From Pseudomonadota bacterium (GTDB lineage Bacteria > Pseudomonadota > Alphaproteobacteria > Acetobacterales > Acetobacteraceae), in contig JAFEFW010000640.1 in the NCBI GenBank assembly GCA_018240405.1, positions 1-49,909 of the forward strand: DNA of 49,909 bases, given 5' to 3'. How positions within the stretch are numbered: position 1 is the stretch's first letter; every line of letters starts with the position of its first letter. Below the pieces are notes generated by a model. It saw nothing but the letters and a program-made list of their open reading frames with translations. It made no database searches and was not told where the DNA came from. Shown one piece after another: positions 1-49,909 of the stretch. A program made the translations under genes and the position numbers.

Positions 1-415
1 ATTGTCCGGCCTCAATGACGTGCCAGGGCGGCAGGCCGGGCGCCGTCGGCGGCTGACGCAGCAGCAGCCGGTCGCAGTGGCGTATCACCGGGTCGTTCGG
101 CTGGATGTCGGCCGACGAGGTCGGCACCACCGTGGCCTGGATGGCTTCGCAGGCCAGCAGCAGGACCGTCACCAGGTAGCGCTCCGGGCGGATCTCGATG
201 CCGACCAGCGTGCCGCGCCGGATGCCCTGATCGGTCAGGGAGCCGATGCAGCCGGCGACGTCGGCCGCCAGGGCGCTGTAGGTGATCGAGCGGCCGGTCT
301 CGACCACCGCGGTCGCGTCCGGGCTGTGCTGCGCGTGCCAGGCGACGGCGTGCGGGGTGGAGGGGAAGGACACTGGCGCGGACGCGCGCCGTGCCGCAAA
401 TTCCCCCGTCTTCAT
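1..415 (-). CDS. AMP-dependent acyl/aryl-CoA ligase, N-terminal part (cut by window edge)
   Basis: Read on the minus strand, an ATG at 413-415 opens a frame that stays open to the window edge (138 codons). The product looks like the N-terminal lobe of an ANL-superfamily adenylate-forming enzyme: an opening segment HAVAWHAQHSPDATAVVE, then ITYSALAADVAGCIGSL, then GTLVGIEIRPERYLVTVLL, the usual order in acyl- and aryl-CoA synthetases. Members activate a carboxylic acid with ATP and pass it to CoA or a carrier protein. The ATP-binding core and the lysine-bearing C-terminal domain lie outside the window, so the substrate cannot be named. No good ribosome binding site is visible ahead of the ATG, so the start may lie further upstream; the frame is open there but has no obvious ATG. 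A palindrome at 515-537 lies in its leader. Confidence 0.8.
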   Translation of the reverse strand, partial: MKTGEFAARRASAPVSFPSTPHAVAWHAQHSPDATAVVETGRSITYSALAADVAGCIGSLTDQGIRRGTLVGIEIRPERYLVTVLLLACEAIQATVVPTSSADIQPNDPVIRHCDRLLLRQPPTAPGLPPWHVIEAGQ

Positions 416-514
416 AGGCCGCAGAGCCCGGCGGCGACGAGGTATCCTACTCGGACAAGGAGCCGATGCGGCTCCGCCGGAACGCCGGAAAAATCGCCGC
501 TTGATGCCACGAAT

Positions 515-537
515 GTCTCGGTATCAGTTACCGAAAC
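515..537. promoter_or_regulatory. Candidate operator palindrome upstream of the acyl-CoA ligase
   Basis: Two 9-base arms (515-523 and 529-537) pair at 8 of 9 positions around a 5-base centre; the inner arms are TCGGTA and TACCGA. The site lies about 100 bases ahead of the ligase start, in a 234-base spacer. Size and symmetry suit a dimeric repressor such as a TetR-family protein, which often controls acyl-CoA ligase genes. The regulator itself is not in view; the assignment is inference. Confidence 0.35.
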
Positions 538-611
538 AGAATACCGCGCCGGCGTGGCTTCGATAAGGGGTAGACGCCACGGGTAGGCGCCCCTGGCAGG
601 CGCCAGAGGCA

Positions 612-632
612 GCCGGCAGCAAGACTGCCGGC
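612..632. terminator. Hairpin after the pirin gene
   Basis: A perfect 8-bp stem (GCCGGCAG / CTGCCGGC) with a 5-base loop lies 18 bases beyond the stop of the leftward pirin gene. There is no T-run after it on the minus strand, so intrinsic termination is only likely, not shown. Confidence 0.4.
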
Positions 633-649
633 GCCCGTGGCCCGTCCCG

Positions 650-1351
650 CTACGCCGCCACCTCCACCACGACCACCGCCGTTGCGTCCGTAGCGGTGAC
701 AGTGACCTCGCGCTCATCGGTAATCGCCACGCCGTCGCGCGCGTTCGCCGTGACGCCATTGACTGTCACTGACCCCTCGACCGGCACCAGATACGCCACG
801 CGGCCCGGGGCCAGGGTCAGGCTCGTGCTCTGCCCTGCGGTCAGGTTCCCGGCCAGCACCGCGGCGTCCGCATTTAGCGGCAGCGCCCCGCTGCCGTCAT
901 CGGCGGGCCGGCCGCTGGCCAGCACCGACAGGCCGCTGCCCGCCTTGGGGAACTGCTTCGTGCCCCAACCGGGCTGCACGCCGCGCCGGTCCGGCATGAT
1001 CCAGATCTGGAACAGCCGCGTCGGCACGTCCTCCTGATTGTATTCCGCGTGCACGATGCCGGTGCCGGCGTGCATCACCTGGACGTCGCCCGCCTCGGTC
1101 CGGCCCTCATTGCCCAGATTGTCGCGATGGGTGATCGCACCCTCACGGATATAGGTGACGATCTCCATGTCGCGGTGCGGGTGCGGGTCGAAGCCGGCGC
1201 CCGGCGCCACCTCGTCGTCGTTCCACACCCGCAGGCGGCCGACGCCCATGCGCTGCGGATCGTGGTAGCCGCCGAAGCTGAAATGGTGGCGCGCGTTGAG
1301 CCACTCATTGCGAAATGCGCCCAACGTGGCAAAGGGTCTCACCTGGATCAT
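650..1351 (-). CDS. Pirin family protein (YhhW/quercetinase-like bicupin)
   Basis: A 233-residue protein of the usual pirin size. It begins MIQVRPFATLG and carries the N-terminal cupin signature FDPHPHRDMEIVTYIREG followed by THRD, HAGTGIVHAEYN, which holds the histidine and glutamate ligands of the metal site. The C-terminal half (from about residue 150) is the second, degenerate cupin. Pirins of the YhhW type bind iron or another metal and can show quercetin 2,3-dioxygenase activity in vitro; the physiological role is generally unclear. The ATG at 1349-1351 is preceded by AGGAA about 8 bases upstream, and homology starts here, which favours it over longer readings. It is divergent from ycjX and ends at a hairpin. 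Confidence 0.9.
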   Translation of the reverse strand: MIQVRPFATLGAFRNEWLNARHHFSFGGYHDPQRMGVGRLRVWNDDEVAPGAGFDPHPHRDMEIVTYIREGAITHRDNLGNEGRTEAGDVQVMHAGTGIVHAEYNQEDVPTRLFQIWIMPDRRGVQPGWGTKQFPKAGSGLSVLASGRPADDGSGALPLNADAAVLAGNLTAGQSTSLTLAPGRVAYLVPVEGSVTVNGVTANARDGVAITDEREVTVTATDATAVVVVEVAA

Positions 1352-1545
1352 GACACTGTGTTCCTGCTGTTTCGCCGCAGGTGGGATGCAACGGGCGAAG
1401 CGGCAAGGCATACAGCAGGGCAGGGCAGGGGCGCGTTCGGCCCGGGACGGGACGCGGCGGCGCACACCATGTATGGGGGCGGTCCGCTTGAATGCTAAGG
1501 ACGATGGCGTGGCTGCAGGCGTGGTAAGCGGATGACTCGGGACAA

Positions 1546-3069
1546 ATGACACAGGATCGGAGCCTCGGCCGCTGGCTGTGGACCGGGGTGCGGAATATCG
1601 CTTCGGGCGTGTCCGACAACCTGGACACGGCATTCAATGAACAGCGGATTCGCCTTGCCGTCACCGGCCTGTCCCGGTCGGGCAAGACGGTTTTCATCAC
1701 CTCCATGATCCAGAACCTGATCGCGCTGGGCCAGGGGCGCGACACGCTGCCGCTGGTGACGCGGCGGCTGGACAGCAACGGCCGGTCCCGCCTGCGCAGG
1801 GTCACCATCGATCCGGCCGGCGTTCAGACGATCCCGTATTTCGACTTCCAGACCAAGCTGCAGGCGCTGGCCCGGGCGGACGCTTCCTGGCCGCCGCGCA
1901 CCGAGGATCTGTCGGAGATCTCCATCACGCTGGAAATCGAGCGTGAAGGCCTCGGCCAGAAGCTCGGCGCGCGCCGGGTGCGGATGGATATCCTGGATTA
2001 TCCGGGCGAATGGCTGCTGGACCTGCCGCTGCTGGACCTGTCGCACGCCGCCTGGTCCGAGGACACGCTGGAGCGCCTGCGCACGCCGGACATGTTGCCG
2101 CAGACCGGCAAGTTCCTGGAGTTCGTGCGCGGCCTGAGCCCGGACGGGCCGGTGGACGAGGCGACGGTGCGGCGCGGCCACGCGCTGTACAAGGAAACAC
2201 TGTCCGCGCTGCGCAACAGCTTTGGCCTGCGCTACTTGCAGCCGGGCCGCTTCCTCTGTCCCGGGCCGTTCGGCGATGCCCCGTTCCTGTGGTTCTTCCC
2301 CATGGCCGGCACCGACGGGCCGCTGCCGCACGGCTCGATCGGGCGGCTGCTGCTGGACCGGTTCGAAACCTACAAGCGTGAGATCCGCGCCAATTTCTTC
2401 GACACCTACTTCAAGTCCTTTGATCGGCAGATCATGCTGGTCGACGTGCTGGGCTGCCTGTACGCCGGCAAGCTGGCCTTTGACGACACCGCCGCGGCCA
2501 TCCACGACCTGGCCGTGGTGCTGCGCGACGGCTGGGGTTCCTGGGCGCGCGGGCGGCGGCCCGAGGGATGGCTGAGCGACCTGCCCTGGCCGCTGTCGCT
2601 GTCGGTCAATGCCGCCAGCTATGTCGTCTCCACCCTGGCGCGCAACAAGCCGGTCGATCGCGTCGCCTTTGTCGCCACCAAGGCCGACCACGTGCCGGAA
2701 CTCGACCGCCAGGCGCTGAAGTCGCTGCTGTCGCATCTGGCAAAATCCGCCGCCGGTGCGATCGAGGCCGATCGGGCCAAGGTCAGCTACCACGTTGCCG
2801 CGTCGATCCGGTCCACCGAGGATGTTACGTTGCAGATCGACGGCCGGCCCATGCGCGCCGTGCAGGGGGTGCTGACACCCGGCGGTCGCGCCCGGCCGTT
2901 CTCGCCGGGCCAGATACCGGCCGCGGAAATTCCCGACTATTTCTGGGACGCTGCCTATTTCGAACTGCCGGATTTCCTGCCGCCGCGGATCAATCCGCGC
3001 GGCAACGAAGGCATCCGGCACCTGGCGCTGGATGAGGTGCTGGATGCGGTGATCGGAGACCTGCTGTGA
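1546..3069 (+). CDS. ycjX: YcjX-family GTPase-like ATP/GTP-binding protein
   Basis: 507 residues. A Walker A P-loop GLSRSGKT lies at residues 41-48, a DxxG-type segment ILDYPGEW at about 149-156, and a TKAD guanine-specificity-like motif late in the protein (FVATKADHVP). These define the YcjX/DUF463 family, relatives of dynamin-like GTPases. In Escherichia coli ycjX and ycjF are members of the phage-shock (Psp) regulon, and the protein is thought to act in envelope stress; the exact job is not settled. Its stop overlaps the start of the ycjF-like gene by four bases, so the two are translationally coupled and probably act together at the inner membrane. No PspA or PspF is in the window. Confidence 0.9.
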   Translation: MTQDRSLGRWLWTGVRNIASGVSDNLDTAFNEQRIRLAVTGLSRSGKTVFITSMIQNLIALGQGRDTLPLVTRRLDSNGRSRLRRVTIDPAGVQTIPYFDFQTKLQALARADASWPPRTEDLSEISITLEIEREGLGQKLGARRVRMDILDYPGEWLLDLPLLDLSHAAWSEDTLERLRTPDMLPQTGKFLEFVRGLSPDGPVDEATVRRGHALYKETLSALRNSFGLRYLQPGRFLCPGPFGDAPFLWFFPMAGTDGPLPHGSIGRLLLDRFETYKREIRANFFDTYFKSFDRQIMLVDVLGCLYAGKLAFDDTAAAIHDLAVVLRDGWGSWARGRRPEGWLSDLPWPLSLSVNAASYVVSTLARNKPVDRVAFVATKADHVPELDRQALKSLLSHLAKSAAGAIEADRAKVSYHVAASIRSTEDVTLQIDGRPMRAVQGVLTPGGRARPFSPGQIPAAEIPDYFWDAAYFELPDFLPPRINPRGNEGIRHLALDEVLDAVIGDLL

Positions 3070-4040
3070 AACGCCAGATGCCGCGGTTCCTGGACGAACC
3101 GTCCGAATCAGAGCCTGCAACGACACCGGTGGCCAGGCAGCCGGACGCGACGCGAGCGGCGCCCGTCGAACGACCGCGGCTGTACGAACCGCTGCCTGAC
3201 GCGCCGGACGCGATTGGCGAGGACTGGCGGCCGGATCGTGTCGCGCGCGCACCGAAACGTTTCGGTGCGGGCTGGGTGGCGGCGGCCGGCATCGCGCTGG
3301 TGATCCTGGGCTGGCTGGCGACGACGGTGACGCTGGCTGCTCTGTCATCATACGAAATATCCCCCTGGATGGGGCATGTCGTTGTCAGTGCCTATGCGCT
3401 CGGCGGACTGCTGGTGCTGGTCGCTGTCGGCTCCGAATGGCGGGCGATGCGCGCGGTGCGGCAGGTCGAGACGGTGCGTGCGGCACTGCGCGCTTCGTCT
3501 GCTTTGACGCCGTCGGACATCCGGGGCATCACGGCGCGCTGGCTGCGCACGCTGCCGGGCCGGCTGGAGGTCGATCCAATGGTGCTGGAGGCGGTGCAGC
3601 GCGCCGAGTCCGGCGAGGAGATCGTTGCCGTCCTGAAGAACCGCGTCGCCCCGGCGCTGGAGGCGGAGACGCGGCGCATCGGCCTGCGCGTCGCCACCGA
3701 GGGCAGCCTGCTGGTGGCGATTTCCCCGCATCAGTCCTGGGACGGCATTATCATCGCGCTGTATGGCCTGCGCATCGTCCGGCAGATCGCTGTGGCCTAC
3801 GGACTACGGCCGACGACGATGGTAACGCTGGTGCTGCTTCGCCGGACCTTGCGGATGGCGTTGGAAGTAGCGGCGGTGCAGATCGTCGCGCAGGGCGCCG
3901 GCGCCCGCCTGCTGGAGAGCACGCCAGTGCTGCGCCACCTGGCCGGCACAGTCCCAGGCCTGACCACGGCGGAGCTACGCTTGTATCGGCTTGCAGTCGT
4001 TGCGGGAGATGCCTGCAACCCGCTGGCCGACCCCGGCTAG
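3066..4040 (+). CDS. ycjF: YcjF-type membrane protein (DUF697)
   Basis: 324 residues, starting at a GTG that overlaps the ycjX stop (GTGA). The first 65 residues are a polar, Pro/Arg-rich cytoplasmic tail. Two hydrophobic segments follow, one starting at GWVAAAGIALVILGWL and one at VVVSAYALGGLLVLVAVG, then a soluble helical C-terminal domain with the family segment ISPHQSWDGIIIALYGLRIVRQIA. This tail, hairpin and helical-domain order is that of the YcjF/DUF697 family, the constant partner of YcjX. It is inferred to anchor or regulate YcjX at the inner membrane. An in-frame ATG at 3078 is an alternative start. Confidence 0.88.
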   Translation: MKRQMPRFLDEPSESEPATTPVARQPDATRAAPVERPRLYEPLPDAPDAIGEDWRPDRVARAPKRFGAGWVAAAGIALVILGWLATTVTLAALSSYEISPWMGHVVVSAYALGGLLVLVAVGSEWRAMRAVRQVETVRAALRASSALTPSDIRGITARWLRTLPGRLEVDPMVLEAVQRAESGEEIVAVLKNRVAPALEAETRRIGLRVATEGSLLVAISPHQSWDGIIIALYGLRIVRQIAVAYGLRPTTMVTLVLLRRTLRMALEVAAVQIVAQGAGARLLESTPVLRHLAGTVPGLTTAELRLYRLAVVAGDACNPLADPG

Positions 4041-4151
4041 GCGTTGTCCCGGATAAGCAATTATTTTGCTTACGGCGTCTCCGACCCGCGGGCGGAACGG
4101 TCTGAAATGTTGGATGAATCCCGTTGACTTGCCACGGAACGATGTGCGCTT

Positions 4152-5960
4152 GTGCCTGCCATGCAGCGGAGCCGCACTGACCAGGGCGCCGATCCCGGTG
4201 TCGATGCCCTGCGGACTGAGCAGGTACGGTCGACCTACGCCCATCTGCCGCTGACGTTGACCGTCGTCATCACCAATGCCTCGCTGATTAGTTTCGTACT
4301 TGCTCCAGTGGCACGCCCGGCACTGGTGCTGGGCTGGCTGGGCTCGGTTGCGCTGCTGTCGGCCCTGCGCGTGGTCCTCTGGGTCCTGCACCGGCGTCTC
4401 GACCGGTCAGCGATCAGCCATCCTGCCTGGGCGGTGCTGGCAACGACCGGGTCGCTGCTTTCCGGCATCCAGTGGGGTGGTATGCCGCTGCTGTTCTGGG
4501 CGCTCGACAGTACCTATCTGGTGTTCTTTGCCCTGGTGATCGGCGGCATGTGCGCCGGTGCCGCGACGGTGCACGCGGCGCATCTTCCCAGCACGTTGTG
4601 CTATGTGCTGCCGGCAAGCCTGCCGGCGGCGGTGATGTTCCTGATGCGGGATAGTCGCCTCGACATCGCCGTTGGGGTGATGATCGGCATTTTTGCCGTT
4701 TCTCTCTGCCTCGCAGGCCTCAACTACCGGCGCTGGTTCAATGCCAGCACGTCGGCGCGCATGACGCTGGCGCGGCAGACGGCCGAACTGGCTGAAATGA
4801 ATGAGCGCCTGCGGGCTGAAATTGAGAGCCACCACGCCACCGCAGCAAAGTTGCAGCAATCGCAACGGCTGGAGGCCATGGGCCGGCTTACTGCCGGCCT
4901 TGCGCATGATTTCAACAATCTGCTGATGGCGATCCGCGGCTCTGCTGAGGTCGCGGCGCATCAGACGCCGCCCGGCGCGCCGGCTCCGCGGTTCCTGGCA
5001 ACAATCATGACGGCGGTCGGCCGGGCGGCTACCCTGACGCAGCGGTTGCTGGCGTTTGGTCGCGTACAGACGCTGGATCCCCAGGCGATTGATGTGAATG
5101 AGGCGCTGCAAGCCATGCAGGGCCTGCTGACCACCACACTGGGCGGATTGGCTGAGCTTGCGCTGGTGTTGGATCGTTCCCCGGCGGTCGCAGTGGTCGA
5201 CCCGCCGCAGTTTGAGCAGGCAGTGCTGAACCTCGTCATCAATGCTCGCGACGCCATGCCGGATGGCGGCCGCATCACCATCTCCACGCGGATATGCGAA
5301 CTTGCGGAGGAGGGCCGAGCGGGAAAATTTGTATGCGTTGCGGTCTCCGATACTGGCCATGGCATGACGGAGACGGAGCGTGAGCATGCGTTCGATCCAT
5401 TCTTCACCACCAAGGAAATCGGCAAGGGCTCTGGGCTGGGCCTGAGTCAGGTCTATGGGTTGGCGGAACAGTCCGGCGGGACGGCGCGCATCGAGTCCGA
5501 GGTTGGGGAAGGGACGACCGTTTCGATCTACCTGCCGGCGGCGCCGGCCGCAGCATCCAGCCTCTCGGCGGCGCCCCGGTCGCGCACCGTTGCGACATCG
5601 GCGGAAACCCATGTGCTCCTGCTGGATGACGACAAGGAGGTGCGGGATACGCTGGCGGCCTTGCTCGCTGCAGCGGGTTACCGGGTCACCGCACATGCGT
5701 CGGCGGCAGCGGCCTTGTCCGCCTTGCAGGGACCGGATCGCTTCGCGCTGATGCTGGTCGACTATGCCATGCCGGCAATGCGCGGCGACCAGTTTGCCGC
5801 CGAGGCACGCCGGTTGCATGCACTCGCGCCGATCGTCTTCATCACCGGCCATGTCGATACGGACATACTGGCCGGGGAGCCATGGATTCTGCGCAAGCCC
5901 TTCGGTGTGGGTGACTTGACCGACATTATCGAGAAGGCGCTGCTGCAACATGCCGCGTGA
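4152..5960 (+). CDS. Membrane-bound hybrid sensor histidine kinase with C-terminal receiver
   Basis: 602 residues. An N-terminal membrane domain of several hydrophobic segments (about residues 33-190) has no recognised extracellular sensor domain. A short coiled coil (205-235) leads to a HisKA box GLAHDFNNLL with H252 as phospho-acceptor, then a HATPase domain with NLVINARDAMPDGG (N box), DTGHGM (G1) and GSGLGLSQV (G2). A receiver domain follows, with acidic LLDDDKE, phospho-acceptor D537 (LVDYAMP) and K582 (RKPF). The HDFNN box and attached receiver are typical of kinases that can shuttle phosphate to a separate phosphotransfer protein. The GTG at 4152 was chosen; an ATG at 4161 is equally possible. 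No cognate response regulator lies next to it. Confidence 0.9.
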   Translation: MPAMQRSRTDQGADPGVDALRTEQVRSTYAHLPLTLTVVITNASLISFVLAPVARPALVLGWLGSVALLSALRVVLWVLHRRLDRSAISHPAWAVLATTGSLLSGIQWGGMPLLFWALDSTYLVFFALVIGGMCAGAATVHAAHLPSTLCYVLPASLPAAVMFLMRDSRLDIAVGVMIGIFAVSLCLAGLNYRRWFNASTSARMTLARQTAELAEMNERLRAEIESHHATAAKLQQSQRLEAMGRLTAGLAHDFNNLLMAIRGSAEVAAHQTPPGAPAPRFLATIMTAVGRAATLTQRLLAFGRVQTLDPQAIDVNEALQAMQGLLTTTLGGLAELALVLDRSPAVAVVDPPQFEQAVLNLVINARDAMPDGGRITISTRICELAEEGRAGKFVCVAVSDTGHGMTETEREHAFDPFFTTKEIGKGSGLGLSQVYGLAEQSGGTARIESEVGEGTTVSIYLPAAPAAASSLSAAPRSRTVATSAETHVLLLDDDKEVRDTLAALLAAAGYRVTAHASAAAALSALQGPDRFALMLVDYAMPAMRGDQFAAEARRLHALAPIVFITGHVDTDILAGEPWILRKPFGVGDLTDIIEKALLQHAA

Positions 5961-6180
5961 CCGCACGTCCGCCAAAGTCGGCTGGGAGTTCGTCGAGAAG
6001 ATCGATCGCAACCTCAAGGCCGTTGCCATCCTGGCGGGCTCCGGGCTGATCACCATCGCCGGGCTGCTGGCCGGTCCCGCCATTGCCGCGGCCGCCATTG
6101 CCGCGACCGAGGCCACCATCCTTTCCGCCGCCGGCACGGTGTCGTTCGCCATCGATGGTCGGTCAGCGTGCCGCGGATGA
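5950..6180 (+). CDS. Small hydrophobic protein of unknown function
   Basis: 76 residues. The ATG lies inside the last codons of the kinase gene (11-base overlap in another frame), which suggests coupled translation. The sequence has a charged N-terminus with VGWEFVEKIDRN, then one long hydrophobic Ala/Gly/Ile-rich stretch (about residues 28-66) that could cross the membrane once or as a short hairpin. I recognise no family. The last ten residues look non-native, and another frame takes over with better codon use at 6155, so the 3' end may be frameshifted. Confidence 0.4.
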   Translation: MPRDRTSAKVGWEFVEKIDRNLKAVAILAGSGLITIAGLLAGPAIAAAAIAATEATILSAAGTVSFAIDGRSACRG

Positions 6181-6343
6181 TGATACGGTCGAGCGGTTCG
6201 CGGCTGCGCTGACCGACCATGGCTGCACCCCGGTGACCGTTGCAGCCGCAACGGTAGAGCAGGTGCCTGGCATCGGCTCTATCCTGTGGTCTCCGACCGT
6301 CCTCCCCGAGGCAGCATTGCCCACTGTTGCGGAATTGATCTGA
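6155..6343 (+). CDS. Possible small hypothetical protein overlapping the previous gene
   Basis: An ATG at 6155 opens a 62-residue frame (MVGQRAADDDTVERF...TVAELI) with G/C-rich third codon positions and a plausible acidic, soluble composition. It overlaps the preceding small gene by 26 bases in a different frame. It is either a separate coupled small gene or the true 3' part of the preceding gene displaced by an indel near 6150. No family is recognised. Confidence 0.3.
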   Translation: MVGQRAADDDTVERFAAALTDHGCTPVTVAAATVEQVPGIGSILWSPTVLPEAALPTVAELI

Positions 6344-6358
6344 TAGCGTAGCGGGCTG

Positions 6359-6635
6359 ATGGACTCCCGCATGGACATGATCCGTGCCCTGGTTCCGGCG
6401 CACGATCTGGCCGGCGGTCTCGCCGCACTGGCATTCAGCCGCTGGGCATTGGACGTGGGAATGTCAAGCTACGGCCTGTTCAGCAGCGCGGCGGCCGGCG
6501 CACGGTGCGGGCTGCGGATCATCGGACAGAGTCCCCGCCGAGGGTTACGCCACGTTCATGGCCCTTGCACCCGAGACGCTGCCGGGGATGGTTTGCCGCT
6601 ATCCACAGGCGTTGTCGGCCGGGCGGTCGCCGTAA
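6359..6635 (+). pseudogene. Probable frameshifted small gene
   Basis: An ATG-led frame from 6359 (MDSRMDMIRALVPAHDLAGG...GARCGLRIIG) reads like a natural protein up to about 6525. From about 6530 natural-looking sequence and codon use move to another frame, AEGYATFMALAPETLPGMV, ending at the TAA at 6633-6635. The simplest reading is one gene of about 92 codons broken by a single-base indel near 6525-6533. No family is recognised. Confidence 0.3.
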
Positions 6636-6636
6636 C

Positions 6637-7108
6637 GGCAAGCTTCCCGTATTTACTACGTAACCGTTACGACATGCCGGTGGTCGCGATCGGACTTGTT
6701 CCAATGGGGCGGGTCACCGGTCGTGCTTCGTCGCTGCCGGTGATCCAGGCAGGCTGGTATTGGGGCAGAATAGCGATTGAGCGGTGCTGTCGCATCATGT
6801 CTGTCGCAATGGCGCGGGCCTGACGCTGCACGCTCTGCGCCCCTCCGCCATTCTCCGCGTGAAACCGCCATAACCGAGGCACCGACGGCGGCGCCGGGGA
6901 ACCTCCCCCGGCCGGCACCCGTGCGGTGCGGCCGACCAGACGCAACTGCCGTGCGGCAGCTGGTGCCCGCTCGAGATCCAGTTGGTCAGGAACGTCCGTC
7001 ATGTGCACGACGCCCGGAGACTGAGTTGCGTTTACCCGGTCCGGGCCGATGGATCAGCACCGGGTGGACGGGCTATCAGCGGGATAACAACCATATAGGA
7101 AACGTCCC
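6637..7108. other. 472-base stretch without a supported gene
   Basis: No frame here has both a start signal and natural-looking sequence. The one clear structure is a 13-base perfect palindrome at 6659-6671 (CGTAAC-C-GTTACG), with a partial copy of its core (CCGTAACGG) at 6630-6638. These could be a protein-binding site, but 440 bases separate them from the SDR gene. The leader of the SDR gene (7080-7108) includes an AT-richer patch. Confidence 0.4.
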
Positions 7109-7891
7109 ATGACCGACACAAAATCCGCGCTCATCACCGGCTCGCTCGGCGGTATTGGCTTTGCCACCGCCAAGGCTCTGGCAGGGCTGGGCTGCGACAT
7201 CACGCTGAACGGCTTCGCCGGCGCCGACATCATCGAGGCCTGCCTCGCCGAGATCCGCGCACTCGGCGTACGCGCCCGCTATCACCCGGCCGATCTGCGG
7301 GATCCGGCACAGATTGCCGACCTGATCAGCAGCACGCAGCAGGCGCATGGTGGCCTGGATGTCCTCGTGAACAACGCCGTGGTCCGCTATTTCGGCGCCG
7401 TGGAGAATTTCGCGCCGGAGCAGTGGGATGAGGCGCTCGCCGTGAACCTGTCGGCACCGTTCCATACAATCCGGCTGGCGCTGCCGGGAATGAAGGCGAA
7501 GGGTTGGGGGCGGATCGTCAACATTGCCTCGATTTACGGCCTGTTCGCCACGGTCAACCGCATCGACTACATTACCACGAAGACCGCGCTGATCGGCCTG
7601 ACCCGTGCCGTGGCGCTGGAGGTGGCGCGCACCGACATCACCTGCAACGCGATCTGTCCCGGCACCGTGCTGACGCCCGCCATCGACTGGCGCCTGCGGC
7701 AGGAAATGCAGCGTGATGGTACGACCTTCGAGCAGGCCGAGGAGGCCTTCCTGGCGATCCGCCAACCGTCCCGCCGCTTCGTCAAGGACGACAACGTCGC
7801 AGGTCTGATCGCCTTCCTGTGCGGTCCGCACGGCGCCGACATCAATGGTGCGGCTCTGCCGATCGACGGTGCCTGGGCGGCGGGCCGCTGA
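7109..7891 (+). CDS. Short-chain dehydrogenase/reductase, 3-hydroxybutyrate dehydrogenase-like
   Basis: 260 residues, the standard classical SDR length. The Rossmann motif TGSLGGIG is at 10-17, N113 sits in LAVNLSAPF, and the catalytic set S141, Y154, K158 is present (NIASIYG... DYITTK). The NAD-binding NNAG motif reads NNAV here. The overall layout, including the HPADLRDP segment and the closing GAALPIDGAWAAGR, is closest to D-3-hydroxybutyrate dehydrogenases, which interconvert hydroxybutyrate and acetoacetate with NAD in polyhydroxybutyrate or ketone-body use. The substrate is inferred from family resemblance only. The gene stands alone between a poorly coding region and the convergent PAP2 gene. 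Confidence 0.82.
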   Translation: MTDTKSALITGSLGGIGFATAKALAGLGCDITLNGFAGADIIEACLAEIRALGVRARYHPADLRDPAQIADLISSTQQAHGGLDVLVNNAVVRYFGAVENFAPEQWDEALAVNLSAPFHTIRLALPGMKAKGWGRIVNIASIYGLFATVNRIDYITTKTALIGLTRAVALEVARTDITCNAICPGTVLTPAIDWRLRQEMQRDGTTFEQAEEAFLAIRQPSRRFVKDDNVAGLIAFLCGPHGADINGAALPIDGAWAAGR

Positions 7892-7951
7892 ACACCGTAT
7901 GGCGTCCGTGTCGGCCCACGCTGTCCCGCTGTCGCCGCGTTTGGGAAGACG

Positions 7952-8905
7952 TCAACCGCGCATCGCCGTGTCACCATAAGCGGTGGCGGCCCGTCCCGTG
8001 GGTGCCGGACCGAGCAGACGCTGCGCTCCGACAATCGAGACCGCGGCGATGGCGAGTCCGGCGATACCGTCGATCAGGTAGTGGCCGCCCTCCGTTGGCG
8101 TCGCAACGATCATCAATCCGTTGATGACCAGTGACAGAAGCGAGAAGCGCGTGCCACGTGAAGCCCATGCAAGTAGCACTGCCATCACGACGTGAAACGA
8201 CGGGAAGGTAACGATGCCGCGCAGATCGCGCAGGTCAACGGCGACCGCCCCGCCTCGCCGCATGGCAAGGAAATCCGCCAGCGGGCCAGGTGCGACCGGC
8301 TCGCCCGACTTATACCAGACCCAGGCACTTTCGGCTGGCAGTAGAGCGGCTATTGTTACAGTCAGCAATAAAGAAATTCCCGTTGCCGTCAAGAACTCCC
8401 GGTTGCGTCTTACCATCCCCGACAGCGGCAAGGCGAAAAGCGTGATCAGCATCTGCACGCCCAGGCTGCGATACGCTGCCACAAGTAATGTATGGAACAG
8501 GGTGTGATTGTGCACAAAGCGGTTCCAGGCAGGCCAGTCGAAGCCCAGTGCCTCGTCCACGGCGGCCAGCCAACGATCAGCCAGCGGCAGGTGCAGTGTC
8601 AGGACAAGATAGGAAAGAAGAGTAAACCCGAGGCCCAGGCTGAAGAAAACCGTTATGCCGAGGGCCAGCTCAAAGGCACGCTCGCCGCCGGTGATGCGTC
8701 GATACAGCCAGACATTGCCAAGTAAAATCAGTACGGTTCCGGCGAGCATGCCGAGTTGCAGCACGGCGATGCCGGCCCAAGCCGCCCAGGCAAGATCGGC
8801 GGTCCATATTACGGCAAGCACGAGCGGCACGCGCAATGCAGGCGCAATCGATGAAGGTATAATCGACTTGCGGAACCGGATCATTGCTGCTTTATAATGC
8901 CTCAT
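7952..8905 (-). CDS. PAP2-family integral membrane phosphatase/transferase
   Basis: About 317 residues with at least six hydrophobic segments. The C-terminal half has the PAP2 signature in the form FPSFHVVMAVLLAWA followed by TPTEGGHYLIDGIAG, the second and third catalytic histidine blocks, as in the inositolphosphorylceramide-synthase-like (Aur1/Ipt1) branch of the superfamily. Such proteins act on lipid phosphates or lipid-linked head groups at the membrane; the substrate is unknown. Possible starts are a GTG at 8944, ATG at 8905 and ATG at 8884. 8905 is used because the GTG would run into the divergent gene's coding start; none has a strong ribosome site. Divergent from a PEP-CTERM protein gene with about 20 bases between starts. 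Confidence 0.8.
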   Translation of the reverse strand: MRHYKAAMIRFRKSIIPSSIAPALRVPLVLAVIWTADLAWAAWAGIAVLQLGMLAGTVLILLGNVWLYRRITGGERAFELALGITVFFSLGLGFTLLSYLVLTLHLPLADRWLAAVDEALGFDWPAWNRFVHNHTLFHTLLVAAYRSLGVQMLITLFALPLSGMVRRNREFLTATGISLLLTVTIAALLPAESAWVWYKSGEPVAPGPLADFLAMRRGGAVAVDLRDLRGIVTFPSFHVVMAVLLAWASRGTRFSLLSLVINGLMIVATPTEGGHYLIDGIAGLAIAAVSIVGAQRLLGPAPTGRAATAYGDTAMRG

Positions 8906-8925
8906 CCGTGGAAATGGAGTGTAAT

Positions 8926-9516
8926 ATGCGGTGGCCTTCTCCACTGGCGATGCTGATCAATGCAGTGGCGCTGGGACTATTGGGCACGACTGGAATCGCG
9001 GTTGCCACGCCAAGTCTGCCGGACACCATTTCCGGGTTCATTGAAGGCGCTATTCCAGCAACTCTAAGCTTTAGCGACGCCTTCATCTCGACGTTCGTCG
9101 TGTCGTTCTCCAACGGCTCCAGCTCGCCCGTCTTCGACTCAGCCGTGGCCGTCATCGGCGCCTCGATGTTCGCAGTGTATGCAACGGTGACGCAACTTCT
9201 GAGCAACGTCGGGAGTTCAGTATCGAGCCTGCCGCAATTCGTTGATCTGGGACAACAACTGATCGGCTATGTGCTGGAGCAGGATGTACTGGGTGCGCTG
9301 CAACTGGTCAGTAATGTGGGATCAGGCGTTATCGGTCCTTTCGATAAATTTACGATGTATGAATTTGTCGGCATTGCGCAGGCGGGTCCGGTGCTCGTTC
9401 CCGACGGCCTCGAATTCCGCATTCCGGAACCGAACGGGATCGCTATCCTGGTCACAGCGATCGCCGGGATCAGCACGTTGCTGCGCCGCCGTCGCCTGCG
9501 CCGGCAGGGCGGCTAG
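8926..9516 (+). CDS. PEP-CTERM sorting-domain surface protein
   Basis: 196 residues. GGAG lies 8 bases ahead of the ATG at 8926, so this start is preferred over an upstream in-frame ATG at 8884. The N-terminus is a signal peptide with cleavage expected near GIAVATPS. The middle is Ser/Val/Gln-rich and low in charge, with no recognised domain. The C-terminus has the exosortase sorting signal: IPEPNG, a hydrophobic helix (IAILVTAIAGISTLL) and an arginine cluster (RRRRLRR). Such proteins are exported, processed by an exosortase and displayed or released, often with exopolysaccharide. No exosortase gene is in the window. A second PEP-CTERM protein is at 43961-44659. Confidence 0.8.
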   Translation: MRWPSPLAMLINAVALGLLGTTGIAVATPSLPDTISGFIEGAIPATLSFSDAFISTFVVSFSNGSSSPVFDSAVAVIGASMFAVYATVTQLLSNVGSSVSSLPQFVDLGQQLIGYVLEQDVLGALQLVSNVGSGVIGPFDKFTMYEFVGIAQAGPVLVPDGLEFRIPEPNGIAILVTAIAGISTLLRRRRLRRQGG

Positions 9517-9675
9517 CCGCTGCGTCGCACGCCCGGTCGGCCTGACATCGTGGCACTTCGACGCACGACAGCGCCGGCGCCCTGACCGTCTCCCGGTTTG
9601 GCTTGGATATATAGATCGTGTTGCGAGCGGCGGGAGCGTGGATCCAGGTCGTCGGCCACGCTGGCCGGAACACGC

Positions 9676-10056
9676 TCACCGGATCAGCGTCACCTTGACG
9701 TTGATCGCTGCCGCGATGTCACGCCATGCCCGATCGGCGGTCAGGACCGTATCGCCGGTTCGCTGTGCCAGCGCCAGGCAGAGGTGGTCCCCCAGGGACA
9801 GGCCAGCCTGCCGCGTTTGGCTCGCCATAAGCGCGGCCCGATACGCCAGGTCCTCGTCGACCGGCACAATCGTGACCGGCAATTCGCGGCGGATGATCTC
9901 GGCCTTATCCGGCGCGCCGTGCAGGACATATCGGGTCAGCACTTCGGCAAGATTTACCGTCGTCATTTCCGCACCCGCCACGAGTGCTTCGGCGACGACT
10001 TCCTGACCAGGCGCTTGCAGCACAAACGCCATGACCGCCGATGCATCGAGAATCAT
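9676..10056 (-). CDS. vapC: PIN-domain toxin (VapC type)
   Basis: 126 residues, typical of VapC. The acidic residues of the PIN active site are present: D4 (ILDASAV), E38 (NLAEVL), D90 (LSLGDHLCLA) and D108 (TADRAW). VapC toxins are Mg-dependent ribonucleases that cut tRNA or rRNA when free of antitoxin. The ATG overlaps the stop of the upstream AbrB-type gene by four bases (ATGA), the usual antitoxin-first arrangement. Confidence 0.9.
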   Translation of the reverse strand: MILDASAVMAFVLQAPGQEVVAEALVAGAEMTTVNLAEVLTRYVLHGAPDKAEIIRRELPVTIVPVDEDLAYRAALMASQTRQAGLSLGDHLCLALAQRTGDTVLTADRAWRDIAAAINVKVTLIR

Positions 10057-10313
10057 GGGCGCGGATCAGCGTCCCGATTTGCCTCGGCTCGCCGCTCCTC
10101 GATGAACCGATCCACGCTCTCGCCGGTGTCCGCGAAAACGGCTTTGGCTTGCTGCTGCAGGTCCTTCAACACCTGCCGCAGGTCACGGATGCGAATCTCG
10201 CCGTCCACCACCGAGACCATGACCGGTCCACCGTTCTCCAATCCGGCCTCCCGCCGGATCTGGGCGGGCAAATTCATTTTGCCCTGATTTGAAATTTTGG
10301 TTACCGCGACCAT
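10053..10313 (-). CDS. vapB: AbrB/SpoVT-domain antitoxin
   Basis: 86 residues. The N-terminal swapped-hairpin segment VTKISNQGKMNLPAQIRREAG (residues about 3-23) is that of AbrB/MazE-type DNA-binding antitoxins; the Arg/Glu-rich C-terminal tail (from about residue 45) should wrap the toxin. The ATG at 10311-10313 is preceded by GGAGG at the right distance, so it is chosen over an upstream in-frame start at 10331. It neutralises the downstream PIN toxin and probably represses the operon through the palindrome at 10350-10366. Confidence 0.88.
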   Translation of the reverse strand: MVAVTKISNQGKMNLPAQIRREAGLENGGPVMVSVVDGEIRIRDLRQVLKDLQQQAKAVFADTGESVDRFIEERRAEANRDADPRP

Positions 10314-10349
10314 TTCGACCTCCAATGGCAAGCATAGTTCATTCCAAGG

Positions 10350-10366
10350 ATTTTAGTTACTGAAAT
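10350..10366. promoter_or_regulatory. Candidate autoregulatory operator of the toxin-antitoxin pair
   Basis: Arms ATTTTAGT and ACTGAAAT flank a single central T; 7 of 8 positions pair. It lies 37 bases ahead of the antitoxin start in an AT-rich patch that should hold the promoter, as expected for an AbrB-type autorepressor site. A wider pair, TAGTTC and GAACTA, frames it. Confidence 0.45.
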
Positions 10367-10508
10367 TCGGTCGCGAACTACGCTGTTCACCACCTGTCAC
10401 CCCTTGCACCCGCTCGCATGGAAGTGCATTGGTAGCCCGCCCCATTCCTCCCGGACGCCAATGGCGCGCCGGTGCTTTCCTGCTGACCCAACGACGGAGA
10501 ACTGACGG

Positions 10509-11648
10509 ATGCGCTTAGCGGTCCTGAAGGAACGCCGCGATGCTGAGACCCGCGTCGCGGCAACACCGGAAACGGTGAAGAAACTGATTGCCCTCGGCCT
10601 GACGGTCGCCGTCGAATCCGGCGCCGGGGTGGCCGCGTCGATTTCGGATGACGACTATAAGGCCGCCGGCGCCGAGATTGCCGCCGACTCCAAGGCCGCG
10701 CTGAACGGCGCCGGCATTGTGTTCACGGTGCAAATGCCGGACGAGGATGTCCGAGCCAGCATCCCACGCGGCGCGCTTCTGGTCTGCATCGCCGGTGCGT
10801 TCGGTGATACCGGCCTGGTGCCGTCGCTGGCCGCTGCGGGCATCGACGCCGCGGCGATGGAATTGCTGCCGCGCATCACGCGGGCGCAGTCGATGGACGT
10901 GCTGTCGAGCCAGGCGAACCTGGCCGGTTACCGTGCAGTGATTGAGGCGGGTCACGCCTTCTCCCGCGGCTTCCCGATGATGATGACCGCCGCCGGCACT
11001 GTGCCGCCGGCCCGCGTGTTCGTCATTGGTGCCGGTGTTGCCGGGTTGCAGGCGATCGCCACCGCCCGCCGTCTCGGCGCCATCGTCTCCGCCACCGATG
11101 TCCGCCCCGCGGCCAAGGAGGAGATCAAGTCCCTCGGCGCCAGCTTTGTCGGCGTCGAGGATGAGGAAACGGCCGGCCAGACCGGTGCCTATGCGCGCGA
11201 AATGAGCGACGCGTTCCGCCAGAAGCAGGCCGAGCTGATGGCGACCACCGTCGCGAAGAACGACATTGTCATCACCACCGCGCTGGTGATGGGGCGCAAG
11301 GCGCCGATCATTGTCAACAAGGCGATGGTCGACAGCATGAAGGCCGGCAGCGTGATCGTTGATCTTGCAGCAGAAGCTGGCGGCAATTGCGAGTGCACCA
11401 CACCCGGCGAGAAGACCGTTACGCCGAACGGTGTCACCATCCTGGGCTACCGCAACTGGCCGGGCCGCATCGGCGTCGCCTCTTCGGCGCTGTATGCCCG
11501 CAACCTGCTGACCTTTCTGACGACGTTCTGGGACAAGGATGGCAAGAAGCCGAACCTGCCGGAGAGCGATGACATCGTGAAAGGCGTCATGCTCACTCGC
11601 GGCGGCGCCGTCGTCCACCCGAACTTCGTTCCTTCTCAGGCGGCCTGA
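10509..11648 (+). CDS. pntAA: NAD(P) transhydrogenase subunit alpha 1 (domain I)
   Basis: 379 residues forming the soluble NAD(H)-binding domain I of proton-translocating transhydrogenase. It begins MRLAVLKERR and shows TRVAATPETVKKL, the conserved RAQSMDVLSSQANLAGYRAV loop, and the dinucleotide fold VFVIGAGVAGLQAI with ATDVRP. The enzyme passes hydride between NADH and NADP+ using the proton gradient and mainly supplies NADPH. Splitting the alpha subunit into two proteins is the Rhodospirillum rubrum layout. First gene of a three-gene operon; next gene starts 21 bases on. Confidence 0.96.
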   Translation: MRLAVLKERRDAETRVAATPETVKKLIALGLTVAVESGAGVAASISDDDYKAAGAEIAADSKAALNGAGIVFTVQMPDEDVRASIPRGALLVCIAGAFGDTGLVPSLAAAGIDAAAMELLPRITRAQSMDVLSSQANLAGYRAVIEAGHAFSRGFPMMMTAAGTVPPARVFVIGAGVAGLQAIATARRLGAIVSATDVRPAAKEEIKSLGASFVGVEDEETAGQTGAYAREMSDAFRQKQAELMATTVAKNDIVITTALVMGRKAPIIVNKAMVDSMKAGSVIVDLAAEAGGNCECTTPGEKTVTPNGVTILGYRNWPGRIGVASSALYARNLLTFLTTFWDKDGKKPNLPESDDIVKGVMLTRGGAVVHPNFVPSQAA

Positions 11649-11669
11649 TCGCCCGGAGTCCTAGAGCCC

Positions 11670-12065
11670 ATGAATCCGAACCAGATTGCGGACGAGGCCG
11701 CGCGCCTCGCCGCACAGGCCCTTGAACTGGCGAATCACGCCAAGACCATCGCCATCGGCGTCTCCCACACCGTTGCCCCCGAGGTCAGTCCGTTCATCTT
11801 CCTGCTGTCCGTCTTCCTGATGGCCTGCTTCGTCGGCTACTACGTGGTGTGGAACGTAACGCCGGCGCTGCACTCGCCGCTGATGGCGGTGACCAACGCG
11901 ATTTCATCGGTGATCATCGTCGGCGCCATGCTGGCGACTGGCCTCGCTGACTCCGGCTGGGCGATGCTGTTTGGCTTCATCGCCGTCACCCTCGCCTCGG
12001 TGAACATATTCGGCGGCTTCCTGGTGACCCAGCGGATGCTGTCGATGTTCAAGAAGAAGCAATAA
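11670..12065 (+). CDS. pntAB: NAD(P) transhydrogenase subunit alpha 2 (membrane part)
   Basis: 131 residues. A polar N-terminal extension (about 40 residues) leads to three to four hydrophobic segments, starting at [20 protein letters not shown] and then [15 protein letters not shown], the conserved segment of the PntA C-terminal membrane domain. It forms part of domain II, which carries the proton path together with PntB. Spacing of 21 and 10 bases to its neighbours supports one transcript. Confidence 0.95.
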
Positions 12066-12075
12066 GGCCACGACG

Positions 12076-13482
12076 ATGTCCCCGAACCTGACGTCACTCG
12101 CATATCTCGTCGCGGCGGTGCTGTTCATCCTGGCGCTGCGCGGCCTGTCCTCTCCAGTCACCTCCCGCCGCGGCAACCAGTTCGGGATGATCGGCATGGC
12201 GATCGCCGTGGTCGCCACGCTGATGCAGCACGGCATGGCCAGCGGCTACCTGCTGATCTTCCTGGGCATCCTGATCGGCGGCGGCATCGGCGCCGTGGTT
12301 GCACGGCGCATCCAGATGACGGCCCTGCCGCAGTTGGTGGCGGCCTTCCACTCGCTGGTCGGTCTTGCCGCGGTGTTCGTCGCCGCCGCCGCGCTGAACG
12401 CCCCCGAGGCGTTCCATATCGGCACGCCCGGCAACATCCACGGCCAGTCCCTGGTCGAGATGTCGCTCGGCCTTGCCATCGGCGCCATTACCTTCTCGGG
12501 CTCCGTCATCGCCTTCGCCAAGCTGCAGGCGCTGATGAAGGGCGCGCCCATCACCTTCCAGTATCAGCACCAGCTCAATCTGGCGCTGGGCATCCTGTTG
12601 CTCGTGCTGGTCATCGCCTTTGTCGCCTCCGGCGGCAGCATGGCGCTGTTCAGCCTGATTGCGCTGGTGTCCTTCGCGCTGGGCTTCCTGATCATCATCC
12701 CGATCGGCGGCGCCGACATGCCGGTCGTCGTGTCGATGCTGAACAGCTATTCGGGCTGGGCGGCCGCCGGCATCGGCTTCACCATTGAGAACCTGGCGCT
12801 GATCATCACCGGCTCACTGGTGGGTGCCTCCGGTGCGATCCTGTCCTACATCATGTGCAAGGGCATGAATCGCAGCATCATCAACGTGTTGCTGGGCGGC
12901 TTTGGCAGCGAGGGTGGCACAGGCCCGGCTGGTGGCGGCGCGGCGGGTGACCGCACGGTGAAGACCGGCAACGCCGACGACGCGGCCTTCATCATGAAGA
13001 ATGCCTCAAAGGCGATTGTCGTCCCCGGCTACGGCATGGCGGTGGCCCAGGCGCAGCACGCGCTGCGTGAGATGGGCGACATTCTGAAGCGTGAAGGCGT
13101 CGAGGTGAAATACGCCATCCACCCGGTTGCCGGCCGTATGCCGGGCCATATGAACGTGCTGCTGGCCGAGGCCAACGTGCCGTATGATGAGGTCTTTGAG
13201 CTGGAGGAGATCAACAACGAATTCTCCACCGCCGACGTCGTCTACGTCATTGGCGCGAACGACGTGACCAACCCGGCGGCGAAGACCGACCGGACATCGC
13301 CGATCTACGGCATGCCGATCCTGGACGTCGACAAGGCAAAGACGGTGCTGTTCGTGAAGCGCTCCATGGCCTCGGGCTATGCCGGCGTCGACAACGAATT
13401 GTTCTTCCGGCCGAACACGATGATGCTGTTTGGCGACGCGAAGAAGATGACCGAGGAGATCGTGCAGGCGCTGGGTCACTAG
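12076..13482 (+). CDS. pntB: NAD(P) transhydrogenase subunit beta
   Basis: 468 residues. The N-terminal half has about eight to nine membrane segments including RRGNQFGMIGMAIA and GGADMPVVVSMLNSYSGWAA, the proton-channel domain II. After a Gly-rich linker (GGTGPAGGGAAGD) comes the NADP(H)-binding domain III with VPGYGMAVAQAQ, HPVAGRMPGHMNVLLAE, VIGANDVTNPAA and KRSMASGYAGVDN. Full length for the family. Third gene of the pnt operon; nothing recognisable as a T-rich terminator follows. Confidence 0.96.
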   Translation: MSPNLTSLAYLVAAVLFILALRGLSSPVTSRRGNQFGMIGMAIAVVATLMQHGMASGYLLIFLGILIGGGIGAVVARRIQMTALPQLVAAFHSLVGLAAVFVAAAALNAPEAFHIGTPGNIHGQSLVEMSLGLAIGAITFSGSVIAFAKLQALMKGAPITFQYQHQLNLALGILLLVLVIAFVASGGSMALFSLIALVSFALGFLIIIPIGGADMPVVVSMLNSYSGWAAAGIGFTIENLALIITGSLVGASGAILSYIMCKGMNRSIINVLLGGFGSEGGTGPAGGGAAGDRTVKTGNADDAAFIMKNASKAIVVPGYGMAVAQAQHALREMGDILKREGVEVKYAIHPVAGRMPGHMNVLLAEANVPYDEVFELEEINNEFSTADVVYVIGANDVTNPAAKTDRTSPIYGMPILDVDKAKTVLFVKRSMASGYAGVDNELFFRPNTMMLFGDAKKMTEEIVQALGH

Positions 13483-13692
13483 CTGAATGAAACAAGCGGC
13501 TGGGGGCGACCCTGGCCGTTTTGCCAATTGTTCAGGCGGGATCTGCGCCCTGGTCGCAAGCGGTGTTGCCTGTGCCGAGAGCGATCCGGAGGACGTTGAT
13601 AGCCGGGTCTGCGCTCCCCGATACGGCTCGGTTGGTGTGCACGTAGGGCCTGTGTTGCACCTGAGCGGGGCCGCGGTGAGCCATCTCGCAGG

Positions 13693-14100
13693 TCACTGGT
13701 AGCGGCCTGGGTCGTTACTTGAGAGGACGCGCCGGCGGATGCCCTGCTTGAGGGCGATAACGTTGAAGTTCAGGAGCAGGCCGACCCGACAGGTGGAGAA
13801 GCGGAGATAGGTCAGGAGCTGGGCTTCATGCACGGGAAGGATGGCTTCCAGCGCTTTGATCTCCAGCAGGACGTCGTTGCCAACGATGATGTCGGCGCGG
13901 TAGCCGCAGTCGAGACGTACGCCCTTGTAGATGAGCGGCAGGTCGACCTGACGGGCGAAAGGTAGGCCGGCGTTGGCCAATTCGTGGCACAGGCAGCGCT
14001 CGTAGACGCTTTCCAACAGTCCGGGACCTGTTCCGGAATGGACCTTCATGGCCAGGCCAATGATTTGGTGGGTGAGGGCGGCGTCGTAGTCGAGGGGCAT
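13693..14100 (-). CDS. GxxExxY family protein (PD-(D/E)XK nuclease-like fold)
   Basis: 135 residues. The name-giving motif is G27-L-L-E30-S-V-Y33, after a helix that starts near residue 5. D70 (YRADIIVG) and E80-I-K82 (LLEIKAL) fit the D...ExK metal site of PD-(D/E)XK nucleases. The end LLLNFNVIALKQGIRR is also typical of the family. These small proteins often occur in several copies per genome and their function is not established. The ATG at 14098-14100 is where homology begins; longer readings upstream are low-complexity Arg/Ala. The gene lies immediately beside nested inverted repeats at 14183-14585, which may make it part of a mobile or repeat-associated unit. Confidence 0.85.
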   Translation of the reverse strand: MPLDYDAALTHQIIGLAMKVHSGTGPGLLESVYERCLCHELANAGLPFARQVDLPLIYKGVRLDCGYRADIIVGNDVLLEIKALEAILPVHEAQLLTYLRFSTCRVGLLLNFNVIALKQGIRRRVLSSNDPGRYQ

Positions 14101-14182
14101 GCGGCGGAGCGTACGCCGTGCCGGTTTCTGACTGGTTAATTTGGAGCGGCGAGCTGTGTGCGGGCGGATGGGAAGCAAGGCC

Positions 14183-14585
14183 GACGCGGAGTGACGCAAA
14201 GATGCCGCGGAGTCATGCGGAGGTGGTGCCAGTGCTCTTGTCATTTGTAAGCATCGGAATTTGTTCTGACGGACGATGTCAGATCGGCCATCGCCGTGAC
14301 GCCGCCTGCGATGGTTCCTCCGGCTGGTGGCAAATTCAAGCACGCCGCCTGCGGCGGCCCGCTGCGCGGCTGCGGGGCTTGAGTTTGCCACCGGCCGGAG
14401 AGACCCGCTCGGCATGGGTTTAACGACGAGGTGCGGCGACGGCTCACGAAGGGCCGCTCAGCGGAGGCGACTATGTCCGATTGATCGAGTGCAGACTTTT
14501 CAGCTCAAACGTTCGCGCTTCTGCCTGGACCCCAGCGGCACGCATCTCCGCGTGGCTCCGCGGAATCTTCGCGTCACTCCGCGTC
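14183..14585. repeat. Nested inverted repeats with hairpin-rich core beside the GxxExxY gene
   Basis: In the 645-base stretch 14101-14745 no gene is supported. An outer inverted repeat of 30 bases (14183-14212 and 14556-14585) matches at 28 of 30 positions; both arms carry CGCGGAG motifs and weaker similarity continues on both sides. Inside are a 6-bp hairpin (14265-14283), a 7-bp hairpin (14288-14314) and a 24-base inverted repeat (14318-14341 and 14377-14400, 22 of 24 positions pairing), whose 35-base centre holds a GC hairpin of its own (GCCGCC-TGC-GGCGGC). Repeats of this sort suggest a REP/MITE-like element or a structured transcript. The right end, 14586-14745, holds nothing recognised except the leader of the next gene. 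Confidence 0.7.
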
Positions 14586-14745
14586 GGACTTGATTTCCCT
14601 CCACCCGAAGATCCGCCACCGGATCAGCCGCCCAACGTGCCTTCTCCAGCCGGCTCCCGCAGCCAGCCCTGATTTCCCTCCAGCCAGAAGCCCTGCTTAA
14701 CTGCCGTCAGCATAGAAACCCCGCCACCGCCGGAGGGTCCGCCCC

Positions 14746-16101
14746 ATGCCACGCTCCAACCGCATGATGAACCTCGGCGCGTTCGTGCACGAAACCGGCC
14801 AGCACGTCGCCGCTTGGCGCCACCCCGACGCCCATGCCGAGTCCGGAACGGTCTTCTCCCATGCCGTGGACTTCGCCAGCACCGCCGAGCGGGGGCAATT
14901 CGACCTGCTGTTCCTGGCCGACAGCGCCGCGGTCAGCGTGTTCGGCTCGGCTGAGTCGAAAGGCCGCATGGGCAAGGTGGTGAAGTTCGAGCCGATCACG
15001 CTGCTGTCGGCGCTCGCCGCGGTCACTACCAATCTGGGGCTCGTCGGCACGTGCTCCTCGACCTTCAACGAGCCCTACACGCTTGCACGCCAATTCGCCT
15101 CGATGGACCAGATCAGCGGCGGCCGCGCCGGCTGGAACCTGGTGACCTCCAACAACGAGGCCGAAGCGTTCAACCACGGGCGCGAGCAGCACTATGCCCA
15201 CGCCGAACGCTATGACCGGGCGGCCGAGTTCGCCGAAATCGTGCTGGGCCTTTGGGATAGCTGGGACGACGATGCTTTCATCCGCGACAAGATGTCGGGC
15301 ATTTATTTCGACCCTTCAAAGATGCACACGCTGCATCATAAGGGAAAGCACTTCGCCGTCCGCGGACCGCTGAACGTCGCGCGTTCGCCGCAGGGTCGGC
15401 CAGTGCTGGTGCAGGCCGGCGCCTCCGATACCGGGCGCGATCTTGCCGCGCGCTACGCCGAGCTCGTGTTCACGGCGCAGACCACGTTCGAGCAGGCAAA
15501 GGAATTCTACACCAACGTCCGCGCCCGGCTGCCGCGCTTCGGTCGGTCGCAGCACGAGGTGAAGATCCTGCCAGGCTTGTATCCGGTCGTCGCGCCCACC
15601 GAGACCGAGGCGCGGGAGAAATTCGACTACCTGCAGTCGCTGATCCACCCCAGCGTTGGTATTTCGGTCCTGGAACATACGATCGGCGTGGCAAACCTGT
15701 CGCAGTATCCCCTGGATGGACCGGTGCCGGAGATGGGCGACACCAACGGCCCGCTCTCCCGCCAGCGCCTGCTGCTCGAAGCCGCTCGGCGGGACGGGCT
15801 GACGCTGTGGGAACTGTGCCTGCTGAATGCCGGTCCGCGTGGGCACGTGCTGACGATCGGCACGCCGGCGCAGGTCGCCGATGTGATGGAGCACTGGTTC
15901 CTGAACGGTGCCGCTGACGGGTTCAACGTCATGCCGGCGTGGTTGCCGGGATCGCTGACCGATTTCGTTGATCTGGTGATCCCGGAACTGCAGCGGCGCG
16001 GCTTGTTCCGCACGGAGTATGAAGGCCACACTCTACGGCAGAACCTCGGCCTGCCGGTGCCCGTCAACCGCTGGGCTGCGGCACCGATGGTCGCCGAGTA
16101 G
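14746..16101 (+). CDS. LLM-class flavin-dependent monooxygenase (NtaA/SnaA/DszA family)
   Basis: 451 residues, typical of the NtaA/SnaA/DszA branch of luciferase-like monooxygenases. Motifs seen: MMNLGAFVHETGQHVAAWRHP at the start, DLLFLADS, FEPITLLSALAAVT, YTLARQFASMDQISGGRAGWN (the strand and loop that bind the FMN phosphate side), the family segment RGPLNVARSPQGRP, and VLVQAGASDTGRDLAAR. Such enzymes use FMNH2 from a separate reductase to oxidise substrates such as nitrilotriacetate, sulfones or sulfonates; the substrate here cannot be told. No reductase gene is adjacent. Starts at 14764 or 14767 are possible alternatives. It ends at a strong hairpin shared with the convergent lipoprotein gene. 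Confidence 0.9.
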   Translation: MPRSNRMMNLGAFVHETGQHVAAWRHPDAHAESGTVFSHAVDFASTAERGQFDLLFLADSAAVSVFGSAESKGRMGKVVKFEPITLLSALAAVTTNLGLVGTCSSTFNEPYTLARQFASMDQISGGRAGWNLVTSNNEAEAFNHGREQHYAHAERYDRAAEFAEIVLGLWDSWDDDAFIRDKMSGIYFDPSKMHTLHHKGKHFAVRGPLNVARSPQGRPVLVQAGASDTGRDLAARYAELVFTAQTTFEQAKEFYTNVRARLPRFGRSQHEVKILPGLYPVVAPTETEAREKFDYLQSLIHPSVGISVLEHTIGVANLSQYPLDGPVPEMGDTNGPLSRQRLLLEAARRDGLTLWELCLLNAGPRGHVLTIGTPAQVADVMEHWFLNGAADGFNVMPAWLPGSLTDFVDLVIPELQRRGLFRTEYEGHTLRQNLGLPVPVNRWAAAPMVAE

Positions 16102-16106
16102 AGCAG

Positions 16107-16127
16107 CCGGCGCCGGTCAGGCGCCGG
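16107..16127. terminator. Shared hairpin between convergent genes
   Basis: A perfect 8-bp GC stem (CCGGCGCC / GGCGCCGG) with a 5-base loop sits in the 37 bases between two convergent genes, the usual place for a bidirectional terminator. No T-run follows on either strand. Confidence 0.5.
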
Positions 16128-16138
16128 AACGGCTGGTG

Positions 16139-16588
16139 TTACCGCGGCACCATGTAGCCCGGCACCGGTGTAAAGCCCGGCACCTGGTTGCCGCGCGAAT
16201 ACATGCACTGTGAGTAGGCCAGGTCGTATTGCTGCTGGATGGTCATCTGCGCCTGGTTCACGCGGACGCCGCCCAACGCCGTTCCACCCACCGCACCGGA
16301 TGCTGCGCCGATCGCCGCGCCGCGGCCGCCACCGATTGCGGCGCCTAGTCCGGCGCCAAGGGCAGTGCCGATCAGCGCGGTCGCCACCTGCTGGTTGTTG
16401 GCCGATTGCGCGCCAGCGCCAACCTGGCTTTCGGCGAACTGCTTGCACACCGCCTGATCGGAGGCGAATACGTCGAACGGCTTGTTGGGCGCCGGCATGA
16501 CAGCCACAGTCGGCGACATTGGTGTCTGGGCGCAGGCCGCCAGAAAAATCGGACCGACCATGACGGCCGACAAAATACGGAAACGCAT
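16139..16588 (-). CDS. Glycine-zipper lipoprotein
   Basis: 149 residues. A signal peptide ends in a lipobox IFLAAC, so the mature protein should be lipid-anchored at Cys-19. A run ATALIGTALGAGLGAAIGGGRGAAIGAASG (described here in two parts: residues about 70-84 and 85-100) has small residues at regular spacing, a glycine zipper able to pack into membranes, as in OmpA-like and Lpp-type glycine-zipper proteins. The tail has two cysteines or one pair (CKQF early, QCMYSRGNQVPG late) that may form a disulfide. Likely an outer-membrane structural lipoprotein of unknown exact role. Its 5' neighbour in the same direction is another small exported protein. Confidence 0.82.
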   Translation of the reverse strand: MRFRILSAVMVGPIFLAACAQTPMSPTVAVMPAPNKPFDVFASDQAVCKQFAESQVGAGAQSANNQQVATALIGTALGAGLGAAIGGGRGAAIGAASGAVGGTALGGVRVNQAQMTIQQQYDLAYSQCMYSRGNQVPGFTPVPGYMVPR

Positions 16589-16600
16589 CTGTTGCAGTCC

Positions 16601-16975
16601 TTACCTGATGGATTGGCTGGATACTGACCGCCACTGAACTCTGCAAGCGCTGATGTACGGATAGAAACCGGGTGGGTCGTCGCAGTGGTACCGGAAGCCG
16701 GCGGGCGGGGGCCAGGCCGGCGGGCGGGTTGCTGCGTCCGGTCCCAATCGCAGGTAGGACGGACGAGCCCAACCGCGGGTGGCGGCGCCGGATGGTGCCG
16801 TCCAGGCTGGGTCGCCGGCATCGCCAGGAGTCTCATGCTGCCGCGGCCAGGAACGGTCCACCCAGGGCGCGGCTGCCGGGTCATCCCCATCGTATCGAGC
16901 GACTGCCGCCGTATTTCCACCGGCCAGTACCATCGCCAGAAGCACCCAGCAGAAAAACGCCCATGTCCGGCGCAC
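16601..16975 (-). CDS. Small exported protein of unknown function
   Basis: 124 residues. An N-terminal signal peptide (MRRTWAFFCWVLLAMVLAGG) precedes a Pro/Asp/Trp-rich mature part and a compact C-terminal motif FRYHCDDPPGFYPYISACRVQW with two cysteines about 13 residues apart, probably a disulfide-closed loop. I know this C-terminal pattern only as a recurring feature of small exported proteins of uncertain function. It lies 12 bases upstream of the glycine-zipper lipoprotein and is probably cotranscribed. Confidence 0.6.
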   Translation of the reverse strand: MRRTWAFFCWVLLAMVLAGGNTAAVARYDGDDPAAAPWVDRSWPRQHETPGDAGDPAWTAPSGAATRGWARPSYLRLGPDAATRPPAWPPPAGFRYHCDDPPGFYPYISACRVQWRSVSSQSIR

Positions 16976-17065
16976 GACACGCTCCCGACGCCTGCGGCGA
17001 CAGCGTGATCCGAAAACGCTTAAGGAATGGTTAGCGGCGGCACATCGTCGGCGGCACGCCGACGC

Positions 17066-18121
17066 TCAAACCGACCAGGATTCTGCGCCCTGCGTCGTCA
17101 GGTGCACGCCACTGGCCTGCCCGCCGGCCGCGTTGAGCGCCCGTACCACGTCGATCCGTTTGCCCGGCGGCACCAGGAACATCATGAACCCGCCGCCGCC
17201 GGCGCCTGAAACCTTGCCGCCGACCGCGCCATGCGCGAAGGCGAGCGTGTACATCTCCTCGATCCGCCCGGTGCTGATGCCGGACGCGGTGCGCTTCTTC
17301 GCCTCCCAGGACCGGTTCAGGATCGACGCCATGCGCGCGATTTCACCGCGCAGCAGTGCTTCCTTCATCTCCACGGCGTCGTGCTTCAACTGGTGCAGGG
17401 ACTCCAGCACGGCCGGATCGCCGGCTGCGCCGGTAGCGGCCGCCATGCCGCGCTGCTGCTCGACGATGATTGCCTCCGACCGGCGGGAGACGCCGGTGAA
17501 GCAGATTACCAGCGACGTCTCCAACTCATTCAGTACCGCCGGCGCCACCCGCAGCGGATTGACGATGACGCGGTCGCCACCGTGGAACTCGATGAAGTTG
17601 GTGCCGCCGAATGTCGCGGCATACTGGTCCTGCTTGCCGCCGGCCAGGCACAGTTCGATGCGCTCGATCTCATAGGCAACATGGGCGACGTCGTAAGGGC
17701 CCAGCGGTGCGCCGAGACGGGAGGTGAACGCTTCGACCAGTGCCACGACCAGCGCGGAGGACGAACCAAGCCCCGACCCCGGCGGCGCGTCGACATAGGA
17801 GGTGACCCGCATCGGTGACAGCCGCCCGCGGCCGAACTGGCGTACCATGCGCCGCACAACGCCGGCGTGCAGCACCAGCCTGGCCTGCTCAAGGGCTGCC
17901 ATATTGGGCGGAAAGCGCTCCTCCATTTCCATGTCGGGCGCGAGGAAGTGCACCATGCCGTCATCGGACGGCTCGATGAATGCATAGGCGTAGCGGTCGA
18001 TCGTGGTGTTCAGCACCGCGCCGCCGAATTCATCGCAGTAGGGGCTGAGATCGGTGCCGCCGCCAGCCAACCCGAGACGCAATGGAACGCGCGCTCTGGT
18101 AATTCGCTGATCGGCCGGCAC
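17066..18121 (-). CDS. hddA: D-glycero-alpha-D-manno-heptose 7-phosphate kinase (GHMP kinase)
   Basis: 351 residues. Starts RARVPLRLGLAGGGTDLSPY, the HddA opening; the GHMP phosphate loop is PPGSGLGSSSALVVALV, and the C-terminal GHMP motif is KVSGAGGGGFMMFLVP. HddA phosphorylates D-glycero-alpha-D-manno-heptose 7-phosphate at C1, the second step of GDP-heptose synthesis used for S-layer, capsule or O-chain glycans. The GTG at 18119-18121 lies three bases after the stop of the HddC-GmhB fusion, so the two are one operon and supply successive steps. The sedoheptulose 7-phosphate isomerase GmhA is not in the window. Confidence 0.88.
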   Translation of the reverse strand: MPADQRITRARVPLRLGLAGGGTDLSPYCDEFGGAVLNTTIDRYAYAFIEPSDDGMVHFLAPDMEMEERFPPNMAALEQARLVLHAGVVRRMVRQFGRGRLSPMRVTSYVDAPPGSGLGSSSALVVALVEAFTSRLGAPLGPYDVAHVAYEIERIELCLAGGKQDQYAATFGGTNFIEFHGGDRVIVNPLRVAPAVLNELETSLVICFTGVSRRSEAIIVEQQRGMAAATGAAGDPAVLESLHQLKHDAVEMKEALLRGEIARMASILNRSWEAKKRTASGISTGRIEEMYTLAFAHGAVGGKVSGAGGGGFMMFLVPPGKRIDVVRALNAAGGQASGVHLTTQGAESWSV

Positions 18122-18124
18122 GAC

Positions 18125-19372
18125 CTACTCCGGAAAACGGTTTCCGGCGTGCTTATCCAGGATTGGCCTTACGAAAGAAAGAAGATTTCCACCGGGAAAC
18201 AGATGCCCTTGGATGCCCGCCGCCTCGGCGGCCTGCAGGTCGGTGTCCTGGTCACCGATCATCACGGCGTGCACCGGGTCCAACTCCCATGCCTGCATCA
18301 GGTCGAGCAGCATGCCCGGCTGCGGTTTTCGCCAGGGATGCGCCTGCCGGTAGGCGTCGAGCTTTGCGTCCGGATGGTACGGGCAGAAGCGCCAGTCATC
18401 GATTGTGCCGCCGACGCGGCGCACCTCGTCCGCCACCCAGTCCATCAGCGCATGCACCGCTTCCTCATCGTACAGCCCGCGCGCCACGCCAGATTGGTTG
18501 GTGACGACAAACACGTGCCAGCCGGCATTGCTCGCCCAGCGGATCGCGTCCAGCGCGCCCTCGGTCCAGTCGAAGCGGTCGCGCGAGCCGACATAGCCGT
18601 GGTCGATGTTGACCACGCCGTCGCGGTCCAGGAACAACGCCTTCCGGTGCAGCCGGGCAGGGATCTCCGACTGGGCGCGGGCGAAGTCGGATGGGATACC
18701 GATGTCGCGGAAATAGCCGCTGCCGACCAGGCCGCGCAGCGCACCCGATGCGGCGAGGCGCGGCAACACATCCGCTTCCAGCGAACAGACCGGCTGCAGA
18801 TGGTCCACCAGCGAGCGGCGGAACAGGTAGACGCCGCCGTTGATCGTGCCCGGCGTGCCGGAAGGCGGCCGCTCGTGGAAGGCGGTGATACGGTCGTCGT
18901 GCAGCGCCACGACGCCATAGCGGGACGCATCGTCCAGTTGCCGCAGCATCAGCCGTCCAACGACATCATCGGCATCGTCCGCCGCGGCCGACAGCAGGTT
19001 GGCGATGCCGCAATCGAACAGCGAATCGCCGTTGCACAGCAGGAACCGCTCCTGCAGCCGATCGCGCGCGTGCCAGACGGCGCCGCCGGTGCCGGCTCTG
19101 ACCGGTTCCTCCGACAGAGTGACACGTACGTCACGAGGCAGTGCGGCCTGGATTTCAGCCGCCACCCGCTCGATTTCCGCCGATAGGTGCCCGGTCAGCA
19201 GGACGAATTCATGAACGCCGAAGCGCAGGAATTCTCGCATCAACCAAGCCAGGAATGGCCGGTCACCACAGGACAGCAGCGGCTTAGGCGTCGTTGCAGT
19301 CAGCGTGCCGAGCCGGGTGCCCAGGCCGCCGACAAGGATGGCGCATTGGTCAACGGTTACAGTGGTTTGCAT
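18125..19372 (-). CDS. Fused heptose 1-phosphate nucleotidyltransferase and heptose 1,7-bisphosphate phosphatase
   Basis: 415 residues with two enzymes in one chain. Residues about 9-235 are a sugar nucleotidyltransferase: AILVGGLGTRLGTLT (11-25), KPLL, and LLCNGDSLFD (111-120), resembling the HddC guanylyltransferase. Residues about 243-412 are a HAD phosphatase of the GmhB type: LFLDRDGVVNID with D249 and D251, VVTNQSGVARG, WRKPQPGM and MIGDQDTDLQAA. Together with HddA this gives kinase, 1,7-bisphosphate phosphatase and guanylyltransferase, the three late steps of GDP-D-glycero-alpha-D-manno-heptose synthesis. The zinc ligands usual in GmhB look lost: only C330 remains of the expected Cys/His/Cys/Cys set. 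The ATG at 19370-19372 is used; a TTG at 19420 is possible. Confidence 0.85.
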   Translation of the reverse strand: MQTTVTVDQCAILVGGLGTRLGTLTATTPKPLLSCGDRPFLAWLMREFLRFGVHEFVLLTGHLSAEIERVAAEIQAALPRDVRVTLSEEPVRAGTGGAVWHARDRLQERFLLCNGDSLFDCGIANLLSAAADDADDVVGRLMLRQLDDASRYGVVALHDDRITAFHERPPSGTPGTINGGVYLFRRSLVDHLQPVCSLEADVLPRLAASGALRGLVGSGYFRDIGIPSDFARAQSEIPARLHRKALFLDRDGVVNIDHGYVGSRDRFDWTEGALDAIRWASNAGWHVFVVTNQSGVARGLYDEEAVHALMDWVADEVRRVGGTIDDWRFCPYHPDAKLDAYRQAHPWRKPQPGMLLDLMQAWELDPVHAVMIGDQDTDLQAAEAAGIQGHLFPGGNLLSFVRPILDKHAGNRFPE

Positions 19373-19576
19373 TGGGGCATCCAGGGTGAGAGCAGTACGT
19401 GGCTCAGCCTCCCAATACAAACGATCGCTGTAGCCGCACCACTGCGCGTTACACGCGGCGGCGATGCCGTGTCGTTGGCCGCTCGATCGAAGTCACGCAA
19501 GTCGCTCTTAACGGGCCCTGACTATATAACGAGCCGGCGTCACTTGAGACGGTAGGCCGCACAGGCTCCTCCCGTA

Positions 19577-21178
19577 TCAGGCGGGCCTGGCCGGCTTCCG
19601 GAAGCATAGACCGGGTGCATTTGAATACACATGTATTCCCGCGGGCAGGTTCGGCAGCGGTACGAGTTGCAGGGCGCCGTTACTGCCGGGCAGAGCTTTT
19701 GCCCAATCAGCCGACACTATAGCCGGAGGTGTGGCCGGGTCCAGCAGCACGACGGGCGCCGTTTCTTGAAGTCGTTCGCTGGGCACAGAACGGACATCAT
19801 AGACGGCCAGCAGAAGATCATAGATTGGTGTCACTAGCCCACAGGCCGAATTCAACTGGGCCACGACGTTTGCCAGCTCAGGCGTTCGCTCCCACGCTTG
19901 AAAAAACTGACGCAGTTGCAGGCGAGGATCTGCGCCCTTGACATCACCAGTGGTAATAATCCGACTCACCTCCGGCGCGGTGTGCGCGTAGAAGGCAAAC
20001 CGGTTCGCGATATCGGCTGTTCGAATGGCGATCCCGCAGATCGCCAGGAACATGCCCGCGATCAATAGCCGCTTCCGCCACCGATCGTGCAGCGCAAGGC
20101 AGGAAGCCATCAGCGCCGGCAGGATCACCCAATCATATTGCGCAACATGGCGTTCCCAGATGATTTCGCCCCATTCGTATCGGCTGCGGGCGTGCACCAG
20201 CATCATAAAGCCAAGTGCCAGATAGATGCCGGCAAAGAGCATCAATCGCCGAGCCTGGGCTGGCAGATCGCGCCTGGTCAGGCCGAGCACAACCACGCCG
20301 CCGCAGAAAGCGGCCGCCGCACCAAGGCTTAACCCGTAGGGTATGCTCCGTGACAGCGCGTAGACTGGCAGCAGTTCGAAGTTGAACGCGGCGCCAAGGT
20401 CCCCCAAGTTGGTCCAAAGACTCCTCGTCGAGGGCGGCATTACGTACGGGCTCAGACTTCCCAGGGCCAGCCGATTCCAGAGCAGCAGGGCAGCCAGACC
20501 GGGGGCAGCGCCCAATGCAAACTGCCGCAGTCGATGCAATATGGCAGCAAAACGAAATGGTTGTTCCAGCAAAGCGACTATCGCCGTCGCACCGGCGAGG
20601 GCGACCGCGGCGTTGCGCAGACAAAATCCAATCGAGACAAACAACCCTGCCAACACCCAGCGTCGGCGGATGACACATCCTGCAGCCAGCATAGCCGTCA
20701 GACAGAAAACCGCATCTGCTGAAGCCAGGTTGGCGTTCGAGACCAACCCGGACCCCAGGGCGCCGAATATCCCTAACAGGACGGCTGCTCGACCAGGCAG
20801 TACTTCCAGCAACGCCCATGTCAGCGCCGGCACGCAGGCCGCGACGGATGCTTGGGTTACCAGTAGCAGCGCCTCGTGTACCGGCAGTCCCGCCATGGCG
20901 ACCGCGCTACCAAGTACCGGATAACCTGGCGGCCAGAGCGACATAGGTTTCGGTCCGTCAGGACCGCTGATCAGGAGCGGTTCGCCGCGCAGCAGACTGC
21001 GCGCCGCCTCAATGTAGCGTGCAGCATCGCCCATCCATGGAGATGCATAACGGCCGATCGAGGTAGCGTAGAGGATGACGATCAGGACGCCGAGCAGTGT
21101 TGCTATCCCCAGGAACCGGCCCTGACCAAGCCGATCCATCTGCGACGACGACAGGCTCCGCACCCTCATCTCGCTCAT
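19577..21178 (-). CDS. GT39/ArnT-like multi-spanning glycosyltransferase
   Basis: 533 residues with about ten to twelve hydrophobic segments. After the first segment comes GDAARYIEAARSLLRGEPLL, with the acidic residue that follows the first helix in the GT-C fold, and WPPGYPVLGSAVA, the usual Pro/Gly motif of Dol-P-Man-type and ArnT-like transferases. The C-terminal 130 residues are soluble and probably periplasmic. Such enzymes move a sugar from a polyprenyl-phosphate donor to a protein or lipid. The start is the ATG at 21176-21178; a short hydrophobic reading frame upstream overlaps it by four bases (ATGA) and could be a leader peptide. It lies near the heptose genes on the same strand and may serve the same surface glycan, which is inference. 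Confidence 0.72.
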   Translation of the reverse strand: MSEMRVRSLSSSQMDRLGQGRFLGIATLLGVLIVILYATSIGRYASPWMGDAARYIEAARSLLRGEPLLISGPDGPKPMSLWPPGYPVLGSAVAMAGLPVHEALLLVTQASVAACVPALTWALLEVLPGRAAVLLGIFGALGSGLVSNANLASADAVFCLTAMLAAGCVIRRRWVLAGLFVSIGFCLRNAAVALAGATAIVALLEQPFRFAAILHRLRQFALGAAPGLAALLLWNRLALGSLSPYVMPPSTRSLWTNLGDLGAAFNFELLPVYALSRSIPYGLSLGAAAAFCGGVVVLGLTRRDLPAQARRLMLFAGIYLALGFMMLVHARSRYEWGEIIWERHVAQYDWVILPALMASCLALHDRWRKRLLIAGMFLAICGIAIRTADIANRFAFYAHTAPEVSRIITTGDVKGADPRLQLRQFFQAWERTPELANVVAQLNSACGLVTPIYDLLLAVYDVRSVPSERLQETAPVVLLDPATPPAIVSADWAKALPGSNGALQLVPLPNLPAGIHVYSNAPGLCFRKPARPA

Positions 21179-21631
21179 TGCGACGCTGGTGGCCTTAAGA
21201 GGAGAACAATCAGCCGCCTGCCCATGAGCACCCGCATGAACGTCAACATACCGATATGGTCATGTATTCTTAATATGAGGATTTGAGGGGCACAAGCAGA
21301 TGCGGACATCCCGCCCGAGCACCGGCCCGCCACAACATCCACAGCAGGGTCGGTCAGTGAGGAGGCGCCTTCGCGCCAATACGGTGCCACTTCAGCTACG
21401 CCTGAACGGCAGCGCGCGAGGTAATCTGGCCCCTTTGGCCTTGCTCCGCCTTCATAAGCAGCCAGAGCCCGATGAATTGAACGGGCAGCGCGCAAGCTAT
21501 CCCGAGAGCGCGGTGGACATGACAGAACCCGTTGCTGTCCGCGACAGCAAGGGAAGAGCGATCAGCACCCTTGTTTGGATGGATCCAACCCCTGCATCCG
21601 GTTCAGGTCCGAACCGCGCCACTCGGTGCAG
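21179..21631. other. 453-base stretch without a supported gene
   Basis: Between the glycosyltransferase gene and the CorC/HlyC-type gene. An AT-rich patch at about 21245-21290 (TATGGTCATGTATTCTTAATA) is the likely promoter region of the leftward glycosyltransferase gene. A possible 24-residue leader peptide (starts MLTFMRVLMGRRL, stop overlapping the ATG at 21178) lies between the patch and that gene. The remainder shows neither natural-looking frames nor strong repeats. Confidence 0.4.
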
Positions 21632-22930
21632 CTACGACTCAGCCGCGGGCTCGCGGCCGGCCAGCACCTTGTCGACCCGGCGCCCGTCCATTTCCAGCAC
21701 CTCGAAGCGCCAGCCGCCGAAAACGATGCGGTCGCCGGTGCGTGGCACGCGACGAAGCAGCGCCAGCAGCAGCCCGGCCAGCGTATGGTAGCTGCCCTCC
21801 GCCGGCAGGTCCGGCAGGTCAAGCCTGATCTTCAACTCGTCAATCGGAGTCATGCCGTCCAGCGTCATGCTCGTTTCCCCTTCCGGTCCCGGGACTCCGT
21901 CCTGATGCTCCGGCCCTGAGGAGTCGCCGACAATCGCCTCCAGCACGTCGGCGGCGGTGACCACACCCTCAAAGCTGCCATACTCATCCATCACCAGCGC
22001 CAGACCCAGGGCGTCGGATTTCAAACGCTCCAGCGCATCCAGCGCGGTCACCGTGTCGGGCACGATCATCGGCTGTTTCAGACTGGCGCCGACCGACAGG
22101 TCCGCGCCGCTGAGGATGCGGTCCAGCAGGTCCTTCGCCTGCACGATACCCACCACGTTGTCGATCGACTTGTCACAAACCACCAGCCGCGAGTGCGACG
22201 TCGATTTCAGCGTCGCTGCGATCAGCTTCGGCGGATGCGTCCTGTCAATCCACGCCAGCTCTGTTCGCGGAGTCATGATCGCCCGTACCGGCTTGTCGGC
22301 GAGGCGCAGCACACGCTCGATCATGTCGCGTTCCTCGGCCTCCAGCACGCCGGTCTGCGCGCCCTCGACCAGCAGCGCCTTGAGTTCCTCCTCGGTCACG
22401 GACTGCCGGGCGGCTCGATGCAGGCCGAACAGCCGCAGCACGAAACCGGAGGACACGCCGAGGAGCCACACGACCGGGGCGCCGACACGGGCAAACCAGA
22501 TGATCGGATGCGCCGCCCAGGTTGCCATCACCTCGGGGTTCCGCAGCGCAAGCTGCTTGGGCACCAACTCGCCCAGCACCAGGGTCAGGAACGTGGTGAC
22601 CAGGACCACGATGCCGAGCGCGATGCTTTCGGCGTAGGGCACGAGGGCCGGGTACGCCAGCAGCCATATCTGCAGGTGGGCGGCGATGCGGGCGCCGCCG
22701 AATACGCCGGTCAGGACGCCGACCAGCGTGATGCCCACCTGCACGGTTGGCAGAAAGCGCTGCGGATCCTCAGACAGCGCCTGGGCGGCCGCGGCGCCGC
22801 GGATACCCTTGCGCACCATGACCGCCAGCCGCGCGCGGCGGGCCGACACCAGCGCCAGTTCGCTGAGCGAAAACAGGCCGTTGATCAGGATCAGCACCAG
22901 AATGACGGCGGCTTCCAGACCGATGTCCAT
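21632..22930 (-). CDS. CNNM/CorC-HlyC family membrane protein
   Basis: 432 residues. Domains in order: a CNNM (DUF21) membrane domain of about four segments with LILINGLFSLSELALVSARRARL and the ETxxPK-like VLGELVPKQLALRNPE; two CBS domains (from RAIMTPRTELAWID to GIVQAKDLLDRIL, and LERLKSDALGLALVMDEYG); and a C-terminal CorC_HlyC domain (GDRIVFGGWRFEVLEMDGRRVD). Family members are called hemolysin-like, but the better-supported role is magnesium or cobalt efflux and Mg homeostasis. CBS domains should bind adenine nucleotides. It stands alone, divergent from the DUF3429 gene. Confidence 0.93.
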   Translation of the reverse strand: MDIGLEAAVILVLILINGLFSLSELALVSARRARLAVMVRKGIRGAAAAQALSEDPQRFLPTVQVGITLVGVLTGVFGGARIAAHLQIWLLAYPALVPYAESIALGIVVLVTTFLTLVLGELVPKQLALRNPEVMATWAAHPIIWFARVGAPVVWLLGVSSGFVLRLFGLHRAARQSVTEEELKALLVEGAQTGVLEAEERDMIERVLRLADKPVRAIMTPRTELAWIDRTHPPKLIAATLKSTSHSRLVVCDKSIDNVVGIVQAKDLLDRILSGADLSVGASLKQPMIVPDTVTALDALERLKSDALGLALVMDEYGSFEGVVTAADVLEAIVGDSSGPEHQDGVPGPEGETSMTLDGMTPIDELKIRLDLPDLPAEGSYHTLAGLLLALLRRVPRTGDRIVFGGWRFEVLEMDGRRVDKVLAGREPAAES

Positions 22931-23148
22931 GGGTCTCCGAGCTTGGTTCGCGGCGGCAGTGGAAACGAGAAGATGAACGGCGCGCAGGGGCGCAACGCGG
23001 TGGCGCCGTCCCTATCATAACTGCGGCTCTGAGATCAGGGGGTGGCAGCCACAGGGGCGATCACGCCTTGATCGTCGCTCTTGTGCGACGAGGGTCGGGA
23101 ACCGGGCACCCGCTCCGCCGGTTTGTCACGCGGCAGAAGGAGGACACG

Positions 23149-23604
23149 ATGCCGACCGCGATTATCCCGTTGACCCTGCTGGGCTTGGTCCCGTTCTTCG
23201 TGTTGGCCGTCCGCTCTGTCAGTGCGCTGCCGCTGGTGGCACAGGTCTCTGTGATTGGGCTGATCGACTACGCCGCGCTGGTGCTTGGGTTCATCGGTGG
23301 CATCCATTGGGGTCTTGCACTGCTGCCGGAGACCGTGCGGCCGACGCTGCGGGCGATTGCCGGGATCGTGCCGATGATCGCGGCGTGGATCTGCATGGTC
23401 CTGGCGCAGTTCTCGCCCACTATCGCGCTGGTGGTGCTGGTGCTGGCCTACCTTGCCACCGTTTTCGTGGAGCATCGCGCCGCGCAGCGGCTGATGCTGG
23501 CGCCGCGTTACGTGTATTTGCGCTGGGGCTTTTCGGTCGTTGCCTGCGTGATGATGCTGTTGGTGGTGGTGCTGCGTGGTTTCGGACAGACCATTGTATT
23601 ATAA
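23149..23604 (+). CDS. DUF3429 family membrane protein
   Basis: 151 residues with five hydrophobic segments. The family signature YAALVLGFIGGIHWGLAL is present, as is the RYVYLRWGFSVVACVMML end. GGAGG lies 6 bases ahead of the ATG at 23149, which settles the start against a longer reading from 23068. DUF3429 proteins are found in proteobacteria and mitochondria-linked lineages; function not known to me. Confidence 0.85.
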   Translation: MPTAIIPLTLLGLVPFFVLAVRSVSALPLVAQVSVIGLIDYAALVLGFIGGIHWGLALLPETVRPTLRAIAGIVPMIAAWICMVLAQFSPTIALVVLVLAYLATVFVEHRAAQRLMLAPRYVYLRWGFSVVACVMMLLVVVLRGFGQTIVL

Positions 23605-23676
23605 AGATTTTTCTGGCGTTAACCAGTCGTTTAGGATTTATTAAGACCTGCCTGAAGAATGACCGGAGGTAGACCG

Positions 23677-24048
23677 ATGATCGAAACCGAAGCTGCGCGA
23701 CCAGACGTGGAGCCCGTCTTGCGCACCGCGCAGATCATCCCGTTCCGGCCCCGTCTGGCGGTTGTCGATACCGTTGCGTTACCGCCGCACGTCGCGACCA
23801 CGCCGCGCCAGCAGCGGCTCGTTCAGGCGCTGGAGACGTTGAATACAGCCATGCAGGAGCAGCGCGCTGCGATGCTGCAGTGGCGGTCGGCCCTGGCCGA
23901 CCTGAAGACCTCCACTGCGGGCCTTGGAGACAGTCTGGGGCGTTACCAGGATAATCTCGCGTCGCTGAGCCGCAGCGTCGCCTCGCTGCGGACGCAGGCG
24001 ACGACGCTCAGGAATTGGGCGGACAAGGTCGCGGCGCCGGAGGATTAG
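23677..24048 (+). CDS. Small coiled-coil protein of unknown function
   Basis: 123 residues. GGAGG lies 10 bases ahead of the ATG at 23677, favoured over an upstream in-frame ATG at 23659. The first 50 residues are extended and Pro/Val-rich (IIPFRPRLAVVDT); residues about 52-118 form one long heptad-patterned helix with LVQALETLNTAMQEQRAAML and SLSRSVASLRTQATTLRNW. No signal peptide. It could be a scaffold or a partner of another protein; no family is recognised. Confidence 0.6.
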   Translation: MIETEAARPDVEPVLRTAQIIPFRPRLAVVDTVALPPHVATTPRQQRLVQALETLNTAMQEQRAAMLQWRSALADLKTSTAGLGDSLGRYQDNLASLSRSVASLRTQATTLRNWADKVAAPED

Positions 24049-24236
24049 CCCGGGCGAAGAGGCGCTGCTGCGCACGCTGGCGTTTCCCGATACGATGGCT
24101 GGCACGACACCGCCTGTGGCAGCCTCTCGCTATTAAGACCTCGGGCTGACACCATCATTCGCCACATGGCGCGCGACGGGGTTGCCGTTGGGGCCGAACC
24201 GCGCCATCACCCGCCCGACATCAGGCGGGAGGGAGC

Positions 24237-25214
24237 ATGGTGCAGTCTGGCACGGCAGAAGGCGGTACCGAGGCTGTCGACCTCCTGTGCATGGGGGAGC
24301 CGATGCTGGAGTTCAACCAGCTTCCGGCCACACCGGACGGTGCACAGCACTATCTGCAGGGATTTGGCGGGGATACCTCCAACGCCGCCATAGCCGCGTC
24401 CCGTCAGGGGGCCCGGGTCGGCTACATCACTGCACTCGGCCAGGACATGCCGGGCGACGCGTTCATGGCGCTGTGGCGGAACGAAGGTGTCGATACCGCC
24501 ACGGTGCGCCGCTCGCCGCAATGGCAGACCGGCGTCTACTTTGTCACGCATGACAGTGGCGGGCATCACTTCCTGCACTATCGCACGAACTCCGCTGCCG
24601 CGATGTATGCGGCGTCCGATCTGCCGGAAGCCGCAATCGCCGCCGCGCGCATCCTGTTCGTCTCGGGGATCAGCCAGGGCATTTCCGCCTCGGCCTGCGA
24701 CGCGGTGTTTGCCGCGATCGATAGCGCCCGCCGGCATGGCGTGGCGGTTGCCTATGATACCAACTACCGGCCACGCCTGTGGCCGCCTTCACGCGCGGCG
24801 GCCGTGATGCATGCCGCCATGCAGGACGCGGATTTCGCAATCCCCGGCCTGGAGGATGTGCAGACTCTGACCGGGCTGACCGATCCGCAGGCGATGCTGG
24901 ATTTCTACCTTCGCCTGGGCTGCCGGGTCGTGCTGCTGAAGATGGGGGCCGCCGGAGCCTGGCTGGCGACGCCCGACGCACGCATTGCAATCCCGCCTTA
25001 TCCGGTGCAGGCGGTCGACGCGACTGGGGCAGGGGACACGTTCTGCGGCGCATTTCTCGCCCGCATCCTCGCCGGCGACACGCCCGATGCCGCGGCGCGC
25101 TACGCTGCCGTCGCGGCGGCGCTGAAATGCACTGGCTACGGCGCCGTCGCTCCTATTCCCCACGCCGCCACGGTACTGGCCGCACTGCACGCTCCGAATG
25201 GCGCGCCGGCGTAA
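24237..25214 (+). CDS. kdgK: PfkB-family sugar kinase, probable 2-keto-3-deoxygluconate kinase
   Basis: 325 residues. The N-terminal sugar site is GEPMLEFNQL and FGGDTSNAAIAASRQGARVGYI; the YDTNYRPRLWP segment in the middle is that of KDG kinases; the C-terminal PfkB signature is VDATGAGDTF with D267 as catalytic base. KdgK phosphorylates 2-dehydro-3-deoxy-D-gluconate to feed the Entner-Doudoroff route. GGAGGGAG lies just ahead of the ATG. There is no KDPG aldolase or uronate gene next to it, so the substrate is inferred from sequence alone. Confidence 0.87.
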   Translation: MVQSGTAEGGTEAVDLLCMGEPMLEFNQLPATPDGAQHYLQGFGGDTSNAAIAASRQGARVGYITALGQDMPGDAFMALWRNEGVDTATVRRSPQWQTGVYFVTHDSGGHHFLHYRTNSAAAMYAASDLPEAAIAAARILFVSGISQGISASACDAVFAAIDSARRHGVAVAYDTNYRPRLWPPSRAAAVMHAAMQDADFAIPGLEDVQTLTGLTDPQAMLDFYLRLGCRVVLLKMGAAGAWLATPDARIAIPPYPVQAVDATGAGDTFCGAFLARILAGDTPDAAARYAAVAAALKCTGYGAVAPIPHAATVLAALHAPNGAPA

Positions 25215-25346
25215 GGACGCCGTCGCGCTCCGAACGGCACTTTTCCCAGCCGCAACCATTGCGCAATGTGTCAAACATCAGTTAGCGTCCCGTTAGACGG
25301 ATACGTTGGTGGACCATTCCTGATAGCGCGGCTAGGAGGACCGGAC

Positions 25347-25454
25347 ATGGCTTTGCGGCCCTGTCGGTGCCCCTGCGGCTGGGCATGGCGCGGACCGACA
25401 ACGTCGCACTGCCTTGCACGAAGCCCTGCCTGCCGTTGGTGGTGCGGAACATAG
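25347..25454 (+). CDS. Possible cysteine-rich micropeptide with strong ribosome site
   Basis: AGGAGGA lies 7 bases ahead of an ATG at 25347, opening a 35-codon frame rich in Cys, Trp and Arg (MALRPCRCPCGWAWRG...). It stops 17 bases before the STAS gene. The ribosome site is the best in its neighbourhood, and an AT-richer patch (25270-25320) upstream could hold a promoter. The codon use is not clearly native, so it could instead be the remnant of a larger gene; another frame reads PLRLGMARTDNVALP here. Confidence 0.3.
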   Translation: MALRPCRCPCGWAWRGPTTSHCLARSPACRWWCGT

Positions 25455-25470
25455 TCGAGAGGAAGAGACG

Positions 25471-25809
25471 ATGGACATCACGACGCAGACCGACGGCGGA
25501 ATGGCAACCCTGAAGGTTGTCGGCCGGGTCGACGCCATCGCCATGTCGAAGCTGGAGCAGGCCGCCGGGGCGGCGATTGAAGCCGGTGCGTCCCGCCTCG
25601 TCATCGACATGCGCCAGGTGGACTACATCTCCTCGGCCGGACTGCGCGCGGTGCTGATGGCGGCGAAGAAGGCACAGGCGGTCGGCGGCGGCATCGCCCT
25701 GTTCGGGCTGCAGCCCGCTGTCGAAGATGTGATGACGACGTCCGGCTTCGCCACCATCGTCCGCATCACGGCCACCGAGGACGAAGCCAGGGCTCTGCTC
25801 AGCGCCTGA
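25471..25809 (+). CDS. STAS-domain anti-sigma factor antagonist
   Basis: 112 residues, a single STAS domain like SpoIIAA/RsbV. The conserved LVIDMRQVDYISSAGLRAVL block holds the phosphorylatable serine (S55, by alignment with DSSG of SpoIIAA). In this family the dephosphorylated form captures a serine kinase/anti-sigma factor and frees a sigma factor; in some bacteria STAS proteins serve other partner-switch systems. GAGAGGAAG ahead of the ATG at 25471 supports the start. No kinase or phosphatase of the switch is adjacent. It lies 94 bases before the GPP34 gene and may be cotranscribed. Confidence 0.88.
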   Translation: MDITTQTDGGMATLKVVGRVDAIAMSKLEQAAGAAIEAGASRLVIDMRQVDYISSAGLRAVLMAAKKAQAVGGGIALFGLQPAVEDVMTTSGFATIVRITATEDEARALLSA

Positions 25810-25903
25810 CCCGGCGGAACCGCAGCAGGCCGCCGCTCTCCGCCTTTCGACGACCGCCGCGCCAGGCAGACCGGCCGGCCCAGGGCTCTACGGAGGAAGT
25901 CTT

Positions 25904-26563
25904 ATGAAGCACCTTACGCTCGCCGACGAAATCGTGGTTCTGGTGCTGGACGATGAGACCGGCCAGATCAGCAGCAGCTTCGAACCGGTGGCAAATGTCG
26001 CGGTGGCCGCCGGCATCCTGATGGAACTGGCCCTGCTGGGACGCATCGACACCGACCTGACCTCGCTGTTCATCGTCGATCCGGCGCCGACCGGCGATGC
26101 CTTGCTGGATGAGACGCTGCAGGAAATCGCTGCGGAACCAGAGCGTCAGTCCAGTGCCTGGTGGATCGATACCATCTCGCAGCGCCATCCTGACCTGGTC
26201 GACGTGGTCCTTGGCCGCCTGGTCGCGGCCGGCATCCTGCGGGAGGAAGAGCGTCAGTTCCTCTGGGTGTTTTCGGAGCGCGCCTACCCGAAGGTGAGCG
26301 GCCGGGAGGAGCGCGAGGCAACCGCCCGTCTGATGGCCGTCCTGTTCGATGACGACGTGCCCGATCCGCGGGACACGCTGCTGCTGGGGCTCGCCAATGC
26401 CACCGGCGCGCTGTCGAAGATCTTGACCGATGAGGAACTCGACAAGGTATCCGGCCGCATCGCCAGCGTCGTTGCGCTGGAGGAAATCGGCCGCTCCGTC
26501 GGGGCGATATCGAATGAGATCTGGAACGCGCTGGCGTACGCAAGAGGCGCCATCGCCTATTGA
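25904..26563 (+). CDS. GPP34 (GOLPH3/Vps74-like) family protein
   Basis: 219 residues. It carries the bacterial GPP34 pattern: LTLADEIVVLVLDDETG at the start, AAGILMELALLGRIDTD, TGDALLDETLQEI, the tryptophan pair AWWID, RLVAAGILREEERQFLWVFSER, then VPDPRDTLLLGLANATGALS and LEEIGRSV at the end. Eukaryotic GOLPH3/Vps74 bind phosphatidylinositol 4-phosphate and keep glycosyltransferases in the Golgi; bacterial members have no settled function but are expected to be peripheral membrane proteins. GGAGG lies 8-10 bases ahead of the ATG. A close paralogue is at 40861-41538. The setting between a STAS protein and an EcfG-promoter gene suggests a stress-related membrane role (inference). Confidence 0.9.
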   Translation: MKHLTLADEIVVLVLDDETGQISSSFEPVANVAVAAGILMELALLGRIDTDLTSLFIVDPAPTGDALLDETLQEIAAEPERQSSAWWIDTISQRHPDLVDVVLGRLVAAGILREEERQFLWVFSERAYPKVSGREEREATARLMAVLFDDDVPDPRDTLLLGLANATGALSKILTDEELDKVSGRIASVVALEEIGRSVGAISNEIWNALAYARGAIAY

Positions 26564-26713
26564 TCGCGGGCTGGCGGACGGAGAGGTGCCGGTTCCGGCC
26601 CGCTCCTGACTCCGCCAGATCCCGGCCCCAAGGGTGCTCCGTCCGAGCAACCGTGCGCGCGTCCTGGCGGCACTGTTCCGCCATCCGTGACGCAATTGAT
26701 CCCTTGCCAACGT

Positions 26714-26738
26714 GGAACGCGTCGTCATTTGCAGCGTT
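26714..26738 (+). promoter_or_regulatory. EcfG-type general stress response promoter
   Basis: GGAAC (26714-26718), a 16-base spacer and CGTT (26735-26738) match the alphaproteobacterial EcfG consensus (GGAAC-N16/17-CGTT) exactly. It lies 43 bases ahead of the ATG of the repeat-protein gene, leaving about 35 bases of leader. I looked for other GGAAC or GTTCC boxes with a partner at the right distance elsewhere in the window and saw no other full match. Confidence 0.75.
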
Positions 26739-26780
26739 ACCGTCTGCGGACGAAGTCTTCACATCAGTGGGGGGTTTTCA

Positions 26781-27539
26781 ATGCCTGTGATCGTGACGCG
26801 GCTGTACGATTCTGAGGATAAAGCGCGGCAGGTTGAAAGCGAGTTGGCGCCACACACGCTGTCGGGCCAGGTCACCGTGGTTACGCAGGCTGATGGCGAC
26901 TCCGCAAGGCAGGCCTTGGCTGCGAACGGCATGTCGAACGCTAGTGCCAAGGCTTATGCAGAGGCCGTATCCCAGGGCCGCTCCGCCGTCTCGGTTGCAC
27001 CGAGCTTCGGTTACGCTGGGCGGGTGACGCGCATCATGGACGCGGCCGGACCGGTCGATACGCATATTGTCGATGTGCCGGACGAGGACCTAGGGCGCTC
27101 GGGCAGTGCCAGCGCAACGGCGCGTGTGGAGGATCCCGCGGCTCCAGTATCCGCCCGCTTCGGCTGGCCGGTGCTGTTGGATGACCCTGCGCCGGCGTCG
27201 CGCAAGTTCGGGTGGCGTGTGCTGTTGGATGATCCGGCGCCGCTGTCGCGGTTGCTGGGGTGGCGAACGCTGTCGGCAAATCAGGATGCACGCGCTTCGC
27301 TCAGCCCCGACCCGGCACCGTTGTCGCGTCGCCTGGGCTGGCGGCTACTGCTGAACGACCCCACACCGGTATCGGACCGTTTTGGTTGGCGCGTCCTGAA
27401 GGATGATCCGACGCCGGCGTCGACGAAGTTTGGGTGGCGGACCCTGTCGGAGAACCAGCAGCCACGGACATCGCTGCTGCACGATCCGGCGCCCCTGTCG
27501 CGGTTGCTCGGGCTGCCGGTGTTGTTGAGGAGCCGGTAA
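26781..27539 (+). CDS. Stress-promoter-driven protein with seven DPAPxSxxxGWxxL repeats
   Basis: 252 residues. Residues 1-100 form a small alpha/beta-looking domain that begins MPVIVTRLYDSEDKARQVES, with alternating hydrophobic strands and Gly/Ala helices; it recalls general-stress-type domains but I cannot name the family. Residues 118-249 are seven copies of a 14-16-residue motif, consensus D-P-A/T-P-x-S-x-x-x-G-W-x-x-L, starting at 118, 135, 151, 177, 193, 209 and 235. A 42-residue super-unit (135-176) is repeated at 193-234, each ending in a longer TLSxNQxxRxSL spacer. No signal peptide or membrane segment. The ATG follows an EcfG promoter and precedes a strong terminator, so it is its own transcription unit under stress control. 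Confidence 0.72.
   Translation: MPVIVTRLYDSEDKARQVESELAPHTLSGQVTVVTQADGDSARQALAANGMSNASAKAYAEAVSQGRSAVSVAPSFGYAGRVTRIMDAAGPVDTHIVDVPDEDLGRSGSASATARVEDPAAPVSARFGWPVLLDDPAPASRKFGWRVLLDDPAPLSRLLGWRTLSANQDARASLSPDPAPLSRRLGWRLLLNDPTPVSDRFGWRVLKDDPTPASTKFGWRTLSENQQPRTSLLHDPAPLSRLLGLPVLLRSR
27132..27527 (+). repeat. Coding repeat array (seven degenerate units)
   Basis: DNA encoding the seven DPAPxSxxxGWxxL motifs. The units are 48-51 bases apart where adjacent and 75-78 where the longer spacer intervenes. DNA identity between units is partial, so the array is old enough to have diverged while the protein pattern was kept. Confidence 0.7.
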
Positions 27540-27545
27540 AAGCTT

Positions 27546-27574
27546 GCTGCGCCCGCAGTGGTTGCGGGCGCAGC
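27546..27574 (+). terminator. Strong hairpin terminator of the repeat-protein gene
   Basis: A perfect 12-bp stem (GCTGCGCCCGCA / TGCGGGCGCAGC) with a 5-base loop begins six bases after the stop codon. No long T-run follows. Confidence 0.65.
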
Positions 27575-27730
27575 CCAGCTACTTTCGCCATGGCCGCCGG
27601 GCGGCGAGGCGAGGCAAGCGTGAATCAGAGACCGAGCTGTTTAGCTTCCGCGTTGACTTTGCGGACCTCGCCTTGATGACGGGCAAGCCGCGAATATGAA
27701 GCATTGATTGGCAGCAGGGATCTGGAAGTG

Positions 27731-27879
27731 ACGCCGCCCCCGCCGCCTTGTTTGCCTGGATGCACCGCCAGCGGCCGGACGTCCGCTCCGACATGACCAT
27801 TGCGGGGTGTACCCGATCGCCGCGGCGACCATCGTGCATCACCACGACGGCAAGACTGCAGTCGTGCAGGGCGGGTGAT
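27731..27879 (+). pseudogene. Remnant of a small gene with one frameshift
   Basis: In the 354-base gap 27540-27893, one stretch has strongly native codon use but is split between two frames: DAAPAALFAWMHRQRPDVRSD...TIAG in one, then VYPIAAATIVHHHDGKTAVV to a TGA at 27877-27879 in the next, joined near 27808. No start codon with a ribosome site is visible at its front and a stop precedes it, so it looks like the 3' piece of a decayed gene. A 46-codon frame on the other strand (27625-27765) was considered less likely. Confidence 0.35.
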
Positions 27880-27893
27880 GCTATACAGGCACC

Positions 27894-28214
27894 ATGACAG
27901 ACACAGCTAGCTCCACGTCCCGCGCTGACCGCATCCGTACTGCGCTGACCGAGGCCTTTGCGCCATCCGTCCTGCAAATCCAGGATGACAGCCACCGCCA
28001 TGCCGGCCATGCCGGCGCGCATCCGAACGGCCAGACCCACTACAGCGTGCTGCTCGTCAGTGCCGCCTTCGAGGGCGTCAACCGCGTCGCCCGGTCCCGC
28101 GCCGTGCACAGCGCGCTGCAAAGCGAGTTCGGTGAGAAGGATGAAGGGGGCCTCCACGCCTTGGCCCTGACATTGCGCACGCCGGCGGAGCACGGGGCCG
28201 CGGAACGCCGCTAA
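27894..28214 (+). CDS. bolA: BolA family protein
   Basis: 106 residues. The BolA class II KH-like fold is plain: RADRIRTALTEAFAPSVLQIQDDSHRHAGHAG, described as the strand with the DxSxxHxGH histidine cluster, then THYSVLLVSAAFEGVNRVARSRAVHSAL and GGLHALALTLRTPAE. The invariant histidine near the C-terminus (LHAL) with those in the HAGH loop can bind a 2Fe-2S cluster with a monothiol glutaredoxin. BolA proteins act in iron-sulfur cluster traffic and stress morphology. No glutaredoxin gene lies beside it. Confidence 0.93.
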   Translation: MTDTASSTSRADRIRTALTEAFAPSVLQIQDDSHRHAGHAGAHPNGQTHYSVLLVSAAFEGVNRVARSRAVHSALQSEFGEKDEGGLHALALTLRTPAEHGAAERR

Positions 28215-28318
28215 GCAACCTGCATTTTTGGCATTTTCTTCTCCGCCGGAACCGACTAAGCGTTCTGGCAGGAAAAATCCGTGCGTAATTGCCGGATTGG
28301 AAGAAGGTGCTGCTCCAC

Positions 28319-28783
28319 ATGTCCGCCGACAAGGGCCTCGACCGCCTCGACCGCGAAATCCTCCGGCTGCTGGCGGTGGATGCGTCGCTGTCGCTGGCTG
28401 ACATTGCCGCCAAGGTCGGCCTCACGCCGACGCCATGCTGGAAGCGCATCCGCCGTATGGAGCAGGACGGCATCATCCAGCGGCGCGTCGCCATCCTGGA
28501 TGCGGACAAGATCGGCCTGCCGGTCTCGGTATTCGTGGAGATCGAGACGGCGGATCATTCGGCCGAATGGCTGGCTCGATTTGCCGAGGTCATCCGCACC
28601 ACGCCGGAAATCGTCGATGCCTGGCGCATGAGCGGCGACGTCGACTACCTGCTGCACGTCGTGGTGCCCGATATTGCGGCCTATGACGGCTTCTACCGGC
28701 GGTTGATCGGCGCCGTGCCGCTGCGCAATGTCAGCAGCCGGTTCAGCATGGAGCGCCTGAAGGCAGCGCCGCTTCCTGTTTAA
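28319..28783 (+). CDS. Lrp/AsnC family transcriptional regulator
   Basis: 154 residues. N-terminal winged helix-turn-helix (LDRLDREILRLLAVDASLSLADIAAKVGL, with TPTPCWKRIRRMEQDGII as recognition helix and wing) and a C-terminal RAM/AsnC ligand domain (PLRNVSSRFSMERLK). The CWKRIRRME form is that of Lrp-like activators that sense amino acids. The ATG at 28319 follows GAAGAAGGTG; a TTG at 28289 would add ten residues. An AT-rich leader (28225-28290) with TTTTTGGCATTTTCTT may be its own binding site. No amino-acid gene flanks it, so the regulon is unknown. Confidence 0.9.
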   Translation: MSADKGLDRLDREILRLLAVDASLSLADIAAKVGLTPTPCWKRIRRMEQDGIIQRRVAILDADKIGLPVSVFVEIETADHSAEWLARFAEVIRTTPEIVDAWRMSGDVDYLLHVVVPDIAAYDGFYRRLIGAVPLRNVSSRFSMERLKAAPLPV

Positions 28784-28884
28784 TCCCCACATAGTTGTAT
28801 CCGGATCAGAGAAATTTTCTTTCGGTTGAAAACCTTCTGTTAACTTCGCCATGGTCTGTTGTGACCCGCCAACTGGAGGTGGGC

Positions 28885-29184
28885 ATGTCACAAAGTCGTC
28901 TAGTCAACCGAAATGTCGTCGCTGAACGGGGCCGGACCAGCATGCGGTTGGAGCCGGAACTATGGGAGGCGCTGACGGAAATCTGCGAACGCGAAGGCCA
29001 GGACATGAGCGCCCTGGTCCGTCAGGTCGAATCAGCCGGCCATGCCGGCGGCCGGACCAGCGCTGTTCGTGTCTTCATCATCAACTACTATCGCGCCGCC
29101 GCCACGGAAATTGGCCACGCCGGCGCCAGTCATGGGCCGCTGGCTCGGGCACGTTTCGCGGAGATGGCACGACCGGCGGCGTAA
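28885..29184 (+). CDS. Ribbon-helix-helix domain protein
   Basis: 99 residues. GGAGG lies 5 bases ahead of the ATG at 28885. The strand VVAERGRTSMRLEPELWEAL and helix pair ICEREGQDMSALVRQVES fit the RHH_4 type of small DNA-binding protein common in alphaproteobacteria. The centre holds a VFIINYYRAAATE helix. It probably works as a dimeric regulator. A perfect 11-base palindrome AGAAATTTTCT (28810-28820) in its AT-rich leader could be its operator. Confidence 0.82.
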   Translation: MSQSRLVNRNVVAERGRTSMRLEPELWEALTEICEREGQDMSALVRQVESAGHAGGRTSAVRVFIINYYRAAATEIGHAGASHGPLARARFAEMARPAA

Positions 29185-29283
29185 CCCGATGACGGTGTGT
29201 GTCAGTCTGGCGTGCCGGCAGCCAAGGACGGTTGCCGCAACCACATCACCGCAAGCGCCACCAGGACGATGGCCTTGCGCGAC

Positions 29284-30684
29284 TTATCCGCCCGATCCGG
29301 CGCTGGCCTTGGCCAGCATGTCCAGCGCCGACTGAACGGTACGCGCATCCGGGCTGGAGGGCGGCAACACGCCCAGCAGATCGGTCCAGTAGCGTTTCGC
29401 TTCGTCCGGGTGCTTTGCCTGCAAGGCCGCGACGCCGAGGAACCAGAGGGCGATCGGCTCGCGCGGGTTGGTCAACTGCACCTTGCGAAGCAGGGCGATC
29501 AGGCGTGGCGACAGTTTCTGCTTCGGGTCCTGCCCGCGCGTGAGTTCCTGCACGGCCTGCAGGGGAACGGATGCATCGTCCGGCTTCAGCGCCATTGCCT
29601 TGTCGTACGCGTCGGCTGCCTTATCCGTCTCCTGCAGCACGGCGTACGCCCTGCCTAGCTGCATCCAGCCGGCAAAGTTGGCCGGGTCCGCCTCCTGCTT
29701 GGCCGCCAGGCGCGCCACCATCCCTTGGATCATGGCCTGGCGCTGCTCCGGCGGCATGGATTCGGCCTGGGCGACAGCTTCACTGTCCGGTCCCGCGGCC
29801 GGCGCGGTGCCCTTCGGCAGCGCCGGCATCTGGATCCCCGCGGTGCGTGCGGCGTCGGCGATGCGCGCGGCAATCTGATCGCGCATCGGTGAGTCGGAGG
29901 GCATGTCCCCGAGCAGGGCGACCCACATGTCGATCGCCTTTTTGGGCTCGCCTGCCTGGCCGGCAGCCAGACCGAGGTAATAGCGGGCAACGCCGCTGGT
30001 GGGATCACTGGTCAGGACCTTGCGGAACAGCGCCTCGGCGGCTGGCGTGACATTGCCGCCGGCGGCCATCACCTGGACCTCGGCATAGGCGGCGGCGGTG
30101 TCCGGATCAGTCTCTCCCAACGTGACGGCCTGCCGGTAGGCACCGACCGCGTCATCGAAGCGGCCCATCAGCGCGTAGGTGCGGCCGAGCAACTGCCAGC
30201 CGCGGGCGTCGTTCGGGTTTTCCTTCAGCTTGGCCGCGAGTTGCTCCGCCGCCTTCTGGATGTCGATCTGTTCCTTGTCCTCCGTCAGCATCGCTTCCTG
30301 CGCGCTGCTGCCGAAAGGCATATCCGGCAGCCACGGTGTGCCGATCCAAAGGTAAGTGCCGATCGAACCGCCGGCGACGACAATGAAGACGAACGCCGCC
30401 ATCGCCGGACTGCGCATCGGGCGGGACGCGGAGACGGTGGGCTCCGCGGCAACCCGGTCAGTGGCGAGCAGCCTCCGCTGGATCTCCAGCCGAGCGGTGG
30501 CGGCCTCGTCTGGTGTCAGCAGGCCCCGCTCGATATCGCGGTCAAGTTCGCGCAACTGGTCGCGATAGACCGCCTGGTCGAACTGCGCGCGGCTCGCGGC
30601 GGCACCACGGCCACGCAACAGCGGCGCCACGATCGCCACCAGCGTGACGAAGGCGAGCGTGGCAAGAAGGAAGGGAAACATCAC
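29284..30684 (-). CDS. ccmI: Cytochrome c biogenesis protein CcmI (CycH)
   Basis: 466 residues. Two N-terminal hydrophobic segments (MFPFLLATLAFVTLVAIVAP and the MAAFVFIVVAGGSIGTYLWI helix) enclose a cytoplasmic loop with YRDQLRELDRDIERGLLTPDEA, the CcmI family signature. The periplasmic C-terminal part carries TPR units, for example WQLLGRTYALMGRFDDAVGAYRQA and WMQLGRAYAVLQETDKAADAYDKA. CcmI holds apocytochrome c by its C-terminal helix and presents it to CcmF/CcmH for heme attachment. It overlaps ccmH by four bases and is last in the ccmFGHI run. Confidence 0.93.
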   Translation of the reverse strand: MMFPFLLATLAFVTLVAIVAPLLRGRGAAASRAQFDQAVYRDQLRELDRDIERGLLTPDEAATARLEIQRRLLATDRVAAEPTVSASRPMRSPAMAAFVFIVVAGGSIGTYLWIGTPWLPDMPFGSSAQEAMLTEDKEQIDIQKAAEQLAAKLKENPNDARGWQLLGRTYALMGRFDDAVGAYRQAVTLGETDPDTAAAYAEVQVMAAGGNVTPAAEALFRKVLTSDPTSGVARYYLGLAAGQAGEPKKAIDMWVALLGDMPSDSPMRDQIAARIADAARTAGIQMPALPKGTAPAAGPDSEAVAQAESMPPEQRQAMIQGMVARLAAKQEADPANFAGWMQLGRAYAVLQETDKAADAYDKAMALKPDDASVPLQAVQELTRGQDPKQKLSPRLIALLRKVQLTNPREPIALWFLGVAALQAKHPDEAKRYWTDLLGVLPPSSPDARTVQSALDMLAKASAGSGG

Positions 30685-31151
30685 CTGTCCTGGTCCTCAA
30701 GCAGACCCTGCAGCCGCCGCTGCTCTTCGGCGCTCAAAGGCGCGGGTTCGGCGGCGGTGGCGGTGGCTCGGCGGCGGCTTACCCAGACAAAGGTGCCGGC
30801 CAGGCCGATCAGCACCAGCACCGGCGGGCCGAACCAAAGCAAATAGGTGGCCGGCTCGACGGGCGGTTTCAGCAGAACAAAGGAGCCGTAGCGGCTGACC
30901 ACGGCATCCACCACCTGCCGATTGTTGTCGCCCGCGGCGATGCGCTCACGCACAAAGACGCGGATATCGTGCGCCAGTTCGGCGCCGGAGTCGTCGATCG
31001 ACTCGTTCTGGCAGACCAGGCAGCGCAGGCCGCTGCTGATATCGCGGGCACGCGCTTCCTGCGCCGGGTCGGGCAGCTTCTCACGCGGTTCCACCGCCGG
31101 GGCCGCGACCGTCATCGCCAGCAGAAGACACGCGGCGAGCAGCGCTCTCAT
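30681..31151 (-). CDS. ccmH: Cytochrome c biogenesis protein CcmH (thiol-disulfide reductant of apocytochrome c)
   Basis: 156 residues. A signal peptide (MRALLAACLLLAMTVAAP) is followed by the redox motif LRCLVCQNESIDDS, the LRCxxCQ of CcmH/CcmL, and a C-terminal membrane helix (YLLWFGPPVLVLIGLAGTFVW) with a short cytoplasmic Arg-rich end. It keeps the CxxCH cysteines of apocytochrome reduced for ligation. Overlaps both neighbours by four bases (ccmG upstream, ccmI downstream), showing tight coupling. Confidence 0.94.
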   Translation of the reverse strand: MRALLAACLLLAMTVAAPAVEPREKLPDPAQEARARDISSGLRCLVCQNESIDDSGAELAHDIRVFVRERIAAGDNNRQVVDAVVSRYGSFVLLKPPVEPATYLLWFGPPVLVLIGLAGTFVWVSRRRATATAAEPAPLSAEEQRRLQGLLEDQDR

Positions 31152-31684
31152 GATGCGCCCAGCTTCTTCAGCAGTGGCAGCAATTCGCGGTCCACCGCCT
31201 CGGCCGACAGCGGGCCGACGAAACGCTTGCGGATGACGCCATTGCCGTCCAGCACGTAGGTCTCGGGCACGCCGTAGACGCCAAAGTTGAGGCCGGTGCG
31301 GCCATCCGGATCCAGCCCGACCTGTCGGTAGGGATCACCTAGCGTGGTCAGAAAATTGGTCGAGGCCTCCGATTTGTCCTTGTACGAGATGCCGTAGATC
31401 GCCACCTTGTCCTGCTTGGCCAGTCGCATCAGCACTGGATGCTCGATGCGGCACGGCGCGCACCAGGACGCAAAGAAATTGATCACCGACGGCCGGCCCT
31501 TCAGCCCGTCGAGTGTCAGGCGCTTGTCGCTGCCGAGGCCGGCCAGATCAAAAGCCGGCGCCGGCTTGTCCAGAAGTGCCGACGGCAGTTCCCGGGTGTC
31601 GTGGCTGGGACGCAGGGCCGTGAAGAAATAGCCCGCCACCACCGCGAACAGCAGCAACGGCAGCAGGAACAGGGCACGTGTCAT
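31148..31684 (-). CDS. ccmG: Thiol:disulfide interchange protein CcmG (DsbE)
   Basis: 178 residues. An N-terminal membrane anchor (LFLLPLLLFAVVAGYFFTAL) precedes a periplasmic thioredoxin fold with FFASWCAPCRIEHP (CxxC active site), the family GISYKDKSE, and YGVPETYVLDGNGVI with the cis-proline. CcmG passes electrons from CcdA/DsbD to CcmH. Nine bases after ccmF. Confidence 0.95.
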   Translation of the reverse strand: MTRALFLLPLLLFAVVAGYFFTALRPSHDTRELPSALLDKPAPAFDLAGLGSDKRLTLDGLKGRPSVINFFASWCAPCRIEHPVLMRLAKQDKVAIYGISYKDKSEASTNFLTTLGDPYRQVGLDPDGRTGLNFGVYGVPETYVLDGNGVIRKRFVGPLSAEAVDRELLPLLKKLGAS

Positions 31685-31693
31685 GGCTGCGCT

Positions 31694-33679
31694 CTACTCT
31701 CCGGCGACAGGCACCGCGCCGGGTGCGACACGCGTCTTGCGCGCGACGCCTACGCGCCAGCGGCGGTCGCTCAGGCTGACCATCCCACCCGCGGCCATGA
31801 TGACGCAGCCGATCCAGATCCACGGCACCAGCGGCTTCCAGTAGACCCGCAGCGTCCAGTTGCCGGCGGTGTCGGATTCGCCGAGGGCAACATAAAGGTC
31901 GGACAGAAGATTGGTGCGGATCGCGGTCTCGCTGGTGGTCTGCTTCTGCAGCGTGAAGAAGCGGCGGGACGGATGCATCAGCGCGACCGGAGCGCCGCCG
32001 CTGGTGACGCGGACGGTGGCCTGATCCGCAATGAAGTTTGATCCAGGGACGCGGTCGACGCTGTCCAGGCGAAGCTCGTAGCCGGCCAGCGCCACTGACC
32101 CGCCGATCGGTACGATCTCGATGGCTTCCCGGTCCCAGGCGGAGGCTGAAAAGCCGGCGACGGAGACGGCCAGGCCAAAATGGGCCAGCGACATGCCATA
32201 GGCCGCGCGCGGCAGGTTCACCGCACGCTTCACGCTGTCGTTGAACGGGATGCGGAACAGCTTCAGCCGGTCTGCCAGTTCGGTCAGCACCGCCACCGCC
32301 AGCCACGCCGCCAGACCAAGGCCCAGAACGGCGAGCACCGGGCCGCCGTTGGTGACGTAGAACGCCACCAGCAGCACGAGGCCGGTGATGATATAAGCGA
32401 CCCACAGCCGCTGCAGCGCGCCGATCAGGTCGCCGCGCTTCCAGGCCAACAGCGGGCCGACGCCCAGGGCGATGATCATCGGCACCATCATCGGCACAAA
32501 GGTGCGGTTGAAGAACGGGAAGCCGACCGACAGCTTCGGGCCGCCCATTGCGTCCAGGAACAGCGGATACAGCGTGCCAAGGAACACGGTGGCGCAGCCG
32601 CAGGACAGCAGCACGTTGTTCAGCACCAGCGAGCCCTCGCGGGAGATCGGCGCGAACAGCCCGCCGCCCTTCAGCGCCGGCGCTCTGATCGCGTACAGCG
32701 TCAGTGAACCGCCGATGGCGGCAATCAGCAGCAGCAGGATGAAGGTGCCGCGCGCCGGATCGGAGGCAAACGAATGCACTGACGTCAGCACACCGGAGCG
32801 GACCAGGAACGTGCCGACCAGCGACAGCGAAAAGGTCATGATCGCCAGCAGGATGGTCCAGGACTTCAGCGTGTCCCGCTTCTCCACGACGATGGACGAG
32901 TGAATCAGCGCGGTGCCGGCGAGCCAGGGCATCAGCGAGGCGTTTTCCACCGGGTCCCAGAACCACCAGCCGCCCCAGCCCAGCGTGTAGTACGCCCACC
33001 AGGACCCCATCGCGATGCCAATGGTCAGCGCGCACCAGGACGCCAGCGTCCAGGGGCGCACCCAGCGGGCCCAGGCGGCGTCGACACGGCCGTCGATCAG
33101 CGCGGCGACGGCAAAGGCAAAGGCAACGGAAAAGCCGACATAGCCGAGGTAGAGGAAGGGCGGGTGGAACGCCAGGCCCGGATCCTGCAGCACCGGATTC
33201 AGCCCGTTGCCGTTCGGCGGCGGCGGGAACGTGCGCAGGAACGGGTTCGAGGTAAACAGGATGAACAGCAGGAAGCCGATGGCGATCATGCCCTGCACCG
33301 CCAGCACGCGCGCCCGCAGTGCCGGCGGCAGATTACTGGAAAACAGCGCCACCGCCGCCGAACACAGCGACAGCATGAACACCCACAGGAGCATCGAGCC
33401 CTCGTGGTTCCCCCAGACGCCGGTGATCTTGTAGAGCAGCGGCTTGTCGGTATGGCTGTTGGCAGCGACGTTGATGACGGAAAAGTCGGAGCCCATGTAG
33501 GCGTGCATCAGCGCCAGCATGGCGAGGCCGATCAGCACGAACTGCATCAGTGCGCAGGACCGTCCGACCTCCATCCAGCCAAGGTTCCGCCGCGCCGCGC
33601 CGACCAGCGGTACGCTCGCCTGCGCGAGCGCCACAAACAGCGCCAACACCAGCGAGAAATGCCCGATCTCGGTGATCAT
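31694..33679 (-). CDS. ccmF: Heme lyase CcmF
   Basis: 661 residues, full length, with about 15 membrane segments. The periplasmic tryptophan-rich WWD motif is WGGWWFWDPVENASLMPWLA; the other signatures include NSHTDKPLLYKITGVWGNHEGSML with its histidine and FHPPFLYLGYVG. CcmF ligates heme, delivered by CcmE, to the cysteines of apocytochrome c in the System I pathway. First gene of the ccmF-G-H-I run. ccmE, which often precedes ccmF, is not here; a hairpin-rich element lies directly upstream instead. Confidence 0.96.
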   Translation of the reverse strand: MITEIGHFSLVLALFVALAQASVPLVGAARRNLGWMEVGRSCALMQFVLIGLAMLALMHAYMGSDFSVINVAANSHTDKPLLYKITGVWGNHEGSMLLWVFMLSLCSAAVALFSSNLPPALRARVLAVQGMIAIGFLLFILFTSNPFLRTFPPPPNGNGLNPVLQDPGLAFHPPFLYLGYVGFSVAFAFAVAALIDGRVDAAWARWVRPWTLASWCALTIGIAMGSWWAYYTLGWGGWWFWDPVENASLMPWLAGTALIHSSIVVEKRDTLKSWTILLAIMTFSLSLVGTFLVRSGVLTSVHSFASDPARGTFILLLLIAAIGGSLTLYAIRAPALKGGGLFAPISREGSLVLNNVLLSCGCATVFLGTLYPLFLDAMGGPKLSVGFPFFNRTFVPMMVPMIIALGVGPLLAWKRGDLIGALQRLWVAYIITGLVLLVAFYVTNGGPVLAVLGLGLAAWLAVAVLTELADRLKLFRIPFNDSVKRAVNLPRAAYGMSLAHFGLAVSVAGFSASAWDREAIEIVPIGGSVALAGYELRLDSVDRVPGSNFIADQATVRVTSGGAPVALMHPSRRFFTLQKQTTSETAIRTNLLSDLYVALGESDTAGNWTLRVYWKPLVPWIWIGCVIMAAGGMVSLSDRRWRVGVARKTRVAPGAVPVAGE

Positions 33680-33697
33680 GCGGTGGCCTTTAGTTAG

Positions 33698-33892
33698 ACC
33701 AGGGGCTCTGCCCCCGGACCCCGCAAAGGGGCACGCCCCTTTGGATCCCCGTCCATGGGGGGAGCCGGAGAGAGGGGGCGACCGTGCCGGTTGAGAGCGC
33801 TGCGTAGCTCCCTCTCTCCGGTTCCCCCCAATGATTGGGTTCTAAGGGCGTTACGCCCTTAGCGGGGGGCCAGGGGGCAGCGCCCCCTGGTT
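33698..33892. repeat. 195-bp palindromic element of five hairpins between ccmF and hemA
   Basis: Hairpins in order: GGGGC-TCT-GCCCC (33702-33714); AAAGGGGC-AC-GCCCCTTT (33725-33742); a long stem of 20-base arms, 19 pairing (33757-33776 with 33810-33829); CTAAGGGCG-TTA-CGCCCTTAG (33842-33862); CCAGGGGGC-AGC-GCCCCCTGG (33870-33890). The outer ends are inverted copies of each other (ACCAGGGG...CTGCCCCC), as are the second and fourth hairpins, so the whole is one imperfect palindrome with terminal inverted repeats. It fits a MITE- or REP-like dispersed element; it may also act as a terminator for one or both sides. Confidence 0.85.
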
Positions 33893-33910
33893 TACCAAAG
33901 CCACACGCTG

Positions 33911-35128
33911 TCACGCCGCGGCGCGGCGTTCCTGTGGGATGATTTGCAGCAGGGCGGTGATCAGATCGTCCATCATGGCGTCGGTGTGCAACGGCGTCGG
34001 CGTCAGGCGCAGGCGTTCCTCGCCGCGCGGCACCGTGGGGTAGTTGATCGGCGTCGCATACATGCTGAATTCCTGCAGCAGGCGCTGGCTGACTTCGGTG
34101 CAAAGCGCGGCCTCTCCGATATGCACGGGGACGATGTGGCTCTCGGACTCGATCCTGGGAAGCCCGGCGGCGTCGAGTTTGGCCTTCAGCGTCGCGGCGC
34201 GTTCAAACAGCTTCGCCCGGCGCGCATGATCCTGCCGGACATGGCGGATGCTGGCCAGCGCCGCGGCGGCCGTCATCGGCGGCAGGGACGTGGTGAAGAT
34301 GAAGCCGGGCGCGTTGGAGCGGATGAAATCCACCACGTCGGCATCGCCGGTGATGTAGCCGCCATGGCAGCCGAACGCCTTGGCCAGCGTGCCCTCGATG
34401 ATGTCGATGCGGTGGGCGACGCCATCGCGTTCCGAGACGCCGCCGCCAGTCGGGCCATACATGCCGACGGCGTGCACTTCGTCCAGGTAGGTCATCGCGC
34501 CGTACTTGTCCGCCAGGTCGCACAGCGCGGCCAGTGGCGCGATGTCGGCGTCCATCGAATAGACGGACTCGAACGCGATCAGCTTGGGTGCGTCGGCGGG
34601 GGCGGCGCGCAGCAGCGATTCCAGGTGCACCAGGTCATTGTGGCGGAAGATGTTGACCACCGCGCGTGAGCCCTTGATGCCGGCAATCATGGAGGCGTGG
34701 TTCTTGGAGTCCGAAAAACAGTGCCAGGGATTCTGCGGTCCCTTGGGAAAACTGTTCAGGATCGTGGACAGCGCCGCCTGGTTGGAGACGAAACCGGAGG
34801 TGAACAGCAGCCCGGCTTCCTTGCCATGCAGATCGGCGAGCTCGGCCTCCAGCGCGTCGTGCACCGGCGAGGTGCCGCTGATATTGCGCGTGCCACCGGC
34901 GCCTGTGCCCATGGTCAGCGCAGCCTCGCAAGCCGCATTGACGGGAACTGGATGACCGCCCATCGCCAGGTAGTCATTGGCCGACCAGACCAGCACCGTG
35001 CTGCCGTCAGTGCGACGGTAGAACGGAAAGCTGTCGGCCCGCTTCTGCAACGGCGTGAAGACCCGGTAGCGCCCCTGGTTGCGGATGGCATCCAGCGCGT
35101 CGCGGCAGTGTTCCTTGAACGATTTCAT
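33911..35128 (-). CDS. hemA: 5-aminolevulinate synthase (C4 pathway)
   Basis: 405 residues. Family marks: [16 protein letters not shown] near the start, [20 protein letters not shown] (the glycyl/CoA site), [39 protein letters not shown] (PLP-binding aspartate) and [14 protein letters not shown] with the PLP lysine. It condenses glycine and succinyl-CoA to 5-aminolevulinate, the first committed step of heme in alphaproteobacteria. The ATG at 35126-35128 directly follows a TTG that is a less likely start. An FNR/FixK box lies 76-89 bases upstream, pointing to oxygen control. Confidence 0.95.
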
Positions 35129-35203
35129 CAATGCGGAGCCCTTAAGCAGGCGGCCAGGCGTGTGTGCGTGTCTGTCAGGTTAACAGAATGCTGATCTGCC
35201 TCG

Positions 35204-35217
35204 TTGATTGTGATCAA
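35204..35217. promoter_or_regulatory. FNR/FixK-type box upstream of hemA
   Basis: TTGAT-TGTG-ATCAA is a perfect match to the FNR/FixK/CRP-family consensus TTGAT-N4-ATCAA. It lies 76-89 bases ahead of the hemA start. hemA of Rhodobacter and Rhodopseudomonas is known to be controlled by FnrL or AadR/FixK through such sites. The 285-base gap 35129-35413 also should hold the promoter of the divergent DUF2889 gene. Confidence 0.75.
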
Positions 35218-35413
35218 CTTGGACTCCTGAAATCGCTGCCGCGCTACCGAGAGGCGGGAACATGCGCGGTTTGCGGCTGGCGTCAACCATATTCGCGTTC
35301 ATGGCCGAACAGCCCGTCGCAACGCCTGCGCCTGGCAAGGCTTTTCAGCGCGCAGCCACGATGGCATAGCAGTATGCTGCACTGCACTGTCCCATTGCCA
35401 GGAACCCGGCCGC

Positions 35414-36034
35414 ATGCCCTTGCCTCCACCCGCTGAGCGCGATCATCTGCACCAGCGCTCCATCGAGATCAACGGCTACCGCAGGGCCGATGGCCGGTAC
35501 GATATTGAGGCGCATCTGACCGATTGCAAAAGCTATAGCCAGGTGAACTTTGACCGCGGCACGATCGCCGCTGGCGAGCCAGTGCACGACATGTGGCTGC
35601 GGCTGACCGTGGATGAGCAGATGCATATCCACGCGGTGGAGGCTGTCAGCGACAGCACGCCGTATCACACCTGCCCGGCGGCGGCGCCGAATTTCCAGAG
35701 GCTGGTGGGGCTGCGGATCAAGGCCGGGTTCCTGCGGGAAGCGAACCACCTCGTGGGTGGCGTCGTCGGCTGCACGCATCTGCGTGAGCTGTTGCAGCAG
35801 ATGGCGACGACGGCCTTTCAGACGATCAACCCGGCGAAGGTGAAGCGCGAGCTTGAAGCCGAGGGAGTACCTGACCAGCACCTTGATGGTGACGCGATGG
35901 ATAAGCGGATTACCGAGAAATGGGGCAGCGGGCGGAAGATCGTGAACACGTGTCTCGCCTATGACGAGAAAGGTCCGCTGGTGAAGCGCCGCTGGCCGCA
36001 TCTCTACACCGGAGCTGACGCGGCGGCCGAGTAA
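35414..36034 (+). CDS. DUF2889 family protein
   Basis: 206 residues. Family signatures: RSIEINGYRRADGRYDIEAHLTD at the N-terminus (written as RSIEINGYRRADG then YDIEAHLTD), HDMWLRLTVDEQMHIHAVEA, STPYHTCPAAAPNF, GVVGCTHLRELLQQMATTAFQT. The conserved His/Cys residues (HTCP, GCTHL) could bind a metal, but no biochemical role is known to me. Soluble, no signal peptide. Divergent from hemA. Confidence 0.88.
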   Translation: MPLPPPAERDHLHQRSIEINGYRRADGRYDIEAHLTDCKSYSQVNFDRGTIAAGEPVHDMWLRLTVDEQMHIHAVEAVSDSTPYHTCPAAAPNFQRLVGLRIKAGFLREANHLVGGVVGCTHLRELLQQMATTAFQTINPAKVKRELEAEGVPDQHLDGDAMDKRITEKWGSGRKIVNTCLAYDEKGPLVKRRWPHLYTGADAAAE

Positions 36035-36102
36035 GGTCCCCACGGGCCGGCGAACACGTCAAGGAATGCTGCGCCGGGAGCGGGGGTCCCGGAACCCTCA
36101 GT

Positions 36103-36170
36103 TACGGGTCGGGCCGGCTCGCGGCGAGAACTCATGTACGGGTCGGGCCGGCTCGCGGCGAGAACTCATG
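36103..36170. repeat. Perfect tandem duplication of a 34-bp unit
   Basis: The 34-base unit at 36103-36136 (begins TACGGGTCGGGCC, ends GAACTCATG) is repeated without a mismatch at 36137-36170. Each copy contains a small hairpin CTCG-CGG-CGAG. It sits in the 279-base gap between DUF2889 and tspO, where no gene is supported. Confidence 0.85.
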
Positions 36171-36313
36171 CCGTTGCACTGTAGCAACATAAGGCGCGTG
36201 GGCGCTTGCCTATGCCTGCGGCACGCCGGCGGAGTGCGCCCGATCACCGGGCGCCTCCGCAGCGGCTCGCTACTGAAGTAGCACTCACGTCACGCGGCGG
36301 ATCGGCGCAGTTG

Positions 36314-36793
36314 TCACCGCGCGTTGCGCCGCCAAAGCTCCTCGCTCAGCACCGTTGCAAAGGCCGTCCAGAGGACAAGGGGCGTGGCTGCAGCCGCTGC
36401 GCCCTTGTCACTGTAGGCGGAAGCCGCCGCCGTCGTCGCGGCGGAGGCAAGCAGCCCGGACGATACGGCCGTGCCGGCGCCCAACCGGCGGCCGCCGAAG
36501 AACACGGGCTGAAAGCCGGCCAGACCGGCGATATCGCCGATCCAGCCGGCCAGCGCGACCGACCGGGCAGGGGACGGTGCGGCGCGCATCAGGCGGTAGC
36601 CGGTGATGCAAAGCAGAATGTCGAGCACGCTCCAGACCGCGCCGATGACCTTGCCGGACGGCGTAAAGGACGGCTTGCGCAGCCGCGCATACCAAACGCC
36701 GGTGGCGGGGTTCTGCGGACCATACTGGGAACCGATCAGGGCCGCCGCGGCGACCGATCCAATGGCGACAACCGCGGCGGTGCCTGGCTTCAT
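36314..36793 (-). CDS. tspO: TspO/MBR family membrane protein
   Basis: 159 residues with five membrane segments. Family marks: WYARLRKPSFTPSGKVIGAVWSVLDILL (the WxxxLxKPxxxP loop and first helix) followed by the paired helices and a final TPLVLWTAFATVLSEELWRRN. TspO binds porphyrins and sterol-like ligands; in Rhodobacter it modulates tetrapyrrole-gene expression. GAGGCAGG precedes the ATG at 36791-36793, preferred over a longer upstream reading. It lies 7 bases after a small membrane-protein gene and 1.2 kb from hemA. Confidence 0.88.
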   Translation of the reverse strand: MKPGTAAVVAIGSVAAAALIGSQYGPQNPATGVWYARLRKPSFTPSGKVIGAVWSVLDILLCITGYRLMRAAPSPARSVALAGWIGDIAGLAGFQPVFFGGRRLGAGTAVSSGLLASAATTAAASAYSDKGAAAAATPLVLWTAFATVLSEELWRRNAR

Positions 36794-36800
36794 GCCTGCC

Positions 36801-37016
36801 TCAGACCGAGCCGTCGTTGTTGCTGCGAGGAGCTGCGTCGGCGGGAGTGCGGGGGCGATCGTCGGACCGGCCGGAGCCATCACCGGTGCGAAAGGACGTA
36901 TGATCGTTCTGCGTCACGCCACCGGCCATCTGCGGCTGCAGGTGATCGCGGCGCCATAACCGTGAGCCAAGGTAGACGAAGAAGGCAAGGAACAGAAGGA
37001 GGACAATAGCCGACAT
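36801..37016 (-). CDS. Small single-span membrane protein upstream of tspO
   Basis: 71 residues. GAGGAA lies 8 bases ahead of the ATG at 37014-37016. One hydrophobic helix (AIVLLLFLAFFVYLGSRLW) at the N-terminus is followed by a polar, Asp/Arg/Ser-rich cytoplasmic or periplasmic tail. The gap to tspO is 7 bases, so they are probably cotranscribed. No family recognised. Confidence 0.65.
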   Translation of the reverse strand: MSAIVLLLFLAFFVYLGSRLWRRDHLQPQMAGGVTQNDHTSFRTGDGSGRSDDRPRTPADAAPRSNNDGSV

Positions 37017-37318
37017 GAGCGCATTCCTCGCTGGTTGCGATTAAACCCAAATGCGGCCAGCGAGATTTCGTTGCGTGCCTCGCCGGAACGTTACTGATCC
37101 GGTGGCCGGCCCGGCCTGTGGCACCGGCTTCCATGAGCTTCGCCGCCGCCCTGTCTCGTCTCCGCCGTCGCAGCGCCGGCGTTCGCGACCCTGCCGTCAC
37201 GCTCGAAGTCACGGACAGCTTTGATCATGACCCCTGCACGCCGTGGCGGCGTGCGGTCGCCGAAGCCATCAGGCCCGCCGCTTGCTGCGGACCTGCAACA
37301 GCAAACGCTGCAAGCGCC
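37017..37318. other. 302-base gap between dnaE and the tspO operon
   Basis: No gene supported. The left end (37017-37080) is AT-richer and should hold the promoter of the leftward small-protein/tspO unit. A perfect 8-bp hairpin (GCACGCCG-TGG-CGGCGTGC) at 37236-37254 lies 65 bases beyond the dnaE stop and may be its terminator, though no T-run follows. Confidence 0.45.
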
Positions 37319-40300
37319 CTAAATTTCTTCCACCTGCTCGACGCCGGGCAGCGACTTCAGGGCCTGCGCCAGCCGCGGCGTTACGTTGTAGGCGCCGGGC
37401 AGGGCGATCTCCACCTCGTGGTCGGCGTCCAGGCAAGGTACAAGTGTCACTCGGCCGCGGCCACCGCTCTCACGCGACAGCACGTCGCGGATATGCGGCA
37501 CCGCTTCGGTCTGGCGCAGCCAGACACGCATTGATGCGCCTGCCTGTGAAGCCGCCTTATCGAGCGTCATGACATCGGCGGCAGTGACGCGCACGGCATC
37601 GCCTTCGGTTTTCAGGTCGGCGGTGACGAAGACGTTCGAGCCGGCGGTCAGGATGTCACGCGACCGGTTCAGCACTTCGCTGAAGAACGTGACCTCGATC
37701 GAGCCTGATGCGTCGGAGATGCGGATCCATGCCATGCGGCTGCCGGTGCGGGTGATGCGTTCCTTTGATGCAACGACAGTGCCGGCGATCTTCACGCGCC
37801 CAACGCCATTGGCCGCTCTGGATTCCACACGCGCCGCCTGGGTCGCGCCGAGGCGGCGCAGCGCCTGGGTATAGGTGTCGAGCGGGTGGGCGGTCAGGTG
37901 GAAGCCGATGGCCTCGGCTTCGTAGGAAAGTCGCTCCAGGACCGGCCAATCCGGCATGGTCGGCAGCCGCAGCGGCTCGGGCTTCGCTGCCGTGCCGCCG
38001 AACAGGCCGATCTGGCCGCTTTCTTTTTCCTCACTGACCGCTTGCGCCCGGCGCAGGATCGTTTCGGCGCCGGCAAACAGATGCGCGCGGTTATTGTCCA
38101 GGCGGTCGAAGGCGCCTGCACGCACCAGGTTCTCGATCTGCATCTTGTTCAGTTGCTTCGGGTCGACCCGCGTGGCGAAGTCGGCGAGGTCGCGGAACGG
38201 CGTCTCGCCGCGGGCGGCAACCAGTGCCTCCATGGCGCTGTAGCCGACCTTCTTCACCGCGGCCAGGGCGTAGCGGATTGCCAGGTTGCCGTCGACGAGC
38301 CGTTCCACCGTGAAGTCGGCACCGGACCGGTTGATGTCGGGCGGCAGGATCTTGATGCCGGCGCGCTCCGCTTCCTGCTTCAGCGAAGCCAGGCGGTCGG
38401 TGTTGCTGATCGCCAGGCTCATGCAGGCGGCAAGGAACACTTCCGGGTGGTTCGCCTTCAGCCAGGCTGTCTGGTAGGCCACCAGCGCATAGGCAGCGGC
38501 ATGCGACTTGTTGAAGCCATAGTCCGCGAACTTCGCCATCAGGTCGAAGACCTCCTTGGCCTTCGCCGGGTCGATGCCGCGCTTGATCGCCCCTTCGGTG
38601 AAGATGTTGCGCTGCGCCTCCATTTCTGCGGCAATCTTCTTGCCCATGGCGCGCCGCAACAGGTCGGCACCGCCCAGGCTGTAGCCGGCCATCTTCTGCG
38701 CGATCTGCATAACTTGTTCCTGGTAGACCATGATGCCGTAGGTCTCGGCCAGGATGTCGTGGATTTCCGGGTGCGGCGCGTCCCATTTCTCGCCGTGCTT
38801 GCGCCGGCAGTAATCAGGGATGTTGGCCATCGGGCCGGGGCGATATAGCGCCACGGCGGCAATCAGGTCCTCGAACCGGTCGGGCTTCATCTGCCGCAAA
38901 CAGTCGCGCATGCCCTGGCCTTCCAACTGGAACACCCCGCCGGCATCGCCCTTCTGCAGCATCTCATAGGTTTTGGTGTCGTCCAGCGGCAGCGCGTTCA
39001 GGTCGACTGGCGTGCCGAGGCCTTCCAGGAAGTTTTCCGCACGGCGCAGGATCGTCAGCGTGGTCAAGCCCAGGAAGTCGAATTTGACCAGGCCGGCCTG
39101 CTCGACATGCTTCATCGAATACTGTGTGACCAGGAAGTCCGATTTCGGGTCGCGGTAGAGCGGCACCAGCTCGACCAGCGGGCGGTCGCCGATGACGCCG
39201 CCGGCGGCGTGGGTGGAGGCGTGGCGGTACAATCCCTCGACCCGCAGGGCGATTTCCATCAGGCGGCCAATCGCCTCGTCATTGTCGCGCATCTCCTGCA
39301 GGCGCGCCTCGCCATCGATCGCCTGCTGCAGGGTCACCGGCTTGGCCGGGTTGTTGGGAATCAGTTCGGCGACCTTGTTGACCTGGCCGAACGGCAGGCC
39401 GAGCACGCGGCCGACGTCGCGGACGGCGGCACGGGCTTGCAGTTTTCCGAAGGTGATGATTTGCGCGACACGGTCGCCGCCATACTCCTGGCGGACGTAG
39501 TCAATGACGCGGTCGCGGCCCTCCTGGCAGAAATCGATATCGAAGTCCGGCATCGAGACGCGTTCCGGATTGAGGAAGCGTTCGAACAGCAGGTTGAAGC
39601 GCAGCGGGTCGAGATCGGTGATGGTCAGCGCCCAAGCCGCCACAGACCCGGCGCCGGACCCACGGCCGGGACCGACTGGGATGCCCTGCGCCTTCGACCA
39701 TTGGATGAAGTCGGCGACGATCAGGAAGTAGCCGGAGAAGCCCATCTTGGCGATGACGTCGAGTTCATACGTCAGCCGCTGACGATAAATCTCGCGCGTG
39801 GCGGCATCCGCCCCGGCGGCGTCCATGCGGAGTTCCAGGCCTTCCACTGCCATGGCGCGGACCGTCTCTTCCTCGGTCTGGCCGGGCCGCACCTTCGGGC
39901 ACACCGGCAGCAGCGGCTTGCGCGTCTCCGCCATCACCGCGCAGCGACGGGCCAGAGCGAGCGTATTGTCGCAGGCCTCCGGCAGGTCCGCGAACAGCGC
40001 GCGCATATCTGCCGACGGCTTGAACCAGTGTTCCGGCGTCACCCGGCGCCGCTCATGTTCCGCCAGCGTGCGGCCCTCGGCGATGCACAGCAGCGCGTCG
40101 TGCGCCTCGTGCATGTCGCGCGTGGCGAAGTAGCAGTCGTTGGTGGCGACCAGCGGCAGGCCGCGCGCGTCGGCCAGGCCGATCAGGCCGGGCTCGATGG
40201 CGGCTTCCACCGGCAGCGAGTGACGGTGCAGTTCCTGGATCGTGCGGCCGGGGAAGGCCTCGGCCATCGCGTCGAGCAGGCGTTCGGCTTCCGGCTTCTG

Positions 40301-40753
40301 ACCCTCGGCCAGCAGGCGGGCGATCGGTCCGGTGGTGCCACCGGTGAGCAGGAGCAGGCCGGCGGCATTGTCGGCCAGCGTGGCCATACTGACCTGCGTC
40401 TTCAGGGACGGGTCGGTTTCGAGAAAGCCAACCGAGGACAGGCGCTGCAGGTTGGCAAGACCCGTCGCATCCTGCGCCAGCAGCACCACCGGGTCGGGCG
40501 GCAAGCGCGGATTATCAGCGCGGGTCAGGGCGATCTGGCAGCCGATGATGGGCTGAACGCCCTTGCCGGACGCGTATTGCGAGAATTCCAGCGCACCAAA
40601 CAGGTTGCCGGTATCGGTGATGGCCGCGGCCGGCATGGCATCCGCCTTGGCCATGGCGGCGATCTTGTCGGGGCGGATCGCGCCCTCGGACAGCGAATAG
40701 GCCGAATGGGTGCGGAGGTGAACGAAAGAGGCGTGCGGCATGTCCGACACCAT
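37319..40753 (-). CDS. dnaE: DNA polymerase III alpha subunit
   Basis: 1144 residues, the usual DnaE1 length. Domains in order: PHP (SFVHLRTHSAYSLSEG, residues about 6-22), the palm with GPGRGSGAGSVAAWAL and the catalytic PDFDIDFCQEGRDRV, the fingers with GGVFQLEGQGMRDCL and YGIMVYQEQVMQIAQ, the beta-binding and helix-hairpin region, and a C-terminal OB fold with VKIAGTVVASKERITRTG followed by a tau-binding end. It is the replicative polymerase. ATG 40753 is used; ATG 40741 (MPHASF) is nearly as good and neither has a strong ribosome site. Divergent from a GPP34 gene. Confidence 0.96.
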   Translation of the reverse strand: MVSDMPHASFVHLRTHSAYSLSEGAIRPDKIAAMAKADAMPAAAITDTGNLFGALEFSQYASGKGVQPIIGCQIALTRADNPRLPPDPVVLLAQDATGLANLQRLSSVGFLETDPSLKTQVSMATLADNAAGLLLLTGGTTGPIARLLAEGQKPEAERLLDAMAEAFPGRTIQELHRHSLPVEAAIEPGLIGLADARGLPLVATNDCYFATRDMHEAHDALLCIAEGRTLAEHERRRVTPEHWFKPSADMRALFADLPEACDNTLALARRCAVMAETRKPLLPVCPKVRPGQTEEETVRAMAVEGLELRMDAAGADAATREIYRQRLTYELDVIAKMGFSGYFLIVADFIQWSKAQGIPVGPGRGSGAGSVAAWALTITDLDPLRFNLLFERFLNPERVSMPDFDIDFCQEGRDRVIDYVRQEYGGDRVAQIITFGKLQARAAVRDVGRVLGLPFGQVNKVAELIPNNPAKPVTLQQAIDGEARLQEMRDNDEAIGRLMEIALRVEGLYRHASTHAAGGVIGDRPLVELVPLYRDPKSDFLVTQYSMKHVEQAGLVKFDFLGLTTLTILRRAENFLEGLGTPVDLNALPLDDTKTYEMLQKGDAGGVFQLEGQGMRDCLRQMKPDRFEDLIAAVALYRPGPMANIPDYCRRKHGEKWDAPHPEIHDILAETYGIMVYQEQVMQIAQKMAGYSLGGADLLRRAMGKKIAAEMEAQRNIFTEGAIKRGIDPAKAKEVFDLMAKFADYGFNKSHAAAYALVAYQTAWLKANHPEVFLAACMSLAISNTDRLASLKQEAERAGIKILPPDINRSGADFTVERLVDGNLAIRYALAAVKKVGYSAMEALVAARGETPFRDLADFATRVDPKQLNKMQIENLVRAGAFDRLDNNRAHLFAGAETILRRAQAVSEEKESGQIGLFGGTAAKPEPLRLPTMPDWPVLERLSYEAEAIGFHLTAHPLDTYTQALRRLGATQAARVESRAANGVGRVKIAGTVVASKERITRTGSRMAWIRISDASGSIEVTFFSEVLNRSRDILTAGSNVFVTADLKTEGDAVRVTAADVMTLDKAASQAGASMRVWLRQTEAVPHIRDVLSRESGGRGRVTLVPCLDADHEVEIALPGAYNVTPRLAQALKSLPGVEQVEEI

Positions 40754-40860
40754 ATAGGGCGCCGGCGAGTCGGAGGAGAAGCGTTGCCGCCGGTGTTTCA
40801 CGGCAGCGCGAGCGGGATGGCGATTGACACGCCTTCGATCCGTCCCGCAGGTTAGCTTGC

Positions 40861-41538
40861 ATGAGCAGCCAATGCTCCGTCGGGACCCTGACACTTGCCG
40901 ATGAAATCGTCGTCCTGCTGCTGGATGACGAGGTCGGCGACGTTGCGCTTGTTCATCGCCCCATTGCGACAATCGCCGCGATTGGAGGCGTCCTGATGGA
41001 ACTTGCCCTGCGCCTGCGGATCGACACCGATCCCCACCGGCTGTTTGTCATTGACCCGGCCGATACCGGCGACGCGCTGCTGGATGGCGTGCTGCGGGAA
41101 ATCGCCGCCGCCGAGGGCACGCAGCCCACGGCGTGGTGGGTCGATGCGCTCGCCGGGCGCCACAGCCATATTCTGGATCAGGTCATGCATCGCCTTGTGG
41201 AGGCGGGCATCCTCCGTCAGGAGGAGCGGCGTTTCCTGTGGGTGTTCTCGCGGCGCGCCTACCCGCCGGTCTCGGGCCGCGAGCGGCTCGAGGCGAAGGC
41301 GCGGCTGATGACCATCCTGTTCAACGATGACGTCCCCGATCCGCGCGACACCCTGCTGCTCGGCCTTGCCAACGCATCCGGCGTGCTGTCGCGGATGCTC
41401 AGCGCGGCGGAGTTCGAGCGGGCTGCGGCGCGCATCGCCCAGATCGCGAACCTGGAGGAGATCGGTCGTTCGGTGGCGACGGTTTGCAGGCAGGTGCTGG
41501 ACGCCCTGGGAGTGACGGCGCGGAATTATCCAGTGTAG
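40861..41538 (+). CDS. GPP34 (GOLPH3/Vps74-like) family protein, second copy
   Basis: 225 residues, clearly paralogous to the protein at 25904-26563: TLTLADEIVVLLLDDEVG, GVLMELALRLRIDTD, TGDALLDGVLREI, AWWVD, RLVEAGILRQEERRFLWVFS, VPDPRDTLLLGLANASGVLS and LEEIGRSV line up along the whole length. It has a short extra N-terminal tail and a slightly longer C-terminal end. Divergent from dnaE with 107 bases between starts. Role unknown; a peripheral membrane location is inferred from the family. Confidence 0.9.
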   Translation: MSSQCSVGTLTLADEIVVLLLDDEVGDVALVHRPIATIAAIGGVLMELALRLRIDTDPHRLFVIDPADTGDALLDGVLREIAAAEGTQPTAWWVDALAGRHSHILDQVMHRLVEAGILRQEERRFLWVFSRRAYPPVSGRERLEAKARLMTILFNDDVPDPRDTLLLGLANASGVLSRMLSAAEFERAAARIAQIANLEEIGRSVATVCRQVLDALGVTARNYPV

Positions 41539-41701
41539 CCTCGGGGCGTGATGTCTCCGGCCGGTGGTGTGGCAGACGCGACCGGATCCGGCCCGGACAC
41601 CCGTCGCCGCCCGGCATTGCCGGCTCGAACCAGCCGGGTCGGGCGCCGGCCGGCGCTGATCAACCCAGCGCACGAGGCGTCCAGACGCCCTCTGCGTGCG
41701 A

Positions 41702-43894
41702 TCAGCCTTGCCCGGCGATGCCATCCAGCAACGGCCGCAGCACCGCATCATCCGGCCGCCACTTGCCGACGGAGCTGCTGTAGAGCGGCTGGCGCACTTG
41801 CGCGACGCTGGCGGTGCGAACGGCTCGTTGCGTCCGGTGGAACGCCAGGCAGGCATCATCCCAGGGCAGGCCACAGAACTCCAGCAGCCGCCGGATCATG
41901 CCTTCCAGGTCGGCGACGACCTCCTCATACCGCACGTCCAGCATGACCCCGGGCGGCAGCGCGGCGCGCCAATGGGCCATCGTGTCAAGGTAGTCGTGGT
42001 AGTAACGACCCAACTCCCCCAGGTCGTAGGTGAAGTTCAGTTCATCGCCGAACAGTTTGGAGAAACAGGACAGGCAGGTGTCTACCGGGTCGCGGCAGGT
42101 GTGGATGATCTTCGCCCGCGGCAGCGCCAGATGGATCAGGCCGGCGAGCCGGAAGTTTCCCGGCATTTTGTCGGTGACACGGGTTCTCCCCGGGGTCAGC
42201 GGCGGCAGCAGATCGAGATACGACCGCCCGAGCCGCTGCATCGTCGTCGGGTCAAGCGACAGCACGGCGTCCGGTTCAGCATCGCCGGTGTTCGCCGGAA
42301 CCGCCTGCAGGATTTGCTGCAGACTCTGCCCGAAGTCCTTCCGTTCGCCACCGGCAATGACCTGGTGGTGACTGGCAAGGATCTGCTCGATCAGCGTGGA
42401 GCCCGAACGGGGCATGCCAAGAATGAAAATCGGCACCTCGGACGGTTCACCCCAGCCGGCAAGGTGGCTGATCATTGCCGGCGAAAAGATTGCACGGACC
42501 TGCGCGCTGGAGGCGAAAGCGGCACGCTCATCGTAGGTGACGGTGCGTCGCTTGCGGGCATTGCCTTCCAGCAGGCAATCAAACGCGTTCGCTTTCTCGC
42601 CAATGTCGTCGTAGGCCTTGCCGAGGGCGAACAGCCGGGTCATGGCTTCCGTCTCTGTCATGCCTTCGGGATCGAGCGCTTCCAGCGTCGCCAGGCGCGG
42701 GTCGTTCCGCCGGAGTTTCGTGACATTGAACAGGCTCAGGTACAGCCCGGGCCGGTGCGGCGCCAGCTCCAGCGCTGTCTGGAAGGCGGCCTTCGCACCA
42801 TTGATGTCGCCGAGCTGTTCGCGCGTGCGCCCGACGCCCTGCCAGGCACCGGGCATACTTGGCTCCAGCTCCGTCGCACGCTCCAGGTGCTTTAAGGCTT
42901 CGTCTTCCCGGTTCAGTGCCAGGAGCGCGTGGCCAAGGCCGACGAGAGCGCGTGGATGGTCCGGATCCACCGCCAGTGCCCGGTCGAACAGCGTCGCGGC
43001 TTCCCGCTCACGCCGTTGCACCGCCAGCACGGCCGCGAGTCCGAGAAGAGCGTCAATCCGTTCCGGCTCCACATCGGCAATGCGCCGGAAATCGTGTTCG
43101 GCCTCTTCGATCCGGTCCAGCAGCACCAGGACATCGGCGCGGCGGCATTGGACCTCTATCGAGTCGGGCGCCAAGGCCAGTGCCTTGTCGAGATGTTCCA
43201 ACGCGGCCTCGGCGCGCAGCATCAGCAGCAGGCTGCTGCCGAGGCCAAGATGCGCTTCCATGTAATCGGGGTCGACGTCCAGCGCGGCCTGGAAGGCCAC
43301 GTAGGCGTCGTCGTGCCGGCCGAGCCGCTGCAGCGTCGCGCCCAGGCCGTATTGCGCCTCGGCAAAGTCGGGGTCGAAGCCGATCGCGGCGCGGTAGAAT
43401 GTGGCGGCCTCGTCGAAACGCTGCAGCGCTTGCAGTACCGTCGCAGCTGCGTAATGGCCCTCTGGTTGTTCCGGTTGCAGTGTGATCACGCGCTGAAAGC
43501 AAGAGAGCGCATCTTCAAGCCGCCCGGCCTCGCGATAGGCTTCGGCCAGACCATATTGGGCATCCGCCATCGCCGGATCGGCGGCGACGGCGGCCTCGTG
43601 CGCGATAATGGCGTCTGCCAGCCGACCCTGGGCTTGCAGGGCCGCACCGAGGTTGGCATGAGCGGCGGCGCAGGTGGGATCGCGCTCCAGCGCGTTGCGC
43701 AGGAGCCCGATTGCGTCCTCCAGGCGGTTTTGCTGCAGGCAGAGCACCCCGAAATGCAGCAGCGTATCCAGATGTACTGGGTCAGCCCTTAACAGAGCCT
43801 CATACTCATGTGCGGCTTCGGACAGGCGTCCTTGCTGGTGCAGGGCTTTGGCGGCGGCGAAGGGCGTCCAATCGGCAGTCGGTTGCGTGCGCAT
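41702..43894 (-). CDS. TPR-repeat protein with C-terminal sulfotransferase domain
   Basis: 730 residues. Residues about 15-400 are at least ten TPR units (for example CAAAHANLGAALQAQGRLADAI and ALVGLGHALLALNREDEALK). The C-terminal 245 residues are a Sulfotransfer_3 domain: the PAPS phosphosulfate loop GMPRSGST at 493-500, DKMPGNFRLAGLIHLALP, and KIIHTCRDPVDTCLSCFSK with the 3'-phosphate-binding region, ending in GKWRPDD. Such fusions are common in proteobacteria and are thought to sulfate glycans or small molecules; the acceptor is unknown. No signal peptide. It stands alone. Confidence 0.9.
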   Translation of the reverse strand: MRTQPTADWTPFAAAKALHQQGRLSEAAHEYEALLRADPVHLDTLLHFGVLCLQQNRLEDAIGLLRNALERDPTCAAAHANLGAALQAQGRLADAIIAHEAAVAADPAMADAQYGLAEAYREAGRLEDALSCFQRVITLQPEQPEGHYAAATVLQALQRFDEAATFYRAAIGFDPDFAEAQYGLGATLQRLGRHDDAYVAFQAALDVDPDYMEAHLGLGSSLLLMLRAEAALEHLDKALALAPDSIEVQCRRADVLVLLDRIEEAEHDFRRIADVEPERIDALLGLAAVLAVQRREREAATLFDRALAVDPDHPRALVGLGHALLALNREDEALKHLERATELEPSMPGAWQGVGRTREQLGDINGAKAAFQTALELAPHRPGLYLSLFNVTKLRRNDPRLATLEALDPEGMTETEAMTRLFALGKAYDDIGEKANAFDCLLEGNARKRRTVTYDERAAFASSAQVRAIFSPAMISHLAGWGEPSEVPIFILGMPRSGSTLIEQILASHHQVIAGGERKDFGQSLQQILQAVPANTGDAEPDAVLSLDPTTMQRLGRSYLDLLPPLTPGRTRVTDKMPGNFRLAGLIHLALPRAKIIHTCRDPVDTCLSCFSKLFGDELNFTYDLGELGRYYHDYLDTMAHWRAALPPGVMLDVRYEEVVADLEGMIRRLLEFCGLPWDDACLAFHRTQRAVRTASVAQVRQPLYSSSVGKWRPDDAVLRPLLDGIAGQG

Positions 43895-43960
43895 CGGTAC
43901 AGCTTACAGCGGCCGTGACCGCCCCAGCGATGATGTGCCGCTGCGCAGCATTCGGTGGCG

Positions 43961-44659
43961 TCAGGCCGCCCGGCGTCGCCGACGGAATGCGGTGATGCCA
44001 GCGAGGCCGGCTCCGATCACGGCTATGCTAGCAGGCTCCGGCAACGGGACGTCCGCTGGGGTGTACGTGTAGACGACGTGCACCTGGCCGCTGAATGCAG
44101 CCGAGGCCTGGAAGCTACAGCTGCCACTGAGACGGCAGGACCCTGAAAAGTTAAAGTTCTTGATCTTGGCGAACAGGCTTACATCGCCGATACCGATGAA
44201 GGGAGCGAGATCGAGGGCATCGGTCAGCGTCAGCGCAGGGAAGGCACCCGCGGCAAGCGTCAGCGCTTGCGGCGGCGGGCCGAAGCCGAACGGCACGACC
44301 GCGGAACCACTGCCTGACGTCTTGGCGTTTGCTGTTGTCCCTTCAACCGAGAAGTCGGCGGTCAGCGACGCGCTCGCACCCTCGCTGCCGGCGTTCACAA
44401 CCTCCGCCTGGCCCGACACCACGTAATTGACGACCGTGAGGTCTATTTGGGTCAGCGTGCCCAACGCGGCGTTAAACTGTGACAGCCCGGTAACGGCCGT
44501 TGAGCTCTCCGGCTGCGGGCCAAACAGTGTTGTTGAGATCGTCGACGGTGCAAAGGTGTCGGAGGTGAACGGCAGCGTCGCGGCGCTCGCGTCCACGGCG
44601 CCGCCGAACAGAAACCCGGCCGTCACGGCAGCGGCAAAATTGCGCGTTGCATCAACCAT
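43961..44659 (-). CDS. PEP-CTERM sorting-domain surface protein, second copy
   Basis: 232 residues. The N-terminal signal peptide ends near AVDASAATLP. The middle is a Thr/Ser/Phe-rich beta-type region with one disulfide-able pair (CRLSGSC) and FQASAAFSGQVHVVYTY. The C-terminus is a classic exosortase signal: PLPEPA, a hydrophobic helix (SIAVIGAGLAGITAF) and RRRRRAA. It should be exported and processed by an exosortase encoded elsewhere. The ribosome site GAGGGA lies in the loop of a 9-bp hairpin that touches the start codon (44659-44685). Confidence 0.85.
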   Translation of the reverse strand: MVDATRNFAAAVTAGFLFGGAVDASAATLPFTSDTFAPSTISTTLFGPQPESSTAVTGLSQFNAALGTLTQIDLTVVNYVVSGQAEVVNAGSEGASASLTADFSVEGTTANAKTSGSGSAVVPFGFGPPPQALTLAAGAFPALTLTDALDLAPFIGIGDVSLFAKIKNFNFSGSCRLSGSCSFQASAAFSGQVHVVYTYTPADVPLPEPASIAVIGAGLAGITAFRRRRRAA

Positions 44660-44685
44660 TTGGCATTTCCCTCACGAATGCCAAA
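44659..44685 (-). promoter_or_regulatory. Hairpin presenting the ribosome site of the PEP-CTERM gene
   Basis: Perfect 9-base inverted repeat TTTGGCATT (44659-44667) and AATGCCAAA (44677-44685) with a 9-base centre. In the leftward mRNA the loop is CGUGAGGGA, holding the Shine-Dalgarno GAGGGA, and the last stem base is the A of the start codon. It may tune translation, or as DNA be an operator between the two divergent genes. Confidence 0.5.
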
Positions 44686-44749
44686 ATCTACACAGCGCAA
44701 TGAATTTGTGCAAGACCGGCCCTCCAAACCTGGATTTCGGCTGCAACAC

Positions 44750-46171
44750 ATGGCACCAAAAGAACGTCCCTTGCGTCCGACGATTTCGCACCTGGCCTGG
44801 CCGTCGGCCATGAACGGCTTGGCCGCCGAGCTGATGGCGTTGCAGTACCAATTCGAACGCGCTGAATGGTGGCCGCAGGAGCGGCTGGCGGCGGCCCAGT
44901 TCCGGCAGCTCGGTGCGCTGGTGTCTCATGCCGCGGCGCAAGTGCCATTCTACCAGGACCGGCTTCGCCAGGCCGGCCTCGTACCGGATGGACCGGTTAC
45001 GCCGGAGGCCTGGGCCCGGCTGCCGATCCTCACCCGGCGTGACCTGCAGGCAAACCAGACGGCGCTCACGGCGCGGGCCTACCCGACTGACCACGGCCAA
45101 CTGACCTCGTCCGCCAGCGGCGGGTCCACCGGTGTACCGGTACGCGTGATCAAGACGGCGCTGGAGGCGCTGTTCTGGAACGCCAACCTGGTGCGGAAGG
45201 AACTCTGGCATCGCGACAAGCCGGAGGGTCACCTCGTGCTGATCCGCAGCGTTGCGGACGCTTTCTCGGCAGAGCAGCGCGCTGCTGCGCGCAGTCCCGC
45301 CGGCCTGCGTTTTCCCGACTGGGGCCCGCCTTGCGCGACCTTGTGGCAGACCGGTCCGGCCACGCTGATGGACGAAACCCTGCCGGTTGCGGAGCAAGCG
45401 GCAGGACTGGCGCGGCTCTGCCCCGATTACCTGCTGACGAAGCCGGCCAGTCTGCGTGTCCTCATCGCGCATTGCCGCCGCCACGGCCTGCGACTGCCGT
45501 CGCTGCGCCAGGTCTGGACACTGAGCGAGGTCGTTGACGACGACCTTCGTACAGCGTGCCAGCAGGTGCTGGGTGCGCCGATTGTCCATGACTACTCGGC
45601 CAACGAGGTCGGCTACATCGCGGTGCAATGTCCCGAGGCGGCGCATTTCCATGTCATGGCGGAGAGCGTGCTGGTCGAGGTGCTGGACGACACTGGCCGG
45701 CAATGCGCACCGGGCGAGACCGGGCGGGTGGTCCTGACGCCGCTGCAGAACTTCGCCATGCCGCTGCTGCGCTACGAGATCGGCGATGAGGCCGTGGTTG
45801 GCAGTCCCTGCGCCTGCGGCCGTGGGCTGCCGGTGCTGCAACAGATCATTGGCCGCACGCTGGACGTGCTGACGCTGCCCGATGGCAGCCAGCGCCGCGC
45901 GGAACTGCGGCACTACCGTCTGGCTCGTCTCACCGCAGTTACCGAATACCAGGTGGTGCAGCGCGCCCTTGATCGTATCGAGGTCCTGCTGGTGCTCAAC
46001 CGGCCGCTGACCGGGGATGAGGAAGCCGAGGTGCGCGCCCTGGCAGTGGCGGCGTTCGGCCCGGAGTTCACCATCGATATCCGGATCGTCGAGACAATCG
46101 CCCGAACGCCAGCGGGAAAGCTTCGGCCGTTCCTCTCCATGATCGATCCACCGCCGGAGGGAGGGGCCTGA
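44750..46171 (+). CDS. PaaK-like AMP-dependent CoA ligase (phenylacetate-CoA ligase family)
   Basis: 473 residues. Adenylate-forming marks: TSSASGGSTGVPV (nucleotide loop), PDYLLTKPASLRVL, HDYSANEVGYIAVQCPEAAHFHVMAESV, LLRYEIGDEA and RTPAGKLRPFLS with the C-terminal lysine. The general order and the absence of a longer core match PaaK-type ligases and related adenylating enzymes of polysaccharide loci. The acid substrate is unknown. The ATG at 44750 is used; in-frame ATG 44678 lies inside the divergent operator hairpin and ATG 44810 is a shorter option. First gene in a rightward run with the TPP enzyme. Confidence 0.85.
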   Translation: MAPKERPLRPTISHLAWPSAMNGLAAELMALQYQFERAEWWPQERLAAAQFRQLGALVSHAAAQVPFYQDRLRQAGLVPDGPVTPEAWARLPILTRRDLQANQTALTARAYPTDHGQLTSSASGGSTGVPVRVIKTALEALFWNANLVRKELWHRDKPEGHLVLIRSVADAFSAEQRAAARSPAGLRFPDWGPPCATLWQTGPATLMDETLPVAEQAAGLARLCPDYLLTKPASLRVLIAHCRRHGLRLPSLRQVWTLSEVVDDDLRTACQQVLGAPIVHDYSANEVGYIAVQCPEAAHFHVMAESVLVEVLDDTGRQCAPGETGRVVLTPLQNFAMPLLRYEIGDEAVVGSPCACGRGLPVLQQIIGRTLDVLTLPDGSQRRAELRHYRLARLTAVTEYQVVQRALDRIEVLLVLNRPLTGDEEAEVRALAVAAFGPEFTIDIRIVETIARTPAGKLRPFLSMIDPPPEGGA

Positions 46172-46243
46172 TCATGTGCCTGCGGTTCCCTCGCGCGCCG
46201 TGATCGCCCACACTCCGCCACAGGCTGACCACGAGGGACCGCC

Positions 46244-47890
46244 ATGCCGCGCCTGACGACCGCCGAGGCGGTGATCGAAACGCTGATCGCCCATGGCATC
46301 GACACGCTCTACGCACTGCCGGGCGTGCACAACGACCACCTGTTCGACGCTGCCTTCAAGGCGCAGGACCGGTTCCGCGTCCTCCATCCCCGCCACGAGC
46401 AAACTGCGGCCTACATGGCGCTCGGCGCCGCACTCGTAACGGGGAAGCCGCAGGCTTACGCGGTGGTGCCAGGGCCGGGCGTGCTGAATGCCTCTGCGGC
46501 GACCCTGCTGGCCAACGCGATGGGCGCGCCGGTGCTGGCGCTGGCGGGACAGATTCCGTCCTTCGCCATCGACCAGGGACACGGCCACCTGCACGAGATC
46601 CGCGACCAGGTCGGCCTGCTGCGCCACATCACCAAGTCCGCCGACCGTATCCGCTCACCGCAGGAGGCCTCGGCGAAGGTGGCGCAGGCGATCGATCTCG
46701 CGATGTCCGGCCGGCCCGGTGCGGTGGCGCTGGAATGCCCAATCGACATCTGGGGCCAGGCTGCCGAGACCACGCTGACCGCGCCAATCGGCACAACGCC
46801 GCCCTGTGCCGACCCCACCGCCATCGCTGCCGCCGCCGATCTGTTGCGGCAGGCGAAGCGGCCGCTGATCTGCGTCGGCGGCGGCGCACTGGGAGCCGGG
46901 CCGGAACTGCAGGCGATTGCCGAACTGCTGCACGCGCCGGTCTCGTCGTTCCGCCGGGGCAGGGGGGCAATCCCGACCACGCACAAGCTGGCGGTGTCGT
47001 TCACCGAGGGCCACGGCCTCTGGAAGACCGCCGACGCCGTGCTGGCCATCGGCACCCGCCTCTACTGGCAGCAGAGCAACTGGGGCGTGGACGACAACCT
47101 GAAGATCATCCGGCTCGACATCGACCCCGAGGAGATAACACGCTTCCGCCATCCCACCTGCGCCCTGCTGGGTGACGCCGCGGTGACACTGCGTGCGCTG
47201 CTGGCGGCGCTGCGAGCAAGCGGGCCGGCGCCATGGCAGCCAAATCCGGACCTGCCCGCGATCCGTGCCGCCTTCGCCGACCGTATGGCGCGGCAAGAAC
47301 CGGTGATGGGCTTCCTGCGTGCGATCAGAGCGGCGCTGCCCGATGACGGGCTGTTCGTCGAGGAAGTCACCCAGACCGGCTTCGGCGCGCGGCTTGGCCT
47401 GGAGGTGCGGGGACCGCGCACCTTCTTCTCGCCGGGCTACCAGGACTCCCTCGGTTGGGGCTATGGCGCGGCGCTCGGCGTGCAGGCCGCCGCGCCAGGG
47501 CGGAAGGTGGTGCTGGCCACCGGCGACGGCGGCTTCATGTTCCAGGCAGGTGAACTGGCGACGGCGGTCCGCCACAGGCTGCCGGTAGTCGCCGTGGTGT
47601 TCGACGACGGTGCCTTTGGCAATGTCCGCCGCATCCAGGCGCAGCAATACGGCAACCGCCTGATTGCCAGCGACCTCGCCAATCCGGATTTCGTAAAATT
47701 TGCAGAAAGCTTTGGTGTCGCGGCGTTCAAGGCCAGTTCGCCGGAGGCGCTGGAAGACGTGCTGCGCCGAGCGTTCGCGTTGAACGCGCCGGCGCTGGTG
47801 CATGTGCCGGTGGGCGAAATGCCCAGCCCGTGGGATATGATCCTGCTGCCACGGGTGCGCGGTCCGGCCGGGCGGCCGCCGCTGCCTTGA
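46244..47890 (+). CDS. Thiamine-pyrophosphate-dependent enzyme (acetolactate synthase large-subunit family)
   Basis: 548 residues with the three POX-type domains. E52 (RHEQTAAYMA) is the glutamate that activates the cofactor; the N-terminal domain ends near residue 170, the central FAD/regulatory-type domain runs to about 340, and the C-terminal TPP domain has GDGGFMFQAGEL (from G427) and VVFDDGAFGNVRRI. At the usual Mg-binding asparagine the sequence reads D (D454 or D455). These enzymes decarboxylate 2-oxo acids or carry aldehydes; acetolactate synthase proper is unlikely because no small subunit or ilv genes are near. The two following hydrolases may act in the same pathway. Confidence 0.88.
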   Translation: MPRLTTAEAVIETLIAHGIDTLYALPGVHNDHLFDAAFKAQDRFRVLHPRHEQTAAYMALGAALVTGKPQAYAVVPGPGVLNASAATLLANAMGAPVLALAGQIPSFAIDQGHGHLHEIRDQVGLLRHITKSADRIRSPQEASAKVAQAIDLAMSGRPGAVALECPIDIWGQAAETTLTAPIGTTPPCADPTAIAAAADLLRQAKRPLICVGGGALGAGPELQAIAELLHAPVSSFRRGRGAIPTTHKLAVSFTEGHGLWKTADAVLAIGTRLYWQQSNWGVDDNLKIIRLDIDPEEITRFRHPTCALLGDAAVTLRALLAALRASGPAPWQPNPDLPAIRAAFADRMARQEPVMGFLRAIRAALPDDGLFVEEVTQTGFGARLGLEVRGPRTFFSPGYQDSLGWGYGAALGVQAAAPGRKVVLATGDGGFMFQAGELATAVRHRLPVVAVVFDDGAFGNVRRIQAQQYGNRLIASDLANPDFVKFAESFGVAAFKASSPEALEDVLRRAFALNAPALVHVPVGEMPSPWDMILLPRVRGPAGRPPLP

Positions 47891-47907
47891 GACTGGGAGG
47901 TCGATCG

Positions 47908-48768
47908 ATGCGCCGTTTCTGTGCCGCTCTCGCCGTGCTGGCCGCGTTGGCGGGGTCGCCCGCCCACGCCCAGCAATGGATGACCCTGCCGCCGACGCCA
48001 ACACTGCCGGCGACCGCGCAGAGCGGGGTTGCGCCGGTGAACGGCATCAAGATCTGGTATGCCGTGTTCGGCCAAGGGGATTCGGCGCGCGAACCGGTGA
48101 TCCTGCTGCATGGCGGCCTCGCCAACAGCAACTACTGGGGCAATCAGGTCAAGGCGTTGCAGGACAAGTACCAGGTCATCGTCATGGACAGCCGGGGTCA
48201 TGGCCGCAGCACCCGCGACGCCAAGCCCTACGGCTATGACCTGATGGCGTCGGACGTCATCGGCCTGATGGACTTCCTAAAGGTTCCCAAGGCAACCATC
48301 GTCGGCTGGAGCGACGGCGCGATCATCGGCCTCGATCTGGCGATGAAACATCCGAACCGGGTGAGCAAGCTGTTTGCCTTCGCCGCCAATTCCGACCCCA
48401 GCGGGGTGGCAGATATCTCCAAGAGCAAGGTGTTCAACGACTTCATTGCGCGGGCGGAGAAGGAGTACCGCGAGTTATCGCCGACGCCGGACGGCTACAA
48501 GGCGTTCCTGGGGCAGATCGAAAAGATGTGGGCCTCGCAGCCGCACTGGACGGCGAAGGATCTGGGGAAGATCCGCGTGCCGACCTGGATCGTTGACGGT
48601 GACCACGACGAGGCGATCAAGCGGCCGAATACCGAGTTCATGGCGGCGAAGATCCCGAATGCCGGCCTGCTGCTGCAGCCCGAGGTCAGCCATTTCTCCT
48701 TCATCCAGGATCCGGAACAGTTCAACGACGACGTGCTGCATTTCCTGCGGCATGTGAAAGGAAACTAG
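47908..48768 (+). CDS. Exported alpha/beta-hydrolase
   Basis: 286 residues. GGGAGG lies 8 bases ahead of the ATG at 47908. A signal peptide ends at AHA-QQ (residues 20-22). The hydrolase fold shows the oxyanion loop LLHGGLANSNYWG, nucleophile S135 in VGWSDGA, acid residue in VDGDHDEA and base histidine in VSHFSF. The family acts on esters and lactones; the substrate is unknown. Starts 17 bases after the TPP gene stop and ends two bases before the next gene. Confidence 0.88.
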   Translation: MRRFCAALAVLAALAGSPAHAQQWMTLPPTPTLPATAQSGVAPVNGIKIWYAVFGQGDSAREPVILLHGGLANSNYWGNQVKALQDKYQVIVMDSRGHGRSTRDAKPYGYDLMASDVIGLMDFLKVPKATIVGWSDGAIIGLDLAMKHPNRVSKLFAFAANSDPSGVADISKSKVFNDFIARAEKEYRELSPTPDGYKAFLGQIEKMWASQPHWTAKDLGKIRVPTWIVDGDHDEAIKRPNTEFMAAKIPNAGLLLQPEVSHFSFIQDPEQFNDDVLHFLRHVKGN

Positions 48769-48770
48769 CC

Positions 48771-49739
48771 ATGGTCGCCGTGCAGCACCGCTTCGTCGAA
48801 ACCAACGGTATCCGCATGCACTATGTGGAGAAGGGCGCCGGGCCGCTGATCATACTGTGCCACGGCTTCCCGGAATCCTGGTACTCCTGGCGCCATCAGA
48901 TCGAGGCACTTGCCGCCGCCGGCTATCGCGTCGTCGCGCCGGACATGCGCGGCTACGGCCAGACCGAGGCGCCGGAGGCGATCGACCAGTATTCGATTTT
49001 TCATCTCGTCGGCGACATGGTCGGCCTGCTCGATGCCCTCGGTGCCGAAACCGCGGTGATCGCCGGCCATGACTGGGGCGCGCCGGTCGCCTGGCACGCC
49101 GCCCTGCTGCGGCCGGACCGGTTCAGGGCGGTCATCGGATTGAGCGTGCCGTATCGCCCGCGCGGTCCCAACCGCCCGGTGATGCCACGCACCGACAGCG
49201 CCGTGTTCTACCAACTCTATTTCCAGGAACCCGGCGTCGCCGAGGCGGAGCTGCAGGCGGATGTGCGTGCCTCGATCCGCGACATCCTGCTGCGTATTTC
49301 CGGCGATGTGCCGCCGGCCGAGGGTCCGGAAGGCTTCGCCATGGTGCCGCTGGCGACCGGCCTGCGCGGCCGGATGGCGCAGTTCGCGTCGACACCGCTG
49401 CCGGCATGGCTGAGCGACACGGATCTTGGCTTCTATGTCGGCGAATTTGAGCGGGCCGGCTTCCGCGGCGGATTGAACTGGTACCGCAATATCATGCGCA
49501 ACTGGGAGCTGATGGCGCCATTTGTTGGCGCCAAGGTGAGCGTGCCGGCACTCTATGTTGCCGGCGATCGTGACCTGGTGCTGCGCTTTCCGGGCGCGCA
49601 GGAACTTGTGGGACGGCTTGAGCAGTTTGTGCCGTCGCTGCGCGGCAAGGTGGTCCTGCCCGGCTGCGGCCATTGGACGCAGCAGGAACGCCCCGCCGAG
49701 GTCAATCAGGCAATGCTGGACTTCCTGCGGGGGCTGTGA
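48771..49739 (+). CDS. Epoxide-hydrolase-type alpha/beta-hydrolase
   Basis: 322 residues. Family marks: oxyanion HGFPESWYSWRHQ (31-43), nucleophile D101 in GHDWGAPVAW, a cap domain with the tyrosines usual for epoxide ring opening (YFQEPGVAEAEL and LNWYRNIMRNW), acid D in VAGDRDLVL and base H in PGCGHWTQQE. The full set of Asp nucleophile, two cap tyrosines and Asp-His is that of soluble epoxide hydrolases, which open epoxides to diols. Cotranscribed with the exported hydrolase (2-base gap). Confidence 0.9.
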   Translation: MVAVQHRFVETNGIRMHYVEKGAGPLIILCHGFPESWYSWRHQIEALAAAGYRVVAPDMRGYGQTEAPEAIDQYSIFHLVGDMVGLLDALGAETAVIAGHDWGAPVAWHAALLRPDRFRAVIGLSVPYRPRGPNRPVMPRTDSAVFYQLYFQEPGVAEAELQADVRASIRDILLRISGDVPPAEGPEGFAMVPLATGLRGRMAQFASTPLPAWLSDTDLGFYVGEFERAGFRGGLNWYRNIMRNWELMAPFVGAKVSVPALYVAGDRDLVLRFPGAQELVGRLEQFVPSLRGKVVLPGCGHWTQQERPAEVNQAMLDFLRGL

Positions 49740-49909
49740 TCAGCCGCCGCTGATCGCGGTCATGATGAACACCTCGGCGCCCTGGTGCAGCCGGGTGCGT
49801 AATGTTGCACGCTCGCCGTCGACGAAGATGCTGATGTGCCGGCGTATAGCGGGCGAGGAGTCGCAAAGCCGGTCGCGCATACCCGGCCAGTTGGCGTCGA
49901 GTACCGCCA
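49740..49909 (-). CDS. MoaD/ThiS-family ubiquitin-like protein, C-terminal part (cut by window edge)
   Basis: On the minus strand 56 codons are open to the window edge and end at a TGA whose last base is 49740. The product ends IFVDGERATLRTRLHQGAEVFIMTAISGG (central strand IFVDGE, then the hairpin, then GAEVFI and the free AISGG end), the fold and diglycine tail of sulfur-carrier proteins. Such proteins carry a C-terminal thiocarboxylate for molybdopterin or thiamine synthesis. The partner genes are outside the window. It converges on the epoxide hydrolase gene, overlapping none of it. Confidence 0.75.
   Translation of the reverse strand, partial: AVLDANWPGMRDRLCDSSPAIRRHISIFVDGERATLRTRLHQGAEVFIMTAISGG

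Follow-up and report, generated by a model that had tools for sequence, protein, structure and literature searches.

The closest described system in the Alphaproteobacteria is RbaVWY of Rhodobacter capsulatus, in which RbaV is the determinant and for which no sigma partner was found (PMC3999984). It is one of several Gram-negative partner switches without a known target (PMC3999984, PMC8256260). A literature search returned no report of a GPP34 protein as a component or output of a partner switch, and found one studied bacterial GOLPH3-like protein, SCO4440. Here we describe a cassette that recurs across genomes and in which a gene for a candidate target accompanies those of the switch; this makes the question of the missing target directly testable.

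The window, a 49,909-nucleotide stretch of an Acetobacteraceae contig (JAFEFW010000640.1), carries three consecutive genes on the plus strand. They encode an RsbV/RbaV-like, STAS-domain-only protein (112 aa, 25471–25809), a GPP34/GOLPH3-fold protein (219 aa, pI 4.31, 25904–26563) that follows after a gap of 94 bp, and a repeat protein (252 aa, 26781–27539). The preliminary description had placed these genes in a row, and all three are real. The STAS protein matched PF01740 (62.9 bits, 2.7e-17) and the anti-sigma-antagonist model TIGR00377 (69.4 bits, cut-off 53.45). Its candidate phospho-acceptor serines, S54 and S55, lie in the sequence YISSAGL, and a motif of this type was present in 32/32 STAS genes called at GPP34 loci, duplicates counted. 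To judge from its sequence, the protein therefore has the character of an Rsb/Rba-type switch protein, that is, STAS alone with a putative phosphorylation site. Since MlaB, which acts at the membrane, belongs to the STAS proteins too, the pair could be read as an MlaB-like lipid-transport subunit with GPP34 as its lipid-handling partner. We consider this very improbable: NCBIfam mlaB_1 gave 14.7 bits, far below its cut-off of 90, whereas the anti-sigma-antagonist model exceeded its own, and the kinase and SpoIIE neighbours described below fit a phospho-switch. An MlaB-type assignment was rejected.

The GPP34 protein matched PF05719 at 148.3 bits (curated cut-off 29.1), and its predicted fold likewise places it with GOLPH3. 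A second GPP34 gene (40861–41538, plus strand; 225 aa; PF05719, 1.1e-38), overlooked in the preliminary description, has no STAS gene beside it; in the tree its product falls in the same starred six-row group as the STAS-linked copies of the window's genus.

The three genes had been proposed to form a single membrane-stress module, with the repeat gene driven by an exact EcfG promoter. The EcfG-like motif GGAAC-N16-CGTT does occur at 26714–26738 on the plus strand, 42 bp before the repeat-gene ATG, but it precedes the repeat gene only and is found at chance level: a search for GGAAC-N16/17-CGTT on both strands gave one match, against 0.78 expected per window from 60 simulated windows. An alternative GTG start at 26712 would place the motif within the reading frame. 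Neither STAS nor GPP34 has a motif of this kind before it in the window, and none was found upstream of STAS in four related loci (L042–L045), where L042 and L044 have little or no upstream DNA. An EcfG-controlled STAS-GPP34 operon was rejected on these grounds, and we judge the motif not to be part of the STAS-GPP34 module. The known antagonist of EcfG is NepR, with PhyR, and not this STAS protein.

The repeat protein consists of an N-terminal domain and, as first described, seven DPAPxSxxxGWxxL-type repeats, six recovered by a pattern search and the seventh, with one extra residue, by eye. No Pfam family exceeded its cut-off in this protein. A search of 200 genomes placed the repeat family directly downstream of pucC, in a light-harvesting operon, in 7/7 other carrier genomes; the PUCC hits used scored 466–493 bits, and the PUCC model also matches 9/14 control genomes. 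When 139 GPP34 sources were scanned in six frames, the full-length repeat protein was confined to the window, and one locus (L039) matched its N-terminal part alone. The window genome's own three copies are not beside pucC, so that the pucC link is not absolute. This detail, together with the gene order and the exact motif, is what speaks for one stress module of STAS, GPP34 and repeat protein under EcfG; set against the seven pucC neighbourhoods, the absence of a full-length repeat gene beside any other GPP34 gene of those 139 sources and the chance-level motif, it leaves that reading with hardly any credibility. The three-gene module was rejected, and we judge the repeat protein to be a separate, light-harvesting-linked family that belongs to another neighbourhood.

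What is conserved is the STAS-GPP34 pair. Three taxon-based surveys detected GPP34 over the cut-off in 11/99, 29/385 and 9/398 genomes, with 44 GPP34-bearing genomes in all. A same-strand STAS gene adjoins GPP34 in at least 15 of these 44, spread over seven family codes that all belong to the window's class; the figure is a lower bound because four GPP34 places (G293, G487, G505 and G582) were left out. At GPP34-adjacent positions STAS accounted for 26/212 genes, as against 1/1179 farther out (p = 3e-21, related loci included). STAS lies upstream of GPP34 in 15 distinct cases and downstream in 12, and by predicted starts the two genes overlap by four bases in L043, L088 and L101. Sorted by their flanking genes, the 26 pair loci represent 13 contexts (in L042 there is no such gene to compare), and the flanks differ even inside one genus. 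A GPP34-STAS pair belongs to Falsiroseomonas stagni (L135). Parsimony required nine label changes, whether gains or losses, on the GPP34 tree and seven on the STAS tree; both are quick trees with many open forks, and the STAS tree includes only 15 background rows. In one genome (G017) the sole STAS match found is the one adjoining GPP34. No STAS-GPP34 fusion protein was seen.

Genes were called with a custom script that misses some genes, among them the window's repeat gene and genes of lower-G+C loci such as L101 and L163, and counts were therefore redone by six-frame search. Among called genes, 26/112 distinct single-domain GPP34 proteins of 195–250 aa were STAS-linked; in the six-frame scan 27/139 distinct GPP34 domains (two partial) were STAS-adjacent, the difference reflecting the missed genes. 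That scan took in the window and 138 loci, from which L047, whose match was below the cut-off and which gave no GPP34 hit, was dropped; STAS occurred without touching GPP34 only in L086, as a second STAS gene, and in L163, 4.6 kb away. Eighty named loci, the best 80 of 241 relatives, were collected with a single peptide pattern and with 15 aligned GPP34 proteins as the query, and linkage rates among them are biased since 14 of the 15 query proteins were STAS-linked. The 15/44 figure is independent of this set.

Support for the STAS-GPP34 link is strong, and kinase and phosphatase genes share in it. In a locus of the window's genus (L045) the order is SpoIIE-type phosphatase, STAS, GPP34, RsbW-like HATPase kinase; in a locus of another family (L101) it is STAS, GPP34, REC-SpoIIE, HATPase kinase, binding protein. 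These are the only two cassettes found with both enzymes. GPP34 also adjoins REC-SpoIIE in L099 and L165. A kinase gene was present in the loci of 9/27 STAS-adjacent GPP34 domains as compared with 1/112 of the others (p = 1e-6), adjoining the cassette or forming part of it in L042, L044, L045, L086 and L101 and within 3 kb of it in L046, L087, L112 and L113. Pfam HATPase_c_2 confirmed the kinases of L042, L046, L086, L087 and L101. HAMP in the L045 phosphatase scored under the Pfam cut-off (21.7 against 25 bits). Neither an RsbW-like kinase nor a SpoIIE-type (PP2C) phosphatase lies beside the window's STAS-GPP34 pair. The window copy of the switch is reduced, with candidates elsewhere in the genome: HATPase-STAS-STAS on contig C591, the best kinase candidate, and SpoIIE-STAS on C585.

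The STAS-GPP34 half of the proposed system is borne out as a gene linkage and proves larger than was noted; the repeat protein and promoter do not seem to be part of it. The pair might still share an operon through common regulation or have been brought together by chance, the two proteins not working together directly. Such an explanation would suit the 29/44 GPP34 genomes with no STAS next to the GPP34 places examined, the 94-bp gap in the window and the several GPP34 loci that lie in another conserved neighbourhood, HisI-CobW-LpxB (names assigned from the sequences, not by Pfam scans). It is nevertheless quite unlikely, given pairing in seven family codes and both gene orders, the four-base overlaps, the varied flanks and the matching kinase and phosphatase genes. 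No adjoining STAS was seen in the examined loci of other phyla or of two genomes of another class, and this, with the 29 genomes, indicates that GPP34 also works switch-free.

Sigma70_r2 was not seen near the cassettes in any of nine genomes: it was absent from the cassette contig in seven, and in G487 and G409 the nearest match was more than 100 kb distant. Several of these contigs are short (6–13 kb in G017, G032, G033 and G574), and a sigma gene beyond their ends, or an unlinked one, would escape detection. The repeated siting of GPP34 beside switch genes suggests that GPP34 may be what the switch controls. We put at about even the chances that STAS and GPP34 lie at the centre of a partner switch of the Rsb/Rba type, with GPP34, and not a sigma factor, as its most likely output. 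In such a switch, a sensor-controlled SpoIIE-type (PP2C) phosphatase would dephosphorylate STAS at S54/S55, its input coming from its own N-terminal sensor part or, for REC-SpoIIE, from a histidine kinase and periplasmic binding protein, and an RsbW-like HATPase kinase would rephosphorylate it. One phospho-state of STAS would bind GPP34 and determine how active it is; GPP34 would probably work at the membrane's inner face or in building the envelope. In the window genome, the enzymes would act from C591 and C585. More tentatively, and with somewhat less confidence than we give this partner-switch reading, GPP34 proteins may be the missing non-sigma output of a class of alphaproteobacterial partner switches, their envelope action toggled by the STAS phospho-state in response to periplasmic binding proteins and sensor kinases.

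GPP34 could alternatively be an input or a scaffold. As a membrane anchor it would place the STAS switch, the true target being another, unlinked protein, which we regard as rather unlikely. Elsewhere GPP34 is joined to membrane parts, namely in an MFS fusion (L107) and with C-terminal regions of four to five hydrophobic stretches (L103, L106 and L111), and there are STAS proteins whose targets have not been identified (PMC8256260). Stand-alone GPP34 proteins, however, are acidic, with a median pI of 4.6 in the 26 STAS-linked and 4.8 in the 86 unlinked proteins. The PI4P pocket of GOLPH3 includes W81, R90, R171 and R174 (human numbering). At these positions the window copy, in a profile alignment read by eye, has A for R90, P for R171 and V for R174, and the region about W81 contains no Trp. 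In fly GOLPH3 the pair K167/R170 is among the pocket residues (PMC4006750). The finding applies to the window copy and not to the whole GPP34 group, as some relatives (for example L093) retain R at 174 with a Trp near 81. GOLPH3-type PI4P binding was rejected for the window copy, and with a pI of 4.31 its action as an adaptor by GOLPH3's own mechanism, the analogy first drawn for it, appears doubtful; membrane binding is itself only putative. Plasmid records held eight distant GPP34 matches (six Streptomyces, one Nonomuraea and one Chroococcidiopsis) and phage records none, which gives no mobile-element lead.

The window protein thus differs from eukaryotic GOLPH3/Vps74 in three respects: it is bacterial, is linked to a phospho-switch and does not keep the pocket residues. 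Another bacterial GPP34 protein, SCO4440 of Streptomyces coelicolor, is paired with a D-Ala-D-Ala carboxypeptidase gene, and neither 'STAS' nor 'anti-sigma' occurs in the paper on it (PMC12402492). The recurring cassette places bacterial GOLPH3-like proteins in a signalling context and supplies them with partners, which bears on the role of the GOLPH3 fold before PI4P and the Golgi. As in Bacillus RsbUVW and SpoIIA-SpoIIE (PMC8256260), the relatives of the window locus join PP2C phosphatase, STAS and HATPase kinase in one cassette; unlike those systems, the cassette holds GPP34 with no sigma factor seen near it. The nearest likeness is to RbaV-RbaW-RbaY, an alphaproteobacterial STAS protein, HATPase kinase and REC-PP2C phosphatase with two serines, S56 and S57, at the phospho-site and no sigma partner found; 'GOLPH' does not occur in that paper (PMC3999984), whereas in the present loci the GPP34 gene lies between switch genes or next to them.

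Three genes lie consecutively on the plus strand of the window, and gene coordinates and Pfam matches agree on this point with the preliminary description: a STAS gene (25471-25809; PF01740, 2.7e-17, with the anti-sigma-antagonist model TIGR00377 also over cut-off), a GPP34 gene (25904-26563; PF05719, 148.3 bits) and the repeat-protein gene (26781-27539), which matched no Pfam family over its cut-off. STAS and GPP34 are separated by 94 bp, and the trio is flanked by a PfkB sugar kinase gene on the 5' side and by BolA and Lrp/AsnC regulator genes on the 3' side. The window spans contig C600 in full, part of a 7.37-Mb genome. A second GPP34 gene, absent from that description, lies at 40861-41538 on the plus strand, convergent with a gene for a TPR-sulfotransferase protein (41702-43894, minus strand). 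Pairs of GPP34 paralogues some 1.2 kb from each other and lacking STAS were seen at seven loci (L147, L149, L152, L158, L160, L164 and L172), mostly from Falsiroseomonas; their genomes also bear a GPP34-STAS pair.

GPP34 was surveyed in genomes chosen by taxon, independently of gene neighbourhood, with the PF05719 cut-off applied. Carriers numbered 11 among 99 relatives, 29 among 385 genomes from the class, taken to be Alphaproteobacteria, and 9 among 398 from the phylum; together these are 44 different genomes. In 15 of these genomes, under seven family codes, STAS directly adjoins GPP34 and shares its strand (the window's own G000, G011, G017, G032, G033, G096, G394, G409, G487, G490, G514, G515, G566, G574 and G591); this is a lower bound, as four GPP34 places, in G293, G487, G505 and G582, fall outside the count. 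None of the six genomes added only by the phylum survey had STAS beside GPP34. In a wider set, including 80 named loci (the best 80 of 241 relatives), there were 112 distinct single-domain GPP34 proteins, and 26 of them had STAS adjacent, Falsiroseomonas species being among the carriers; 14 of the 15 sequences in the query alignment were STAS-linked, so these rates are biased. STAS accounted for 26 of 212 GPP34-adjacent genes as compared with 1 of 1179 farther genes (p = 3e-21, related loci included), and a six-frame repeat without gene calling placed it within 110 bp of GPP34 in 27 of 139 distinct domains, again with related loci included. The proposed STAS-GPP34 association is borne out by both taxon sampling and gene position.

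Because locus counts include related loci, changes in linkage were counted on trees. The STAS link changed, counting both gains and losses, at least nine times on the GPP34 tree and at least seven times on the STAS tree; both trees were quickly built and leave many forks open. Gene order varied among STAS-adjacent domains (15 one way, 12 the other), and 26 pair loci showed 13 flank contexts, flank genes being available for comparison in 12. Within the window's genus, the pair had different neighbours in each of the four loci with flank genes (the window, L043, L044 and L045). The GPP34-adjacent copy was the sole STAS match found in G017 (84% complete). We conclude that STAS-GPP34 is a real, repeatedly assembled module, which in its fullest forms includes a switch kinase and phosphatase.

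The locus L045, from G017 of the window's genus, reads SpoIIE-type phosphatase, STAS, GPP34, HATPase-type kinase; its phosphatase scored 168.9 bits for SpoIIE, with a weak HAMP match below cut-off. STAS-GPP34-kinase stands at contig ends in G032 and G033, and the kinase of same-genus locus L042 matched HATPase_c_2 of Pfam. In another family, L101 (G574) reads STAS, GPP34 (overlapping by 4 bases on predicted starts), REC-SpoIIE, HATPase_c_2 and periplasmic binding protein, followed by a long frame judged by eye to resemble the L099 sensor kinase. L099 carries GPP34, REC-SpoIIE, a binding protein and a HisKA kinase whose match to a TorS sensor falls slightly below cut-off. L165, from a Rhodovarius MAG, carries MCP, REC-SpoIIE and GPP34. 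SpoIIE-type matches in the scanned DNA were confined to these four distinct loci (L045, L101, L099 and L165). A kinase gene was present in 9 of the 27 STAS-adjacent cases but in only 1 of the remaining 112 (p = 1e-6), and Y[IVL]SSAG[LI] was found in 32 of 32 STAS genes called at GPP34 loci (duplicates counted). Judged by eye, the kinase and phosphatase motifs of the switch genes appear intact.

No kinase or phosphatase gene was found near the window pair. Elsewhere in its genome, contig C591 carries a HATPase-STAS-STAS group and C585 a SpoIIE-STAS pair; the C591 kinase shares 31% identity with the L045 kinase over 118 residues, and the C585 phosphatase 42% with its L045 counterpart over 290 residues. 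Both are candidate partners of the window pair.

Other settings of GPP34 were also seen. It lies beside an ammonium transporter gene, with STAS and HATPase genes, at L086:7290-12913 (with glutamine synthetase III) and L163:7965-14062 (with GlnE), a gene content which hints that the switch might be tied to nitrogen. At L046, L112 and L113, GPP34-STAS is near an RsbW-like kinase gene, then MCP (by Pfam in L046, by eye in L112 and L113), then apparent CheW/CheR genes, judged by eye. GPP34 is fused with cytochrome P450 at L116:7878-9905 (L117-L119 are similar in length) and with an MFS transporter at L107:7367-9295. At L103:7579-8754, L106:1180-2361 and L111:8005-9180, GPP34 is followed by a C-terminal region some 190 residues long that contains 4-5 hydrophobic stretches; that of L103, the one scanned, gave no further Pfam match.

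The repeat family was present in 8 of the 200 genomes of the window's family searched, the window's own included. In 7/7 other genomes a PucC-cluster gene is directly followed by the repeat gene, single or in an array, and preceded in six by an antenna-type gene; the exception is G108, where the contig ends inside pucC. In the loci scanned, Pfam confirmed PUCC in L049 (9e-142) and LHC in L049 and L048. PxPxSxxxGWxxL-type repeat genes stand directly 3' of pucC at L048, L049, L050, L051, L052, L053 and L054, with three tandem copies at L048, where a homologue has a weak YflT match (0.0015, below cut-off). The link is no strict rule, since in the window genome two PUCC-family genes lie on C606 but the three repeat-family copies (E 0.001 threshold) on C600, C597 and C166. 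When the window and 138 GPP34 loci were scanned in six frames, the full-length family was found in the window alone; L039 matched its N-terminal part only, in a DUF2382 protein on the opposite strand, two genes from GPP34. The pucC linkage and the lack of the full-length family at any other GPP34 locus therefore place the repeat protein outside the module of which it had been described as the third member. The pucC-linked family, so far uncharacterised, could have an accessory role in light harvesting.

The EcfG promoter ascribed to the repeat gene is present as an exact GGAAC-N16-CGTT (26714-26738, plus strand) 42 bp ahead of the ATG, but at chance level: GGAAC-N16/N17-CGTT is expected 0.78 times per window on both strands (60 simulations that kept the window's first-order composition). 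No such motif was found upstream of the window STAS or GPP34. The same-genus loci L042-L045 gave a single match in total, in L044, on the opposite strand and 3.3 kb beyond the kinase gene, and 0/9 other scanned repeat-family loci (L048-L056) had one immediately upstream of the repeat gene. Of the membrane-stress module, the stress promoter and the repeat protein drop out and STAS-GPP34 remains.

Among the matches listed from open-licence PMC papers, none reported STAS-GPP34 linkage; GPP34 together with anti-sigma gave no match, and the listed papers on combinations of STAS domain, RsbV and SpoIIE do not mention GOLPH3. In passages of PMC9505663, the GPP34/STAS wording belongs to the name of an aegerolysin and that of an author; bacterial GPP34-related literature on Streptomyces was represented by PMC12402492 and PMC13238533. 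The best reading, with about an even chance of being right, is that GPP34 is the output of the switch. No Sigma70_r2 gene was found on the cassette contig in 7 of 9 genomes searched (four of these seven contigs span only 6-13 kb); the other two genomes, G487 and G409, have their nearest one more than 100 kb from the cassette. As far as this limited test shows, the STAS-GPP34 switch is probably not a sigma switch. A review of STAS-only proteins (PMC8256260) describes systems with unknown targets and contains neither GPP34 nor GOLPH. RbaVWY of R. capsulatus shares its three parts with the fullest cassettes; for it likewise no sigma partner was found, and its STAS protein is the determinant (PMC3999984).
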